Shown here piece by piece: positions 1 through 51,190 of a stretch of 51,190 bases of DNA (the stretch's first letter is position 1; each line of letters begins with the position of its first letter). A program made the translations under genes and the position numbers. This stretch comes from an uncultured Lachnospiraceae bacterium (GTDB lineage Bacteria; Bacillota; Clostridia; Lachnospirales; Lachnospiraceae). The notes beneath the pieces were generated by a model. It had not been told where the DNA came from. It did not search any database and saw only the letters and a program-made list of their open reading frames with translations. Location: contig CAMNJZ010000005.1 of the NCBI GenBank assembly GCA_946541955.1, forward strand, positions 1-51,190, given 5' to 3'.

Positions 1-130
1 TATTAGATCTAAAAGAAATCTTCAGGGTTGCATTTCTGTTAAGTTGTCATATATTTGATTTTTAAGGTGCTTTCCGGAGCTGCAGGGCAGCTTCCGAAGT
101 TCTTTAAGAGCTTTCCGCTCTCGCGAACGC
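1..130 (-). other. Leader of an off-window leftward transcript
   Basis: Nothing here looks like a real protein gene; the plus-strand frame at 55-306 lacks a ribosome binding site and covers the two minus-strand promoters. On the minus strand the region would be the 5' leader downstream of P2. It contains a short hairpin (AGAGC...GCTCT around 107-121) followed by a GCTCTTAAAGAA stretch that loosely resembles a boxA antitermination signal. The boxA reading is a weak inference. Confidence 0.35.
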
Positions 131-137
131 ATTTAAT

Positions 138-166
138 ATATTACATCAAACCGTTCGCTCTGTCAA
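138..166 (-). promoter_or_regulatory. rrn-like promoter P2 (leftward)
   Basis: Read on the minus strand, TTGACA (161-166) is followed by a 17-base spacer and TAATAT (138-143). Directly upstream is an A-rich stretch (complement of 167-190) like an UP element. A perfect -35, an optimal spacer and an A-tract are typical of stable RNA promoters. The start would be near 131, so the transcript leaves through the left edge. That the target is an rRNA operon is inference. Confidence 0.6.
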
Positions 167-250
167 CAACTTTTTTAACTTTTTTGCTCCGGCATCCTGC
201 CGGGCAATCAGTTTTTCGGTTGTTGTCCGCCTCATTTGACGGCGAAACTT

Positions 251-279
251 ATATTATCACCCTGCCGAACCTAATGCAA
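251..279 (-). promoter_or_regulatory. rrn-like promoter P1 (leftward)
   Basis: On the minus strand TTGCAT (274-279), a 17-base spacer and TAATAT (251-256) form a second promoter about 113 bases upstream of P2 with the same -10 sequence. The T-run at 283-288 on the plus strand gives it an A-tract immediately upstream. Tandem P1/P2 promoters of this kind are common in front of rRNA operons. No protein gene lies between it and the left edge. Confidence 0.5.
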
Positions 280-405
280 GCACTTTTTTCGGCATTTTTA
301 TCATAATTTTACGTATATCCATATGCGATATATGGATAATACAACATCTTGTGCCCGCCCGCCGCACTTTTACAAGTTATCCGAAAAAGCGGCCGCATCC
401 GGGCC

Positions 406-882
406 TTACTGGGGGATGCCGGCCGCCAGTATACGGAGCAGTCCTGCCGCAGCAGGAAGCCCCTTTGTGATCAGCTCCAGATGGATGCCGAAAAAGAAAG
501 GGAGCAGGGTTTCCGCTATATACAGAATCAGAAGGCTTTCCACCAGTCCGGCCGCCAGTCCCAGGATGCTGTCCAGGAGATGGATCACCGGCAGTTTGGA
601 AATGAGACCGGCCGAAATCAGAAAGAGACGCAGAATACTGTAAACAAAGGCGACCACTGCGACCAGGGCAATGCCGGAGGCAGTCCCTGCAATACTCCCT
701 GCATGAAAGCCCGTATAGACCCGAAGGATCCCGGCCAGGGAAAGGGCAGCCGCCAGCATGGCGAGCAGGGAGCCGAGCTCCTTTACGAAGCCCTGCTTCT
801 GCCCCTTCTTTGCATACAGTACGATAAACAGCAGCTCTCCTATGGAAGCAAGGAGACCGATCAGGTCGGGATTCATAGACAT
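406..882 (-). CDS. CvpA-like integral membrane protein
   Basis: A 158-residue, very hydrophobic protein with about four predicted membrane segments (roughly residues 8-25, 33-55, 68-95 and 107-130). The arrangement, with a short basic loop (KKGQKQG) after the first helix, matches the CvpA/colicin V production family. In other bacteria CvpA proteins affect envelope function and, in some, colicin V export; the role here is unknown. It is the last gene of the dnaX-ybaB-recR-DUF5711 operon, 13 bases after the preceding stop, and starts behind GGAGG. There is no clear intrinsic terminator between it and the rrn-like promoters; a small inverted repeat at 316-338 has no T-run. The family call rests on topology and pattern, so it is moderately certain. 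Confidence 0.65.
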   Translation of the reverse strand: MSMNPDLIGLLASIGELLFIVLYAKKGQKQGFVKELGSLLAMLAAALSLAGILRVYTGFHAGSIAGTASGIALVAVVAFVYSILRLFLISAGLISKLPVIHLLDSILGLAAGLVESLLILYIAETLLPFFFGIHLELITKGLPAAAGLLRILAAGIPQ

Positions 883-895
883 GGATTCCTCCGCT

Positions 896-2260
896 TTATT
901 TCAGCCGCAGGGTCTCGATCTCGCTTTCCGTGACGATCGTCATCCGTCTGGCCTGGGCGGAGGGTATGACAGCGCGGACCGTTGTTCCTATACTGCCGTT
1001 AAAGATCTCCCTGCCCCGGATCGTATAGATCTGCAGCTCCTGGTCATTATTGAGATAAATACAGCCTCCGACGATCTGCAGGGTGGTAAAGTCCATGGTA
1101 AAACCGACACTGCTCTTCTTGTCGCCGTTCCTGTCATACAGGTCCAGCCTGTACTGATGGTCCCCGCTGGTATCCGTGAACAGAAGTCCCATGTACTGAC
1201 TGTTGTAATAGATGCCCCGGATTTCTTCGGAGATCATATTGCTGACCGTATTCTTCAGTTCCTTTCCTATATTGTAATAGGCAAGTCTGGAGTCTGATAC
1301 CGCGACAAAGGTATCGTCGTCCATGAAATGGGTAAAGGGAAATACCTCCCCGCTGAATTCCGATTCGCCAAGAAGGTTGTTCTCCTTGTCGGCCCCCTCT
1401 TCCCCGAAGCTGTGGAAGGCCATGTCCGTCTTGATGACGCCGTCCACGATCTCCAGGGAGGAGATGGTCAGACGCTCCCCGCCAGGGGAAATAGCCATGG
1501 CTATGGGATAGCCGTGAATGGACATATGACGGACCAGATAGGCGATCTCCCGTCCCGTAGAAGAAAAGAGTCTGATCCAGGTGGCGTTGGTCTCATTCAT
1601 GATGACTGCGACCTCGCCGCATTCCGACAGGCAGAAGGAATGGATCGGCCGTTCGGTGGATATGGTGCCCCGCAGTCCCTCCTTGTCAAAGACCAGGACG
1701 GTATAGCCTTCTATGTCCGCTATGGCCAGGACCTCGCCTTCCACGGCGGCCCTGGGCTGCTGCATATCATAGGTCTCGATCCACTGCTGCTCACCCCGGG
1801 TATTCCAGCAGCCCGCCGAGGACCTGGAATACTGCACGATGTAGCCGTTCATATTGATGATCTCCGCCCCTTCCTCGGACAGAAATCTCGCGCCCGGGGA
1901 CAGAGATACGCCGGAATAATGTCTGAAATTCTGGTAAAGGACAAAGCCCACCAGAAGAAGCAGGGCCGCGGCGGCCCCGAACATGATCCGGTTTCCTTTT
2001 TTCTTCCTGTAGGCCCGGAGTCTTTCCCTGACTTCATCTACAGCCCCGTTCCCGTTTTCCTCGTTCCCTGCCGCTTCCTCTTCATCCGGATCGTCCAGGG
2101 GCAGAGCCGGATCCACAAGCTCCACAGGGTCCACGCCTTCTGCAGGCGCTGCAGGCTCCACGGGTTCCACAGGGTCCATGGGTTCCACAGATTCCACACC
2201 TTCCACAGGTTCCCTGGATTCCACAGATTCCATCGCTTCCTTGGGTTCCTTTGATTCCAT
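896..2260 (-). CDS. DUF5711 family membrane-anchored beta-propeller-like protein
   Basis: A 454-residue protein. The first 50 residues are a degenerate acidic Val-Glu-Pro/Asp-Pro repeat, followed by an acidic and then a strongly basic stretch (YRKKKGNR). One membrane helix lies at about residues 93-112, and a roughly 340-residue extracytoplasmic part has recurring beta-strand segments resembling WD40/PQQ-type repeats. This layout matches the DUF5711 family of Clostridia, which has no assigned function. The start is supported by GGGAG about ten bases upstream. It lies between recR and the CvpA-like gene, with an 83-base gap after recR, suggesting co-transcription. The N-terminal tail should be cytosolic. 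The repeated DNA behind the Pro-rich tail is prone to length change. Confidence 0.7.
   Translation of the reverse strand: MESKEPKEAMESVESREPVEGVESVEPMDPVEPVEPAAPAEGVDPVELVDPALPLDDPDEEEAAGNEENGNGAVDEVRERLRAYRKKKGNRIMFGAAAALLLLVGFVLYQNFRHYSGVSLSPGARFLSEEGAEIINMNGYIVQYSRSSAGCWNTRGEQQWIETYDMQQPRAAVEGEVLAIADIEGYTVLVFDKEGLRGTISTERPIHSFCLSECGEVAVIMNETNATWIRLFSSTGREIAYLVRHMSIHGYPIAMAISPGGERLTISSLEIVDGVIKTDMAFHSFGEEGADKENNLLGESEFSGEVFPFTHFMDDDTFVAVSDSRLAYYNIGKELKNTVSNMISEEIRGIYYNSQYMGLLFTDTSGDHQYRLDLYDRNGDKKSSVGFTMDFTTLQIVGGCIYLNNDQELQIYTIRGREIFNGSIGTTVRAVIPSAQARRMTIVTESEIETLRLK
2099..2245 (-). repeat. Degenerate short tandem repeat encoding a Val/Glu/Pro-rich tail
   Basis: Variants of TTCCACAGG and TCCACAGGG recur in register through this stretch and encode repeated VEP, VES and VDP triplets in the N-terminus of the DUF5711 protein. 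Unit lengths vary in steps of three bases, so the reading frame is kept. The repeats are imperfect. Confidence 0.6.
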
Positions 2261-2343
2261 AGATGGTCCACTCCCGAAAAAAAACTACATAAATACTAAC
2301 ATACGGGGCACAAAAGGCCCCGTCGTCAGCTGTTAACTATTCA

Positions 2344-2943
2344 CTATATTTCGGTCCGGCCCTCCAGTGCGCGCAGAAGGGTCATTTCATCGATAAATTC
2401 CAGATCTCCTCCCACCGGCACACCGCTGGCGATCCGGGTCGTTTTTACGCCCGCAGGCCGGATCAGCTTGCTAATATACATGGCCGTGGTCTCGCCCTCC
2501 AGGTTGGAATTGGTCGCAATGATCACTTCCTTTACCTGATCGTCCCGGAGCCTTTCGATCAGCTCCTTGAGTTTGATGTCGCCGGGCCCGATTCCCAGCA
2601 TGGGGGAGATGGCACCGTGCAGCACATGATAGAGACCGTTGTATTTGCCGGTTCTCTCATAGGCCGCCAGGTCTCTGGGGTTTTCGACCACCATGATCGT
2701 GCTCCTGTCCCTGGAGGGATTGGAGCAGATCGGACAAAGCTCGCTGTCTGTCAGATTCTGGCACTGGCTGCAGTAACAGACGTGTTCCTTGGCTGACAGG
2801 ATGGTATCGGAAAGCTTTCTGACTCTGGCAGGGGACATACCGATGATATAAAAGGCCAGCCTCTGGGCAGACTTGTTTCCGATCCCGGGCAGGGCAGCCA
2901 GTTCATCGATCAGTTTGTTGATATATCCGCTGTATAGGTCCAA
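2344..2943 (-). CDS. recR: Recombination mediator protein RecR
   Basis: RecR works with RecO to load RecA on single-stranded DNA during gap repair. The 199-residue product has the usual length. It shows the N-terminal helix-hairpin-helix (LPGIGNKSAQRLA), a four-cysteine zinc finger (C58, C61, C70, C73) and a TOPRIM domain starting near residue 80 with the VVENPRDL signature. The start is a TTG codon (2941-2943) behind GAGGTG; no in-frame ATG lies where the conserved N-terminus begins. The order dnaX-ybaB-recR is the classic bacterial arrangement and confirms the call. Confidence 0.96.
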   Translation of the reverse strand: MDLYSGYINKLIDELAALPGIGNKSAQRLAFYIIGMSPARVRKLSDTILSAKEHVCYCSQCQNLTDSELCPICSNPSRDRSTIMVVENPRDLAAYERTGKYNGLYHVLHGAISPMLGIGPGDIKLKELIERLRDDQVKEVIIATNSNLEGETTAMYISKLIRPAGVKTTRIASGVPVGGDLEFIDEMTLLRALEGRTEI

Positions 2944-2958
2944 TTTTCACCTCAGAGA

Positions 2959-3288
2959 TCACATGCCAAAGCCTGACCCGCCCATCATCTGAGAGGTCTT
3001 GTCGCTGATCTGCTTTAAAACGTCATTAAAGGCCACGACCAGCATGTCCTGGAGCATTTCCACATCCTCGGGATCCACTGCGTCGGGGCTGATCTTCAGG
3101 GACCTGACTTCGTGAGCGCCCGTCATGACGACCTCCACGGCGCCGCCGCCGGCTGTTGCCGTAAATTCGGTCTCATCCAGGAGCTTCTTGTTCTCCTCCA
3201 TCTGGCGCTGCATACGCTGCGCCTGTTTCATCAGGTTGTTCATATTTCCGGGCATGCCCATGCCGCCGAATCCGCCTCTTTTAGCCAT
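2959..3288 (-). CDS. YbaB/EbfC family nucleoid-associated protein
   Basis: A 109-residue protein with a Gly/Met-rich start, a central helix rich in Met, Gln and Lys (MKQAQRMQRQMEENKK) and the conserved VVMTGAHEVRSLKISPD region typical of YbaB/EbfC. These proteins form tweezer-like dimers that bind DNA and act in nucleoid structure or recombination. The start codon directly abuts the dnaX stop (TAA-ATG), and its ribosome binding site (GGAGG) lies inside the end of dnaX, so translation is probably coupled. recR follows after 15 bases. Confidence 0.93.
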   Translation of the reverse strand: MAKRGGFGGMGMPGNMNNLMKQAQRMQRQMEENKKLLDETEFTATAGGGAVEVVMTGAHEVRSLKISPDAVDPEDVEMLQDMLVVAFNDVLKQISDKTSQMMGGSGFGM

Positions 3289-4971
3289 TTACATATCCTC
3301 CGTTTCCAACTCTTCGTTCCAGTCAAACAGTTCACTCAGGTAAATTTCATTTTCCTTGTTTTGCGCATCCTTGTCAAGGGCAACAAAGTCGACCTCGATC
3401 TTCCTGCCCACGGCCTGGCTGAAGTAATCCGCCAGTTTTTCCCTATCCTCTGCCCGGACCGGGGAGACGCAGAAATCATAGGATACTTTGTTCCGGAAAC
3501 CGATCCGCAAAAGCCCCTCCCGGTCCGCCGTCAGGGGTTCTCCGCTGGCTTTGACATACCGCTTCAGACTGGCCAGATCATCCGGGATCTGATCGCAGAG
3601 TCTTTTCCAGTTTCTGGAGATCTCCTTAAGCTCCTCCGGCGCCGCCGCCTGCAGGGCCTGTCTCTTTTCCCTGGTCAGGGCAGAGACCGCCGTCTTTTTT
3701 TCTTCCTTTGCCGTCTGAGGGCCCGGCCCTTCCTCCGGCAGCGCCGGCCTGGACAGGACCAGGTCAGCCATATAGCTTTCATTTTCGATCAGGCGGGCTT
3801 CCAGCTTCTGGATCCTTGCCTGGAGATTTTCCAGCGGATCCCCCTTTTTGTCCGCGTTCCCTCCGTCCATGGCGGCACGGCAGGCTCTGATCAGAGCCAT
3901 TTCCGTCAGGATCCTGCGGTTTGCAGAAAAGCGGATCTCACTGGTCAGCGCAGAGAAGATGGTGATATAGCGCATGATCTCCGCCATGTCCGCGCTCTGC
4001 TTGTCCCGAAGCATCCGCTTGAGGTTCTCGGCGGAAACGTCCAGGGATTTCCCGACCTGTTCATCGGCCTTGAGCAGCATGAGGTTCCGCAGATACCAGG
4101 TAAAATCCGTTATGAACTGGACCAGCTCCCGGCCCTGCAGAAGAATGTCGTCCAGGATCTTCAGAGCGTCCGGGACTCTGCCGGCGTGCAGACAGCGGAA
4201 CATATCGGAAAAGACTTCGGTGTCCACGGCTCCCAGGATCTCCAGGGTCCGCTCATAGGTCAGAAGGGTATTTCCATAATTAAAGGCGTTGCACTGGTCC
4301 AGCAGGCTCAGGCCGTCTCGAAGCGATCCGTCCGCCGCGCTGGCCATATAGTGGAAGGCCCGGTCCTCGATCTGCAGATGCTCGCTCTCTGCCACCTCTC
4401 TGAGCCTCTCCTCTATGACCAGAAGGGGAAGGCGGCCGAAATCAAATCGCTGGCAGCGGGAGAGAATGGTGACCAGGAGCTTGTTGGGCTCGGTGGTGGC
4501 CAGAATGAAGATCGCATAGGAGGGCGGCTCTTCCAGGGTCTTGAGCAGGGCGTTGGAAGCGGCGTTGGTAAGCATATGCGCCTCGTCCAGAATATAGATC
4601 CTGTACTTGCCCTGGTCAGGAGAATAGGCCACCTGGTCGATGATCCGGCGGATGTCCTCCACCGAGTTGTTGGAGGCTGCGTCCAGCTCGGTCACATTCA
4701 GGGCCGCGTTCCTCTCGATGGCTCTGCAGGAAGCGCATCTGCCGCAGGGACTCCCGTCCTGGGGGTCCTCACAGTTGACGGCCTTGGCAAAGATCTTGGC
4801 AATGGTGGTCTTGCCCGTTCCTCTGGTGCCGCAGAAGAGGTAGCTGTGGGAGATCCGCTTTGTCATGATCTGGTTCCGCAGGGTGCGTACAATGGCGTCT
4901 CTTCCCTTTACGTCCTCAAACGTCATGGGCCTGTATTTACGATACAATGCAAGATAGTGTTCTTCTGCCAT
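3289..4971 (-). CDS. dnaX: DNA polymerase III subunit gamma/tau
   Basis: Clamp-loader ATPase of the replisome. From the ATG at 4971 it is 560 residues. Walker A is GTRGTGKT (48-55), a four-cysteine zinc module is at C67, C76, C79 and C82, Walker B is ILDEAH (127-132), and the SRCQRFDF sensor region follows. The C-terminal part after about residue 380 is variable, charged and tau-like. An upstream ATG at 4983 is possible, but GGAG at proper spacing precedes 4971. I saw no convincing slippery A-run with hairpin for a gamma frameshift. It heads the operon with ybaB and recR. Confidence 0.95.
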   Translation of the reverse strand: MAEEHYLALYRKYRPMTFEDVKGRDAIVRTLRNQIMTKRISHSYLFCGTRGTGKTTIAKIFAKAVNCEDPQDGSPCGRCASCRAIERNAALNVTELDAASNNSVEDIRRIIDQVAYSPDQGKYRIYILDEAHMLTNAASNALLKTLEEPPSYAIFILATTEPNKLLVTILSRCQRFDFGRLPLLVIEERLREVAESEHLQIEDRAFHYMASAADGSLRDGLSLLDQCNAFNYGNTLLTYERTLEILGAVDTEVFSDMFRCLHAGRVPDALKILDDILLQGRELVQFITDFTWYLRNLMLLKADEQVGKSLDVSAENLKRMLRDKQSADMAEIMRYITIFSALTSEIRFSANRRILTEMALIRACRAAMDGGNADKKGDPLENLQARIQKLEARLIENESYMADLVLSRPALPEEGPGPQTAKEEKKTAVSALTREKRQALQAAAPEELKEISRNWKRLCDQIPDDLASLKRYVKASGEPLTADREGLLRIGFRNKVSYDFCVSPVRAEDREKLADYFSQAVGRKIEVDFVALDKDAQNKENEIYLSELFDWNEELETEDM

Positions 4972-5014
4972 ATTCCTCTCCATGGTTCATAATCGGCCCC
5001 GGGGGGCTTTTCTC

Positions 5015-5043
5015 AGTATAACAGGAGTCGGCCGATTTTTACA
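5015..5043 (-). promoter_or_regulatory. Candidate dnaX operon promoter
   Basis: On the minus strand TGTAAA (5038-5043), 17 bases and TATACT (5015-5020) lie just upstream of dnaX. The -10 is good and the -35 matches poorly, so the call is tentative. Confidence 0.4.
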
Positions 5044-5058
5044 GGTCTTCCCTGCCCA

Positions 5059-5106
5059 ATGCAAAACGGGCGCACCGCTTTCGCAGTGCACCCGCAGTTT
5101 TGCATT
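5059..5106 (-). terminator. Hairpin terminator after pfkA
   Basis: An inverted repeat AATGCAAAAC (5059-5068) / GTTTTGCATT (5097-5106) encloses a second GC-rich stem (GGGCGCACCGC with GCAGTGCACCCG). It lies 34 bases past the pfkA stop. There is no long T-run after it on the minus strand, so efficiency is uncertain. Confidence 0.6.
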
Positions 5107-5140
5107 TATATTAGGATAATTTCCCGGGAGTATTCCCGGA

Positions 5141-6217
5141 TCAGTCGCCGAAGCTGATGCCCAGAAGCTTGGCTTCCTTAATAATGGTCGCGTTGGGATC
5201 CACCGTCTTGAGCTTGCCTGCCACTTCCTTCAGCGGGACCTTGACCATTTCTCTGTCCTTGTAGCCGATCATGTAGCCGAATTCCTTGCGGAGGATCAGC
5301 TTGCCTGCTTCTGCACCGACACGGCTGGCAAATACACGGTCATAGGGGTTGGGGCCACCGCCTCTCTGGGTATGGCCGGGAACGGTGACACGGACTTCGC
5401 GGCCGGTCATCTTCTGGATCTGGTCGGCGATCTCATAGGAAACGGAAGGATAAGGATAGTTCTCCAGTTTCTTCCTGTATTCCTTCTTGGAGAGCTTGGC
5501 GTCTTCCTTGGAAATGGCGCCCTCCGCCACGGCAATAATGGTGAAACGGCTGCCGCCCTTGTTTCTGCCCTCGATGGCCTCGACCACCTTGTTGATGTCA
5601 TAGGGGATCTCCGGGATCAGGATCACATCCGCGCCGCCTGCGATGCCTGCGTTCAGGGGAAGCCAGCCTACCTTATGGCCCATGATCTCCACGATGAAAA
5701 CGCGGCCGTGGGAGCTTGCCGTTGTATGGATCTGATCGATGGCTGTGGTCGCAATATCGACTGCGGACTGGAAGCCGAAGGTCATTTCCGTGCCCCAGAG
5801 GTCATTGTCAATGGTCTTGGGCAGTGTGATGACGTTCAGACCCTCTTCGCTGAGAAGGTTTGCCGTCTTGGTGGATCCGTTGCCGCCGCCCATGACCAGG
5901 CAGTCCAGCTGCAGCTTATAGTAGGTCTGCTTCATGGCTTCGACCTTGTCGATCCCGTCCTCATCCGGGACCCGGATCGTCTTAAAGGGACACCGGCTCG
6001 TTCCCAGGATCGTACCGCCCCGGGTCAGGATGCCCTTGAAGTCAGCACCTGTCAGAATACGGAATTTTCCGTAGATCAGGCCCTTGTATCCATCCTCGAA
6101 GCCGTAGAATTCCACAGGCTCCTTGCAGTTGTTGACAACGCACTTATAAACGCCGCGCAGAGCCGCATTCAGGGCCTGGCAGTCGCCGCCGCTTGTAAGC
6201 ATACCGATTCTTAACAT
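5141..6217 (-). CDS. pfkA: 6-phosphofructokinase
   Basis: Phosphorylates fructose 6-phosphate to fructose 1,6-bisphosphate, the committed step of glycolysis. The 358 residues show the N-terminal phosphate-binding loop (TSGGDCQALNA), the catalytic TIDND motif (135-139) and the VEIMGHKVGW and EIPYD substrate regions. Where ATP-dependent E. coli PfkA has GGDGS, this protein has GGNGS (N113 for Asp, G114 kept). The residue before TIDND is Lys134, as in the long-type or PPi-type lineages. Gly at 114 argues for ATP as donor and Lys134 is ambiguous, so donor specificity cannot be settled here. It starts behind AGGAGG, is monocistronic, and has a TATAAT -10 on the minus strand at 6277-6282. Confidence 0.93.
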   Translation of the reverse strand: MLRIGMLTSGGDCQALNAALRGVYKCVVNNCKEPVEFYGFEDGYKGLIYGKFRILTGADFKGILTRGGTILGTSRCPFKTIRVPDEDGIDKVEAMKQTYYKLQLDCLVMGGGNGSTKTANLLSEEGLNVITLPKTIDNDLWGTEMTFGFQSAVDIATTAIDQIHTTASSHGRVFIVEIMGHKVGWLPLNAGIAGGADVILIPEIPYDINKVVEAIEGRNKGGSRFTIIAVAEGAISKEDAKLSKKEYRKKLENYPYPSVSYEIADQIQKMTGREVRVTVPGHTQRGGGPNPYDRVFASRVGAEAGKLILRKEFGYMIGYKDREMVKVPLKEVAGKLKTVDPNATIIKEAKLLGISFGD

Positions 6218-6418
6218 AGCCGTTCCTCCTGTATAAAAATAATGTACAGACTGGTCTGCAATTCCATCACAAAAATATTATATACCAGATTCCGGCCGGT
6301 TGTTTCCCAAATATCCGAAAAAGTCCATAAAGTTCAGACCTCCTGACTGTGCGTTTTTTCACCGGTGGTCTGCAGGATGCTTTGGCATTCTGCCCTTTTC
6401 TTCCTTCAAAACTTCTCC

Positions 6419-6448
6419 TTGCCAAGGCCAAGTCCTCTGACATATAAT
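6419..6448 (+). promoter_or_regulatory. Promoter of tRNA-Ser
   Basis: TTGCCA (6419-6424), an 18-base spacer and a consensus TATAAT (6443-6448) precede the tRNA by 13 bases, a typical short leader for a tRNA transcript. Confidence 0.75.
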
Positions 6449-6461
6449 AGGGAAGTCGACT

Positions 6462-6551
6462 GGAGACGTATCGAAGCGGTCATAACGAGCTCGACTCGAA
6501 ATCGAGTTGTCGGTTCATCCCGGCACGTGGGTTCGAATCCCACCGTCTCCG
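6462..6551 (+). tRNA. tRNA-Ser(CGA)
   Basis: The acceptor stem GGAGACG (6462-6468) pairs with CGTCTCC (6544-6550), with G as discriminator. The anticodon arm is CTCGA / CTCGAAA loop / TCGAG, giving anticodon CGA, which reads UCG. The long variable arm and the GGTTCGAATCC T-arm are typical of class II tRNA-Ser. CCA is not encoded. It is flanked by its own promoter and an intrinsic terminator, so it is a single-gene transcription unit. Confidence 0.95.
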
Positions 6552-6561
6552 CTGGCTTTCT

Positions 6562-6588
6562 GCCGCTGCATTCTGCAGCGGCTTTTTT
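6562..6588 (+). terminator. Intrinsic terminator of tRNA-Ser
   Basis: A perfect 9-bp stem, GCCGCTGCA / TGCAGCGGC with a three-base loop, is followed by TTTTTT. It ends two bases before the first possible start codon of the DUF805 gene. Confidence 0.9.
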
Positions 6589-6595
6589 GGTGATA

Positions 6596-6925
6596 ATGAC
6601 ATGTTTTGAGAAAATCTTAACCATCGACGGCCGCGCCAGAAGAAGTGAGTTCTGGTATTTCTCCGTCTGCGTCTTCCTGATCAGCGTCGTGGTCAACATG
6701 GTCTTCGGCAACACAAGCGTAATCGTAAGAATCATTTCCCTCATTCTGAACATCGCCACCGTAACAGTGGGCATCCGCAGGCTGCACGACATCGGCAAAT
6801 CCGGCTACTGGTACCTGATCGGTTTTGTCCCCGTTATCGGCTGGATCCTCCTGATCTACTGGTACTGCCAGGATTCCCAGCCCGGCACAAATATGTACGG
6901 CGAGAACCCCAAGGGCATCAACTGA
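6596..6925 (+). CDS. Small DUF805 membrane protein
   Basis: From the ATG at 6596 the product is 109 residues. It carries the DUF805 signature, GRARRSEFWYF near the N-terminus and RRLHDIGKSGYW in the middle, with about four membrane segments. The family's function is unknown; members resemble YhaH-type inner membrane proteins. Only about ten residues precede GRARR, a little fewer than I expect for the family, and no ribosome binding site is visible because the T-tract of the tRNA terminator ends right before it. GTG at 6590 is an alternative start. It could depend on read-through from the tRNA or be translated from a near-leaderless message. Confidence 0.75.
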   Translation: MTCFEKILTIDGRARRSEFWYFSVCVFLISVVVNMVFGNTSVIVRIISLILNIATVTVGIRRLHDIGKSGYWYLIGFVPVIGWILLIYWYCQDSQPGTNMYGENPKGIN

Positions 6926-6965
6926 TTTACCCTCCAAAAACAGCCCTTCGGACATGATAGTAAAG

Positions 6966-7003
6966 AAAAAAGGATTCGGGATCAATTTCCCGAATCCTTT
7001 TTT
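6966..7003. terminator. Bidirectional terminator
   Basis: A perfect stem, AAAGGATTCGGGA with TCCCGAATCCTTT, is flanked by A-run and T-run on opposite sides. It serves the DUF805 gene on the plus strand and the response regulator on the minus strand, whose stop codon lies inside the T-run. Confidence 0.9.
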
Positions 7004-7727
7004 ATTCTCCTGCTTTCCCAAAGCGGTAGCCCTTGCCCCGGATATTGAAAATATATCTGGGATTTTTAGGGTCCTCTTCAATTTTTTCCCGCAGATGGGA
7101 AATGTGTACCATCAGTGCGTTGGCGTCTGAATAGAGATTTGAGTCGAAGATCATCCTGCAGAGCTCTTCCTTGGTGAAGATCCTGCCCGGCTCGTTCATC
7201 ATATTCAGCATGAGTCTGTATTCCTTGGGCGTGAGCGGAATGGAGCTGTCGTTTTTATACAGTCTGAGCCTGGACATATTCAGCTCCAGCTCGTCATAGC
7301 GAAGGGTCGATTTTTCCTCCGTCTGCTCTTCTTCCGTCGGTTCTGTATCCATCTCGTAGCATCTGCGAAGGAGGGCGTTGATCCTGGCCCCCAGCTCCAG
7401 CGCTTCGAAGGGACTTTCCATGCAGTCGTCCGCTCCCAGGTTCATCCCCAGGACCCGGTCTTCCACCCGGCCCTGCCTGGTCAGTGCGATCACGGGAATC
7501 CTGCTGCTGCGCCGGATCTCCTGAATCGCTGTAAATCCCTGGACGCCCCTGGAGACCGTATCGATGATCACCAGATCGGCCAGCGCTTCCTTTTCCGCCT
7601 CCAGTATTTCCACAAGGCTGCTTGCTTCTCCTACCTGGTGTCCCTCTCCCTCCAGGCATTGCTGGACAGTCCTGTTTCTGTCCGAATCATCATGCATGAT
7701 GAGAATTCTGTATTGGTTCTCTCTCAT
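7002..7727 (-). CDS. OmpR/PhoB-type response regulator with atypical receiver
   Basis: A 241-residue two-domain regulator. The receiver (about 6-125) keeps the acidic pair D13/D14, the phospho-acceptor position D56 (VIIDT) and T83, but the nearly invariant lysine of the KPF motif is Ser105 (MESPFEAL). An acidic linker (about 128-140) leads to a winged-helix DNA-binding domain (about 142-237) with normal PLTPKEYRLM, SHLREKI and RGKGYRF motifs. Loss of the lysine usually weakens phosphorylation-driven activation, so it may act independently of phosphorylation or with altered kinetics. It is divergent from two LytS-like kinases 256 bases away; OmpR regulators do not normally pair with LytS kinases, so that partnership is only suggested by position. 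The ribosome binding site is weak. Confidence 0.9.
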   Translation of the reverse strand: MRENQYRILIMHDDSDRNRTVQQCLEGEGHQVGEASSLVEILEAEKEALADLVIIDTVSRGVQGFTAIQEIRRSSRIPVIALTRQGRVEDRVLGMNLGADDCMESPFEALELGARINALLRRCYEMDTEPTEEEQTEEKSTLRYDELELNMSRLRLYKNDSSIPLTPKEYRLMLNMMNEPGRIFTKEELCRMIFDSNLYSDANALMVHISHLREKIEEDPKNPRYIFNIRGKGYRFGKAGE

Positions 7728-7983
7728 ATCCCAACCCCGGTTTTCCTAATACTCTGAACTATGATGCAATCGTCGAAAAACTTGTTTTGCACTGTCTCGT
7801 GAATCAGAAAAGCGAATATTACTTCAGACCGGCTTTCTGTTTTCAAAAGTGTTCATAAAGGGACCATTTTACATAATTGACTGAATATTTGGATTCGAGC
7901 ATACTATCATCGGTTCGGATACACTTTGGTTACACGTATTTGCCGTGCGCTTTGTGCTATACTGATGGAAAAGGAGAGTCGTT
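7728..7983. other. Divergent intergenic region between regulator and kinase
   Basis: A 256-base AT-richer gap. It holds the extended -10 promoter of the kinase near the right end. On the minus side I can see no clear promoter for the regulator. No small gene with a ribosome binding site is evident. Confidence 0.5.
7951..7966 (+). promoter_or_regulatory. Extended -10 promoter of the LytS-like kinase genes
   Basis: TTTGTGCTATACTGAT contains TGC immediately before TATACT (7958-7963), an extended -10, with no good -35 at normal distance. The same 16 bases occur before araR at 47384-47399. The start would fall about 15 bases before the kinase ATG, just ahead of its AAGGAGAG ribosome binding site. 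Confidence 0.6.
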
Positions 7984-9360
7984 ATGCTGTTGGATATTGT
8001 CGCAGCTGCAGAGGTCTGGATCAGTCTGTTCTGTCTGTCTTCCGCTGTGTATCTGTTTACCACATTTCAAAAAAAAATCGATACGCCGGAAGGCCGCAGC
8101 TTTCGCTATCAGGCCGGCCTCCTGTTCATCTGCTTTATTCTGATGATCAGTGACTGTGTGGCCTGGTATTTCAACGGGTCGCGGATGCCCTTTGCAAGGC
8201 AGATCCTCCTCTGGGCCAACACCCTGCTCTACTGTCTGGATTATCTCATGGGGCTCCTTTATACCTGCTACCTGGCCTCCCTCCTGAAGGATTCCAGAGC
8301 CGTCCGTCTCTACCGCTTCCTCTCCTGTCTTCTGTGCGGCACTGCCATCCTCTACGCCCTTTCGAATCTGCATTTTCATCACCTGTTTTTTATTGACCGG
8401 GCGGCCTATTATCACAGGGGCGCTTTCTTTCGGACCCACCTCTGGTTTTCCTTTCCGGTCCTGGTCCTGGCGGCCCTTATTCTCATTTTTCACAGAAAGG
8501 AATTCCGAAAGGGCCAGTATCTCTTCCTGCATCTCTATTATCTCATTCCCGCCTTCGCGGTACTGCTGTCCACCTTCTGGTATGCAGGGATCTCCCTTCC
8601 CAATATCGGCTTCAGCCTGTCCGCTTTTCTGATGTTCTTCACCCTGGCCCAGGCCAGACGCAAGGCCTTCCTGGCGCGCCAGGCCCATGTGGTGGAGCAG
8701 GAGGAGGCCTATGCCGAAATGCGAAGACAAATGCATGACCTCCAGTTCCGGCTGGCCATGTCCCAGGTCCATCCGCATTTTCTCTATAACTGCCTCAATA
8801 CCATTTACTATCTCTGCGGCAAGTACCCCAGGACAGCCCAGCAGGCCATCCGTGACTTCTCAGACTATCTGGACTACAACACCAAGTCCCTGACTGCCCA
8901 GACCCCGATCCCCTTCATCGATGAATTCCGTCATATCAAAAGCTATCTGTCCCTGGAGAATCTCCGCTTCGACGGAGAGCTGGAGATCGAGTACCATATC
9001 CAGACCACCGGCTTCTACATTCCCTCCCTGTCCGTACAGCCCCTGGTGGAAAACGCCTGCGAGCACGGACTCTGGAAAAAAGGGGGCGGAAGGCTGATCC
9101 TGACGACCCGGTTAGACAGGGACCACATCTACATTCTGGTGGAGGACAACGGTGACGGCTTCAATCCCATCGCAGTGACGGGGAAAAACGGCCGGTCGCA
9201 TATCGGAATCGAAAATGTCAGGCGGCGGATCGAGACCATTTCCGGGGGCTCGCTCCACCTCCTTTCGGTAGAGGGCCGCGGGACCTCTGTTAAAATCATT
9301 CTTCCCAGATCAGACGCTGTTCTTTACGGAGAAACGGTCAAAGAGGGAGGTATCCTATGA
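7984..9360 (+). CDS. LytS/YehU-family sensor histidine kinase
   Basis: A 458-residue membrane kinase. The first 230 residues form about six or seven membrane helices with short loops and no recognised extracellular sensor. A coiled linker (AHVVEQEEAYAEMRRQMHD) leads to the His_kinase domain with the phospho-acceptor His265 in QVHPHFLYNCLNTI. The HATPase domain follows, with N-box QPLVENACEHG, G1 VEDNGDGF and G2 GGSLHLLSVEGRGTSV. Kinases of this family usually act with LytTR regulators; none is encoded here. The last four bases overlap the start of the next gene (ATGA), so the two proteins are translationally coupled and probably act together. Confidence 0.92.
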   Translation: MLLDIVAAAEVWISLFCLSSAVYLFTTFQKKIDTPEGRSFRYQAGLLFICFILMISDCVAWYFNGSRMPFARQILLWANTLLYCLDYLMGLLYTCYLASLLKDSRAVRLYRFLSCLLCGTAILYALSNLHFHHLFFIDRAAYYHRGAFFRTHLWFSFPVLVLAALILIFHRKEFRKGQYLFLHLYYLIPAFAVLLSTFWYAGISLPNIGFSLSAFLMFFTLAQARRKAFLARQAHVVEQEEAYAEMRRQMHDLQFRLAMSQVHPHFLYNCLNTIYYLCGKYPRTAQQAIRDFSDYLDYNTKSLTAQTPIPFIDEFRHIKSYLSLENLRFDGELEIEYHIQTTGFYIPSLSVQPLVENACEHGLWKKGGGRLILTTRLDRDHIYILVEDNGDGFNPIAVTGKNGRSHIGIENVRRRIETISGGSLHLLSVEGRGTSVKIILPRSDAVLYGETVKEGGIL

Positions 9361-10679
9361 ATCCATCTCATCTGCTGACAGGCCTCCTGCTCTGGGGCTC
9401 TGTTTTTACCATGGGCAGCGCCCTTTACACCTTCTGGAAGATCCATTTCCAAAACAACAGGAGGGCCTTCTTTCTGGGCCTGCTGCAGGCAAATGTCTCA
9501 CTGGTCCTTCTGTGCTCCGCAGCAGGGAATCTCTGCCTTGCCTCCTCCGCCCCCGACGGATCTTTGTATCTGGCGCTGCGTCTTTTCCTGGTCTATCTGC
9601 GGTCTCAGATGGCCGTTCTGGCAGCCTGCTATATCAGAGCCCTTCTGCCGGGACAGGACCTGAGCCGGCTCTATCTGACCGGCTCTGCCATCGGGAGCAT
9701 CACCGCCGCGCTCATACAGGGTGCCCTGATCTGGCGGGACGCCCTCCAGGGGGCCGCCCCCGCCTTCCTGGAAGGGAATTATCATTTTGCTGTCAGTGCC
9801 AGGATGATCTTTCTGGTATGCTCCCTTCTGGTCCTGCTTGTCAGCGAAAAGGAGCTTGTTCCCGCCTACTACAGGGCTGTCATGATTTTCCTGCTCCCGC
9901 CTCTGCTCACGTCCCTTTTGTGTTTTTCCATTCAGGGCTACCTGGCGGCCATAGATCTGTCCTGCAGCATTTCATCCGTCGCCATGTATGTGATCCTGCT
10001 GCGCCACACCCAGCGTCTGACCATGGAGCAGGAGGAAAAAATCCTGGCGGAAAGGACCCGTCTGGCCAGGCAGAAGGAAGAAATGAACCTGCTGGAAAAC
10101 CAGCTGATCCTGTCCCAGCTCCAGCCCGAATTTCTCAAGGAAAGCCTGGCGACCATCTCCAGGCTCTGCGATACAGATACCGAAGCCGCCCGCCGGGGCG
10201 TCAGCTGGTTCTCGGATTATCTGCGGGAAAATATGGACTCTCTGAAAAAGACGGAGCCGGTCCCCTTCCAGACCCACCTGGCCCATATCCAGAACTTCCT
10301 GGATCTGGAAAGGCTGAACTTCGGAGACCGGCTTCAGTCCTGCTTTGATTTTGAAACGGTCGATTTCTCCATTCCTTCTCTCTGCATCCAGCCTCTTCTG
10401 GAGAATGCGATCCGCTACGGGATCACGCCTGCCGGCAGCGGCTGCGTGACCCTGCGGACCCGGCGGGAAGAAGGCCAGGTCCTCATAGAAATAGAGGACG
10501 ACGGCGCAGGCTTCTCCTACCGGGAGGACCTGGACCAGGCGGGGGCCTACCCCGGGATCCGGGCCATCCGAAGCCGCATCCTCAGCCTCAGCGGCGGCAG
10601 CCTCGAGATTGCTTCCACCCCCGGAAAGGGGACGCTGGCCAGGATCCGGATCCCGGATTCCCGGGAAAAGACCGGTTAA
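9357..10679 (+). CDS. LytS-like protein lacking the phospho-acceptor histidine (pseudo-kinase)
   Basis: A 440-residue paralogue of the preceding kinase with the same plan: about six membrane helices, coiled linker, dimerisation/His region, HATPase domain. In the His motif the partner reads QVHPHFLYN, while this protein reads QLQPEFLKE: the acceptor His is Glu258 (codon at 10128-10130) and the following Tyr-Asn is also lost. The ATP site looks intact (QPLLENAIRYG, EDDGAGF, GGSLEIASTPGKGT). It therefore cannot autophosphorylate at the usual site but may bind ATP, phosphorylate the partner in a heterodimer, or signal allosterically. The four-base overlap with the upstream gene supports a 1:1 complex. 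The frame is intact throughout, so this is not decay by truncation. Confidence 0.88.
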   Translation: MNPSHLLTGLLLWGSVFTMGSALYTFWKIHFQNNRRAFFLGLLQANVSLVLLCSAAGNLCLASSAPDGSLYLALRLFLVYLRSQMAVLAACYIRALLPGQDLSRLYLTGSAIGSITAALIQGALIWRDALQGAAPAFLEGNYHFAVSARMIFLVCSLLVLLVSEKELVPAYYRAVMIFLLPPLLTSLLCFSIQGYLAAIDLSCSISSVAMYVILLRHTQRLTMEQEEKILAERTRLARQKEEMNLLENQLILSQLQPEFLKESLATISRLCDTDTEAARRGVSWFSDYLRENMDSLKKTEPVPFQTHLAHIQNFLDLERLNFGDRLQSCFDFETVDFSIPSLCIQPLLENAIRYGITPAGSGCVTLRTRREEGQVLIEIEDDGAGFSYREDLDQAGAYPGIRAIRSRILSLSGGSLEIASTPGKGTLARIRIPDSREKTG

Positions 10680-10730
10680 AAAGAAGCAGCTATGACTGCC
10701 TCTGCCTTTGCAAAGTCATTCATAGCTGCT
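10677..10730 (-). terminator. Terminator of the zinc-ribbon membrane protein operon
   Basis: AGCAGCTATGA (10685-10695) pairs with TCATAGCTGCT (10720-10730), with a further short stem in the loop. On the minus strand it is followed by TTCTTTTT. It overlaps the last codons of the 10716-11159 gene. Confidence 0.65.
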
Positions 10731-11159
10731 GATCAGCGCATCGATCTTTTCAATATATTCCTGGTAATCGCCCGCCTGGGCCGCAAACCTTTCCATGCGT
10801 TTTTTCTGGAAAGCCGCTTTCTCAGCGCTGCCGGCCTTTTCATAAGCGTGGCAGAGCAGGGCTGCGTCATAGTACATGCCTATTGCCCGGCACTGGGGGA
10901 TGTCCCCCTCATAGACTCTGTGGGCGCCCGAATCATCCAGGGTCATGTCCAGAAGATCCTGATATTTCTCATTGCGCAGGTTCCTGAGATAATCAGCCTC
11001 TTCATAATAGCTGTAGCGGTCCTCCGTGATTCTTTCCCGGATCCGGCCGATCCCCAGGCCCGCTGTCACCAGAAAGAAGAGGATCAGGACAATGGAAAGG
11101 AGCCGAAAGAGTCCTTTTCCCAGGAACCCGCCCCTATTTTGCTTCTCTTTCTTATTCAT
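10716..11159 (-). CDS. Hypothetical single-pass membrane protein
   Basis: 147 residues. A basic start (MNKKEKQNRGG) and one membrane helix at about 18-40 place the C-terminal part outside the cytosol. That part is mostly helical with many Tyr and acidic residues (DRYSYYEEADYLRNLRNEKY). I recognise no family. The general pattern of one helix plus a helical extracytoplasmic domain resembles the two zinc-ribbon proteins encoded just upstream, but it has no zinc ribbon. It overlaps the upstream gene by eight bases and is the last gene of the four-gene operon. Confidence 0.75.
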   Translation of the reverse strand: MNKKEKQNRGGFLGKGLFRLLSIVLILFFLVTAGLGIGRIRERITEDRYSYYEEADYLRNLRNEKYQDLLDMTLDDSGAHRVYEGDIPQCRAIGMYYDAALLCHAYEKAGSAEKAAFQKKRMERFAAQAGDYQEYIEKIDALISSYE

Positions 11160-11916
11160 CCTTCACTACCAGCCTTTCTTCCAGGGTCTTCTGGATCCTG
11201 CTTTCCGACATGTCCACAAGCTCCCGGACCTCCGTCTTGGTCAGGCCCGCATAGACCTCCAGCAGCAGGGCCATTCTGGACCGCATATCTTCAATATAGA
11301 CCATCTTGTCGGCCGCCAGGTAGATCTCCTTCTTATAGGAATACTCCTCCTCCAGATTCCAGAGCTTTGTGATATTGGAGGCCATGGTGGCGCAGGTCTG
11401 ATGGATGGAGTTTTCCTGGAAGCGGTAGCTGCCTCCCTGGACTCTGCTTCCCAGATCCTCCGTCAGCCATTTGTAGCAGGAAGCCGCCCGGAGGACGGCG
11501 CTGTAGGCATCCACCTCATCCACTTCATAGAGGGCGTATAAATGATTGCCGGTATAATAGGCGGAAAGACCGCTGTAGTCTCCGTCCTGCAGATAGGCCT
11601 CCATGTTGGCCAGATGGAGATCTGCCTCCTTAATGATTCTCTTTTCCCGGATATCGTATGCGATTTCAGAGGACATGGCCGCAAAGCCCAGCCCTGCCAT
11701 ATCCAGAAGGAGCAGGACCAGGAGCAGGATCACGGAGATATGCCTGCCTGTCGTCTTCCGGCTGGCCGTTACGACTTCGTCTCTGGTCTGGGCAAATTCC
11801 TGCTCAAAGCGCTGCATCTCCTCCTGATGCTGCCTGGCAAAAGGATTGGGCGTTCCGCAGTAGGGACATTTGAGATCCTCCAGCCCCATATTTCCGCCGC
11901 AGCTTTCACATTTCAT
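11152..11916 (-). CDS. Zinc-ribbon, single-pass membrane protein
   Basis: 254 residues. The N-terminus is a zinc ribbon with two CxxC pairs (CESC at 3-6 and CPYC at 17-20), followed by a charged, probably coiled segment (about 28-55), one membrane helix (about 60-82) and a roughly 170-residue helical extracytoplasmic domain. The function is unknown. The ribbon would sit in the cytosol and could join partner proteins or nucleic acid to a wall-side sensor domain. It overlaps both neighbours by a few bases, so the operon is tightly coupled. The next upstream gene has the same domain order, and the two look like diverged duplicates. Confidence 0.8.
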   Translation of the reverse strand: MKCESCGGNMGLEDLKCPYCGTPNPFARQHQEEMQRFEQEFAQTRDEVVTASRKTTGRHISVILLLVLLLLDMAGLGFAAMSSEIAYDIREKRIIKEADLHLANMEAYLQDGDYSGLSAYYTGNHLYALYEVDEVDAYSAVLRAASCYKWLTEDLGSRVQGGSYRFQENSIHQTCATMASNITKLWNLEEEYSYKKEIYLAADKMVYIEDMRSRMALLLEVYAGLTKTEVRELVDMSESRIQKTLEERLVVKDE

Positions 11917-12689
11917 CGCTTATCCTCCAAATACTGCCTGCAAAGCTTCCTGCACTCGGTCCAGCTGAAATAGTCATACTCATCCAGAGACTTCTGGTAC
12001 AGGTCCGTCGCTTCATTTTCTGACATGCCGATGGTATCTGTCAAGAAGGCCATGGCCATTTTGGCCAGTTCCCGGAGTTTGTCCCGGTCTGCCGCCGGCG
12101 TGCCCTGGGCTGGATTCCGGTCCTGGTCCATGATCCGGAAGGCGTCCAGCATGGCTTCCTCCGCCCTGTCTTCGTCCCAGTCCCCGGCCAGAAGCGTCTG
12201 GGCCGGCAAAACGCCGTCCCTGTAGGTCCAGTAGGCCTGCACATATTCATAGTGCTTCCAGTCATAGATCGCTTCGTACCCTGTCTCCTCGGCTTCCAGG
12301 AGTCCGATCATATAATCCAGAAGGGCGTCGGGATCTCCCGCCTCATAGAGCCGGTCCAGCTCTCCGAAATGCTTCTGCTGATATTCCATCATGGCCTTCT
12401 CATCCCCGGAGGACCTCTGGAAAGAATGCTCCATTCTATAGATCCCAAAAGCCAAAACGCCCAGGACCAGGGCCACCGCCAGAGCTGTCACCAGAAGGCC
12501 CCGGCCCTGGCTGCGGATCTCCCGCCGCAGGGACCGTTTCCCATGGTAGCGGAGATCCGACAGGTCCTCCTGCAGGTCCTCCAGCTGGTCCATATAGGCC
12601 TCCTCTGCCCCCAGGGGATTCAAATGTCCGCAGTAGGGACAGGCCTTTTCATGGGCGTCAAATTCCGCTCCGCAGTTTTCACAGATCAT
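11913..12689 (-). CDS. Zinc-ribbon, single-pass membrane protein (paralogue)
   Basis: 258 residues with the same order as its downstream neighbour: zinc ribbon (CENC at 3-6, CPYC at 17-20), acidic then basic linker, membrane helix at about 66-86, and a helical acidic extracytoplasmic domain. Cys spacing and the PYCGxxNP follow-on are shared with the neighbour, but the outer domains differ strongly. The ATG lies behind GGGAGGGAG. It overlaps the next gene by four bases (ATGA). No enzymatic motif is seen. Confidence 0.8.
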   Translation of the reverse strand: MICENCGAEFDAHEKACPYCGHLNPLGAEEAYMDQLEDLQEDLSDLRYHGKRSLRREIRSQGRGLLVTALAVALVLGVLAFGIYRMEHSFQRSSGDEKAMMEYQQKHFGELDRLYEAGDPDALLDYMIGLLEAEETGYEAIYDWKHYEYVQAYWTYRDGVLPAQTLLAGDWDEDRAEEAMLDAFRIMDQDRNPAQGTPAADRDKLRELAKMAMAFLTDTIGMSENEATDLYQKSLDEYDYFSWTECRKLCRQYLEDKR

Positions 12690-12708
12690 GCTTTCTCCCT
12701 CCCGGGCC

Positions 12709-14043
12709 TTACCTCACGCTGACCTTCCAGTTTTCTTCCTCCGGCTCTATATAGGCGGCATAGAAATCTTCCGTCGAGGCAAAGCCTGTGACCGCATGCA
12801 TGCGGTCGATTCTTACATAGTCTCCCGAATCTATGAGTCCGAACAGGCCATGCAGGCTCTGGGGAATCTCATAGCTGTCCTGATCCAGGTTCCAGCTTCC
12901 GTCCGGATACAGGACCAGGTCTTTGTAGCTTACAAAATAATAGTAGTCAAATTCCGTCTCTCTGTTGCCATAGGAAATGCGGAAAAGGAAAAAAATGGTA
13001 TTGGACGTCTCTCCGCCCTCCTCCCGGCCGGAAAGCAGGTAAACGCTGGCCGGCTGAATCTCCCGGAGGGTCTCGTCCTGGGCGTAGCCGTTCTCCACTT
13101 CTTCCCTGGCCGTTTCCATGGCTTCCTCCTGCAGCGCCAGGAGGGTTTCCTCTCCGATCTCATCCACGGCCATCGCATAGGCCGGGATGCCTTCCACCTG
13201 ATAGGTCATGCCGGTCCGGGTCAGGATCAGACCATAGGCTGCCGCCAGGTCTTTTTCGTCCATGTCCTCCTTCAGGACCGTTTCGATCTGAATCTTGTCC
13301 CCATTGGAAAGGCCACTGTCCATGGAAGCCCTGTAGGTCCAGGGAAGATCGCTCTCGTATTCCATATGGAGCACGCCTTCCGGCGCAGTCCCGCTTACAG
13401 ACAGGATCAGCTCCTCGAAAGGATCCCTTTCCTCCACTTCGGCCAGGCCGCTGATCTGATATACCACCGGCTCCGCCTCGCAGACCAGGCCGTAGCCCTC
13501 CGGATCTCCCGGCTCATAGGCCGCCGTCAGGGTGACCTCGTCTCCGTTGGAGAGGCCTTCCGTCCGGTCCAGGCTGTAATGGACCGCATCCATGATATCC
13601 TGATAATGGGCAGAGGCCTGGAAGGCTTCCAGACCGGTCTGTCCCTCCGCCGCCTCGATGCTGCCGCGGGCAAGGAGGAAATCGGCGATGTCCGATTCCA
13701 GCTTCGCTTCATCCAGCTCCATCTCCACACGGCCATAGCCATCATAGCCTATGGACATAAGCCTGACATAGGCGTTGAGCTGCAGGGCATCCGCCGGCTG
13801 CGTATGCAAAAAGGCCCATACGCCGGCGCCGGCGCCCAAAAGGAGGGCAAGGAGGATCCCCAGAAGAAGGGGGCCCCGGGACCGGGGCCCCCTCTCTTCC
13901 GGCTCCTTTTCTGTATCTGCGTTCATATAGGAAACGGTCTCCTCCGGTCCCGGCTCCTCTGCGCGGGTCTCTTCCTGAAGGGAATCGTCTTCATAAATAT
14001 ATCCATGTTCCGTATAAACAGGTTCTCTCTTATGTCCGTCCAT
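12709..14043 (-). CDS. Membrane-anchored protein with paired GLSNGD repeats
   Basis: 444 residues: an acidic cytosolic tail of about 55, one membrane helix (about 58-79) and a large extracytoplasmic part. Two similar modules each contain a GLSNGDxV/I turn followed by a beta strand (near residues 160 and 245). This arrangement is seen in clostridial membrane proteins that usually begin with a zinc ribbon; here the ribbon is missing, while the next two genes carry one. The last 100 residues look like a separate alpha/beta domain. It is the first gene of the operon. Function unknown; an envelope stress or wall-monitoring role is only a guess. Confidence 0.78.
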   Translation of the reverse strand: MDGHKREPVYTEHGYIYEDDSLQEETRAEEPGPEETVSYMNADTEKEPEERGPRSRGPLLLGILLALLLGAGAGVWAFLHTQPADALQLNAYVRLMSIGYDGYGRVEMELDEAKLESDIADFLLARGSIEAAEGQTGLEAFQASAHYQDIMDAVHYSLDRTEGLSNGDEVTLTAAYEPGDPEGYGLVCEAEPVVYQISGLAEVEERDPFEELILSVSGTAPEGVLHMEYESDLPWTYRASMDSGLSNGDKIQIETVLKEDMDEKDLAAAYGLILTRTGMTYQVEGIPAYAMAVDEIGEETLLALQEEAMETAREEVENGYAQDETLREIQPASVYLLSGREEGGETSNTIFFLFRISYGNRETEFDYYYFVSYKDLVLYPDGSWNLDQDSYEIPQSLHGLFGLIDSGDYVRIDRMHAVTGFASTEDFYAAYIEPEEENWKVSVR

Positions 14044-14141
14044 AAAGATCCACCCTTCCTGCAGGTGCTCAAGCCAAATGCCTGCACTATTGTTCCGAAT
14101 TTATCTTATCCGCAAAAAATCCAGAATGGATACAACTCTTA

Positions 14142-14169
14142 TTGTTAATTTCAATAAACATGGTAAACT
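14142..14169 (+). promoter_or_regulatory. Candidate promoter of the secreted protein gene
   Basis: TTGTTA (14142-14147), a 16-base spacer and TAAACT (14164-14169) lie 48 bases before the start codon. Both boxes are imperfect. Confidence 0.45.
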
Positions 14170-14217
14170 ATAGAAGTAACTTTTGCGTCCTGCGCAGGAA
14201 AGAGAGGAAGATAATCT

Positions 14218-14910
14218 ATGAAAAAGACAATCGTAAGACAGTTCGCCATGCTGATGGCCGCCGTATGTCTTCTGCTGGCTGTATGGGCCGCTCCCGGAAG
14301 CGCTGAAGGCGTCCAGGCTGCCACCTCCAAGACCGTTTACTGGAATCCCAACAGCTCCTTCACAGCTACCTGGAAGCCGGGCGATTCCGTAAACGAGTAT
14401 TACAGTGTGATCTCCATTATGGGCTGCACCAGCAAGGACCAGATCAAGGACCTTAAGAGTTCTGACAAGAAGATCGCCACTGTCACGGCCCACGACGGCT
14501 TCATTATGGTCAAGTACGGCGACAAATCCGGTACCGTTACCATCTCCTGCCGCTGCAGAAAGGTCGAGCTGAGCCACAAATTCAAGGTTCGCAAATATAA
14601 GAATCCTTTCATCCGCTTCAAGCTGGCCGGCAAGGGCATGAAGAACAAGTTCGAGAAGAATTCTCAGTATACCGTAACCAGGAAATACTATGAGAACATC
14701 CTGAACCTCAAGGTCGCCAAGGGCTGGAAGATCCTCAACGTCGTCGTGGAAAACGGCAACGCCAAGAAGAAGGACTACAAGGTCAATTCCAGGACCTTCC
14801 GCAAGAAGGTAAATATGACTTCCAAGAAGGGAGCCACCATTACCATCACCGTGCAGAATGCCGACAAGGGCATCACGGAAACCATCAAGCTTGTCAAAAA
14901 GGCTTCCTGA
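14218..14910 (+). CDS. Small secreted basic protein
   Basis: 230 residues beginning with a clear signal peptide: MKKTIVRQ, a hydrophobic core, and probable cleavage after an Ala-X-Ala-type site near residues 28-37. The mature protein is lysine-rich and made mostly of beta strands, with a stretch (SSDKKIATVTAHDGFIMV) that resembles bacterial Ig-like (Big_2-type) domains. No catalytic motif or wall anchor is seen, so it is probably released or bound to the wall by charge. AGAGAGGAAG provides the ribosome binding site. It is monocistronic and ends at two hairpins. Confidence 0.8.
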   Translation: MKKTIVRQFAMLMAAVCLLLAVWAAPGSAEGVQAATSKTVYWNPNSSFTATWKPGDSVNEYYSVISIMGCTSKDQIKDLKSSDKKIATVTAHDGFIMVKYGDKSGTVTISCRCRKVELSHKFKVRKYKNPFIRFKLAGKGMKNKFEKNSQYTVTRKYYENILNLKVAKGWKILNVVVENGNAKKKDYKVNSRTFRKKVNMTSKKGATITITVQNADKGITETIKLVKKAS

Positions 14911-14921
14911 GCCAGAACAGG

Positions 14922-14982
14922 AAAGGGTGCTGAAGGCACCCTTTAGGAAAAGGATTCCCGCCGCCGGCGGGAATCCTTTTTC
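14922..14982. terminator. Double hairpin, bidirectional terminator
   Basis: The first stem is AAGGGTGC / GCACCCTT (about 14923-14944). The second is AAAAGGATTCCCGCC / GGCGGGAATCCTTTT (14948-14981) with T-runs on both strands. It separates the convergent secreted protein gene and rfbB. Confidence 0.88.
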
Positions 14983-14996
14983 AGTTTCCATCTTAC

Positions 14997-16016
14997 TTAT
15001 CTGTTCTTGTACATCTTGTCGTAATAATCCTGGTATTCACCGGAGATAATGGTCTCCCACCACTCTCTGTTGTTCAGATACCAGTCAATGGTCTTCTTGA
15101 TGCCGTCCTCGAACTTGGTTTCAGGAAGCCAGCCCAGTTCCCTGTGGATCTTGGAAGGGTCGATGGCGTAGCGCATATCGTGGCCCTTGCGGTCGGTCAC
15201 ATAGGTGATCAGGTCTTCGCTCTTGCCCAGAGCCTTGATGATGAGCTTGACAATGTCGATGTTGCGCATCTCATTGTGGCCGCCTACATTGTAGACTTCT
15301 CCGACTCTTCCCTTGTGGATGATCAGGTCGATGGCCCTGCAGTGGTCTTCTACATAGAGCCAGTCACGGACGTTGAGGCCCTCGCCGTATACAGGAAGGG
15401 GCTTGTCGTTCAGGCAGTTGGCGATCATCAGAGGGATCAGCTTCTCCGGGAAATGGTAGGGACCATAGTTATTGGAGCAGCGGCTGATGGATACAGGCAG
15501 GCCGTAGGTCCTGTGATAGGCCAGAACCAGAAGGTCTGCGCCCGCCTTGGAGCTGGAGTAGGGAGAAGAGGTATGGATGGGCGTTTCCTCGGTGAAGAAG
15601 AGGTCCGGTCTGTCCAGAGGAAGATCTCCGTAGACCTCGTCCGTAGATACCTGGTGATAGCGCTGGATCCCGTACTTGCGGCAGGCGTCCATGAGGGTAG
15701 CGGTTCCGATGATGTTGGTCTGCAGGAAGATCCCGGGATCCTCGATGGATCTGTCTACATGGGATTCGGCCGCAAAGTTGACCACCATATCCGGATGCTC
15801 TTCTTCAAAGAGCTTGTCCACGGCTTCTCTGTCGCAGATGTCCGCCCTGACAAAGCGGAAGTTGGGGTTGTCCATGACAGGCTCCAGGGTGGAAAGATTG
15901 CCTGCATAGGTCAGCTTGTCCAGACAGATGATCCTGTAATCAGGATGCTCCTTGAGCATGTGGAAGATGAAGTTGCTGCCGATAAAGCCGGCGCCGCCAG
16001 TTACAATAATAGTCAT
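14997..16016 (-). CDS. rfbB: dTDP-glucose 4,6-dehydratase
   Basis: Converts dTDP-glucose to dTDP-4-keto-6-deoxyglucose for dTDP-rhamnose and related cell-surface sugars. The 339 residues show the Rossmann GGAGFIGSNF motif, the STDEVYGD segment with active-site Thr-Asp-Glu, the YSSSK catalytic pair and NNYGPYHFPEKLIP, all diagnostic of RmlB/RfbB. The other rhamnose genes (rfbA, rfbC, rfbD) are not nearby. The start overlaps the stop of the patatin-like gene by four bases, so it is co-translated with an unrelated lipase. GGGAGG precedes the ATG. Confidence 0.96.
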   Translation of the reverse strand: MTIIVTGGAGFIGSNFIFHMLKEHPDYRIICLDKLTYAGNLSTLEPVMDNPNFRFVRADICDREAVDKLFEEEHPDMVVNFAAESHVDRSIEDPGIFLQTNIIGTATLMDACRKYGIQRYHQVSTDEVYGDLPLDRPDLFFTEETPIHTSSPYSSSKAGADLLVLAYHRTYGLPVSISRCSNNYGPYHFPEKLIPLMIANCLNDKPLPVYGEGLNVRDWLYVEDHCRAIDLIIHKGRVGEVYNVGGHNEMRNIDIVKLIIKALGKSEDLITYVTDRKGHDMRYAIDPSKIHRELGWLPETKFEDGIKKTIDWYLNNREWWETIISGEYQDYYDKMYKNR

Positions 16017-16897
16017 TTTGACCTCCCTTTCTCCGCCAGATAGGCCCTGAGGGCATCCAGCCTCTTTTTCATTGTATCTCTTCCTGTTCCATAGACCCTC
16101 AGCATCTGCGCCGGATCCTTTTCCATGGAACCGATCTGCAGCGCCTCCGGCGGGCGAATGACGAAAATATCTCCCGCTTCCTCTTTCTTCCGGACATAGG
16201 CCGTCCGTTCGTTGTAATGGATATGCCTTTCCTCCAGGTCCCGGACAAGGTTGGGATAGCTTCTCAGCAGGATCCTGGCCGCCGGCAGGTAGGACGCCTT
16301 CTCCTTGACATAATCCATGGGCTGGGTCAGAAGCACAACGATCTTCTCATAGCCCTTGTGTTCAAAGTAGGTCAGGGGGATGGGATCGGACGCGCCGCCG
16401 TCCAGAAAGACCCGGCCGTCGATCTCTACGGGTCTGGAAAAGACCGGCATGGACGCGGAAGCCCTTACATATTCCATATCCTTGCGGGTAAACTCGGATA
16501 TGCAGTGATAGAAGGGCCTGCCGGTCATGACATCCGTACAGACGCAGTAGAATTTCATGGGACTGCGGTTAAAGGTCTCTATATCAAAAGGATCCAGCTC
16601 ATATGGAATAGTATAATAGCAGAACTCTGCTTCATACAGGTCTCCTGTTGTAAAGAGGGATCTCCAGCTGCCGTAACGCCAGTCCCTGCAGTAAGTGGTA
16701 TTGTAACGGACCGTCCTGCCGATCTGGCGGGATTTGATGTTGCAGCCGAAGGTGGCGCCTGCCGAAACGCCGACGGCTCCGTCGAAGGCCCTGTCCAGCC
16801 CTTCTTCCATGAGCACATCCAGGACGCCTGCGGTAAAGAGCCCCCGCATGGCCCCGCCTTCCATGACCAGTCCGGTCTTTGCTTTCCTTTCTGCCAT
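16013..16897 (-). CDS. Patatin-like phospholipase family protein
   Basis: 294 residues. The catalytic dyad is visible: the oxyanion stretch GGAMRG (14-19), the nucleophile Ser45 in GVSAGA and Asp166 in DGGASDPIP. This RssA/YjjU-like group hydrolyses acyl esters of lipids; the natural substrate is unknown. There is no signal peptide, so it is cytosolic or membrane-associated. It lies between a zinc-ribbon membrane protein gene and rfbB in one leftward operon. GGAGATT precedes the start. Confidence 0.92.
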   Translation of the reverse strand: MAERKAKTGLVMEGGAMRGLFTAGVLDVLMEEGLDRAFDGAVGVSAGATFGCNIKSRQIGRTVRYNTTYCRDWRYGSWRSLFTTGDLYEAEFCYYTIPYELDPFDIETFNRSPMKFYCVCTDVMTGRPFYHCISEFTRKDMEYVRASASMPVFSRPVEIDGRVFLDGGASDPIPLTYFEHKGYEKIVVLLTQPMDYVKEKASYLPAARILLRSYPNLVRDLEERHIHYNERTAYVRKKEEAGDIFVIRPPEALQIGSMEKDPAQMLRVYGTGRDTMKKRLDALRAYLAEKGRSK

Positions 16898-16948
16898 GTA
16901 ATCTCCAATCTTCTACATCTGCCGAAAGCCTCCGGCCAGAGCGCCCAC

Positions 16949-17311
16949 TTACAGGAACTGCCTGACCAGGTCCAGGATCCTGTCCAGATACTGCATGGCT
17001 GTATCCATGCCGTCTCCGAAGCAGACCCAGACAAAGAGGGCGAACAGGGCCAGGGCCGGCAGGAGGATCAGGAAGGCCCCCAGGGTGGATTCCCGCCGCG
17101 GCTTGTCTTCCCAGGGATCCAGCTCCGGTTCCGGCTCCCTGACCGGCATCTTCTCCAGAGCCTCCTCCTGTATTTTACTGCCTGTGTTGCGGTTGGCCGG
17201 TCTTTTCCCCAAAGCGGCGCCCTGCATGGACTCCGGCAGTCTTTCTCCGCAGTAGGCACAGAAAGCGCCCGGATGTCTGCCCAGCTGACTGCTGCAGTAT
17301 GGACATCTCAT
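16949..17311 (-). CDS. Short zinc-ribbon membrane protein
   Basis: 120 residues: zinc ribbon at the N-terminus (CPYC at 3-6, CAYC at 18-21), a 50-residue charged Pro/Glu-rich linker, one hydrophobic helix (about 77-98) and a short tail. It is a third relative of the ribbon-plus-helix proteins encoded at 11152-12689 but lacks their large outer domain. GGAGGGG precedes the ATG, and an extended -10 (TGG-TATGAT, complement of 17354-17362) lies upstream. Function unknown; it heads the operon with the patatin-like gene and rfbB. Confidence 0.75.
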   Translation of the reverse strand: MRCPYCSSQLGRHPGAFCAYCGERLPESMQGAALGKRPANRNTGSKIQEEALEKMPVREPEPELDPWEDKPRRESTLGAFLILLPALALFALFVWVCFGDGMDTAMQYLDRILDLVRQFL

Positions 17312-17376
17312 CAGATTCCCCTCCTGTTTTGTTTACTGAAATCATCAGTCATCATCATACCATTTTCCGGGAAAAC

Positions 17377-17414
17377 TGAAAAGACACAGGCTCATTGAAC
17401 CTGTGTCTTTCGTT
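17377..17414 (-). terminator. Terminator of the wall-protein operon
   Basis: AAAGACACAGG and CCTGTGTCTTT form an 11-bp stem with a ten-base loop, five bases past the stop of the GH25 gene. On the minus strand the stem ends in CTTTTC. Confidence 0.8.
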
Positions 17415-17419
17415 TCTGA

Positions 17420-19090
17420 TCAGGTCAGGCGTCCCTGCTTGTCGAAAACATAGGTTTTCCCGTCAAGCACCTTTTTCCCTGTCAGGGCATGGCCGTTATT
17501 TCTGTTGAAATAGTATTTGCTGCCCTTTATGGTCTGCCAGCCTGTCTGCATGACGCCCTTCTTGTCAAAGTAATAGCGATAGCTGCCGATCTTGCGAAGT
17601 CCGGTCCGCATGACCCCGTTCTTGCCGAAATAGTATTTCCTGGAGGAAATGGTCTTCCAGCCGGTCTGCATGACCCCGTTGCCGCCGAAATAATAGGTCT
17701 TGCCGTCCAGCGTCTGCCAGCCGGTCAGGGTTCCGTGGTCGCTTCCGAAATAGTAGGTCTTGCCGGCCAGGGTCTTCCAGCCTTCATATTTGTACATTCT
17801 GCCGTCTGTGCGGAAACGGTAGCGGACATTGTCCACCTTCTGCCAGCCCTTCAGCATGGCTCCGTCGCTGCCAAAGCAGTAAATATCGCTTCCCACAGTC
17901 CGGATCCCGGTCTGCATGATGCCGGTGGCGGGGTCGAAATAATAGGTCTTGTCACTGATCTCGGCCATGCCCGTCACGCGCACGCCGGTCTTCTTGTCAA
18001 AGTAGTAGGTATTGCCGCCCACCGTGCGAAAGCCTGTCATTCTTTTGCCGGTCTTTTTGCTGAAGTAATAATACTTGCCGTCGATCTCCTGCATGCCCAG
18101 GACCTTTTTCCCGGTAGCGGGATCCACGTAGTAGACCTTGCCTTCGGCCTTCTGCCAGCCGTTTTTGGCTGCTTCCGTACAGCTGCTGTTGCCATCAAAG
18201 GTTCCGATATCATACCAGATATCGCAGTCCACCGCGCCGCTTATGCCGTTCACCGTTCCGGTAGACCCATGCTGCCAGAAGGTATAATCTCCGGTATAGG
18301 TGGTCTTACTGGTGTAATGGGCCAGCCAGATGATATAGTCTTTGGCGACCTCGTCGGCGTTCATCCTGGTGTAGTAGTAGTTCATGCTGGAGTAGACGCC
18401 GGCCCGGTATCCCTTATCCTCAATGGCCTCGCAGAAGGCTCTGCAGACAGAGGTCTGCCTGGCCTTGGACATATTGGCGCTGATCATCCGGCTGTAGATC
18501 GTGGAGGAAACGATCTCCACGTCCATGAAGACCGGCAGGTCGGGCTTGATCCCCGAGGATTTGATGATCTTTGCCGCAAATTCGGCCTCCTCCCTGGCTT
18601 CCGCTACGCTGATGGCCTGGGAAAAGTAGTAAACGCCGACCTTGATGCCCGCTGCATGGGCGCCCTTGATGTACTCCAGGAATTTCACATCCTGATTCTT
18701 TTCACCCTTGGCCAGGGTGGAATAGCCGCAGCGGATAATGGCAAATTTGACCCCGGCAGCCCGGACCTTGGTCCAGTTGATGTTTCCCTGGTAATAGGAA
18801 ACGTCGATGCCGATGGTATGGTCTGTCTCGGAAAACCGGCTGTCATGGGACAGGCCCTTTCCGTCCACCGGGCCGTAGTAGGCGCCGGCCTCTCCGGAAG
18901 ACATTTCTCCGTCTTCTTCCGCATCAGCGCCGGCCGACATGAGGCCCCCGGTATAATAGAGTGGATCCTCCGGGTCTCCCCCGGCCTTTCCGGCTGCTTC
19001 CGCCCGGATTCCGGACAGGAAGGGCCAGACCATCAGGGCCAGGACAGCGCCCGCAAACAGTATCCATTTCTTATACCCTCGAATTTTCAT
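17420..19090 (-). CDS. Secreted GH25 muramidase with wall-binding repeats
   Basis: About 556 residues. An N-terminal signal peptide or anchor (KIRGYKKWILFAG...) is followed by a short linker and a GH25 lysozyme domain (about 93-290) with Asp98 in GIDVSYYQG and the catalytic pair D192/E194 in FMDVEI (numbering from the upstream ATG at 19096). The rest is about 12 repeats of roughly 20 residues of the type W-Q-T-h-x-G-x-x-Y-Y-F-x-x-x-G-x-M-x-T-G, the choline/wall-binding repeat family. It should cleave peptidoglycan while held on the cell surface. The ATG at 19090 is favoured because AAGGGG is six bases upstream; at 19096 the GGGG would touch the start. It lies 13 bases after the large repeat protein, in the same operon. 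Confidence 0.93.
   Translation of the reverse strand: MKIRGYKKWILFAGAVLALMVWPFLSGIRAEAAGKAGGDPEDPLYYTGGLMSAGADAEEDGEMSSGEAGAYYGPVDGKGLSHDSRFSETDHTIGIDVSYYQGNINWTKVRAAGVKFAIIRCGYSTLAKGEKNQDVKFLEYIKGAHAAGIKVGVYYFSQAISVAEAREEAEFAAKIIKSSGIKPDLPVFMDVEIVSSTIYSRMISANMSKARQTSVCRAFCEAIEDKGYRAGVYSSMNYYYTRMNADEVAKDYIIWLAHYTSKTTYTGDYTFWQHGSTGTVNGISGAVDCDIWYDIGTFDGNSSCTEAAKNGWQKAEGKVYYVDPATGKKVLGMQEIDGKYYYFSKKTGKRMTGFRTVGGNTYYFDKKTGVRVTGMAEISDKTYYFDPATGIMQTGIRTVGSDIYCFGSDGAMLKGWQKVDNVRYRFRTDGRMYKYEGWKTLAGKTYYFGSDHGTLTGWQTLDGKTYYFGGNGVMQTGWKTISSRKYYFGKNGVMRTGLRKIGSYRYYFDKKGVMQTGWQTIKGSKYYFNRNNGHALTGKKVLDGKTYVFDKQGRLT
17450..18170 (-). repeat. Coding tandem repeats (about 60 bp unit), GH25 gene
   Basis: About twelve degenerate units of roughly 60-66 bases encode the YYF/TG wall-binding motif. 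The same phrases (for example GTAGTAGGTC and CAGCCGGTC) recur. The units are imperfect and in frame. Confidence 0.8.
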
Positions 19091-19103
19091 ACACATCCCC
19101 TTT

Positions 19104-22100
19104 TCATGTCAAAGGCTGGTCTCCGGCCTCCTCTGCTGCAGGCGTTTCTCCGGCGGGATTTGTCTCCGCTTCCGGCTCTGCAGGCTCTGTTTCCGTATCT
19201 GCAGGCTTTGTCTCCGGAGCCGCAGGCTGTTCGCCGGCTTCCTCATACTCTGTCTGCACATCTCCTGCTTCCGTCGACGGCTGCTGTGCCTGTGTCTGGC
19301 CGCTCTGGTCTCCGGATTCAGCAGGCGCCTCCTCAGCAGCCTGGCTGCCGGAACGGCTGATCATGGTCCCGTCCTTTGCAAAGACAAAGGTCTCGCCGTC
19401 GATCGTCAAAGTTCCCTTCTGCATGACCCCGCTCTCGTCAAAATAGTAGACGCTGTCCCCGATCGTCTGCAGGCCTGTCAGGGCCGCACCGGTTTCGGGA
19501 TCGAAATAATACTTATCCTTGCCGATGGTACGCCAGCCGGTCCGAAGGACGCCCTTGCTGTCAGGATAGTAGCTCTTTCCGTCCACCGTCCTGAAACCTG
19601 TCAGCATGAGGCCTGTGCTGCTGAAAAGATAGCCCTTGCCGCCTATGAACTGCACGCCCGTCATGGTCTCGCCGGTATCCGGGGCAAAGTAATAGGTCTT
19701 GCCGCTGTAGGTATGCCAGCCAAACTGCAGGGATCCCTTCTTGTTGAAGCGGTAGCGCTTTCCGTCGATGGTCTGCCAGCCCGTCTGCATGACGCCCTGC
19801 TCATCCATGTAATAGGTCTTCGTTCCGACCTTTATGAAGCCTGTGAGGGCCCTCCAGTTCTCAGGGCTGAAGTAGTAGGTCTTCTTGCCGACCTTCACAA
19901 AGCCCGAAACCGCTGCCCCCGTCTTGGGGTCAAAGTAGTAGGTATTGGAGCCGAAGGTCTTGAGGCCCGTCTGCATGACGCCGCTGCTGCCGAAGTAGTA
20001 TTTCTTTCCCTCGATTTCCTGGGTTCCGGTCAGCGCGGTCTTGGTTTCAGGATCAAAATAGTAGGTCTTGCTTCCTGATTTCCTGAAGCCGCCAAGAAGC
20101 CTGTGCTTGCTGCTGACATAGTAGGTCTCTCCGTCCACGGTGCAGGCGCCGGTCACGGATTTGCCGTATTTGTCGAAGTAGTAATAGAGCCCGTCGATCT
20201 CCCGCAGCTCATTGCATACAAGGGCGCCGCCCTCTTCAAAGAGATACTGGCCCTTATTGATGGTCTTAAAGCCCGCCTGGGTCGTCAGAATGCCCTTGGA
20301 GGAGCTGTAGTAGCGCTGGCCGCCCATCGTATGGAAGCCGGTATACATGGCGCCGTTCTTATCAAAATGATAGATGCTGCTGCCGATCTTCTGGGTTCCG
20401 GTGACCGCCCTCTTTGTGGCGGCGGAAATGTAATAGGTCTTGTTCTTAACGGTCCGCCAGCCTGAAAGGGCCTTGCCCTTGGAGGAGAAATAGAAGGTTC
20501 CGTCCGAAAGGATATGGAGGCCGGTCCGCATGACCCCCTTGGTGGTGAAGCTGTAGAGTTCGTTTCCGATTTTCTGCAGGCCCGTCAGGGCTTTGAAGGT
20601 CTCGGGATCGAAATAGTAGGTGCTGCCGGAGATTTTCCGGAAGCCGGTCTGGAGTTTACTCCCTGTCATGTAATAACGGTCGCCGTCCACGGTCTTGATA
20701 CCGGACCCGGTCAGGCGGACGCCCTTCTCGTTAAACAGACAGGGAACCCCGTCCACGCTGTAGATACCGTCTTTGGCCATGACGCCGCCCTCGGCAAAGT
20801 AATAGGACTTGCCGGAAATCTTTTTCCAGCCGGTCACGATGCCGCCCTCCTCAAAGAGGTAGGTCTTGTCGTCCAGGACCTGGAGCCCGTCCGTGTCGGC
20901 GCTGGCCACCTGGGCGTTCTGGTCGAAGGTATAGACCACGCCGTCGATCTCGGCGCTGGTATCCTGCAGGGCTTTGCCTGTGTCCAGGGCAAAGTAGTAG
21001 GTAGCGCCGTCCACATACTTCCAGCCGGTCTGCAGAGCGCCTTCTTCATCGAAGAAATACCTGCTGCCGGACACTGTCTGCAGGCCTGTCCGGATCTTTC
21101 CGTTGCTGCCGCAGTAGTAGGTGTCTCCGTCTGCGCTGACCCAGCCGGTCTGCATGATGCCGTCTTCATTCAGATAGTATCTGCTTCCGCCGATCCTGGT
21201 GAGGCCGGTCTGCATCCTTCCGCTGCTGCCGAAATAACGGCGGCCTTCCTCGGTGGTGATCCAGCCGGTCTTCATGGCGCCGGTCTCGTCAAAGTAATAT
21301 TTGCTGCCGTTGATGATGCGGAGTCCTGTCACCATGACGCCGGTACGGCTTTCGTTGTTGCTGAAATAGCGGATCTTCCCGTCGACCACCTGCCAGTCGG
21401 TCTGCAGGGCGCCGTCCACAAAGAAATAGGTGCTGCCGTCGATGACCTGGAGTCCATCCAGCATACGGCCCGTTTCGTCAAAATAGTAGGTGTCTCCGCC
21501 GATGGTCCGCCAGCCTGTAACCATGCGGCCGTTGCTGCGGAAATAGTAGGTGCTGTCGCCGATGACCTGTCTGCCGGTCAGGCGGTCGCCCGCTTCATTA
21601 AAATAGTAGGTATAGCTGCCGATCTTCTGGAAGCCCGTCAGGTATTCCCCGTTCCTGTAATAACGGCGGGAGCCCGTCTCGGTATCGTCGTACCAGCCGC
21701 TGCGGGTCTGGGCATCGTCATAATCGCTGAAAACCACCGAAACGTTGAGGGTATTGCCGGCAAGGATCTCCGGCATGACAAAGGTCAGGGCGTCGTCCGT
21801 ATCCACAAAGACCGTCTCCTGGCTGTCCGGATCCACATAGGAGACCCTGACATCGGAAAGCGTCACGCCTTCCCCCGCCGCAGCATGGATCGTGACCGGG
21901 CTGTTGATGACCGCCGTATTGGCGATCTTGGAGAGATCATTGGTAATGTAGGCTTCTCCGCTACCGTAGACCTTCACCCTGATATCCCTGGCCATGCTGA
22001 TCAGGGCCGGCTCATAGTCTCTGGACTCGACGGTCCGGGTCAGCTTCTCGGTGGGACGGTAGTAGACCATGTAGTCAATGTCATCCTGCCGGTTCTTATA

Positions 22101-22874
22101 GCGGAGGGAATCATAGTAACGGGTCCTGACCTCGGTCCCCCGCTTGTCATAGGGAGTTCCGTCCGCATCATCGCTGGTTCCGCTGGCTGCGACGGTCCTG
22201 AAATAGGGACCGTTCTTGTCAACGCCCGTCTCGTAGACCACTTCCACATGCCTGCGGGAGGCCCCGACTTCGCTGTAGACGCCCTCGTCTTCGTCATCCA
22301 CCACCTCGATCCCGTTGTCGAAGATCCAGAGAATATCGCCCACCTTCAGATCTGTGATCTGGGTGGCAGGGGTGATGGCATGCTCTTCAAAGCCCCATTT
22401 TTTCAGGAGCTGCCTGCTGTACATGGTCTCTGCGCATACATTGGTCCGGATATTGCGGATCTTGCTGATGGCCGATTCAATGCTGTCGTCCTCGTCAATG
22501 GAAATATAGTCAGGGACATTGTAGCCCGTGCAGTAAAGGGCATAGTAAATAAAGGTGGAGCAGACCACGTTGAGCTCCTGGCCGTTCCCCTCCTTATAGG
22601 AACCGTAGCCGTGTACGTTGTCGTCGGCGAAGTCCAGCATCCATGCAATATAGGGATAGTCGGAAAACTGATCCATATAGGAATCCCCGTAGTTATACTT
22701 CAGATGGACCAGATCGTATTCGATCTTATCCATGTCGATCAGATTCCCGTCTATATCAATGGCAAAGGCCTGGGCCCCTGCATCGATCCTTCCAAGATCG
22801 GATCCTGCCAGGATCAGAGCCATCATAAAGGCAGCGGCTGCTGCAATAAAACGTTCTCCTTTCCTTCTTTTCAT
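19104..22874 (-). CDS. Secreted NlpC/P60-like protein with a giant wall-binding repeat array
   Basis: 1256 residues from the ATG at 22874, chosen because AGGAGGAAG lies directly before it and a signal peptide follows (MKRRKGERF then a hydrophobic core). Residues about 55-290 look like a divergent NlpC/P60-type cysteine peptidase or amidase: C105 in VVCSTFIYYAL, the KVGDILWIF strand, and H209 in SRRHVEVVYETG. A beta-rich linker (about 310-390) follows, then about 38 wall-binding repeats (about 395-1180) and a Glu/Pro/Thr-rich tail of about 75 residues. The repeat number is unusually high. It is presumably wall-bound through choline or another polymer, remodelling peptidoglycan with the co-transcribed GH25 enzyme. 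The catalytic call is moderately certain; the repeat call is very certain. Confidence 0.9.
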   Translation of the reverse strand: MKRRKGERFIAAAAAFMMALILAGSDLGRIDAGAQAFAIDIDGNLIDMDKIEYDLVHLKYNYGDSYMDQFSDYPYIAWMLDFADDNVHGYGSYKEGNGQELNVVCSTFIYYALYCTGYNVPDYISIDEDDSIESAISKIRNIRTNVCAETMYSRQLLKKWGFEEHAITPATQITDLKVGDILWIFDNGIEVVDDEDEGVYSEVGASRRHVEVVYETGVDKNGPYFRTVAASGTSDDADGTPYDKRGTEVRTRYYDSLRYKNRQDDIDYMVYYRPTEKLTRTVESRDYEPALISMARDIRVKVYGSGEAYITNDLSKIANTAVINSPVTIHAAAGEGVTLSDVRVSYVDPDSQETVFVDTDDALTFVMPEILAGNTLNVSVVFSDYDDAQTRSGWYDDTETGSRRYYRNGEYLTGFQKIGSYTYYFNEAGDRLTGRQVIGDSTYYFRSNGRMVTGWRTIGGDTYYFDETGRMLDGLQVIDGSTYFFVDGALQTDWQVVDGKIRYFSNNESRTGVMVTGLRIINGSKYYFDETGAMKTGWITTEEGRRYFGSSGRMQTGLTRIGGSRYYLNEDGIMQTGWVSADGDTYYCGSNGKIRTGLQTVSGSRYFFDEEGALQTGWKYVDGATYYFALDTGKALQDTSAEIDGVVYTFDQNAQVASADTDGLQVLDDKTYLFEEGGIVTGWKKISGKSYYFAEGGVMAKDGIYSVDGVPCLFNEKGVRLTGSGIKTVDGDRYYMTGSKLQTGFRKISGSTYYFDPETFKALTGLQKIGNELYSFTTKGVMRTGLHILSDGTFYFSSKGKALSGWRTVKNKTYYISAATKRAVTGTQKIGSSIYHFDKNGAMYTGFHTMGGQRYYSSSKGILTTQAGFKTINKGQYLFEEGGALVCNELREIDGLYYYFDKYGKSVTGACTVDGETYYVSSKHRLLGGFRKSGSKTYYFDPETKTALTGTQEIEGKKYYFGSSGVMQTGLKTFGSNTYYFDPKTGAAVSGFVKVGKKTYYFSPENWRALTGFIKVGTKTYYMDEQGVMQTGWQTIDGKRYRFNKKGSLQFGWHTYSGKTYYFAPDTGETMTGVQFIGGKGYLFSSTGLMLTGFRTVDGKSYYPDSKGVLRTGWRTIGKDKYYFDPETGAALTGLQTIGDSVYYFDESGVMQKGTLTIDGETFVFAKDGTMISRSGSQAAEEAPAESGDQSGQTQAQQPSTEAGDVQTEYEEAGEQPAAPETKPADTETEPAEPEAETNPAGETPAAEEAGDQPLT
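19385..21680 (-). repeat. Coding tandem repeats (about 60 bp unit), large wall protein
   Basis: Roughly 38 degenerate units of about 60-69 bases encode repeats with Tyr-Tyr-Phe and Thr-Gly anchors. Several depart from the consensus: one lacks the aromatic pair (GVPCLF), and some insert DPETG before the glycine. The array is large enough for recombination to change repeat number. Confidence 0.85.
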
Positions 22875-23017
22875 TCTTCCTCCTAAAATCAGTCTTACGG
22901 GAAAGGAACCCTTTCTTCCGGCAGAGGCCGGCGGGTCCTTCGTTCGTATTTGAATACTTATAAATTTTACACTTCTGCCCGGCACGCCTCCTTCCATAGG
23001 ACCGGCAGAGTTCTTAC

Positions 23018-23046
23018 ATAATATAAAAAGATAAACGGCCTGTAAA
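23018..23046 (-). promoter_or_regulatory. Promoter of the wall-protein operon
   Basis: On the minus strand TTTACA (23041-23046), 17 bases and TATTAT (23018-23023). The leader before the ATG at 22874 would be about 135 bases and includes a small GAAAGG/CCTTTC hairpin shortly before the ribosome binding site. Confidence 0.65.
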
Positions 23047-23071
23047 CAGTCCGGCACCGATTTGTCGTAAA

Positions 23072-23099
23072 TTGACAGAATAATTGCGGCATTTACATA
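23072..23099 (+). promoter_or_regulatory. Promoter of the lipoprotein gene
   Basis: A perfect TTGACA (23072-23077), a 16-base spacer and TACATA (23094-23099), divergent from the wall-protein promoter about 25 bases away. A palindrome, ATGATATCAT (23103-23112), sits at the expected start site. With the leader on the other side, this accounts for the 316-base gap between the genes. Confidence 0.55.
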
Positions 23100-23190
23100 T
23101 AAATGATATCATGTATGGGAGCCAGTTAACAAGGCCACTCGTTATAAATATGTAACATTTTTGTCATTATTTCGAAAAAAGGGTCTGCAA

Positions 23191-23898
23191 ATGAAGAGAT
23201 CTCTCCTTATTATTTTGTTCACTGTCCTTCCCTTCCTTATGACCGGCTGCCAGAAGGAGGCCGCAGCGCCCCTGCCCCAAGAGGAGACTTCCTCCGAAGC
23301 TGCCGGGGAGGAAAGCGCCGCCCGGGCCCCCGAGGAGGAGGCAGCGCCCCAGGAAGAGGAAACGCCAAAGGCTCCTGCCGAGGAAGAGCCGCCTGCCTGG
23401 GCTTCCCTGTCCTTTGTCCTGGACGAAGAGTCCCTGACCCTCCCCTTTGCCTACAGCCAGATCAGCGATTCCTGGAAGATCGACCCCGAATTTGAAGAGG
23501 TCTCCGAGGACACGGTCCTGGCACCCGGCGAGCGGACCAATGACGGGATCCCCCTGATCAGCGAAAAGTGGGGCAGCATGCTGGTCTCAGCAGGCTTTGT
23601 CAATGAATCGGAAGAAGAAAAGCCCCTTTCCCAGTGCAGCATATGGATCCTGGCCCTGGACGCCACCTGGGCGGAGGAAGAAGAAAGGCCTGCCCTTTCT
23701 CTTCCCGGAGAGATCAGCTGGGGCGCAGACGAAGGTGCCCTGAAGGAAGCCTACGGAGAGCCCTCTGTGGAGCCCTTCTACTCGGAGTCCATGTATTATT
23801 CCTCCTATTCCTACAGCTGGCAGTATCTGCGGGAGATGGAGCTGGTCGTTTATGATGAACAGGGACTGACGGCCTTCACCCTCAAAACAAGTGAATGA
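23191..23898 (+). CDS. Acidic lipoprotein of unknown function
   Basis: 235 residues from the ATG at 23191. The lipobox LMTGC gives a lipidated Cys20 after a short signal peptide. A low-complexity segment rich in Glu, Ala and Pro (about 24-75) leads to a globular domain of about 150 residues. I recognise no family. It has no Cys beyond the lipobox, and several Tyr/Ser clusters lie near the end (MYYSSYSYS). It would sit on the outer face of the membrane. The ribosome binding site is weak (AAAGGG). An upstream TTG start at 23161 would spoil the signal peptide and is not preferred. Confidence 0.82.
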   Translation: MKRSLLIILFTVLPFLMTGCQKEAAAPLPQEETSSEAAGEESAARAPEEEAAPQEEETPKAPAEEEPPAWASLSFVLDEESLTLPFAYSQISDSWKIDPEFEEVSEDTVLAPGERTNDGIPLISEKWGSMLVSAGFVNESEEEKPLSQCSIWILALDATWAEEEERPALSLPGEISWGADEGALKEAYGEPSVEPFYSESMYYSSYSYSWQYLREMELVVYDEQGLTAFTLKTSE

Positions 23899-23935
23899 AG
23901 TCTGCCCCGGAAGGGGCTCATCCTGCAAAACAGAG

Positions 23936-23974
23936 AATGCACAGAGAGGGTCCGGACCTTCTTTGTGCATTTTA
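23936..23974 (+). terminator. Terminator of the lipoprotein gene
   Basis: AATGCACA pairs with TGTGCATT, with an inner AGGGTCC/GGACCTT stem, followed by TTTTA. Confidence 0.75.
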
Positions 23975-24029
23975 GTTATGATTTTCCAGTTATTACTCCA
24001 AAATCCATGCATTTTGACTGATTTATGTA

Positions 24030-24058
24030 TTGAAATCAATACAATTCTGTGCTAAAGT
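24030..24058 (+). promoter_or_regulatory. Promoter of the glycerol operon
   Basis: TTGAAA (24030-24035), 17 bases and TAAAGT (24053-24058) with TGC directly upstream (extended -10). A start near 24065 would give a leader of about 125 bases that contains the GlpP-type terminator. Confidence 0.55.
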
Positions 24059-24084
24059 ATAGATGAATCAAATAGACGGCGCCT

Positions 24085-24148
24085 TGAGACAAGAGAACGT
24101 GGCATAGTTTGGGAATGGATTCCCGGTTATTTATGCATGTTCTTTTTT
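24085..24148 (+). promoter_or_regulatory. Leader terminator/antiterminator before glpP
   Basis: TGAGACAAGAGA (24085-24096) overlaps the start of an intrinsic terminator. The outer arms GAACGTGGCATA (24095-24106) and TATGCATGTTC (24132-24142) pair with one mismatch and one bulge, the inner arms GGGAA/TTCCC (24111-24124) close the loop, and TTTTTT (24143-24148) follows. In Bacillus, GlpP bound to glycerol 3-phosphate prevents termination in glp leaders. The position right before glpP suggests GlpP controls its own operon. The motif returns before the dehydrogenase genes at 27275. Confidence 0.75.
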
Positions 24149-24189
24149 GTTTGCCAAAAATTTATCATGCGCATGGAAAGAGGATTCAT

Positions 24190-24765
24190 ATGAGCAGAGA
24201 ATTTTTAGACAAAATCGAGGCGTCTCCCATCATCGCAGCCGTCAAGGACGACGAGGGGCTCAGCAGATGTCTGACAAGCGGGATCGATATTGTATTCGTT
24301 CTCTATGGAGATATCTGTACGATCCCCGACATCATAAACAGGATCAAAGAGACCGGCCGGACCGCCCTGGTCCATATGGATCTGATCAGCGGCCTGGCGC
24401 CCAAGGATGCTTCCCTGGATTATATCCGCAAGTTTACCAGGGCCGACGGGATCATCACGACCAAGGCCAATCTGATCTCCCATGCAAAAAATCTGGGCTT
24501 TTATACAGTCCTTCGTTACTTTGTTCTTGACAGCATGGCGCTGGAGTCCGTGGAAAAGGGCTCCCGGCACGGCGCTGTACAGCCGGATGTGATTGAGATC
24601 CTTCCCGGCATTCTTCCGGCAAAAATGATCCGCGAATTCAACAGGATCAGCCGGGTCCCGATCATCTGTGGGGGATTGATCCGGGACAAGGAAGACGTCA
24701 TGCAGGCTCTGAAGGGGGGAGCTGCCGCTATTTCGACGACCAACCAGGATGTCTGGTTTCTGTAA
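24190..24765 (+). CDS. glpP: Glycerol-3-phosphate-responsive antiterminator GlpP
   Basis: 191 residues from the ATG at 24190, behind AAAGAGG. It matches the GlpP family of TIM-barrel RNA-binding antiterminators: MSREFLDKIEASPIIAAVKD at the start, LVHMDLISGL, the DGIITTK segment, QPDVIEILPGI and PIICGGLIRDKED. In Bacillus, GlpP bound to glycerol 3-phosphate lets transcription pass leader terminators of glpFK and glpD. Here it is the first gene of the glycerol operon and follows a leader terminator. glpK starts 85 bases downstream. Confidence 0.95.
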   Translation: MSREFLDKIEASPIIAAVKDDEGLSRCLTSGIDIVFVLYGDICTIPDIINRIKETGRTALVHMDLISGLAPKDASLDYIRKFTRADGIITTKANLISHAKNLGFYTVLRYFVLDSMALESVEKGSRHGAVQPDVIEILPGILPAKMIREFNRISRVPIICGGLIRDKEDVMQALKGGAAAISTTNQDVWFL

Positions 24766-24802
24766 CTATGGAAGCAGCTGCCGTGGGGGCAGTTCTTCAT
24801 AA

Positions 24803-26347
<1,545 letters not shown>

Positions 26348-26385
26348 GCAGAGTCTTCTCTACCATAACTGAATAGTGTGAATCA

Positions 26386-26416
26386 CCCCGGCGCCGGAAT
26401 AGGGCCGGCGCCGGGG
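26386..26416 (+). other. Strong GC hairpin between glpK and glpF
   Basis: A perfect 12-bp stem, CCCCGGCGCCGG / CCGGCGCCGGGG, with a seven-base loop and no T-run. It is unlikely to be an efficient terminator and may protect the glpK end of the message or reduce the amount of distal message. Confidence 0.7.
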
Positions 26417-26494
26417 CTCAGATATGATCCATTAACCAGAAGGCGTTCATGATTCAGGACCCTTCCACAATTTCATTACCAAGGGGGTATAACA

Positions 26495-27202
26495 ATGCAG
26501 GCTTATTTAGCAGAATTTATCGGAACAGCAATGCTGGTTCTTCTGGGCGACGGCGTATGCTGCAACATCAGCCTTAACAAATCCGGCATGAAGGGCGGCA
26601 ACACCGTTCACATCCTGATCGGCTGGGGCATGGCCGTTATGGTTCCCGCTTTCTCCTTCGGCGCTATGTCCGGAGCACACTTCAATCCCGCTGTTACCAT
26701 CGGCGCTGCCATGCGCGGCGGCATGTCCTGGGGCCAGGTTCCCGGCTATATCATTGCACAGATGCTGGGCGGCTTTGTCGGCGCAGCCATCCTGATCTTC
26801 CTCTATGGCGATCACATCAAGGCTACCGATGACGATGCAACCATCCGCGGCTGCTTCTGCACAGGCCCTTCCATCAGAAACACTGTTCTGAACTTTGCTT
26901 CTGAATTCGTAGCAACCTTCGTCCTGGTCTTCACCCTGGCTTCCATTCCTGCAGAGGCAGGCGCAAGCGGTGCAAGCTGGATCCTGGTTTACGGCGTCAT
27001 CGTAGCATGCGGCGCTTCCTTCGGCGGCCTGACCGGCTATGCTATGAACGCAGCAAGAGACGCAGCTCCCCGTTTCGCTTATCAGGTCCTTGCTCCCGAT
27101 AAGGGCAAAAAGGATCCCGACTGGGCTTATGGCTGGATCCCCGTAGTGGCTCCCATCTGCGGCTCTGTGGTTGCTTCTCTGCTTTACATGGCAATCCACT
27201 GA
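26495..27202 (+). CDS. glpF: Glycerol uptake facilitator (aquaglyceroporin)
   Basis: 235 residues with six membrane segments of the MIP family. The first pore motif is normal (HFNPAV, 64-66). The second is NAARD (185-189) instead of NPARD, with the selectivity-filter Arg188 retained. It is placed after glpK and behind AAGGGGG, matching a role in passive glycerol entry. The protein is somewhat short compared with E. coli GlpF because loops are compact. The gene shares the biased codon use of glpK. Confidence 0.95.
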   Translation: MQAYLAEFIGTAMLVLLGDGVCCNISLNKSGMKGGNTVHILIGWGMAVMVPAFSFGAMSGAHFNPAVTIGAAMRGGMSWGQVPGYIIAQMLGGFVGAAILIFLYGDHIKATDDDATIRGCFCTGPSIRNTVLNFASEFVATFVLVFTLASIPAEAGASGASWILVYGVIVACGASFGGLTGYAMNAARDAAPRFAYQVLAPDKGKKDPDWAYGWIPVVAPICGSVVASLLYMAIH

Positions 27203-27274
27203 TCAGCAAATGATCCAAACTGGCAGATCAGCTTTCTGAAAGATCCGTCATTGTTAATTGAATCCTGGTTTAGC

Positions 27275-27324
27275 TGAGATTAGAGAGGCGGCGGATATAA
27301 AAGATGTCCTCCGCCTCTTTTTTA
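27275..27324 (+). promoter_or_regulatory. Terminator after glpF with GlpP-like motif
   Basis: TGAGATTAGAGA (27275-27286) overlaps the 5' arm of a strong intrinsic terminator: AGAGGCGGCGGA (27284-27295) with TCCTCCGCCTCT (27307-27318), one G-U pair, then TTTTTT. The motif and its placement match the glpP leader, so this may be a second GlpP-controlled terminator regulating read-through into the dehydrogenase genes rather than a plain operon end. Confidence 0.75.
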
Positions 27325-27396
27325 TCCGATTTAACGTTTCTTTTGGGGCGCTAAATCACAAGACAAACGATACATATCCTGAAAGGAGATGAGTAC

Positions 27397-28857
27397 GTGA
27401 TTTACGATGTAATTATCATAGGCGCAGGCGTTACAGGCTCAGCCGTTGCAAGGGAGCTTTCCCGTTATAACCTGAATGCCTGTGTCCTGGAAAAAGAAGA
27501 AGATGTATGCTGCGGGACTTCCAAGGCAAACAGCGCCATCGTACATGCCGGTTTTGACGCTGCAGAGGGTTCTCTGATGGCCAAAATGAATGTAAGGGGC
27601 AATGAAATGATGGGCGATCTGGCAAGAGATCTGGATATCCCCTTCAAGAGAAACGGCGCCATGGTCGTCTGTATTCACGAGTCCGAGATCGGGGGCCTCA
27701 AGACCCTGTATGACAGGGGCATTGCCAACGGCGTCAAGGAGCTTCGTCTCTTAAACAGAGAAGAATGCCTGGCCCTGGAGCCCAATCTGTCCGAAAAGGT
27801 GGTCGGCGCTCTCTATGCGCCCACCAGCGGCATTATCTGTCCTTTCATGCTCAACATCGCCATGGCGGAGAACGCCAATGTGAACGGAGTGGATTTCTTC
27901 TTCAACACCAAGGTGGAAGCCTTCAAATATGAAGACGAGATCTGGAAGATCCGCACCAACAACGGCGAATACAAGACCCGTTATGTGATCAACGCAGCCG
28001 GTGTCTACGCCGATGTCCTCCACAACATGGTCAGCGAAAAGAAGATCCACATCACGCCCAGGCGCGGCGACTACTGCCTGCTGGACAAGGAAGTCGGCGG
28101 CCATGTATCCTGCACCATCTTCCCTCAGCCTACCAAGCTGGGCAAGGGCGTTCTGGTATCTCCCACTGTCCACGGCAACCTGATCGTCGGGCCCACCGCT
28201 GTGGACATTGAAAACAGAGAAGGCAACAACACCACCGCCGCAGGCATCGCAGACCTGATCGCCAAGGCAGGCGACCATGTCCGCAACCTGCCCATCCGCA
28301 AGGTCATCACCTCCTTCGCCGGCCTTCGTGCCCATGAAGACCACCATGAATTCATCATCGGCGAAGTCGAGGACGCTCCTCACTTCATTGACTGCGCAGG
28401 CATTGAGTCTCCCGGTCTGACCTCCTCTCCTGCCATCGGCGAATATGTCGGTGCCATGATGAAGGAAAAGATGGGCCTGACCGAAAAAGACAACTGGATC
28501 GGCACCAGAAAGGGCATCCGTTCCACAGAAGGTCTGTCCGTAGAAGAACGCAACGAGATGATCCGGGAGAATCCCGCATACGGCCAGATTATCTGCCGCT
28601 GCGAGTCCATTACCGAAGGCGAGATCCTGGACGCCATCCACAGGCCTCTGGGCGCCCGTTCCCTGGACGGCGTAAAGCGCCGCACCAGAGCAGGCATGGG
28701 CAGATGCCAGGCCGGCTTCTGTTCTCCCCGTGTCATGGAAATCCTGCATCGTGAACTCGGTCTCTCCTATGAGGAGCTCACCAAGTCCGGCGGCAGATCC
28801 AATCTTGTCATCGGCAGGACCAAGGATGCCGCAGCCAATGCAAAGGAGGTGGAATGA
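27397..28857 (+). CDS. GlpA-like anaerobic glycerol-3-phosphate dehydrogenase subunit
   Basis: 486 residues. The N-terminal FAD-binding fold (IIIGAGVTGSAVAREL, about 5-20) and the DAO/GlpA-type body (CCGTSKANSAIVHAGFD) are followed by a C-terminal BFD-like domain (about 395-450) whose cysteines, CRC and CQAGFC, would bind a [2Fe-2S] cluster. It probably oxidises glycerol 3-phosphate to dihydroxyacetone phosphate and passes electrons to the next protein. It starts with GTG behind AAAGGAG. It overlaps the next gene by four bases, forming a three-gene module with the flavoprotein and the DUF1667 protein. Confidence 0.92.
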   Translation: MIYDVIIIGAGVTGSAVARELSRYNLNACVLEKEEDVCCGTSKANSAIVHAGFDAAEGSLMAKMNVRGNEMMGDLARDLDIPFKRNGAMVVCIHESEIGGLKTLYDRGIANGVKELRLLNREECLALEPNLSEKVVGALYAPTSGIICPFMLNIAMAENANVNGVDFFFNTKVEAFKYEDEIWKIRTNNGEYKTRYVINAAGVYADVLHNMVSEKKIHITPRRGDYCLLDKEVGGHVSCTIFPQPTKLGKGVLVSPTVHGNLIVGPTAVDIENREGNNTTAAGIADLIAKAGDHVRNLPIRKVITSFAGLRAHEDHHEFIIGEVEDAPHFIDCAGIESPGLTSSPAIGEYVGAMMKEKMGLTEKDNWIGTRKGIRSTEGLSVEERNEMIRENPAYGQIICRCESITEGEILDAIHRPLGARSLDGVKRRTRAGMGRCQAGFCSPRVMEILHRELGLSYEELTKSGGRSNLVIGRTKDAAANAKEVE

Positions 28858-30125
28858 TGACTCATTATGATATCGTGATCGTCGGCGGCGGTCCCGCTGG
28901 TCTTGCGGCAGCTGTTTCCGCAAAGAAGAGCGGCATTGATTCTATTCTGATTCTGGAAAGAGACAACGAGCTCGGCGGCATCCTGAATCAGTGCATCCAC
29001 AACGGTTTCGGTCTCCATACCTTCAAGGAAGAGCTGACCGGTCCCGAGTATGCATCCCGTTTTATCAAGCAGGTCCTGGACCTGGGCATCGAATATAAGC
29101 TCCATACCATGGTCATGGATATCTCCCATGACAAGGTCGTCACCGCCATGAACCGCCAGGAAGGCATGTTCCAGATCCAGGCAGGGGCCGTGATCCTGGC
29201 CATGGGCTGCAGAGAGCGTCCCAGAGGCGCCCTGAACATCCCCGGCTATCGTCCCGCAGGCATTTATTCTGCCGGCACCGCCCAGCGTCTGGTCAACATC
29301 GAAGGCTATATGCCCGGCCGTGAGGTCGTCATCCTGGGTTCCGGCGATATCGGCCTGATCATGGCAAGACGTATGACCCTGGAAGGCGCCAAGGTCAAGG
29401 TCGTGGCAGAGCTCATGCCCTATTCCGGCGGTCTGAAGAGAAATATCGTCCAGTGTCTGGATGACTTCGGCATTCCGCTCAAGCTCTCCCATACCGTTGT
29501 CGACATCGAAGGCAAGGACAGAGTCAGGGCCGTCACCATCGCCGAAGTGGATTCCCACAACAAGCCCATCCCCGGCACCGAGGAGCGCTATGAATGCGAC
29601 ACCCTCCTTCTCTCCTGCGGTCTGATCCCTGAAAACGAGCTGTCCCGCAGCGCCGGCGTGGAAATGAGCCCCATCACCAGCGGCCCCATTGTCAATGAGT
29701 CTCTGGAGACCAACATCCCCGGCGTATTTGCCGCCGGCAATGTCCTGCATGTCCATGACCTGGTCGACTATGTTTCCGAGGAAGCCACCAGGGCCGGCGC
29801 CAACGCCGCCAAATATGTCAAGGCCGGCTGCAAGTCTCCCGCTGCGGAGAAGATCATTGAGATCGCCGCTGTCCAGGGCGCGCGTTATACCGTTCCCACC
29901 ACGATCAACCTTGCAAATATGGATGACCTCCTGACTGTCCGCTTCCGCGTCGGCGCCGTCTTCAAGAACAGCTATGTCAGCGTTTACTATGATGACGAAA
30001 GAGTCCAGCACCAGAAGAAACGGATCATGGCTCCCGGCGAAATGGAGCAGATCATTCTTCAGAAGAAGAAACTGGCAGACTATCCGGATCTGAAGACCAT
30101 CACCATTAAGATCGAGCAGGAATAA
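28854..30125 (+). CDS. NAD(P)/FAD-dependent oxidoreductase (GlpB/NoxB-like partner)
   Basis: 423 residues with two dinucleotide folds: FAD at the start (IVIVGGGPAGLAAAVSA) and a second GxGxxG at about residue 160 (VVILGSGDIGLIMARRM), plus ATNxP-like and GVFAAGN signatures. This is the pyridine-nucleotide-disulphide oxidoreductase fold without a redox-active CxxC. As the partner of the GlpA-like subunit it probably transfers electrons between glycerol 3-phosphate oxidation and an NAD(P) or other carrier. The start overlaps the upstream stop (ATGA); a second ATG three bases later is equally possible. AGGAGG is upstream. Confidence 0.9.
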   Translation: MMTHYDIVIVGGGPAGLAAAVSAKKSGIDSILILERDNELGGILNQCIHNGFGLHTFKEELTGPEYASRFIKQVLDLGIEYKLHTMVMDISHDKVVTAMNRQEGMFQIQAGAVILAMGCRERPRGALNIPGYRPAGIYSAGTAQRLVNIEGYMPGREVVILGSGDIGLIMARRMTLEGAKVKVVAELMPYSGGLKRNIVQCLDDFGIPLKLSHTVVDIEGKDRVRAVTIAEVDSHNKPIPGTEERYECDTLLLSCGLIPENELSRSAGVEMSPITSGPIVNESLETNIPGVFAAGNVLHVHDLVDYVSEEATRAGANAAKYVKAGCKSPAAEKIIEIAAVQGARYTVPTTINLANMDDLLTVRFRVGAVFKNSYVSVYYDDERVQHQKKRIMAPGEMEQIILQKKKLADYPDLKTITIKIEQE

Positions 30126-30140
30126 GAAAGGGGTAGGAAA

Positions 30141-30521
30141 ATGGAAAAAAGAGATTTAACCTGTATCGGCTGCCCCATGGGCTGCCAGATCACAGTCGAG
30201 CTGGAAAAGAAAGAGGGCGGAGAAATTGAAGTTCTCAGCGTCAAGGGCAATACCTGCGCCATCGGCGACAGATATGCAAGAAATGAAGTGACCCATCCTG
30301 AGCGTACTGTGACCTCCACTGTCGTCGTTTCCGGCGGCAAGCTCCACAGGGCCTCCGTCAAGACCGCTTCCAACATTCCCAAGGACAAGATCTTTGCCTG
30401 CATGGAAGCCATTGACAAGGTCTGCATCAAGGCGCCCGTCGCCATTGGGGACGTCGTCATCGAGGATGTCTGCGGCACCGGCGTCAATGTCGTTGCGACA
30501 AGGAATGTGCCTGTCGCCTGA
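30141..30521 (+). CDS. DUF1667 cysteine-rich protein
   Basis: 126 residues. The start is Cys-rich, CIGCPMGC (8-15), with a further Cys at about 42 (GNTCAIG), so an Fe-S or metal site is likely. The rest is beta-rich. The family nearly always follows the two flavoproteins in clostridial glp modules, where it is thought to be a third subunit of the dehydrogenase. It begins 15 bases after the preceding stop, behind AAAGGGG, and ends the operon. Confidence 0.9.
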   Translation: MEKRDLTCIGCPMGCQITVELEKKEGGEIEVLSVKGNTCAIGDRYARNEVTHPERTVTSTVVVSGGKLHRASVKTASNIPKDKIFACMEAIDKVCIKAPVAIGDVVIEDVCGTGVNVVATRNVPVA

Positions 30522-30608
30522 TCTTCGTTTGAAAGCTGCTTTGGGGATTTAGAGCAGTATTTCTTCTTAAACCATAGCAAGGGCATGGCTGCCGGGGGGC
30601 AGCCGCGC

Positions 30609-30649
30609 CAAAAAAAGCTTTGCATCCGCGCGGGTGCAAAGCTTTTTTG
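30609..30649. terminator. Terminator between the glp operon and the lipase gene
   Basis: AAAAAAGCTTTGCA / TGCAAAGCTTTTTT form a long stem with an eight-base loop and T-runs in both directions, serving the two convergent units. Confidence 0.92.
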
Positions 30650-30662
30650 TTACGAATCCTTA

Positions 30663-31607
30663 TTATAAATCTTCTCTGTGTTCCTCCAGCCAGGCCAGGA
30701 TGTCCCGGTCCACAATGTCATGGTCCAGTTCATTGAGGATCTCATGCCGCATGCCGGGATAGAGGGTCATGGAAATATTGGTGACGCCGTTCTTCAGATA
30801 CTGCTGATAGACCTTCCTGACGCCCTTTCCGTAGCCGCCCACCGGGTCTTCCTCGCCCGATACCATGAAAATGGGCAGGTCGAAGGGGATCATCTGTATG
30901 TTGGCCTTTCGGGATGCCGCCTCCATGCCCCGGAACATGTGATAATAGCCGTTCACGGTGAAGCGGAAGGTGTCCCAGGGATGGGACTTGTAGGCGTCTA
31001 CGATGGCCGTATCATGGCTGAGCCAGTCGCAGTCCGTCCTGGGATTTTTGATCTTTTTATTGTTCTGGCCCAGGGCCATCTGGAAAAGGAGGGTGCTCCG
31101 GTAGCGCCAGCCCCTGGCCCTGGCGATCCTTGTGCAGAGCTGCTCTCCGCTCTTTAAGGTCGCCATGGGGATGTAGCCGGTCCCCATGATAATGGCGCCG
31201 GTCAGCTCATTGCCGAACCGGGTAATATACTGTCTGACCAGAAAGGAGCCCATGCTGTGGCCCAGGATAAAGTAGGGCACGCCGGGGAACTTGGCCCTTG
31301 TGTGTCTGTGCAGGCGGCGGATATCCCCGATCAGGCAGGCGTTGCCGTCCCCTTCGGCGAAAAAGCCGTGGTCCTCCTCCCGGCAGACAGAAGCGCCGTG
31401 TCCCAGATGGTCATGCCCGATGACCAGATAGCCCTGGTCGCTCAGAAATCTGGCAAACCTGTCATAGCGGCCGATGAATTCCACCATGCCGTGAACGATC
31501 TGGACCACGCCACGGATCTCCGATTTCTTTGTATGATCCGGAATCCAGACCATGCCGTGGATCCTGGTCCTTTTGTCACTGGATTTGTAGGTAAAGTTCT
31601 TTCTCAT
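30663..31607 (-). CDS. Alpha/beta hydrolase, monoacylglycerol lipase/lysophospholipase type
   Basis: 314 residues from the ATG at 31607, behind GGGAGGA. The Hydrolase_4 (serine aminopeptidase S33) pattern is clear: VQIVHGMVEFIGRYDRFARFL near residue 37, the nucleophile elbow GHSMGSF, Asp in SGEEDPVGG and His in GMRHEILNE. It should hydrolyse monoacylglycerol or lysophospholipid esters in the cytosol. It lies next to the glycerol module, which would use the glycerol released, but on the opposite strand. The lipoprotein gene upstream is probably co-transcribed (28-base gap). Confidence 0.92.
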   Translation of the reverse strand: MRKNFTYKSSDKRTRIHGMVWIPDHTKKSEIRGVVQIVHGMVEFIGRYDRFARFLSDQGYLVIGHDHLGHGASVCREEDHGFFAEGDGNACLIGDIRRLHRHTRAKFPGVPYFILGHSMGSFLVRQYITRFGNELTGAIIMGTGYIPMATLKSGEQLCTRIARARGWRYRSTLLFQMALGQNNKKIKNPRTDCDWLSHDTAIVDAYKSHPWDTFRFTVNGYYHMFRGMEAASRKANIQMIPFDLPIFMVSGEEDPVGGYGKGVRKVYQQYLKNGVTNISMTLYPGMRHEILNELDHDIVDRDILAWLEEHREDL

Positions 31608-31635
31608 GCTGTCCTCCCTGCCTGCTGTATGCCGG

Positions 31636-32205
31636 TCATTTCTGTCCTGCTTCCTCCTGGGTCTCTTCCCCCACCTTGCGGCCGGCCTTGATCTCAAAAA
31701 GGCCGGGCAGGAGCTGCCAGAGCCTGCCGTCGCTTTCCAGTACGTAGTTCTGTCCCTCGATATTGATGATGGAAGCCGACTCAAAGGTAAAGGAGCAGTC
31801 CCTTCCGTCCTGCAGTTCAAAATTGATCCTGCAGCGGGATCGGTTGTCCTGCCTGCCCAGCTGTCCTACGACGATCATGTTGGTCATGGCGTGGTAGACT
31901 CTGCGGATCTCGTCCGGATCCTCCAGAACGGTGGTATATTCATCCATCAGGACTTCCTGCTTTTCATAGTCCTCGTCATATTCCAGAGAATAGTACTGAC
32001 AGGTCATTTTTGCAGGAATATTGCCGTCCGCCATGTCTCTTACCAGCTGCTGCTGGGCGGAACGGTTGTCGAAAATAAAAAGAAACCAGTCCACATTGTC
32101 CTGCTGGCCCGCAGAGACCTGGTCCTCCGAGGATGTCCTTCCCCTGCAGGCACAAAGGCTGCAGGCAAGCAGAAGGCAGATCAGGACCTTGTAGAAGCTG
32201 CGCAT
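31636..32205 (-). CDS. Putative lipoprotein
   Basis: 189 residues. The signal peptide ends in a lipobox (SLCAC) giving lipidated Cys20. The mature part is acidic at first (EDQVSAGQQDNVDW), then beta-rich with a regular alternating pattern (RCRINFELQDGRDCSFTFES). No family recognised. GGAGGTGAT precedes the start. It heads the transcript that includes the lipase-like gene. Confidence 0.8.
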   Translation of the reverse strand: MRSFYKVLICLLLACSLCACRGRTSSEDQVSAGQQDNVDWFLFIFDNRSAQQQLVRDMADGNIPAKMTCQYYSLEYDEDYEKQEVLMDEYTTVLEDPDEIRRVYHAMTNMIVVGQLGRQDNRSRCRINFELQDGRDCSFTFESASIINIEGQNYVLESDGRLWQLLPGLFEIKAGRKVGEETQEEAGQK

Positions 32206-32311
32206 AAGATCACCTCCATCTCAGATTCATTATAAACAATCGTCCGGCAAAACTCCACCTCTTATTCAGAGGGAGGGGCACGGCAGCGCATGCCTGCGGA
32301 ATCCTCTGTTC

Positions 32312-32442
32312 TGAGCCATGCCCGTACCTCACGGCGTATGCCGTTCGGTGATGCGGCATTCGCCGTATGCTGTCATTCTGTCAAACAGCCTTTCGAGAGC
32401 AAGCTCTCGATGGCGTATGACAGAATGACAGCGCATGGCTCA
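32312..32442. repeat. Nested inverted-repeat element
   Basis: Three perfect or near-perfect arms are nested: outer TGAGCCATGC (32312-32321) / GCATGGCTCA (32433-32442), inner TGTCATTCTGTCA (32371-32383) / TGACAGAATGACA (32418-32430), and a tip CGAGAG/CTCTCG. A side hairpin, CGGCGTATGCCG / CGGCATTCGCCG (32332-32365), fills the left half. Either strand would fold into a large branched hairpin. No open frame fits. It resembles a MITE-like or REP-like intergenic element, but no target duplication is evident. It accounts for most of the 331-base gap. Confidence 0.75.
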
Positions 32443-32451
32443 TTACTCGCA

Positions 32452-32483
32452 CAAAAAATGCCGGGCCTGCGCGGCCCGGCACA
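32452..32483 (-). terminator. Terminator of hsp20
   Basis: On the minus strand GTGCCGGGCC / GGCCCGGCA form a GC-rich stem followed by TTTTTTG, 54 bases after the hsp20 stop. Confidence 0.85.
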
Positions 32484-32536
32484 AAAGCTGGTATTTTTAT
32501 TGTATCCGCATTGGAGGGTGCGGTTTTCCCTGTTCC

Positions 32537-33001
32537 TTATTCGATGGCGATGAAGTGGTTTTCTTCCACCTTCTGCTGCTGCTCCTTCTTGGGAAGGGTG
32601 ATGTTCAGGACGCCGTCCTCAAATTTCGCCTTGATGTCTTCCTGCTTCATGTCCTCGCCTACAAAGTAGCTTCTGGACATGCTGCCGGAATAACGCTCTC
32701 TGCGAAGGTATTTGCCGGTCTTTTTGTCCTTCTCGTTCTCCTCCAGGCCCTTGGCTGCGGATACAGTCAGGTAGCCGTCCTTGAGCTCAAGCTTGATCTC
32801 CTCTTTCTTGAAGCCAGGCAGATCGACTGCGATCTCATAGCCTGTTTCATGTTCCCTGACGTCTGTCTTCATGATGCGGCCGGCATGTCCGCCGTACAGC
32901 TTCTTCTCCACGTTGGATGCAGCGGGAACTTCGAATGCAGGATAAAAGAAATTGTCAAATGTATCAAATAAATCATTGCCGAAAATGCTGGGAAGTAACA
33001 T
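32537..33001 (-). CDS. hsp20: Hsp20/alpha-crystallin small heat shock protein
   Basis: 154 residues. A variable N-terminus rich in Phe (FDTFDNFFYP), the alpha-crystallin domain (about 44-145) with DLPGFKKEEIKLELKDGYLTV and the FEDGVLNITLPK strand, and a short tail. It holds denatured proteins for refolding. It is controlled by an HrcA-type CIRCE operator overlapping its promoter. The leader is about 130 bases and AAAGGAGA is the ribosome binding site. The DnaJ-like gene at 38209 has no CIRCE, so the two chaperones are controlled separately. Confidence 0.96.
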   Translation of the reverse strand: MLLPSIFGNDLFDTFDNFFYPAFEVPAASNVEKKLYGGHAGRIMKTDVREHETGYEIAVDLPGFKKEEIKLELKDGYLTVSAAKGLEENEKDKKTGKYLRRERYSGSMSRSYFVGEDMKQEDIKAKFEDGVLNITLPKKEQQQKVEENHFIAIE

Positions 33002-33135
33002 GGTATTTATCTCCTTTCAAATCATTGAATTTTTGTTTTATTCGGGCATCGGGACCGGACCTCCGCTCTCTGTCGGATCAGGACCTGCCTCCTTTCGGTT
33101 GCATCCGTTCTATCCGTTCCCTTTGTTCTATGTGT

Positions 33136-33164
33136 AATATAGCACGCATTATTAGCACTGTCAA
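33136..33164 (-). promoter_or_regulatory. hsp20 promoter
   Basis: On the minus strand a perfect TTGACA (33159-33164), 17 bases and TATATT (33136-33141). The -35 falls inside the CIRCE operator, so repressor binding would exclude polymerase. Confidence 0.85.
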
Positions 33165-33178
33165 TATGTGAGTGCTAA
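33152..33178. promoter_or_regulatory. CIRCE operator (HrcA site)
   Basis: TTAGCACTG - nine bases - GAGTGCTAA (33152-33160 and 33170-33178) matches the CIRCE consensus in 17 of 18 arm positions. HrcA repressor binds such sites and releases them on heat shock; hrcA is not in the window. Confidence 0.93.
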
Positions 33179-33307
33179 TTCTTTAAGAACTATTTTTCGT
33201 TTGAATCTACACGCTTATTCGATTTTACTTATGGCCGAACTGGGCCTATAATGAAGACTGCTGAGCAGCCCCCCTGCTCGAATACCAATGAAAAGAGGAT
33301 CAAAACC

Positions 33308-34597
33308 ATGACAATATTTCTTTCTGTGGCCGTCGCCCTGTTCGCCGGCCTGATGCTGACACGTGTCTTCAAAAAAATGGGCCTGAACTTCCCCGATGTC
33401 ACCGCCTATCTGATTGCGGGCCTTCTCATCGGCCCCTATGGTCTGGGACGGCTCGGCGTGGAAGGTCTTGGCTTTATCTCTGCTGAGAGTGTGGAAACGG
33501 TCAGCATGATCAACACCGCTGCCCTGGGATTCATCGCCTTTTCCATCGGCAGCGAATTCCGCCTCTCCAGCCTGAAGCATACAGGCCGGGCCGCTGTCGT
33601 CATCGGTATTCTCCAGGCCCTGACCGCCACCCTCCTGGTAGACGTGGTCCTGGTCCTGCTGCACTCTGTGATGGGAGAAGAGGTCCTTCCCCTTTCCGTC
33701 TGCCTTACCCTGGGCGCCATTGCCGCGGCCACAGCCCCTGCCGCCACCCTGATGGTCGTCCGGCAGTATAAGGCCCACGGCCCCCTGACCAGCCTTCTGC
33801 TTCCCATTGTCGCCCTGGATGACGCCGTCGGCCTGGTGGTCTTCTCGGTCTCCTTCGGTATTGCCAGAGCCATGCAGGGCGGAAGCCTGGATGTGATCTC
33901 CATCGTGATCAATCCCATGCTGGAGATCATCTTCTCTCTGATCCTGGGAAGCCTCCTGGGCTTTATCCTTTCCCAGGTCGAGAAGCTCTTCTTCTCCAAC
34001 ACCAACCGTCTTTCCATGACCATCACCTTCGTTTTCCTGACCATCGCCCTTTCCGATCTGGAGATCCCGGTGGGACCTGCGACGATCTCCTTCTCCTCTC
34101 TCCTGGTCTGCATGATGCTGGGCACAGTATTCTGCAACATGAGCGAGTTCTCGGAGGACGTCATGAACCGGTCGGAGAAATGGACGGCGCCCCTCAACGC
34201 TGCCTTCTTCGTTCTGAGCGGGGCTGCCCTGGACCTGGGCGTTTTCTCCCATATCCAGTATGTCCTGATCGGCATCGTCTATATCCTGGTCCGTTCCGCA
34301 GGCAAATATCTGGGCGCCATGGTCAGCAGCACTGTCATGGGCTGTGACAGCAATGTCCGCAGATATCTGGGCATCACCCTCCTGCCCCAGGCAGGCGTAG
34401 CCCTGGGCATGTGCGCCCAGGCCATGGCCCTGGGCGAGTTCGAGGGCTCCGTCATCCGCAACGTCACCCTTTTCGGCGTCCTGATCTATGAGCTGGCGGG
34501 TCCCCTCATGACCCGCAACGCCCTGCAGAAGGCAGGCGAGATTTCCGAAAAGCCGGCCGAGAAAAAGAGCCTGGAGCGTTTCAGAAAATCAGCCTGA
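33308..34597 (+). CDS. CPA2-type cation/proton antiporter
   Basis: 429 residues from the ATG at 33308, behind AGAGG. About 12 membrane segments match the Na+/H+ exchanger (KefB/NapA-like) fold: FPDVTAYLIAGLLIGP, LGFIAFSIGSEF, and the double-Asp LDDAVGLVVFS pair in the ion-binding helix. There is no C-terminal TrkA-N/RCK domain, so it resembles simple sodium/proton antiporters rather than Kef channels. It is divergent from hsp20 and monocistronic, with a strong hairpin after it. Confidence 0.92.
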   Translation: MTIFLSVAVALFAGLMLTRVFKKMGLNFPDVTAYLIAGLLIGPYGLGRLGVEGLGFISAESVETVSMINTAALGFIAFSIGSEFRLSSLKHTGRAAVVIGILQALTATLLVDVVLVLLHSVMGEEVLPLSVCLTLGAIAAATAPAATLMVVRQYKAHGPLTSLLLPIVALDDAVGLVVFSVSFGIARAMQGGSLDVISIVINPMLEIIFSLILGSLLGFILSQVEKLFFSNTNRLSMTITFVFLTIALSDLEIPVGPATISFSSLLVCMMLGTVFCNMSEFSEDVMNRSEKWTAPLNAAFFVLSGAALDLGVFSHIQYVLIGIVYILVRSAGKYLGAMVSSTVMGCDSNVRRYLGITLLPQAGVALGMCAQAMALGEFEGSVIRNVTLFGVLIYELAGPLMTRNALQKAGEISEKPAEKKSLERFRKSA

Positions 34598-34612
34598 CGC
34601 CGGCCGCATTTT

Positions 34613-34654
34613 AAAAAGGGCCCCTGTCCGCCACATGGACAGGGGCCCTTTTCA
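34613..34654. terminator. Bidirectional terminator
   Basis: AAGGGCCCCTGTCC / GGACAGGGGCCCTT, a 14-bp stem with A-run and T-run, lies between the antiporter and the convergent HAD phosphatase gene. Confidence 0.92.
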
Positions 34655-34677
34655 GGTCTTTTCTTTCCTTATATAAA

Positions 34678-35457
34678 TCAGATCTGGTCCTGCATGGAAT
34701 GCTCCAGGGCGTCCACGATGGTAGGCACTACATAGGTAGCGGCCTCCTGGACCTCCTTGGGGGCATAAGGGAAGGTATAGGAGATATCCGATTCGAGAAG
34801 CAGCGGCATATCGTTGATGGAATCGCCGATTCCATAGAGCTTGATGCCGTCGTATTTTTCGGCATAGAACTGGCGCAGTCTCTCCACGCCCTTGCCCTTG
34901 GTGCAGCCCTTGGGGGCAACATCCACCTCTACGACGTTCTGGAAGGCGTTGATATGATCGCCAAACTTCTCATTGATGGCCTTGGCCAGGGCCGCCGCCT
35001 CCTCGAAGGTCTCGTTGTGAATGCCCAGCTGATGGACCAGACCGGGCATGGCGTCCTTCATGCCGGTGATGACGTGATACTCTCCGGGATAGTCCATCTC
35101 TGCAAATACATTGATGACGCCGTTGATGTCGATGGAGATCCTGTGCTCACAGGGGTCCGTGGGATTGACGAAGCGGCAGATCTCATCCACCACCTCCCTG
35201 TCGATGCCCCTGCGGTAAATTTCCTTCAGGTCGCCGTCAACGATGTTGGCGCCGGTACTGGTGATATAAAAATCCGGTTTGATGATCCCGCCAATGAAGG
35301 GGATCAGTCCGCCCACCTGTCTGCCTGTACACAGGCCGAACAGTCCTCCTGCCGCCTGGTATTCCCTGATCTTCTCGACATTTTCCGGAGGGAGCTTGAC
35401 CTCCGCCTTATAGAAGTAGAGTGTTCCGTCAAAATCACTGGCGAATACTTTCTTCAT
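34678..35457 (-). CDS. HAD-superfamily hydrolase, Cof type
   Basis: 259 residues from the ATG at 35457 (AAAGGA upstream). HAD motifs: DFDGT near the N-terminus (motif I), TSTGAN region (motif II), Lys near the KGKGVERL segment (motif III) and GDSINDMPLL (motif IV). These cytosolic phosphatases dephosphorylate sugar phosphates, FMN or pyridoxal phosphate; the substrate is unknown. It is divergent from the GH32 gene, and a role in sugar phosphate disposal would fit, but this is only positional. Confidence 0.93.
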   Translation of the reverse strand: MKKVFASDFDGTLYFYKAEVKLPPENVEKIREYQAAGGLFGLCTGRQVGGLIPFIGGIIKPDFYITSTGANIVDGDLKEIYRRGIDREVVDEICRFVNPTDPCEHRISIDINGVINVFAEMDYPGEYHVITGMKDAMPGLVHQLGIHNETFEEAAALAKAINEKFGDHINAFQNVVEVDVAPKGCTKGKGVERLRQFYAEKYDGIKLYGIGDSINDMPLLLESDISYTFPYAPKEVQEAATYVVPTIVDALEHSMQDQI

Positions 35458-35569
35458 ATATCTGTCCTTTCTGCCGTCTGCGCGGCTCTTGCTTTGTCGC
35501 CTGCCGTTCTTTCCCGGCTCCTGCTCATCTACCATCATACCATAAAAACGCTGATGTTTTTCATTATTC

Positions 35570-35598
35570 TTGCTTTTATTTTGTGTATCTCTTACAAT
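35570..35598 (+). promoter_or_regulatory. Promoter of the GH32 gene
   Basis: TTGCTT (35570-35575), 17 bases and TACAAT (35593-35598). The leader is about 65 bases. No clear operator palindrome is seen. Confidence 0.6.
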
Positions 35599-35668
35599 AA
35601 ATAAAGGAATAACCTGCAACAGGCAAACAATCTGGCCAAATTTACAAGTAGATTTCGGAGGTATCATT

Positions 35669-37126
35669 TTGAGAGAGTGGACTCGCGAAGAGCGCTATCG
35701 CGTACTGCACAGCGCGGATGAAATTATTGATCTGCATGAAAAAATCGTTTCTTCTGATTATCGTCAGAAATTCCATGTTCAGCCCATCACAGGCCTGTCC
35801 AGTGACCCCAACGGCTTCGGCTACCATAAGGGCATCTGGCATCTCTACTATCAGTGGTGCCCCTGGGGCGCCGTCCATGGCCTCAAATACTGGTATCACG
35901 CCACCAGCAGGGATCTGATCCACTGGTCCAACGCAGGCGTCGGCCTCTGGCCCGATACCATCTATGACAACAAGGGGACCCATTCCGGCTCCGCCTTCTC
36001 GGAGGGCGACGATCTCTACCTCTTCTACACAGGCAACCACAGAGACGAGGACTGGACCCGCACCCCCTATACCTGCGCCGCAAAGCTGGGCGAAGACGGC
36101 AGGCCCGTCAAGCTGCCGGAGCCTCTGTTTGGTCCCCGCCCGGATTACAGCGAGCACCAGAGAGATCCCAAGATCGTCTATGTGCCTTCCAAGGACAAGT
36201 ATTTCATATTCATCGGCGCCCAGAACCTGGATCTCAAGGGCAGGGCCCTGATCTATGAATCCGATTCCCTCCTGGAGGGCTGGAAGTTCGCGGGCGAGCT
36301 CAAGGTCCCCGGCTTCGAGAATTTCGGCGGCATGTGGGAATGCCCCTGCATCGTCAGCATCTCCGGCAAGGACGTTCTGATCTTCTCTCCCCAGTACACC
36401 AAGCTTCCCGGCCGCGGAGAGAGCACCAACCACAACATCTATCTGATCGGAAAGATGGACTATGACAGCCTGACCTTCACGCCCGAAGGCGACTATCATT
36501 TCCTGGACTTCGGCTTCGACTTCTATGCCGCCCAGTTCGCGGCCAATGTATCCGATCCCGACAAGGCCATCCTGATCGGCTGGATCGGCCTGCCCGACAA
36601 CCACTATCCCACAGAGGAAGAGGACTGGGAAGGCTCCATGTCCGTAGTCAGAGAGCTTCGTCTGGGAGACGGCCAGCTGATCGCTTCCCCTGTGGAAGGC
36701 TTTGAGCAGCTTCGGGACAAGGTCCTGCCTGCCGACGGCACCCTTCCGGCCTTCGGCGAGCTCCTGCTGAAAGCGCCCGGCGGCGACATGGACCTGCATC
36801 TCTTCACCCGGGCAGACGGCAGCGGCGGCCTCAAAATCCACTATAACGATGCGGAAAAGAAGCTGACTGTCGACAAGACCGGCATGGAAAAACGCTTCAA
36901 CCAGAATGTCGGCGAGGTCCTGGACGTTCCGCTGGGCAGGGTCCTTACGGATCTCCGCATCCTCATCGACCGCTGCTCCGTCGAAATGTTCATCAACGGC
37001 GGTGAGGCCACCTTCACAGCCCACGCCTATCCTGTACAGGATGAACACCACTACACGGTCACCGAGGGCGCAGAGGTCACCCTCTACAGCTTAAGCCCCT
37101 CCGTAAAGGACGACTTCGTATTCTGA
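35669..37126 (+). CDS. GH32 glycoside hydrolase (sucrose-6-phosphate hydrolase/fructosidase)
   Basis: 485 residues from a TTG start at 35669, chosen because GGAGGT lies directly upstream and the conserved N-terminus follows. Active-site residues: nucleophile Asp46 in SSDPNG (usually NDPNG), Asp166 in QRDPK, and the acid Glu224 in WECP. A C-terminal beta-sandwich ends the protein. It cleaves beta-fructosides such as sucrose or sucrose 6-phosphate; with no signal peptide it is cytosolic, which favours an imported substrate. No sucrose transporter or ScrR regulator is next to it. The Asn-to-Ser change in the first motif is noteworthy. Confidence 0.93.
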   Translation: MREWTREERYRVLHSADEIIDLHEKIVSSDYRQKFHVQPITGLSSDPNGFGYHKGIWHLYYQWCPWGAVHGLKYWYHATSRDLIHWSNAGVGLWPDTIYDNKGTHSGSAFSEGDDLYLFYTGNHRDEDWTRTPYTCAAKLGEDGRPVKLPEPLFGPRPDYSEHQRDPKIVYVPSKDKYFIFIGAQNLDLKGRALIYESDSLLEGWKFAGELKVPGFENFGGMWECPCIVSISGKDVLIFSPQYTKLPGRGESTNHNIYLIGKMDYDSLTFTPEGDYHFLDFGFDFYAAQFAANVSDPDKAILIGWIGLPDNHYPTEEEDWEGSMSVVRELRLGDGQLIASPVEGFEQLRDKVLPADGTLPAFGELLLKAPGGDMDLHLFTRADGSGGLKIHYNDAEKKLTVDKTGMEKRFNQNVGEVLDVPLGRVLTDLRILIDRCSVEMFINGGEATFTAHAYPVQDEHHYTVTEGAEVTLYSLSPSVKDDFVF

Positions 37127-37172
37127 CCGGATCCTTTTTCCAGGTCTTTCGCAAAATAAATTTGTTCCAATG

Positions 37173-37212
37173 GAAAATGCGCTGTATACTGATTTACAGC
37201 GCATTTTCTCTT
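37173..37212 (+). terminator. Terminator of the GH32 gene
   Basis: GAAAATGCGCTGTA / TACAGCGCATTTTC, a perfect 14-bp stem with an eight-base loop and a T-rich end (TCTTT). Confidence 0.85.
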
Positions 37213-37248
37213 TGCAAGGCGCAATGCAACAGAAAGGAACATCTGCAC

Positions 37249-38145
37249 ATGCTTTATATCCCGCCCCTTCGGATCTCTCTGTCCGCTGCCGAAACTCTGG
37301 AAGCCGTTACGGAAAGTGTCAATTCCGCGGATGACGTCAATGAACTGATCCATGCCATCTCGCCCTATGCCGTCCGTTTCGGCATCACCCTGCTGAAGAT
37401 CCTGGCCATTTATTTTGTCGGCAGCCGGCTGATCCGGCTGATCATCACCCTCCTGGACCGGGCCTTTGCCCGGACCAGCTCCGATGAGACCCTTCACAAA
37501 TTCCTGCGGTCCTTTGTCCATATCGGACTCTATGCCCTCCTGGTCTTTCTTATAGCCGGGGAGCTGGGCATCAACATGGGGACCATCGCCGCCCTTCTGG
37601 GCTCTGCCGCCGTCGCCATCGGCCTGGCCCTGCAGGATGATCTGTCTCATTTCGCAGGCGGCGTTTTCATCCTGCTCATGCGTCCCTTTGAGGTCGGCCA
37701 GTATATTGTCTGCTCCGAAGGAGAGGGCACGGTGCAGGAGATCGGTCTTGTCTACACAAGGCTCAAGACCCCTGACAACCGGGTCATCATCATTCCCAAC
37801 GGCAAGCTGGCCAGCATCACCGTGACCAACAACGGCGCCATGCCCATCCGCCGTATGGATATCTCCTGCGGGATCAGCTACAGCGCCGATATCGCCAGGG
37901 CCAAGGCTGTCATGGAGGAAGTGATCCGGAGCTGTGAAACCATCCTGCCGGAGGAGCCCATCACGGTCTTTGTGGACGGCCTGGGCGATTCCTCCGTCAC
38001 CATCAGCGCCTGGTCCTGGTGCCGGGGCGCCGATTATCTTGCCACCAGGCACTGGCTCCTGGAGCATGTCAAGCTGGCCTATGACGCCAACGGGATCGAA
38101 ATTCCCTTCAGCCAGCTGGACGTCCACATCCGGGACCAGGCCTGA
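37249..38145 (+). CDS. MscS-family mechanosensitive channel
   Basis: 298 residues from the ATG at 37249 (AGAAAGGA). Three membrane helices (about 38-58, 80-100, 110-130), the pore helix GSAAVAIGLALQDDLSHFAGGVFI, and the beta domain VGQYIVCSEGEGTVQEIGLVYTRL followed by NGKLAS match the MscS/YnaI type. It releases small solutes on hypo-osmotic shock. It has its own terminator and probably its own promoter within the GH32 terminator region. Confidence 0.95.
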   Translation: MLYIPPLRISLSAAETLEAVTESVNSADDVNELIHAISPYAVRFGITLLKILAIYFVGSRLIRLIITLLDRAFARTSSDETLHKFLRSFVHIGLYALLVFLIAGELGINMGTIAALLGSAAVAIGLALQDDLSHFAGGVFILLMRPFEVGQYIVCSEGEGTVQEIGLVYTRLKTPDNRVIIIPNGKLASITVTNNGAMPIRRMDISCGISYSADIARAKAVMEEVIRSCETILPEEPITVFVDGLGDSSVTISAWSWCRGADYLATRHWLLEHVKLAYDANGIEIPFSQLDVHIRDQA

Positions 38146-38154
38146 CTTGCCCAT

Positions 38155-38194
38155 CAAAAAAGATCCTCTCCGCACATGGGAGAGGATCTTTTTT
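38155..38194. terminator. Bidirectional terminator
   Basis: AAAAAAGATCCTCTCC / GGAGAGGATCTTTTTT with a seven-base loop, between the convergent MscS and DnaJ-like genes. Confidence 0.93.
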
Positions 38195-38208
38195 GATGTC
38201 ATCTGGTC

Positions 38209-39147
38209 TTAGAGGAGGGCTTCCAGCTCCCGCAGCTTCTGCCTGGCTGCTTCGCTCAGGTTTCTGGGGACCTCCACCTCGACGGTCACATACTGGTCGC
38301 CCCGGACAGCCGGGTTCTTCATGAATGGGATGCCCTTGCCCTTGAGACGGATCCTGGATCCCGACTGGGTCCCGGGTCTGATCTTGCAGGCCACTCTTCC
38401 GTCCAGGGTCTCCACCATGGCTTCGCCCCCCAGGGCCGCCGCCGTAAAGGGTACATGGATCGTGGTATAGACGTCCTGGCCCTTTCTTTCCCAGCCGGGC
38501 TTGTCCAGCACATGGACCTCCAGCATCAGATCGCCGTTTCTGCCGCCCCGGGTCCCGGGCTGGCCCTTGCCTGCGATCCGGATCTTCTTGCCGCTGTCGA
38601 TCCCGGCAGGAATCTTCACCCGGACCGTCTGGGTCCCTCCCTGGGCGTCCCGGAAGCTGAAGGTCTTTTCGCCGCCCCGGGCCGCTTCCTCAAAGCTGAT
38701 ATTGATGGAGGAGGTGGTATTGGCGCCATCCTGGGGCATATTGGGATTGTAGCCGTAGGAGGACCTGCCGAAGCCGCCGAAGGATCCACCGCCGAAGCCG
38801 AAGTCCTTCAGGATGTCTTCGAAGCCGCCGCCCGAACCAAAGTGCACATTCTGGTAGCCGTAGGGGCCGCCTCCGCCGCCAAAGCCGCGGAAGGGTTCCC
38901 GCCAGGTCCCCGTTCCTTCGTCATAGGCGTCAAACCCATACTTGTCGTAGAGCTTCTTCTTTTCCTCGTCACTGAGGACATTGTATGCTTCCTGCACCTC
39001 TTTGAACCGGTTTTCCGCCTGGGCGTTGCCGGCGTTGGTATCCGGATGATATTTCTTGGCCAGCTTTCTGTAAGCCTTCTTGATCGCAGCCGAATCTGCG
39101 GTCTTTGTCAGGCCAAGCACTGCATAGTAGTCTTTTTTTCCGCTCAT
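38209..39147 (-). CDS. DnaJ-like co-chaperone (CbpA type)
   Basis: 312 residues. The J-domain (6-70) has the HPD tripeptide (YHPDTN), followed by a Gly/Phe-rich region (about 85-140) and two C-terminal substrate-binding modules. The cysteine zinc finger of true DnaJ is missing, so it is a CbpA/DnaJ type II protein that stimulates DnaK ATPase. No DnaK or GrpE gene is in the window. AAAGGAGG precedes the ATG. The promoter is separate from CIRCE control. Confidence 0.95.
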
Positions 39148-39257
39148 ATCCGCTGCCTCCTTTCCCCGCCGGGCGCTCCCCGGGAGCGTTTTAAAAGGCT
39201 GCAGTTCCCGCCACTGGGGATATGCAGCCTTACCATGCGGGCATTTGTTCTACTTGT

Positions 39258-39286
39258 TATATAACATTCTTTGAGCCCCGCGTCAA
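39258..39286 (-). promoter_or_regulatory. Promoter of the DnaJ-like gene
   Basis: On the minus strand TTGACG (39281-39286), 17 bases and TATATA (39258-39263). The leader of about 105 bases contains two hairpins: GGCTGCA/TGCAGCC (about 39200-39229) followed by TTTT, then CGCTCCC/GGGAGCG (about 39175-39189). Confidence 0.75.
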
Positions 39287-39315
39287 GATATATTTGTGAA
39301 ATTCCCCCGGCCGGA

Positions 39316-39348
39316 TAAAAAGAGGGGGCAGCTTTCGCTGTCCCCCCT
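39316..39348 (-). terminator. Terminator of the tre operon
   Basis: On the minus strand AGGGGGGACAGC / GCTGCCCCCT with a four-base loop, followed by CTTTTTAT, 27 bases after the treC stop. Confidence 0.88.
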
Positions 39349-39374
39349 GATCTTATGCGGTTTGCAGCCATCCC

Positions 39375-41009
39375 TTATGCAAGGACGGCGATGGCTTCAA
39401 AGGGACGCAGACTCTCAAGACATCCCTCCGGGTCCGGATAGTTGCAGGCCAGAATGGTCTTGCCCGTCAGATCCAGGCTCCTGCCCAGGCGGGCTTCACT
39501 GCCCTTCAGGCTGCAGTAGACGTAGAGCCTTTGCCCTGCCAGCTCTCTCTCATAGCTGATCACATCCTCATTGCCGGCGTCGGTGATCCGAATGCTTCCG
39601 TCTGCAATGATCTCATAATTCTTGCGGAGGGCGACCAGCTTTCTGTAGAAGGCCAGGATGGAATCAGGATCCTTTTCTTCTGTTTCCACATTGATATAGC
39701 TATGATTGGCGGGAATTCCCAGCCAGGGCGTTCCGGTCGTAAAGCCTGCGCCTTCTTCCGGCGTCCACTGCATGGGCGTCCTGCCGTTGTCCCGGCTTCT
39801 GGCGGCAATGATCTCCAGGGCTTCTTCCCGGCTCTTGCCTTCCTCCAGAAGGATCTGGAAATAGTTGGTGCTCTCCACATCCCGGTACTGGGAAATATCG
39901 GTATAGTCCGCATTGGTCATGCCGATCTCCTCGCCCTCATAGATGTAGGGCGTTCCCCGCATCATGTGGATCATCAGAGCCAGCATCTTGGCAGACTGCT
40001 TCCAGTAATTCTTGTCATCCCCGAAGCGGCTGACCGCTCTGGGCTGGTCATGGTTGCACCAGAAGACCGCATTCCAGGCGTCCGCCTCCTGCATGCCCTC
40101 CTGCCACGTACGGAAGAGGTCTCTGAGCTCGCCGAAATCCGGGGCCTTGAGGGCCCATTTCTGGCCGTTCAGATAGTCCACCTTCAGGTGGTGGAAGGAG
40201 AAGACCATCTTCAGCTCCTTCTCGGCGGGATTGGCATAGCGGGTGCAGTTGTCCAGAGAGGTGGAGGACATCTCGCCGACGGTCATGCAGCCGTCGATCC
40301 CGGTATCTCCCACCAGCTCCTTGAGGAAGCCGTGGATATGGCGTCCGTCGGTGTAGAAGCGCCGGCCGTCGCCCTCAAAATCGTCCTCGAAGATCTCCGG
40401 CTTGGAGATCAGGTTGACGACGTCAAAGCGGAAACCGGCCACGCCCTTGCCCTTCCAGAAACGGATCACATTCTTGAGCTCCTCCCGGACCGCCGGGTTC
40501 TCCCAGTTCAGGTCGGCCTGGCTGACATCAAAGAGATGCAGATAATATTTGCCCAGGGAAGGAACATATTCCCAGGCGCTGCCGCCGAACTTGGATACCC
40601 AGTTGGTAGGCGCATGGCCGTCCACCGGATCCCTGAAGATATAGTAGTCCATATATTTGGGATCGCCGGCCAGGGCCCTGCGGAACCATTCATGATCCGT
40701 GGACGTATGGTTGAATACCATGTCAAACATGAGACCGATCCCGCGCTCTGCGGCTTCCCGGATCAGTCCTTCCACGTCCTCCATGGTTCCGAACATGGGA
40801 TTGATGGCATAATAATCTGCCACATCATAGCCGTTGTCGTTCATGGGAGAGCGAAAAAAGGGAGTGATCCAGATATAATCGATGCCCAGAGACTTAAGAT
40901 AGTCCAGTCTGCTGCGGATCCCGTTGATATCTCCGATCCCGTCACCGTTGGAATCACAGAAGGATTTTACATATATCTGATAAACTGCGGAATTTCTGAA
41001 ATCGCTCAT
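39375..41009 (-). CDS. treC: Trehalose-6-phosphate hydrolase
   Basis: 544 residues, GH13 family. Catalytic residues: nucleophile Asp196 (GFRFDVVNL), acid Glu246 (TVGEMS), Asp321 (NHDQPR). The NDNGYDVADYYAINP region and overall length match TreC/TreA of Firmicutes, which splits trehalose 6-phosphate into glucose and glucose 6-phosphate in the cytosol. The ATG at 41009 is chosen because GGAGGTGAG lies directly before it; the one at 41021 overlaps that site. It follows treP by 53 bases in one operon. Confidence 0.95.
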   Translation of the reverse strand: MSDFRNSAVYQIYVKSFCDSNGDGIGDINGIRSRLDYLKSLGIDYIWITPFFRSPMNDNGYDVADYYAINPMFGTMEDVEGLIREAAERGIGLMFDMVFNHTSTDHEWFRRALAGDPKYMDYYIFRDPVDGHAPTNWVSKFGGSAWEYVPSLGKYYLHLFDVSQADLNWENPAVREELKNVIRFWKGKGVAGFRFDVVNLISKPEIFEDDFEGDGRRFYTDGRHIHGFLKELVGDTGIDGCMTVGEMSSTSLDNCTRYANPAEKELKMVFSFHHLKVDYLNGQKWALKAPDFGELRDLFRTWQEGMQEADAWNAVFWCNHDQPRAVSRFGDDKNYWKQSAKMLALMIHMMRGTPYIYEGEEIGMTNADYTDISQYRDVESTNYFQILLEEGKSREEALEIIAARSRDNGRTPMQWTPEEGAGFTTGTPWLGIPANHSYINVETEEKDPDSILAFYRKLVALRKNYEIIADGSIRITDAGNEDVISYERELAGQRLYVYCSLKGSEARLGRSLDLTGKTILACNYPDPEGCLESLRPFEAIAVLA

Positions 41010-41062
41010 ACTCACCTCCATGCCCTGACGCTTTGTTCCATCTTACGACAGAAGGGCGTCTC

Positions 41063-42478
41063 TTACTTGACACCTTTGCGCTTGCCAATGATTGTCACCA
41101 GGATAAAAGGTACCACGATGGCGATCAGCATGGCAATGGCAAAGAAAGGAATCTTCTCAGGCTTGATGGACAGGATGCCGGGCAGACCGCCGACGCCGAT
41201 GGAAAGGGCTTCCACACCGGTCAGGACGGAGAAAATGGCTGCCAGTGCAGATCCGGTCATAGCGCATACGAAGGGGAATACATATTTCAGGTTTACGCCG
41301 AAGATGGCGGGCTCGGTAACGCCGAGGTAGCAGGAGATGCAGGAAGGTACGTTGACTTCCTGAGCGTCCTCGTTCTTTCTCTGCAGCATGATCATGCCGA
41401 GAACCGCGCTGCCCTGGGCAATGTTGGAAAGAGCGATCATGGGCCAGAGCATGGTGCCGCCGAACTCAGCGACCAGCTGCAGGTCGATGGCGTTGGTCAT
41501 GTGATGGAGACCTGTGATGACCAGGGGTGCATAAACGAAACCGAAGAGAGCGCCGAAGAGCACCTTGGCGGGACCGGTGATGCCGGCATATACAACGGCG
41601 GAGATCACAGAACCGATCTTCCAGCCGATGGGTCCCAGAATAAAGTGGGCTGCCATAACAGCAAGGGTAATGGAGAAGAAGGGCACGAAGATCATGGACA
41701 CAACGGCGGGAATGACCTTACGGAAGAACTTCTCCAGATAGACCAGGGTAAAGCCTGCCAGCATGGCGGGGATGACCTGGGCCTGGTATCCGATCATGTT
41801 GACCTGGGCAAAGCCGAAATTCCACTTGGGAATGTCTGCGGCAGCTGTGCCGGCGACGGCATAGGCATTCAGGAGCTGGCCGGAGACCAGGGTCAGACCC
41901 AGGATGATGCCCAGCATTTCGGTGGTGCCCATCTTCTTGGCGATGGACCAGCAGATACCTACCGGAATACCGACATGGAAGACCGCTTCACCGATCAGCC
42001 AGAGGAAATGGTCCAGGCCTGCCCAGAACTGGGACAGCTCGGTCAGGGTATGACCGCCCTGGAAGATATAAAGGGAATCGATACAGTTGCGGAAGCCCAG
42101 GATCAGACCTCCGGTGATGATGGCGGGCAGAAGGGGTGCGAAGATTTCCGCAAGGACCGTTGCCACTCTCTGCAGAGGGTTCTGGTTCTGCTTGGCTGCC
42201 TGCTTGACCTGCTCCTTGGAGACGCCGGAGATGCCGGAGACCTCCGTGAAATCATTATAGAAATCCGAAACGGTGTTGCCGATGATGACCTGGAACTGAC
42301 CGGACTGGGTGAAGGTACCCTTGACGACCTTCATGGCTTCAATGCCGGGCACGTCGGCCTTGGCCGGATCATTTAATACGAAACGCATTCTTGTCATGCA
42401 GTGTGATACTGCGCCAATATTTTCCTTTCCTCCTACCAGCTCCAAAAGCTGTTTGGAATCCTCTGCATATTTACCCAT
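41063..42478 (-). CDS. treP: PTS trehalose-specific EIIBC component
   Basis: 471 residues. The EIIB domain (1-80) has the phosphorylated Cys27 (AVSHCMTRMRF). The EIIC domain (about 105-460) has ten or so membrane helices with the GVTEPAIFGVNL signature of the glucose/sucrose/trehalose group. It imports and phosphorylates trehalose; no EIIA is fused, so a general EIIA-Glc is needed. The specificity call relies on treC downstream and a TreR-like regulator divergent upstream. AAAGGAAG precedes the start. Transcription begins at the treR-facing promoter with three operators. Confidence 0.93.
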   Translation of the reverse strand: MGKYAEDSKQLLELVGGKENIGAVSHCMTRMRFVLNDPAKADVPGIEAMKVVKGTFTQSGQFQVIIGNTVSDFYNDFTEVSGISGVSKEQVKQAAKQNQNPLQRVATVLAEIFAPLLPAIITGGLILGFRNCIDSLYIFQGGHTLTELSQFWAGLDHFLWLIGEAVFHVGIPVGICWSIAKKMGTTEMLGIILGLTLVSGQLLNAYAVAGTAAADIPKWNFGFAQVNMIGYQAQVIPAMLAGFTLVYLEKFFRKVIPAVVSMIFVPFFSITLAVMAAHFILGPIGWKIGSVISAVVYAGITGPAKVLFGALFGFVYAPLVITGLHHMTNAIDLQLVAEFGGTMLWPMIALSNIAQGSAVLGMIMLQRKNEDAQEVNVPSCISCYLGVTEPAIFGVNLKYVFPFVCAMTGSALAAIFSVLTGVEALSIGVGGLPGILSIKPEKIPFFAIAMLIAIVVPFILVTIIGKRKGVK

Positions 42479-42581
42479 GTTTTCTTCCTTTCTCCCTCAA
42501 TCCTTTGGAATCAATCTTTTTTGCCTGCTTCCCCCGGAACAGGGGCCCTCTGTACCGGGACGTTTTTCATTGTTTCTGCAT

Positions 42582-42593
42582 TTGTTTAAACAA
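42582..42593. promoter_or_regulatory. TreR operator O3
   Basis: Perfect palindrome TTGTTTAAACAA. It falls about 10-20 bases downstream of the treP start site, where a bound repressor would block elongation. It is 35 bases from O2. Confidence 0.8.
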
Positions 42594-42608
42594 GTGTGGT
42601 ATGGGTCT

Positions 42609-42637
42609 ATCATAGCTTGTTCAAACATGTCTGTCAA
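42609..42637 (-). promoter_or_regulatory. treP promoter
   Basis: On the minus strand a perfect TTGACA (42632-42637), a 17-base spacer and TATGAT (42609-42614). Operator O2 fills the spacer. Confidence 0.88.
42617..42628. promoter_or_regulatory. TreR operator O2
   Basis: TTGTTCAAACAT, a near-palindrome with two changes from O1 and O3, lying entirely between the -35 and -10 of the treP promoter. Confidence 0.8.
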
Positions 42638-42652
42638 TAGGCTTAAGGGAAT

Positions 42653-42664
42653 TTGTTTAAACAA
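42653..42664. promoter_or_regulatory. TreR operator O1
   Basis: Perfect palindrome TTGTTTAAACAA, upstream of the treP -35 and about 18 bases before the treR -35. The three sites are 35 and 36 bases apart, about three and a half helical turns. Confidence 0.8.
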
Positions 42665-42681
42665 GTTTTTTAAGGCTCCTG

Positions 42682-42710
42682 TTGCGAAAGCCGGAATTAA
42701 CAGATAATAT
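42682..42710 (+). promoter_or_regulatory. treR promoter
   Basis: TTGCGA (42682-42687), 17 bases and TAATAT (42705-42710). The leader carries a CTCTCC/GGAGAG hairpin (about 42730-42745). With O1-O3 and the treP promoter this accounts for the whole 307-base gap. Confidence 0.7.
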
Positions 42711-42785
42711 TAAAGTATAAGTAATTCACTCTCCGCAAGGAGAGCTCTCTTCACCCCAAGAGCAGTATTATATTGGGAGGACTCC

Positions 42786-43511
42786 ATGCCCCGGGCAAAA
42801 TATCAGAACATCTATCAGGATCTTAACGAGAAAATCGAAAACGGCATCTATGCATACGGGGATCTTCTTCCCTCTGAAAATATACTGGTCACTCAGTACG
42901 ACTGTTCCCGCAATACCGTACGAAGAGCCATTGCCGCCCTGGCTGAGGACGGATCCGTCCAGTCCATACACGGCGTCGGCGTCCGCGTCATTTATCAGCC
43001 GCCGGCCCAGACTTCCTTTTCCCTGGGCGGAATCGAGTCCTTCAAGGAATCGGCGGAACGAAACAACAGGGCCCACTCCACCAGGGTCCTGCAGCTTACC
43101 AAGCTGACCGTGGACGAGCGCATCAGCCGCCGCACCGGCTTTCCCAAAGGAGAAACGGTCTGGTTCCTGCAGCGGGTCCGCTATCTGGACGGAAGGCCTC
43201 TGATCCTGGATATCAACATGTTCCTGACAAGACTGGTGCCGGATCTGACGGTGGAGATCGCCGAGCATTCCGTCTACGACTATATCGAAAACGTTCTGGG
43301 CATGACCATTGTCACCTCCAAGCGGAGCTTTGCCGTGGAGCATGTGACGGAGCTCGATGAAAAATGGCTGGAAATGAGCGACTACAACTGTATGGCCGTC
43401 ATATCCGGGCAGGTCTACAATTCCGATGGCATCATGTTCGAATATACCCAGTCCCGGCACAGGCCCAACTTTTTTTCCTTCCATGATACCGCGATCCGCA
43501 AAAAACGCTGA
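42786..43511 (+). CDS. treR: Trehalose operon repressor, GntR/HutC family
   Basis: 241 residues. The N-terminal winged helix (about 5-70) has LPSENILVTQYDCSRNTVRRAI, and the UTRA effector domain (about 80-235) has the FLQRVRYLDGRPLILD core. Members named TreR bind trehalose 6-phosphate and then leave their operators. The gene is divergent from treP and shares the three-operator region, which supports the assignment. GGGAGG precedes the ATG. A hybrid kinase gene begins 68 bases after it, with no terminator between. Confidence 0.93.
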   Translation: MPRAKYQNIYQDLNEKIENGIYAYGDLLPSENILVTQYDCSRNTVRRAIAALAEDGSVQSIHGVGVRVIYQPPAQTSFSLGGIESFKESAERNNRAHSTRVLQLTKLTVDERISRRTGFPKGETVWFLQRVRYLDGRPLILDINMFLTRLVPDLTVEIAEHSVYDYIENVLGMTIVTSKRSFAVEHVTELDEKWLEMSDYNCMAVISGQVYNSDGIMFEYTQSRHRPNFFSFHDTAIRKKR

Positions 43512-43579
43512 CGGGATGCGCTGCAAAGCGCCAGCCCTGCTGTACCAGGCAAATCCAGTTTCTATCCGGTGAGGTTCAC

Positions 43580-45547
43580 ATGGGACATTCAAAATATCAG
43601 ATGCCGGCGCAGGTCCGGGCAGAACTGCAGCAGCTCCCCCTGTGTCTGGCCGTCTATCATTACAAGAACGGCGAGTATGAATTTGTCATGTGCTCGGACC
43701 AGTTCTGCAAAGCGCTGGAGCTGGACCAGGATATGATCGAAGAATACCTGCTCAATCATACGGATGTCTTTTTCCATCCCGATGACCGGGCCACTCTGCA
43801 CAGCCGCGTCATTGAAATGGCCAGACACCCCGGCGCTGTCTATCCCTTCCGCATGCGCCTCGCCGTGCGGGGGACCTACAAATGGTTCAACGGCAACATG
43901 CGGGGCCGGCTTCTGGAGGACGGAGGCCTGCTTGTCTATGTCTGTACCATGGACATCACCGAAGACCACAACCGGCACAGAAGGGACAAGGTCAAGGATA
44001 TCCTGATGTCCCGCGTGCTGGATACCACCCAGAACTGCATGTTCTGGAAGGATACAAACCGGCGCTTCGTCGGCGTCAACCAGGCCTTTCTGGATTTCTA
44101 CGGTTTTCCTTCCGAGGATGTCCTGGTGGGAAAGACCGATGAGGATATGGGCTGGCATCTGGATCCCGAGCCCTTTAAGCAGGACGAACTGCGGGTCCTG
44201 CAGGGAGAAAGCACCTACATGGTCCACGGACAGTGCCTGGTCCATGGAGAGAACCGGGATATCCTGGCCTCCAAGACCCCGGCCTGGGACGGAGATACCA
44301 TCATCGGTTTTGTCGGAAGCTTTATGGATGTGACCGAATCCTATCGTCAGCAGCAGCAGATCCGGGAGCTGTCCAGAGAGCTGGAGCTGTCCCTGGACAA
44401 GGAAAGACAGCTGAATGTGGAAATGAATCATTTCCTGTCCCGGCTCAGCCACGAGCTCCGCACCCCCATGAACGCCGTCATTGGTCTTTCCACCCTGGGC
44501 ATGGAGCAGGATTCTCTGGAGGACGCCCGCAACTATCTGGATAAGATCCGGATATCCGGCAACTATCTGCTCCAGATCATCAATGAAGTCCTGGAAATGA
44601 ACAAGGTGGAAGCAGGCGATATCCAGCTCAATCTCGAGCCCGTTTCCCTTTTGAAGATCTTCGGGGAGATCCATACCATCATCGATCCCCTGGCTGCGGA
44701 AAAGGGGATCTCACTGGTCCTGGATCCCAGGGGAATCCAGCAGGACATGGTCCTCTGCGACAAAATGCGGGTGGAGCAGATCCTGGTCAACCTGCTGAAC
44801 AATGCGGTCAAATTCACGGAGCGGGGCGGCCATGTCTCGCTGCGGGTCTACCAGCATGTGGAAAGAGGGATCGCCGACACCTTCTTTACGGTGGAGGATA
44901 ACGGCTGCGGCATCAGTCCCCTGTTTTTGCCCAAGCTCTTCCATCCCTTTGCCCAGGAAAACAAAAACCCCTCCAAATACGGAAGCGGCACCGGCCTTGG
45001 CCTGACCATCTCCAGGACCTTTGCCAGAATGATGGACGGGGATATTACCGTAGAAAGCAGGGACGGAGAGGGCTCCATCTTCCGGGTCCTGGTCCGGCTG
45101 GAGGTATGCGGCGAAAACACTGCTGCCCTTCCGGCAGGAGACAGTGTCAGCTATGAAGCCCTGCGCGGAATACGGGTCCTTCTGGCGGAAGACAATCTGA
45201 TCAACCAGGAGGTGGCTCTGGGAATCCTGGGCCGGGTCGGAATCCATGCGGATCTGGTATCGGACGGGATCTCCGCCGTGCATCTGATCGAAAACTCTCC
45301 TCCCGGCAGCTACAGCGCCATCCTTATGGACATCCAGATGCCCTACATGAACGGCTTTGAATCAACAAAAAAGATTCGGGAAATAGACCGGGAAGATACC
45401 AGGACCATCCCCATCATTGCCATGAGCGCAGACATCTTTGAACAGTCCGTCGACAAAGCTGCAAAGAGCGGTATGACCGGCTATCTGACCAAGCCTCTGG
45501 ATATGGATGTTCTCTATAAGGAGCTCCTGCGTCAGATCGGCCTCTGA
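43580..45547 (+). CDS. PAS-containing hybrid histidine kinase
   Basis: 655 residues, no membrane segment, so cytosolic. Order: a divergent PAS-like N-terminus (about 20-130, ending CTMDITED), a second PAS (about 140-255, ending FMDVTES), coiled coil, HisKA with His291 (RLSHELRTPMN), HATPase (NLLNNAVKFT, VEDNGCGI, GSGTGLGLTIS), and a receiver (about 530-655) with phospho-acceptor Asp584 (ILMDIQMPYMNGF) and KPL. There is no Hpt domain or output partner nearby, so phosphate must pass to an unlinked protein. It lies downstream of treR on the same strand and may be co-transcribed. Confidence 0.94.
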   Translation: MGHSKYQMPAQVRAELQQLPLCLAVYHYKNGEYEFVMCSDQFCKALELDQDMIEEYLLNHTDVFFHPDDRATLHSRVIEMARHPGAVYPFRMRLAVRGTYKWFNGNMRGRLLEDGGLLVYVCTMDITEDHNRHRRDKVKDILMSRVLDTTQNCMFWKDTNRRFVGVNQAFLDFYGFPSEDVLVGKTDEDMGWHLDPEPFKQDELRVLQGESTYMVHGQCLVHGENRDILASKTPAWDGDTIIGFVGSFMDVTESYRQQQQIRELSRELELSLDKERQLNVEMNHFLSRLSHELRTPMNAVIGLSTLGMEQDSLEDARNYLDKIRISGNYLLQIINEVLEMNKVEAGDIQLNLEPVSLLKIFGEIHTIIDPLAAEKGISLVLDPRGIQQDMVLCDKMRVEQILVNLLNNAVKFTERGGHVSLRVYQHVERGIADTFFTVEDNGCGISPLFLPKLFHPFAQENKNPSKYGSGTGLGLTISRTFARMMDGDITVESRDGEGSIFRVLVRLEVCGENTAALPAGDSVSYEALRGIRVLLAEDNLINQEVALGILGRVGIHADLVSDGISAVHLIENSPPGSYSAILMDIQMPYMNGFESTKKIREIDREDTRTIPIIAMSADIFEQSVDKAAKSGMTGYLTKPLDMDVLYKELLRQIGL

Positions 45548-45586
45548 AAGGCCCGGATGCAGTCTCAAAGATACAGGCAGTCTGAT

Positions 45587-45623
45587 GCCCTCCCCGCCGG
45601 TTCCGGCAGGGAGGGCCTTTTTA
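45587..45623 (+). terminator. Terminator of the hybrid kinase gene
   Basis: GCCCTCCCCGCCGG / CCGGCAGGGAGGGC, a stem of about 14 bp with one mismatch and a two-base loop closed by stem opening, followed by CCTTTTTAT. Confidence 0.88.
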
Positions 45624-45650
45624 TGGACAGAGGAAGATTCCGGTCCGCAT

Positions 45651-45670
45651 ATTTGTACATGTACATTTAT
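45651..45670. promoter_or_regulatory. AraR box 1
   Basis: ATTTGTACATGTACATTTAT holds the perfect palindrome TGTACATGTACA (45654-45665) and resembles the Bacillus AraR operator (ATTTGTACGTACAAAT type). It lies about 138 bases upstream of the araA start, so any action there would need looping with box 2. Confidence 0.75.
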
Positions 45671-45752
45671 AGGGTGTATTTGTCTGCCTTCTTAAATATA
45701 CACAAAATATTTGTGTGAAAAATGTCTAAATCGCCGAAGATATTGATGTCTG

Positions 45753-45782
45753 TTGACAGATATATCCAAGTAAATGTATATT
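45753..45782 (+). promoter_or_regulatory. araA promoter
   Basis: A perfect TTGACA (45753-45758), an 18-base spacer and TATATT (45777-45782). Start expected near 45789, giving a leader of about 125 bases. It lies between AraR boxes 1 and 2; together these fill the 365-base gap. Confidence 0.82.
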
Positions 45783-45814
45783 TATATCAGGACATCCAAC
45801 GGTACAACTGTATT

Positions 45815-45832
45815 TGTTGTATATGTACATAT
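45815..45832. promoter_or_regulatory. AraR box 2
   Basis: The core TGTATATGTACA (45818-45829) matches box 1 except in its left half. It lies about 30 bases downstream of the araA start. Confidence 0.7.
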
Positions 45833-45912
45833 TTTGGATCAAAAAGGATGGCCGGCAGCAAAATCGTAATTCATTGTAAAACCAGGCATACAATTAAAGG
45901 AAAGGATCAAAC

Positions 45913-47352
45913 ATGGAAAAACTGTATTTTATTCCCGGAAGCCAGGACCTCTATGGTGAAGAATGTCTGAAGCAGGTCGCAGAAGACTGCCGCCAGATGG
46001 TGGATTTTCTTAACGAAAAGCTGGAAGGCGTGATCCGCGTCGAGCTTCTTCCCACTGTTGAGACCTCTGAAATCTGCGTCAAGGATATGCGCATCGTCGC
46101 AAACGATGACGACTGCGTAGGCGTCATCACCTGGATGCATACCTTCTCTCCCGCCAAGATGTGGATCAAGGGCCTGCAGGAGCTCAGAAAGCCCCTTCTG
46201 CACCTGCACACACAGGCCAACGAGAAGCTTCCCTATGCTGAGATCGATATGGACTTCATGAACCTCAACCAGGCTGCCCACGGCGACCGTGAATACGGCT
46301 TCATCCTGGCCAAGCTCAATATCCCTCACGAGGTCGTAGCCGGCTTCTACAAGCATGACCATGTCATCGCTAAGATCCGCCAGTTCGCCCAGGTCGCCAA
46401 GGCCATCGGTCTTTCCAAAAAGACCCGCGTCGCCACCTTCGGCAACAACATGCGCGACGTAGCCGTTACCGACGGCAACCGTCTGGAATGCGAAATCAAG
46501 TACGGCTGGGAAGTCAAGTACTGGGGCATCGGCGAAATCGCCTGCCTGGCCGGCGACGTTACGGAAGAAGAAGTCGAAGCCAAGATGGCAGAATATCTGG
46601 ACAAGTACACCATGGCCACCGACAATGTCGAATCCGTCAGAGAGCAGGCCAAGTATGAGGTCGCCCTGGAGAAGTTCATCGCAAAGAACAAGGTCACCGC
46701 TTTCACCGACAACTTCCAGGATCTGCACGGCTTAAAGCAGCTGCCCGGCATTGCAGCCCAGAACCTTATGGCCAAGGGCATCGGTTTCGGTCCCGAAGGC
46801 GATTATAAGATCAGCGCCTTATCTTCTGTTCTCATGAAGATGGCGGAAGGCAGAGAAGGCGCCACCGGCTTCATTGAAGACTATACCTATGACATGACTC
46901 CCGGCCAGGAGCTGGAGCTGGCTTCCCACATGCTGGAGGTCCCTGCTTCCTTCGCAGCCAACAGACCTGAGATCCAGGTCCACCACCTTGGCATCGGCAA
47001 CAAGGAAGACCCTGCAAGACTTGTCTTCGACGGCATTACCGGCGACGGCATCCAGGTCACTCTGATCGACCTTGGCGATCATTTCCGCATTGTCTGCGCT
47101 GACATCGAGCTGGTCAAGCAGCCCAAGCCCATGCCCAAGCTGCCTGTAGCCCGCATCATGTACAGACATAAGCCCAACTTTGCCATCGGCACTGCTGCAT
47201 GGTGCTACGCCGGCGGCGCACACCACTCTGTCGTATCCACTGCTCTGACCCGCTCCGATATCGCCATGTTCGCAAGACTGACCGGTACAGAGCTGATCAC
47301 TATCGGCGACGATACCACAGAAGCAGATCTGCAGAAATTTTTCACCAGATAA
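45913..47352 (+). CDS. araA: L-arabinose isomerase
   Basis: Interconverts L-arabinose and L-ribulose. The 479 residues show the AraA hallmarks WMHTFSPAKMWI, TDNFQDLHGLKQLPG, the MAEGREGATGFIEDYTYDM metal-site region with its two glutamates, and the C-terminal His pair (GGAHHSV). It is slightly shorter than the E. coli enzyme (500). AAAGGAAAGG precedes the ATG. No araB or araD follows; araR is next instead, so the other pathway genes must be elsewhere. Codon use is biased towards GGC, AAG and CTG, suggesting strong expression. Confidence 0.96.
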   Translation: MEKLYFIPGSQDLYGEECLKQVAEDCRQMVDFLNEKLEGVIRVELLPTVETSEICVKDMRIVANDDDCVGVITWMHTFSPAKMWIKGLQELRKPLLHLHTQANEKLPYAEIDMDFMNLNQAAHGDREYGFILAKLNIPHEVVAGFYKHDHVIAKIRQFAQVAKAIGLSKKTRVATFGNNMRDVAVTDGNRLECEIKYGWEVKYWGIGEIACLAGDVTEEEVEAKMAEYLDKYTMATDNVESVREQAKYEVALEKFIAKNKVTAFTDNFQDLHGLKQLPGIAAQNLMAKGIGFGPEGDYKISALSSVLMKMAEGREGATGFIEDYTYDMTPGQELELASHMLEVPASFAANRPEIQVHHLGIGNKEDPARLVFDGITGDGIQVTLIDLGDHFRIVCADIELVKQPKPMPKLPVARIMYRHKPNFAIGTAAWCYAGGAHHSVVSTALTRSDIAMFARLTGTELITIGDDTTEADLQKFFTR

Positions 47353-47383
47353 TCGGGTCCACATTCCGGCAGCAACGCAGCAT

Positions 47384-47399
47384 TTTGTGCTATACTGAT
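47384..47399 (+). promoter_or_regulatory. araR extended -10 promoter
   Basis: TTTGTGCTATACTGAT has TGC directly before TATACT (47391-47396) and no good -35. The start would lie at about 47403, inside the AraR box that follows. The same 16 bases form the kinase promoter at 7951. Confidence 0.65.
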
Positions 47400-47404
47400 T
47401 CCGT

Positions 47405-47424
47405 AAATGTACCTGTACATATTT
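47405..47424. promoter_or_regulatory. AraR box 3 (autoregulation)
   Basis: AAATGTACCTGTACATATTT contains TGTACCTGTACA, a palindrome with a CC centre, placed at the araR transcription start. AraR should repress its own gene here. Confidence 0.78.
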
Positions 47425-47490
47425 GAACGACCGCATCCGGCCGGAGGGTCCTCTCTCCGGCCGGATGTTTTACAGAAAAGAGGGCACTTT

Positions 47491-48573
47491 ATGGGGCAGA
47501 CAGGCGGATACAGGACCGTTATGGATTGGATCCTGAAGGAAATAGAGGAAGGCCGGTTAAAAAACGGCAGCAGACTTCCTTCCGAAAATAAACTCTGCGC
47601 CCGGTTCGGTCTGAGCCGGCAGACGGTCCGTCACGCCACGGGCGAACTGGAAAAGAAGGGTATACTGACCAGGGTCCGGGGAAGCGGAACCTACGTTGGC
47701 ACTGCCGCGCCGGCTCTGCGGCCGGCCGGCAGCAGGAACATTGCTGTTGTCAGTACCTATGTAGACAGCTATATTTTTCCGCCCACGATCCGGGGCATTG
47801 AAAGCGTCCTGGCCAGGGCCGGCTACACGGTCCAGTTTTCCTTTACGGATGACCTGGTCACCAGGGAACGGTCGATCCTGGAAGTCCTTCTGGACAAGGA
47901 CAACATAGACGGCCTCATCATTGAGCCCTCCAAAAGCGCCCTGCCCAATCCCAATCTGGACCTTTACCGCAGGCTGATGAAAAAGAAAATCCCGATCCTT
48001 TTTTTCAACGCGGAGTACAGAGAGCTGGGCCTCCCCTGCGTCAGAATGGACGACGTACAGGCGGCCAGGTCGGCGGCCGACGTTCTGATCCAGGCAGGGC
48101 ACCGAAAGCTCTTCGCCATCCTGCATCTGGAGGATGAGCAGGGCCGCCTTCGCTATCAGGGCTTCTGCCAGGCCATCCTGGCAGCCGGGCTCTCCATCGA
48201 GGAGCAGGGCTTTTTCTGGCTCGACAATGTCGGTTTTCACAGGCTGAGCGAAATGGCCGACACGCTTTTTGACCGCCTGCAGGGCCATACCGGGGTCATG
48301 TGCTACAACGACGAGGTCGCCCATCAGCTGATCCAGACCGCCCTCCGCAGGGGAATCCGGATCCCGGAGGACCTCTCTGTGGTAAGCATCGACAATTCCG
48401 ACCTGGCGGACATCTGCTCCATTCCTTTCACCTCCTGCGATCATCCCAAGGAAATGCTGGGCGTCCGTACGGCGGAAAACCTGCTGAAGATGATCGAAAA
48501 TCCTTCCTTCGACGGAAGCTGTCTCTTTTCGGTCTCTCCCGTTTACAGGAATTCCGTCCGCTCCCTTCCGTAA
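47491..48573 (+). CDS. araR: Arabinose operon repressor AraR (GntR-LacI hybrid)
   Basis: 360 residues from the ATG at 47491, behind AAAAGAGGG. A GntR-type winged helix (about 5-72; LPSENKLCARFGLSRQTVRHA) is fused to a LacI/GalR-type sugar-binding domain (about 85-360). This hybrid plan is diagnostic of AraR, which leaves DNA when L-arabinose binds. The operator-like palindromes before araA and before itself support this. It is convergent with the AraM-like gene, with only eight bases between the stops and no terminator. Confidence 0.93.
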   Translation: MGQTGGYRTVMDWILKEIEEGRLKNGSRLPSENKLCARFGLSRQTVRHATGELEKKGILTRVRGSGTYVGTAAPALRPAGSRNIAVVSTYVDSYIFPPTIRGIESVLARAGYTVQFSFTDDLVTRERSILEVLLDKDNIDGLIIEPSKSALPNPNLDLYRRLMKKKIPILFFNAEYRELGLPCVRMDDVQAARSAADVLIQAGHRKLFAILHLEDEQGRLRYQGFCQAILAAGLSIEEQGFFWLDNVGFHRLSEMADTLFDRLQGHTGVMCYNDEVAHQLIQTALRRGIRIPEDLSVVSIDNSDLADICSIPFTSCDHPKEMLGVRTAENLLKMIENPSFDGSCLFSVSPVYRNSVRSLP

Positions 48574-48581
48574 AAATATTT

Positions 48582-49646
48582 TCAGAGCACCAGCTCCATT
48601 TCATCGTAGATCTCATGCAGCCTTGCTTCATTCAGATGGGTCTCATAAAGGACTGTGTAACGGTCCGGCCTGGTGGGCGCCGCCTTCAGCCAGGTCCCGG
48701 CAAAAAGCTCCTTGTCCACTTTCCAGGAGGAAGGCTTAATCTGAATGCCAGAGGCCTTGATCATCTGGCAGAAGTCCTCCACGGAACGGTCCTGGAATAC
48801 AGCCGATGCATAGGCTCCCATGGCAGCGGCGATCCCCCGGGGGATCCTGACCTGGGATGCATAATGGTTTTCCAGGGCATAGGCAAAGGTATGCTCGGAG
48901 CCGGCTCCCGGCGCATGACTGCCGGCGATCTGCACGGAAAGCCCGCACAGAACCAGGGCCTTGGCCAGACCGGCCAGGGTCTGCCTGCCCTTCAGTCCCT
49001 CTTCCCCCAGGGCACCGGCCAGGGAGCTGACTGCGGTTTCAACCAGCATGCAGGCAAAGTCATCGACCCGGTCATGTCCTCTGGATTCCGCCAGATGCCA
49101 GTCATAGAGGGCCGAAAGCTTGCTGATCACTTCCGCTGCCCCGCACTGCAGGTCGATCTCGTCCGCCTGGGATACAATATCCAGGTCCACGAGCACCGCT
49201 GCAGGCACTGCACAGTTATAGGATTTCCTGGGACCGTCCTCTTCCGCCCGCAGCACCGCTACAGGAGAAGCGACAGAGTCGCTGTCCAGTGTCATCACGA
49301 CAAAGAGCACAGGGACCTGGCTGATATAGCCTGCGTACTTGGCCAGATTCAGAAGGTCTGTGTCGCCAAATGCAAAGACCATGCGGATATCTCCGCCTGT
49401 AATATACTCCGCCAGGGAGATGGCGTCCTTGTAAATGGTACGTTCGGCATGCTGGACCTCCGCCAGCGGAAAGGCCTCCGTAATGGTATCGATCACGCCG
49501 GAAAACTTGTCTGCCGCCTTGTCCTGGGTAAGGACCAGGCTTCTGTGGTTGACGATATCCGCCAGGATATCCTCCGCCGTCTCCGGGATTCTGTGATATG
49601 CCCCTTCTTCTACGAAAAGATGAATGGGAAGTCCGAATCGGTTCAT
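48582..49646 (-). CDS. AraM/glycerol-1-phosphate dehydrogenase-like protein, divergent cofactor motifs
   Basis: 354 residues related to AraM/EgsA and the iron-alcohol dehydrogenase/dehydroquinate synthase fold. Conserved blocks are ISQVPVLFVVMTLDSDSVASPVAVL and AGSHAPGAGSEHTF (H252). In Bacillus, araM lies in the arabinose operon, which fits this location. Compared with the family as I know it, three sites differ: the Gly-rich dinucleotide loop is AFGDTD (92-97), the first metal ligand Asp appears as Glu172 (GAAEVISK), and the second His lies at H261 or is replaced by Tyr262. Activity as a normal G1P dehydrogenase is therefore doubtful; it may use another cofactor or be non-catalytic. An extended -10 (TGG-TATACT, complement of 49784-49792) lies upstream. 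Confidence 0.8.
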   Translation of the reverse strand: MNRFGLPIHLFVEEGAYHRIPETAEDILADIVNHRSLVLTQDKAADKFSGVIDTITEAFPLAEVQHAERTIYKDAISLAEYITGGDIRMVFAFGDTDLLNLAKYAGYISQVPVLFVVMTLDSDSVASPVAVLRAEEDGPRKSYNCAVPAAVLVDLDIVSQADEIDLQCGAAEVISKLSALYDWHLAESRGHDRVDDFACMLVETAVSSLAGALGEEGLKGRQTLAGLAKALVLCGLSVQIAGSHAPGAGSEHTFAYALENHYASQVRIPRGIAAAMGAYASAVFQDRSVEDFCQMIKASGIQIKPSSWKVDKELFAGTWLKAAPTRPDRYTVLYETHLNEARLHEIYDEMELVL

Positions 49647-49783
49647 TTGATTTCCTCCAGTCTATCAGTCTGCAGATCCTCCATTTTTCCAGCGGCAGGA
49701 AACAGAGCATCTGAGGATCGTTCTCACTTTTTGCGCCAGGGCCTCCAGGCCAGAGCGCCCTGTAAACATGTTATATCCGTCTC

Positions 49784-49792
49784 AGTATACCA
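49784..49792 (-). promoter_or_regulatory. Extended -10 of the AraM-like gene
   Basis: On the minus strand TGG immediately precedes TATACT, with no matching -35. The leader would be about 130 bases. The 341-base gap also holds the rubrerythrin promoter; nothing else is evident in it. Confidence 0.5.
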
Positions 49793-49913
49793 TATCTTTC
49801 CTGCACTTGCGATGTGACAAAAGACAAATCCGCCTGGCAGGACCTGTTAACTTGGGCCGGACTCCCACCTGTAAGAAAGCATTTCCCTGCATGGCGCCGA
49901 AAGCGTGTTAGCA

Positions 49914-49943
49914 TTGGCAAACGATACAGGGATGAAGTACACT
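49914..49943 (+). promoter_or_regulatory. Rubrerythrin promoter
   Basis: TTGGCA (49914-49919), 18 bases and TACACT (49938-49943), about 45 bases before the start codon. I see no clear PerR box. Confidence 0.6.
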
Positions 49944-49987
49944 GGTTTTAACAGGAACAATTACTGTTTTTGAAAGGAGATTTAAAA

Positions 49988-50527
49988 ATGGCTAACAAAT
50001 ATGCAGGCACAAAAACAGAGAAAAACCTTTGGGAAGCCTTCGCAGGCGAATCCCAGGCCAGAAACAAATACACTTACTTCGCATCTGTGGCCAAGAAGAA
50101 CGGATATGAGCAGATCGCAGCCCTCTTCCTGAAGACAGCCGACAATGAGAAGGAGCATGCCAAGATGTGGTTCAAGGAGCTCGGCGAGCTGGGCACCACA
50201 GAGGAAAACCTTCTGCATGCAGCCGAGGGCGAGAACTTCGAGTGGACAGATATGTATGAGCGTATGGCCCGTGAAGCGGAAGAAGAAGGCTTCCCTGAGC
50301 TGGCAGCCAAATTCCGCGGCGTAGCAGCCATCGAGAAGCACCACGAAGAGAGATACAGAGCCCTTCTGAAGAACTGCCAGGAGAAGCAGGTCTTCGAAAA
50401 GAGCGGCGTCACCGTATGGGAATGCCGCAACTGCGGTCATATCGTCATTGGCACCACCGCCCCGGATGTCTGCCCTGTCTGCGCACATCCTCAGAGCTAT
50501 TTCGAAGTACACGCCCAGAATTATTGA
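49988..50527 (+). CDS. rbr: Rubrerythrin
   Basis: 179 residues from the ATG at 49988, behind GAAAGGAG. The N-terminal four-helix ferritin-like domain carries Glu/His ligands of the di-iron site ([29 protein letters not shown]), and the C-terminal rubredoxin-like domain has CRNC and CPVC. It reduces hydrogen peroxide in the cytosol of anaerobes using NADH-derived electrons. The length is typical and it is monocistronic. Confidence 0.97.
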
Positions 50528-50557
50528 TCGGGTCCTGCCCTTCTGACAGACAAACAG

Positions 50558-50603
50558 AAAAAAAGCCGGTCGTCCCACGCAGTGGGATGGCCGGCTTTGC
50601 CTT
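50558..50603. terminator. Bidirectional terminator
   Basis: AAAGCCGGTCGTCCCAC / GTGGGATGGCCGGCTTT, a stem of about 17 bp with a three-base loop and one G-T wobble, flanked by an A-run, lies between rubrerythrin and the convergent HicB-like gene. Confidence 0.9.
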
Positions 50604-50617
50604 TTGTATGGATACGG

Positions 50618-50896
50618 TCACTCTTCCCAGCCTTCCAGGATCCTGACCTTGGCGGCAATATTGCGGGCGATCTCGCCCTCCTTCAGCTCAATGTCATCAA
50701 TATTGGTGACTTCCGGGATATCCCATTCGTCCTCCCTGAGCTCCAGCTGGATCCATTCCCGTTCCGCCTCGATGCATTCCCGGATCGCTTCATCCAGTGT
50801 GTCGCCGACTCCGTAGCACATGGCCAGGTCTACGAATCTGCCTTCATATTTACCGTCTTCTCTTACATGAAATACTGCAGGATATATAAATGTCAT
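50618..50896 (-). CDS. HicB-like antitoxin-family protein, no HicA partner
   Basis: 92 residues from the ATG at 50896 (GGAAGGAAAG upstream). The HicB_lk partial RNase H-like fold is clear: FIYPAVFHVREDGKYEGRFVDL, then YGVGDTLDEAIRECIEAEREWI. HicB proteins neutralise the HicA mRNA interferase and repress the operon. No HicA reading frame lies on either side, and there is no obvious C-terminal DNA-binding domain, only an acidic tail. It may be an orphan antitoxin, a relic, or an unrelated use of the fold. It has its own promoter. Confidence 0.85.
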   Translation of the reverse strand: MTFIYPAVFHVREDGKYEGRFVDLAMCYGVGDTLDEAIRECIEAEREWIQLELREDEWDIPEVTNIDDIELKEGEIARNIAAKVRILEGWEE

Positions 50897-50974
50897 TTCT
50901 TTCCTTCCCCTGTCTGCTCTTCGGTCTGCCGGAAGCCGCTCCGGCGCCGGTCCCTCTGGAACGCTACGAAACCG

Positions 50975-51003
50975 ATTGTACCATAACTCTCCTTCGCTGC
51001 CAA
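50975..51003 (-). promoter_or_regulatory. Promoter of the HicB-like gene
   Basis: On the minus strand TTGGCA (50998-51003), 17 bases and TACAAT (50975-50980) preceded by TGG. The start is about 75 bases before the ATG. Confidence 0.7.
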
Positions 51004-51076
51004 TTCCTTGTAAAAAGCCGGGATGCAGCAAGGGCCCGGAGGACTCCTCTCACATTCATTGCTTACTGCAGGAAAC

Positions 51077-51105
51077 AAAAAAGCTCTCCATCCTGAAGAG
51101 CTTTT
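51077..51105 (-). terminator. Terminator of an off-window leftward transcript
   Basis: On the minus strand AAAAGCTCT / AGAGCTTTT plus TT forms a hairpin with a T-run. No gene in the window ends here on that strand, so it probably closes an operon beyond the right edge. Confidence 0.65.
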
Positions 51106-51125
51106 CAATATCAGACCGATAGAAA

Positions 51126-51187
51126 TGGATTAGGAAGGAGCCCACAGGGCTTCTTCCTAATCCATAAGACCAGCCCCTGGCTGGTCT
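51126..51187. repeat. Two tandem hairpins at the right edge
   Basis: An 18-bp stem (51126-51143 with 51147-51164, one G-U, three-base loop) is followed by a 9-bp stem, AGACCAGCC / GGCTGGTCT (51167-51175 and 51179-51187). Both lie before the terminator hairpin on the minus strand. They may be the structured 3' end of a message or a small RNA cut by the window edge. Confidence 0.65.
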
Positions 51188-51190
51188 GTC

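Follow-up and report, generated by a model that had tools for sequence, protein, structure and literature searches.

A coupled pair of LytS-like kinases

The stretch of DNA analysed here, called the window below, comprises 51,190 nucleotides from an uncultured Lachnospiraceae bacterium whose genome assembly is 85% complete and divided into 164 contigs. Two overlapping kinase genes, named A and B in this work, lie next to a divergently transcribed regulator, with the following features:

7002..7727, - strand: divergent OmpR/PhoB-type regulator with a degenerate receiver; in the window it retains the phosphorylatable Asp but has His for the first acidic residue and Ser for the Lys
7728..7983, no strand: divergent intergenic region between the regulator and A
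7984..9360, + strand: gene A, LytS-like kinase (PF06580 and HATPase_c) of 458 aa, with complete catalytic motifs and a hydrophobic N-terminal half
8776..8778, + strand: codon of the phospho-acceptor His265 of A (QVHPHFLYN)
9357..9360, + strand: ATGA overlap of 4 bases, stop of A and start of B
9357..10679, + strand: gene B, paralogous kinase of 440 aa without the His, outer-loop signature lost
10128..10130, + strand: codon GAA, Glu258 of B at the phospho-acceptor position (QLQPEFLKE)
10140..10142, + strand: codon GAA, Glu262 of B (+4 position, Asn in A)

The preliminary description of this DNA had given both frames, their coordinates and the 4-base overlap correctly, as well as the two acceptor motifs and an intact ATP site in B. 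In the alignment, His265 of A is opposite Glu258 of B, and the Asn at position +4 of the H box is also altered in B (FLYN to FLKE). The ATP-site motifs of B are intact, namely the N box (LLENAIRYG), G1 (DDGAGF) and GKGT, and the N, G1 and G2 boxes are equally intact in A. Compared with PF06580, as the preliminary description had proposed, both proteins exceed the Pfam cut-off of 25.2 bits (A 68.2 bits, B 49.0 bits), and they also exceed that of HATPase_c (26.4 bits; A 36.4, B 38.9). A has both the acceptor His and the +4 Asn of the family and B has neither; judging by these motifs, B is a PF06580 homologue and not a working autokinase of the family. In the better studied HisKA families the residue at the +4 spacing serves the phosphatase reaction, so that B has probably given up this function along with that of acceptor. 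PMC3591291, in its available sections, names the motif HE/DxxN/T.

A hydropathy scan detected several hydrophobic segments in the N-terminal half of A and of B. A carries an outer-loop signature, F..D....Y.RG (FFIDRAAYYHRG), that is common in this kinase group; because A keeps this signature and B has lost it, A would be the member that senses and B the one that serves.

Three PF06580 proteins were found in the genome of the window: besides A and B there is a YesM-like kinase, which overlaps a regulator of its own. A sequencing slip in B is unlikely, since two base changes separate the His codons (CAY) from the Glu codons (GAR) and GAA is present in all three orthologues described below. Recent tandem duplication of A into B was considered and tentatively set aside, because a quick tree does not join the two; having SH-aLRT support only, this tree is weak evidence.

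Conservation and selection in the genus

We searched 62 genomes of the genus for B, many of them incomplete, and found orthologues in three: the genome of the window and two relatives, G316 and G317 (E of 1e-113 or better). Both relatives have the same gene order as the window (divergent OmpR-type regulator, A, B), ATGA at the homologous junction of A and B and, as judged by eye, flanking genes in common with it. Convergent to the kinase pair lies a run of four genes on the - strand (10716-14043), which recurs beside the pair in both relatives. Two of these genes start with CxxC zinc-ribbon-like motifs, with sub-threshold Pfam matches in one of them, and by eye all four contain a hydrophobic stretch; no other Pfam match was found in the run.

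Overall identity among the three B orthologues is 47-49%, and Glu258, Lys261 and Glu262 are invariant. In the catalytic (DHp and CA) half, the B proteins of the window and G316 share 71% identity, those of the window and G317 67% and those of G316 and G317 89%; the values for A are 57, 60 and 85%. For the same three comparisons, dN/dS in this half is 0.24, 0.26 and 0.12 for B and 0.26, 0.23 and 0.21 for A; synonymous sites are near saturation in the comparisons with the window, where the dN/dS of B is not below that of A and B does better in identity and dN alone. These values (0.12-0.26) point to purifying selection on the catalytic half of B. The membrane half is 30 and 28% identical between the window and G316 and G317, respectively, in B, and 51 and 50% in A. 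With its DHp/CA half conserved and its membrane half diverged, B appears to be kept for the DHp/CA part.

A decaying duplicate would account for the missing acceptor residue and loop signature and for the fast evolution of the membrane half, yet the frame of B is open in three species, its catalytic half is 67-89% identical at the low dN/dS given above, and its motifs are invariant, so that decay is hardly credible. The contrary claim of the preliminary description, that B is a functional pseudo-kinase partner, is borne out as probable: Glu is kept in the B of both relatives, translational coupling is maintained, and neither of the outcomes that had been named as fatal to the claim (His in nearly all orthologues, or sequence decay) was found when we looked for them.

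Pseudo-histidine kinases have been defined as proteins that lack one or more kinase functions yet are integrated in signalling, a class credited to Collins and Childers (2021) in the available text of PMC12632262. B shows both the loss of the acceptor and the maintenance of the gene by selection, and is predicted to be integrated in signalling.

Rarity of the Glu replacement among bacterial relatives

Among 57 bacterial relatives tabulated, the acceptor residue is His in 53, Glu in three (B and its two orthologues) and Leu in one (L090), and the ATP motifs are present in all 57. The +4 Asn is found in 67 of the 67 His-bearing kinases tabulated and is absent from 14 of the 16 His-less ones. The counts over 83 kinases leave out L001, the third PF06580 kinase of the window's genome, which has the His but sits on a long branch; L083_710 with a matching L051 fragment (a hybrid kinase, represented by its HATPase part alone); the upstream member of L132/L133, again long-branched, with the His but a defective ATP site; L038, L040 and L041, in which the match spans a core of less than 170 residues (L038 and L040 have His); and L137, which is cut in two by an in-frame TAG. 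The upstream member of L132 and L137 are counted in the tally of same-contig pairs given below.

A strict DNA pattern for SQ-x-x-PEF matched in 29 of 397 genomes of the family, a number close to that of a backward control (22 genomes among the matches listed), and the only kinase frame among the 29 matches is that of the window; the pattern would miss variants, and G316 and G317 lie outside the 397-genome draw. Other loci of the family with two such kinases (L077, L078, L091, L092) have His in both members, and a His-less partner is therefore not a general feature of two-kinase loci.

The Leu-bearing protein (L160:6238-7563 on G207:C18, the L090 of the tabulation) is a LytS-like kinase with SQIKPLFLYN at the acceptor position, in which the +4 Asn and the ATP motifs are kept; we read it as a recent loss of the His. 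No second such kinase was found in the 14 kb read, and two adjoining genes resemble ABC transporters by eye. According to a 2025 review, 0.9% of HisKA and 0.3% of HisKA_3 domains are without the His; its available sections do not list PF06580 (PMC12632262).

Complementary kinase pairs in archaea

A scan of the contig collection with patterns from B returned three relatives: the G317 locus, the G316 locus and a Glu-bearing kinase at L099. One of the patterns contains PEF, so that Glu in the scan matches is by construction; the other archaeal kinases come from the L099 locus itself or from similarity to P0004, the Glu-bearing protein there, with no motif filter. The L099 record reads 'archaeon isolate Horse_feces3 MAG003', domain Archaea, and it is on this basis that we call the group archaeal; such kinases occur in 7 of 102 genomes of its family. 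One archaeal pair is adjoined by a gene for a Trm1-type tRNA methyltransferase, an archaeal habit, which fits an archaeal origin. In a quick tree of 83 kinases the 26 archaeal ones form one side of a branch (SH-aLRT 100), and we therefore take their His losses to be independent of that in B.

By motif, 10 of these 26 kinases have the His and a lost ATP site, 12 have lost the His and keep the ATP site, four are intact and none has lost both (Fisher p = 0.0002, uncorrected for relatedness). Members of unequal state are paired on one contig in ten cases (G457 C157 and C21, G471 C1 twice, G476 C108 and C140, G478 C43 and C54, G480 C12 and C19). All ten include a His-less member that bears the ATP motifs, and in nine the other member keeps the His and has lost the N-box Asn; by motif, these nine have the split-kinase arrangement in which the protein with the acceptor has lost its ATP site. 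The exception (G457 C157) pairs a His-less kinase with an intact one, like the window. Since the His and the only good ATP motifs are on different chains, the archaeal pairs argue for transfer in trans in this kinase group.

An eleventh pair, a tandem in G508 (L139/L169), has two intact members, which fits duplication followed by complementary loss; an intact tandem pair of this type is a plausible starting state. Besides the two G508 kinases, the archaeal proteins without an opposite partner on the same contig are L130 (intact and single), L156 (Thr at the acceptor position, no partner seen) and four from G479, two of them His-less and two His-bearing with a broken ATP site, whose partners are likely on different contigs. 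At L099 the outer-loop signature does not follow the His: P0004, with Glu, keeps it, and its His-bearing neighbour lacks it, which speaks against the reading that A senses and B serves. The His-less kinase L137 (G476:C108; L170:6538-7950) is split by one in-frame TAG into two pieces that both match well. Since TAG encodes pyrrolysine in some gut methanogens, this one may not be a stop.

The residue that replaces the His in the 12 archaeal His-less kinases is Glu in six, Tyr in two, and Ala, Asn, Arg and Thr in one each, and close relatives of P0004 vary between Glu and Tyr. This leaves unsupported the suggestion of the preliminary description that Glu258 mimics phospho-His, which would lock B or the dimer in one state. 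Glu is indeed fixed in the three orthologues of B and is the commonest replacement in the archaeal group, but half of that group has another residue and a carboxylate is a poor mimic of phospho-His. As the replacements vary while the His-less, ATP-bearing state is constant, the case for mimicry is weak and we give it very little credence.

An adjacent pseudo-receiver and an unlinked regulator

The divergent regulator (7002-7727) has lost two of the five residues that we take to be its receiver switch residues, and can be classed as a pseudo-receiver protein. Its G316 and G317 orthologues retain the phosphorylatable Asp but have lost the acidic pair as well as the Thr and the Lys; the gene is nevertheless well conserved, with 64-65% identity to these orthologues and a dN/dS of 0.2. 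A run of 21 identical bases in the early codons of the regulator (7692-7712) is common to both relatives, with whole-gene dS above 1, and is possibly an overlapping operator. We looked for a conserved operator in the intergenic region and found no clear repeat by eye, the longest identical stretch being the early codons of the regulator.

Pseudo-kinase and degenerate-receiver regulator stand side by side in all three loci. This would suit a DivL-like role for B as a non-catalytic scaffold or input sensor, whose DHp/CA part would read a regulator or other protein, possibly that of 7002-7727, and control A allosterically. DivL is described as a histidine kinase repurposed as an input sensor in the available part of PMC4211667, and a comparison of B with PDB sequences gave 11 matches, DivL being one of them (E = 0.0004). 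Such a scaffold needs no invariant N, G1 and G2 boxes, however, and B keeps them in three of three orthologues, which makes this role improbable.

In the wider kinase group, a regulator of about 260 aa with a receiver and a winged helix is close by in 14 of the 20 bacterial loci fetched (L073-L092), that of L078 being counted from a 118-aa frame only. The six loci without it include L073 and L074, which are orthologous to that of the window. The same regulator type adjoins six of the ten archaeal pairs, with Trans_reg_C below the cut-off in the two archaeal regulators tested; the stretches read around the other four pairs (L162, L164, L165, L166) did not show it. The preliminary description was right that no LytTR regulator is nearby, but this is beside the point, as the usual adjoining regulator is of the receiver/winged-helix type. 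A LytTR partner was considered and is not favoured: of the two LytTR regulators of the genome, the one on C35 adjoins a HATPase_c_5 kinase, and the one on C75 is near a contig end. Elsewhere in the window, a 655-aa frame (43580-45547) contains another receiver domain (PF00072, 70 bits, 45176-45523).

A receiver/winged-helix regulator is encoded on contig C66 of the window's genome (L191:7944-8777, G000:C66; E = 2.7e-78), and by eye its receiver switch residues are present. G317 has a syntenic orthologue that is 58.7% identical (L192:1701-2513, G317:C19); none was found in the G316 genome, which is 76% complete. We detected no PF06580-type kinase in the 11.4 kb of the C66 contig or in the 8 kb read around the G317 orthologue. 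Because the YesM-like third kinase overlaps its own regulator and the C66 regulator has no such kinase nearby, we propose the latter as the target of phosphorylated A. Over 51 genomes, the regulator is present in 11 of the 17 whose kinase relative scores above 90 bits and in 7 of 34 without one (one-sided p = 0.003), a loose co-occurrence that is suggestive only. Across the genus it is found in 21 of 62 genomes and B in three, so it is not specific to the A/B cassette.

A possible heterodimeric sensor kinase

On balance, and by a narrow preference, we favour a heterodimeric membrane sensor kinase made up of A and B, in which B is the ATP-using partner and donates in trans to His265 of A. The complementary losses in the archaeal pairs are the strongest evidence for this view. 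From the sequences we infer dimerisation, ATP binding, the direction of phosphotransfer, the identity of the regulator and sensing, as follows. Without the His, and also without the +4 Asn, B would be unable to accept phosphate; it would bind ATP and pass the gamma-phosphate in trans to His265 of A. A would then be the sole phosphodonor and, through its HxxxN motif, probably the sole phosphatase. A may read the signal by its conserved outer loop, the membrane half of B having diverged. Phosphorylated A would most likely serve the unlinked C66 regulator, which is of the type usual beside this kinase group, and control of the locus by the adjacent pseudo-receiver regulator is probably independent of phosphate. 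A homodimer of A may still work, in which case B would contribute a further input or alter the output.

By motifs, B has lost the acceptor and kept the ATP site, as one half of a split kinase would. A keeps the acceptor and also a complete ATP site, which speaks against the mechanism: the two proteins are no obligate split kinase, and A could function by itself. Further points against it are that the quick tree does not place A and B as sisters, that the dN/dS of B in the comparisons with the window is not below that of A, that the outer-loop signature at L099 is on the His-less protein, and that the proposed regulator was not found in G316 and co-occurs only loosely with such kinases. The full active site of A, which could phosphorylate itself as a homodimer, also agrees with the main rival, namely that B is a regulatory decoy that binds ATP, pairs with A and tunes or poisons it (by half-active dimers or titration) while supplying no catalysis. 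Modulation of a partner by hetero-oligomers is reported for RetS/GacS and for native ChrS with HrrS in the available text of PMC9491836. A decoy alone leaves unexplained why the CA domain of B keeps every motif, with an identity above that of A, and why the only good ATP site of the archaeal pairs is on the His-less member. We hold this rival to be unlikely, though far from negligible.

A broader scenario can be drawn, which we consider nearly as apt to be right as wrong: membrane sensor histidine kinases would have passed from homodimer to heterodimer independently in gut Lachnospiraceae and in an archaeal lineage, with a dedicated ATP-donor subunit (His and mostly +4 Asn lost) and a phosphodonor subunit. 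The archaeal subunits would have degenerated complementarily after duplication and be obligate split-site kinases, and the window would represent a one-sided stage.

Relation to known systems and significance

Split kinases, such as CheA3/CheA4, and pseudo-histidine kinases, such as DivL, are already known kinds. In CheA3/CheA4 of Rhodobacter sphaeroides, the acceptor and the ATP-using activity are on two proteins that work only together, which is the mechanism proposed for A and B, and the archaeal pairs resemble this split closely by sequence (PMC3591291, available sections, here and in the next two sentences). CheA3/CheA4, however, are chemotaxis proteins without whole domains, whereas A/B and the archaeal pairs are full-length membrane sensor kinases with changed motifs; unlike the split CheA3/CheA4, A in the window keeps its ATP site. 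The same sections count HisKA proteins without a HATPase domain, not His-less kinases.

Within the LytS/YesM (PF06580) kinases, A and B are members by domain score, B without the acceptor His. DivL of Caulobacter resembles B: Tyr replaces its acceptor His, the kinase fold is preserved, and it works together with a second histidine kinase (CckA). It belongs to the HisKA family, not PF06580, and is not known to share a coupled operon with its partner. The ATPase domain and acceptor residue of DivL are reported to be unnecessary (PMC9491836, available text), whereas the ATP motifs are conserved in B. In Corynebacterium, the native paralogous kinases ChrS and HrrS heterodimerise in two-hybrid assays and a defective ChrS still aids signalling. 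The defect in this ChrS, however, is a laboratory mutation that breaks the CA domain, opposite to the situation in B, and no heterodimer of the mutant was detected (PMC9491836, available text). Searches of open-access full-text papers yielded no description of PF06580 sensor kinases that lack the His, are ATP-competent and have His-bearing partners, and none of complementary kinase pairs in archaea.

Histidine kinases are taught as homodimers, and whether they phosphorylate in cis or in trans is debated case by case. A natural pair in which opposite halves of the active site are lost would settle this for the present kinase group, and a complementary pair would provide a clean test of trans-phosphorylation in vivo. 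If the pair splits an active site, pseudo-histidine kinases would gain a catalytic role and not merely a regulatory one, and such a division of work suggests a route by which a duplicate kinase is retained.
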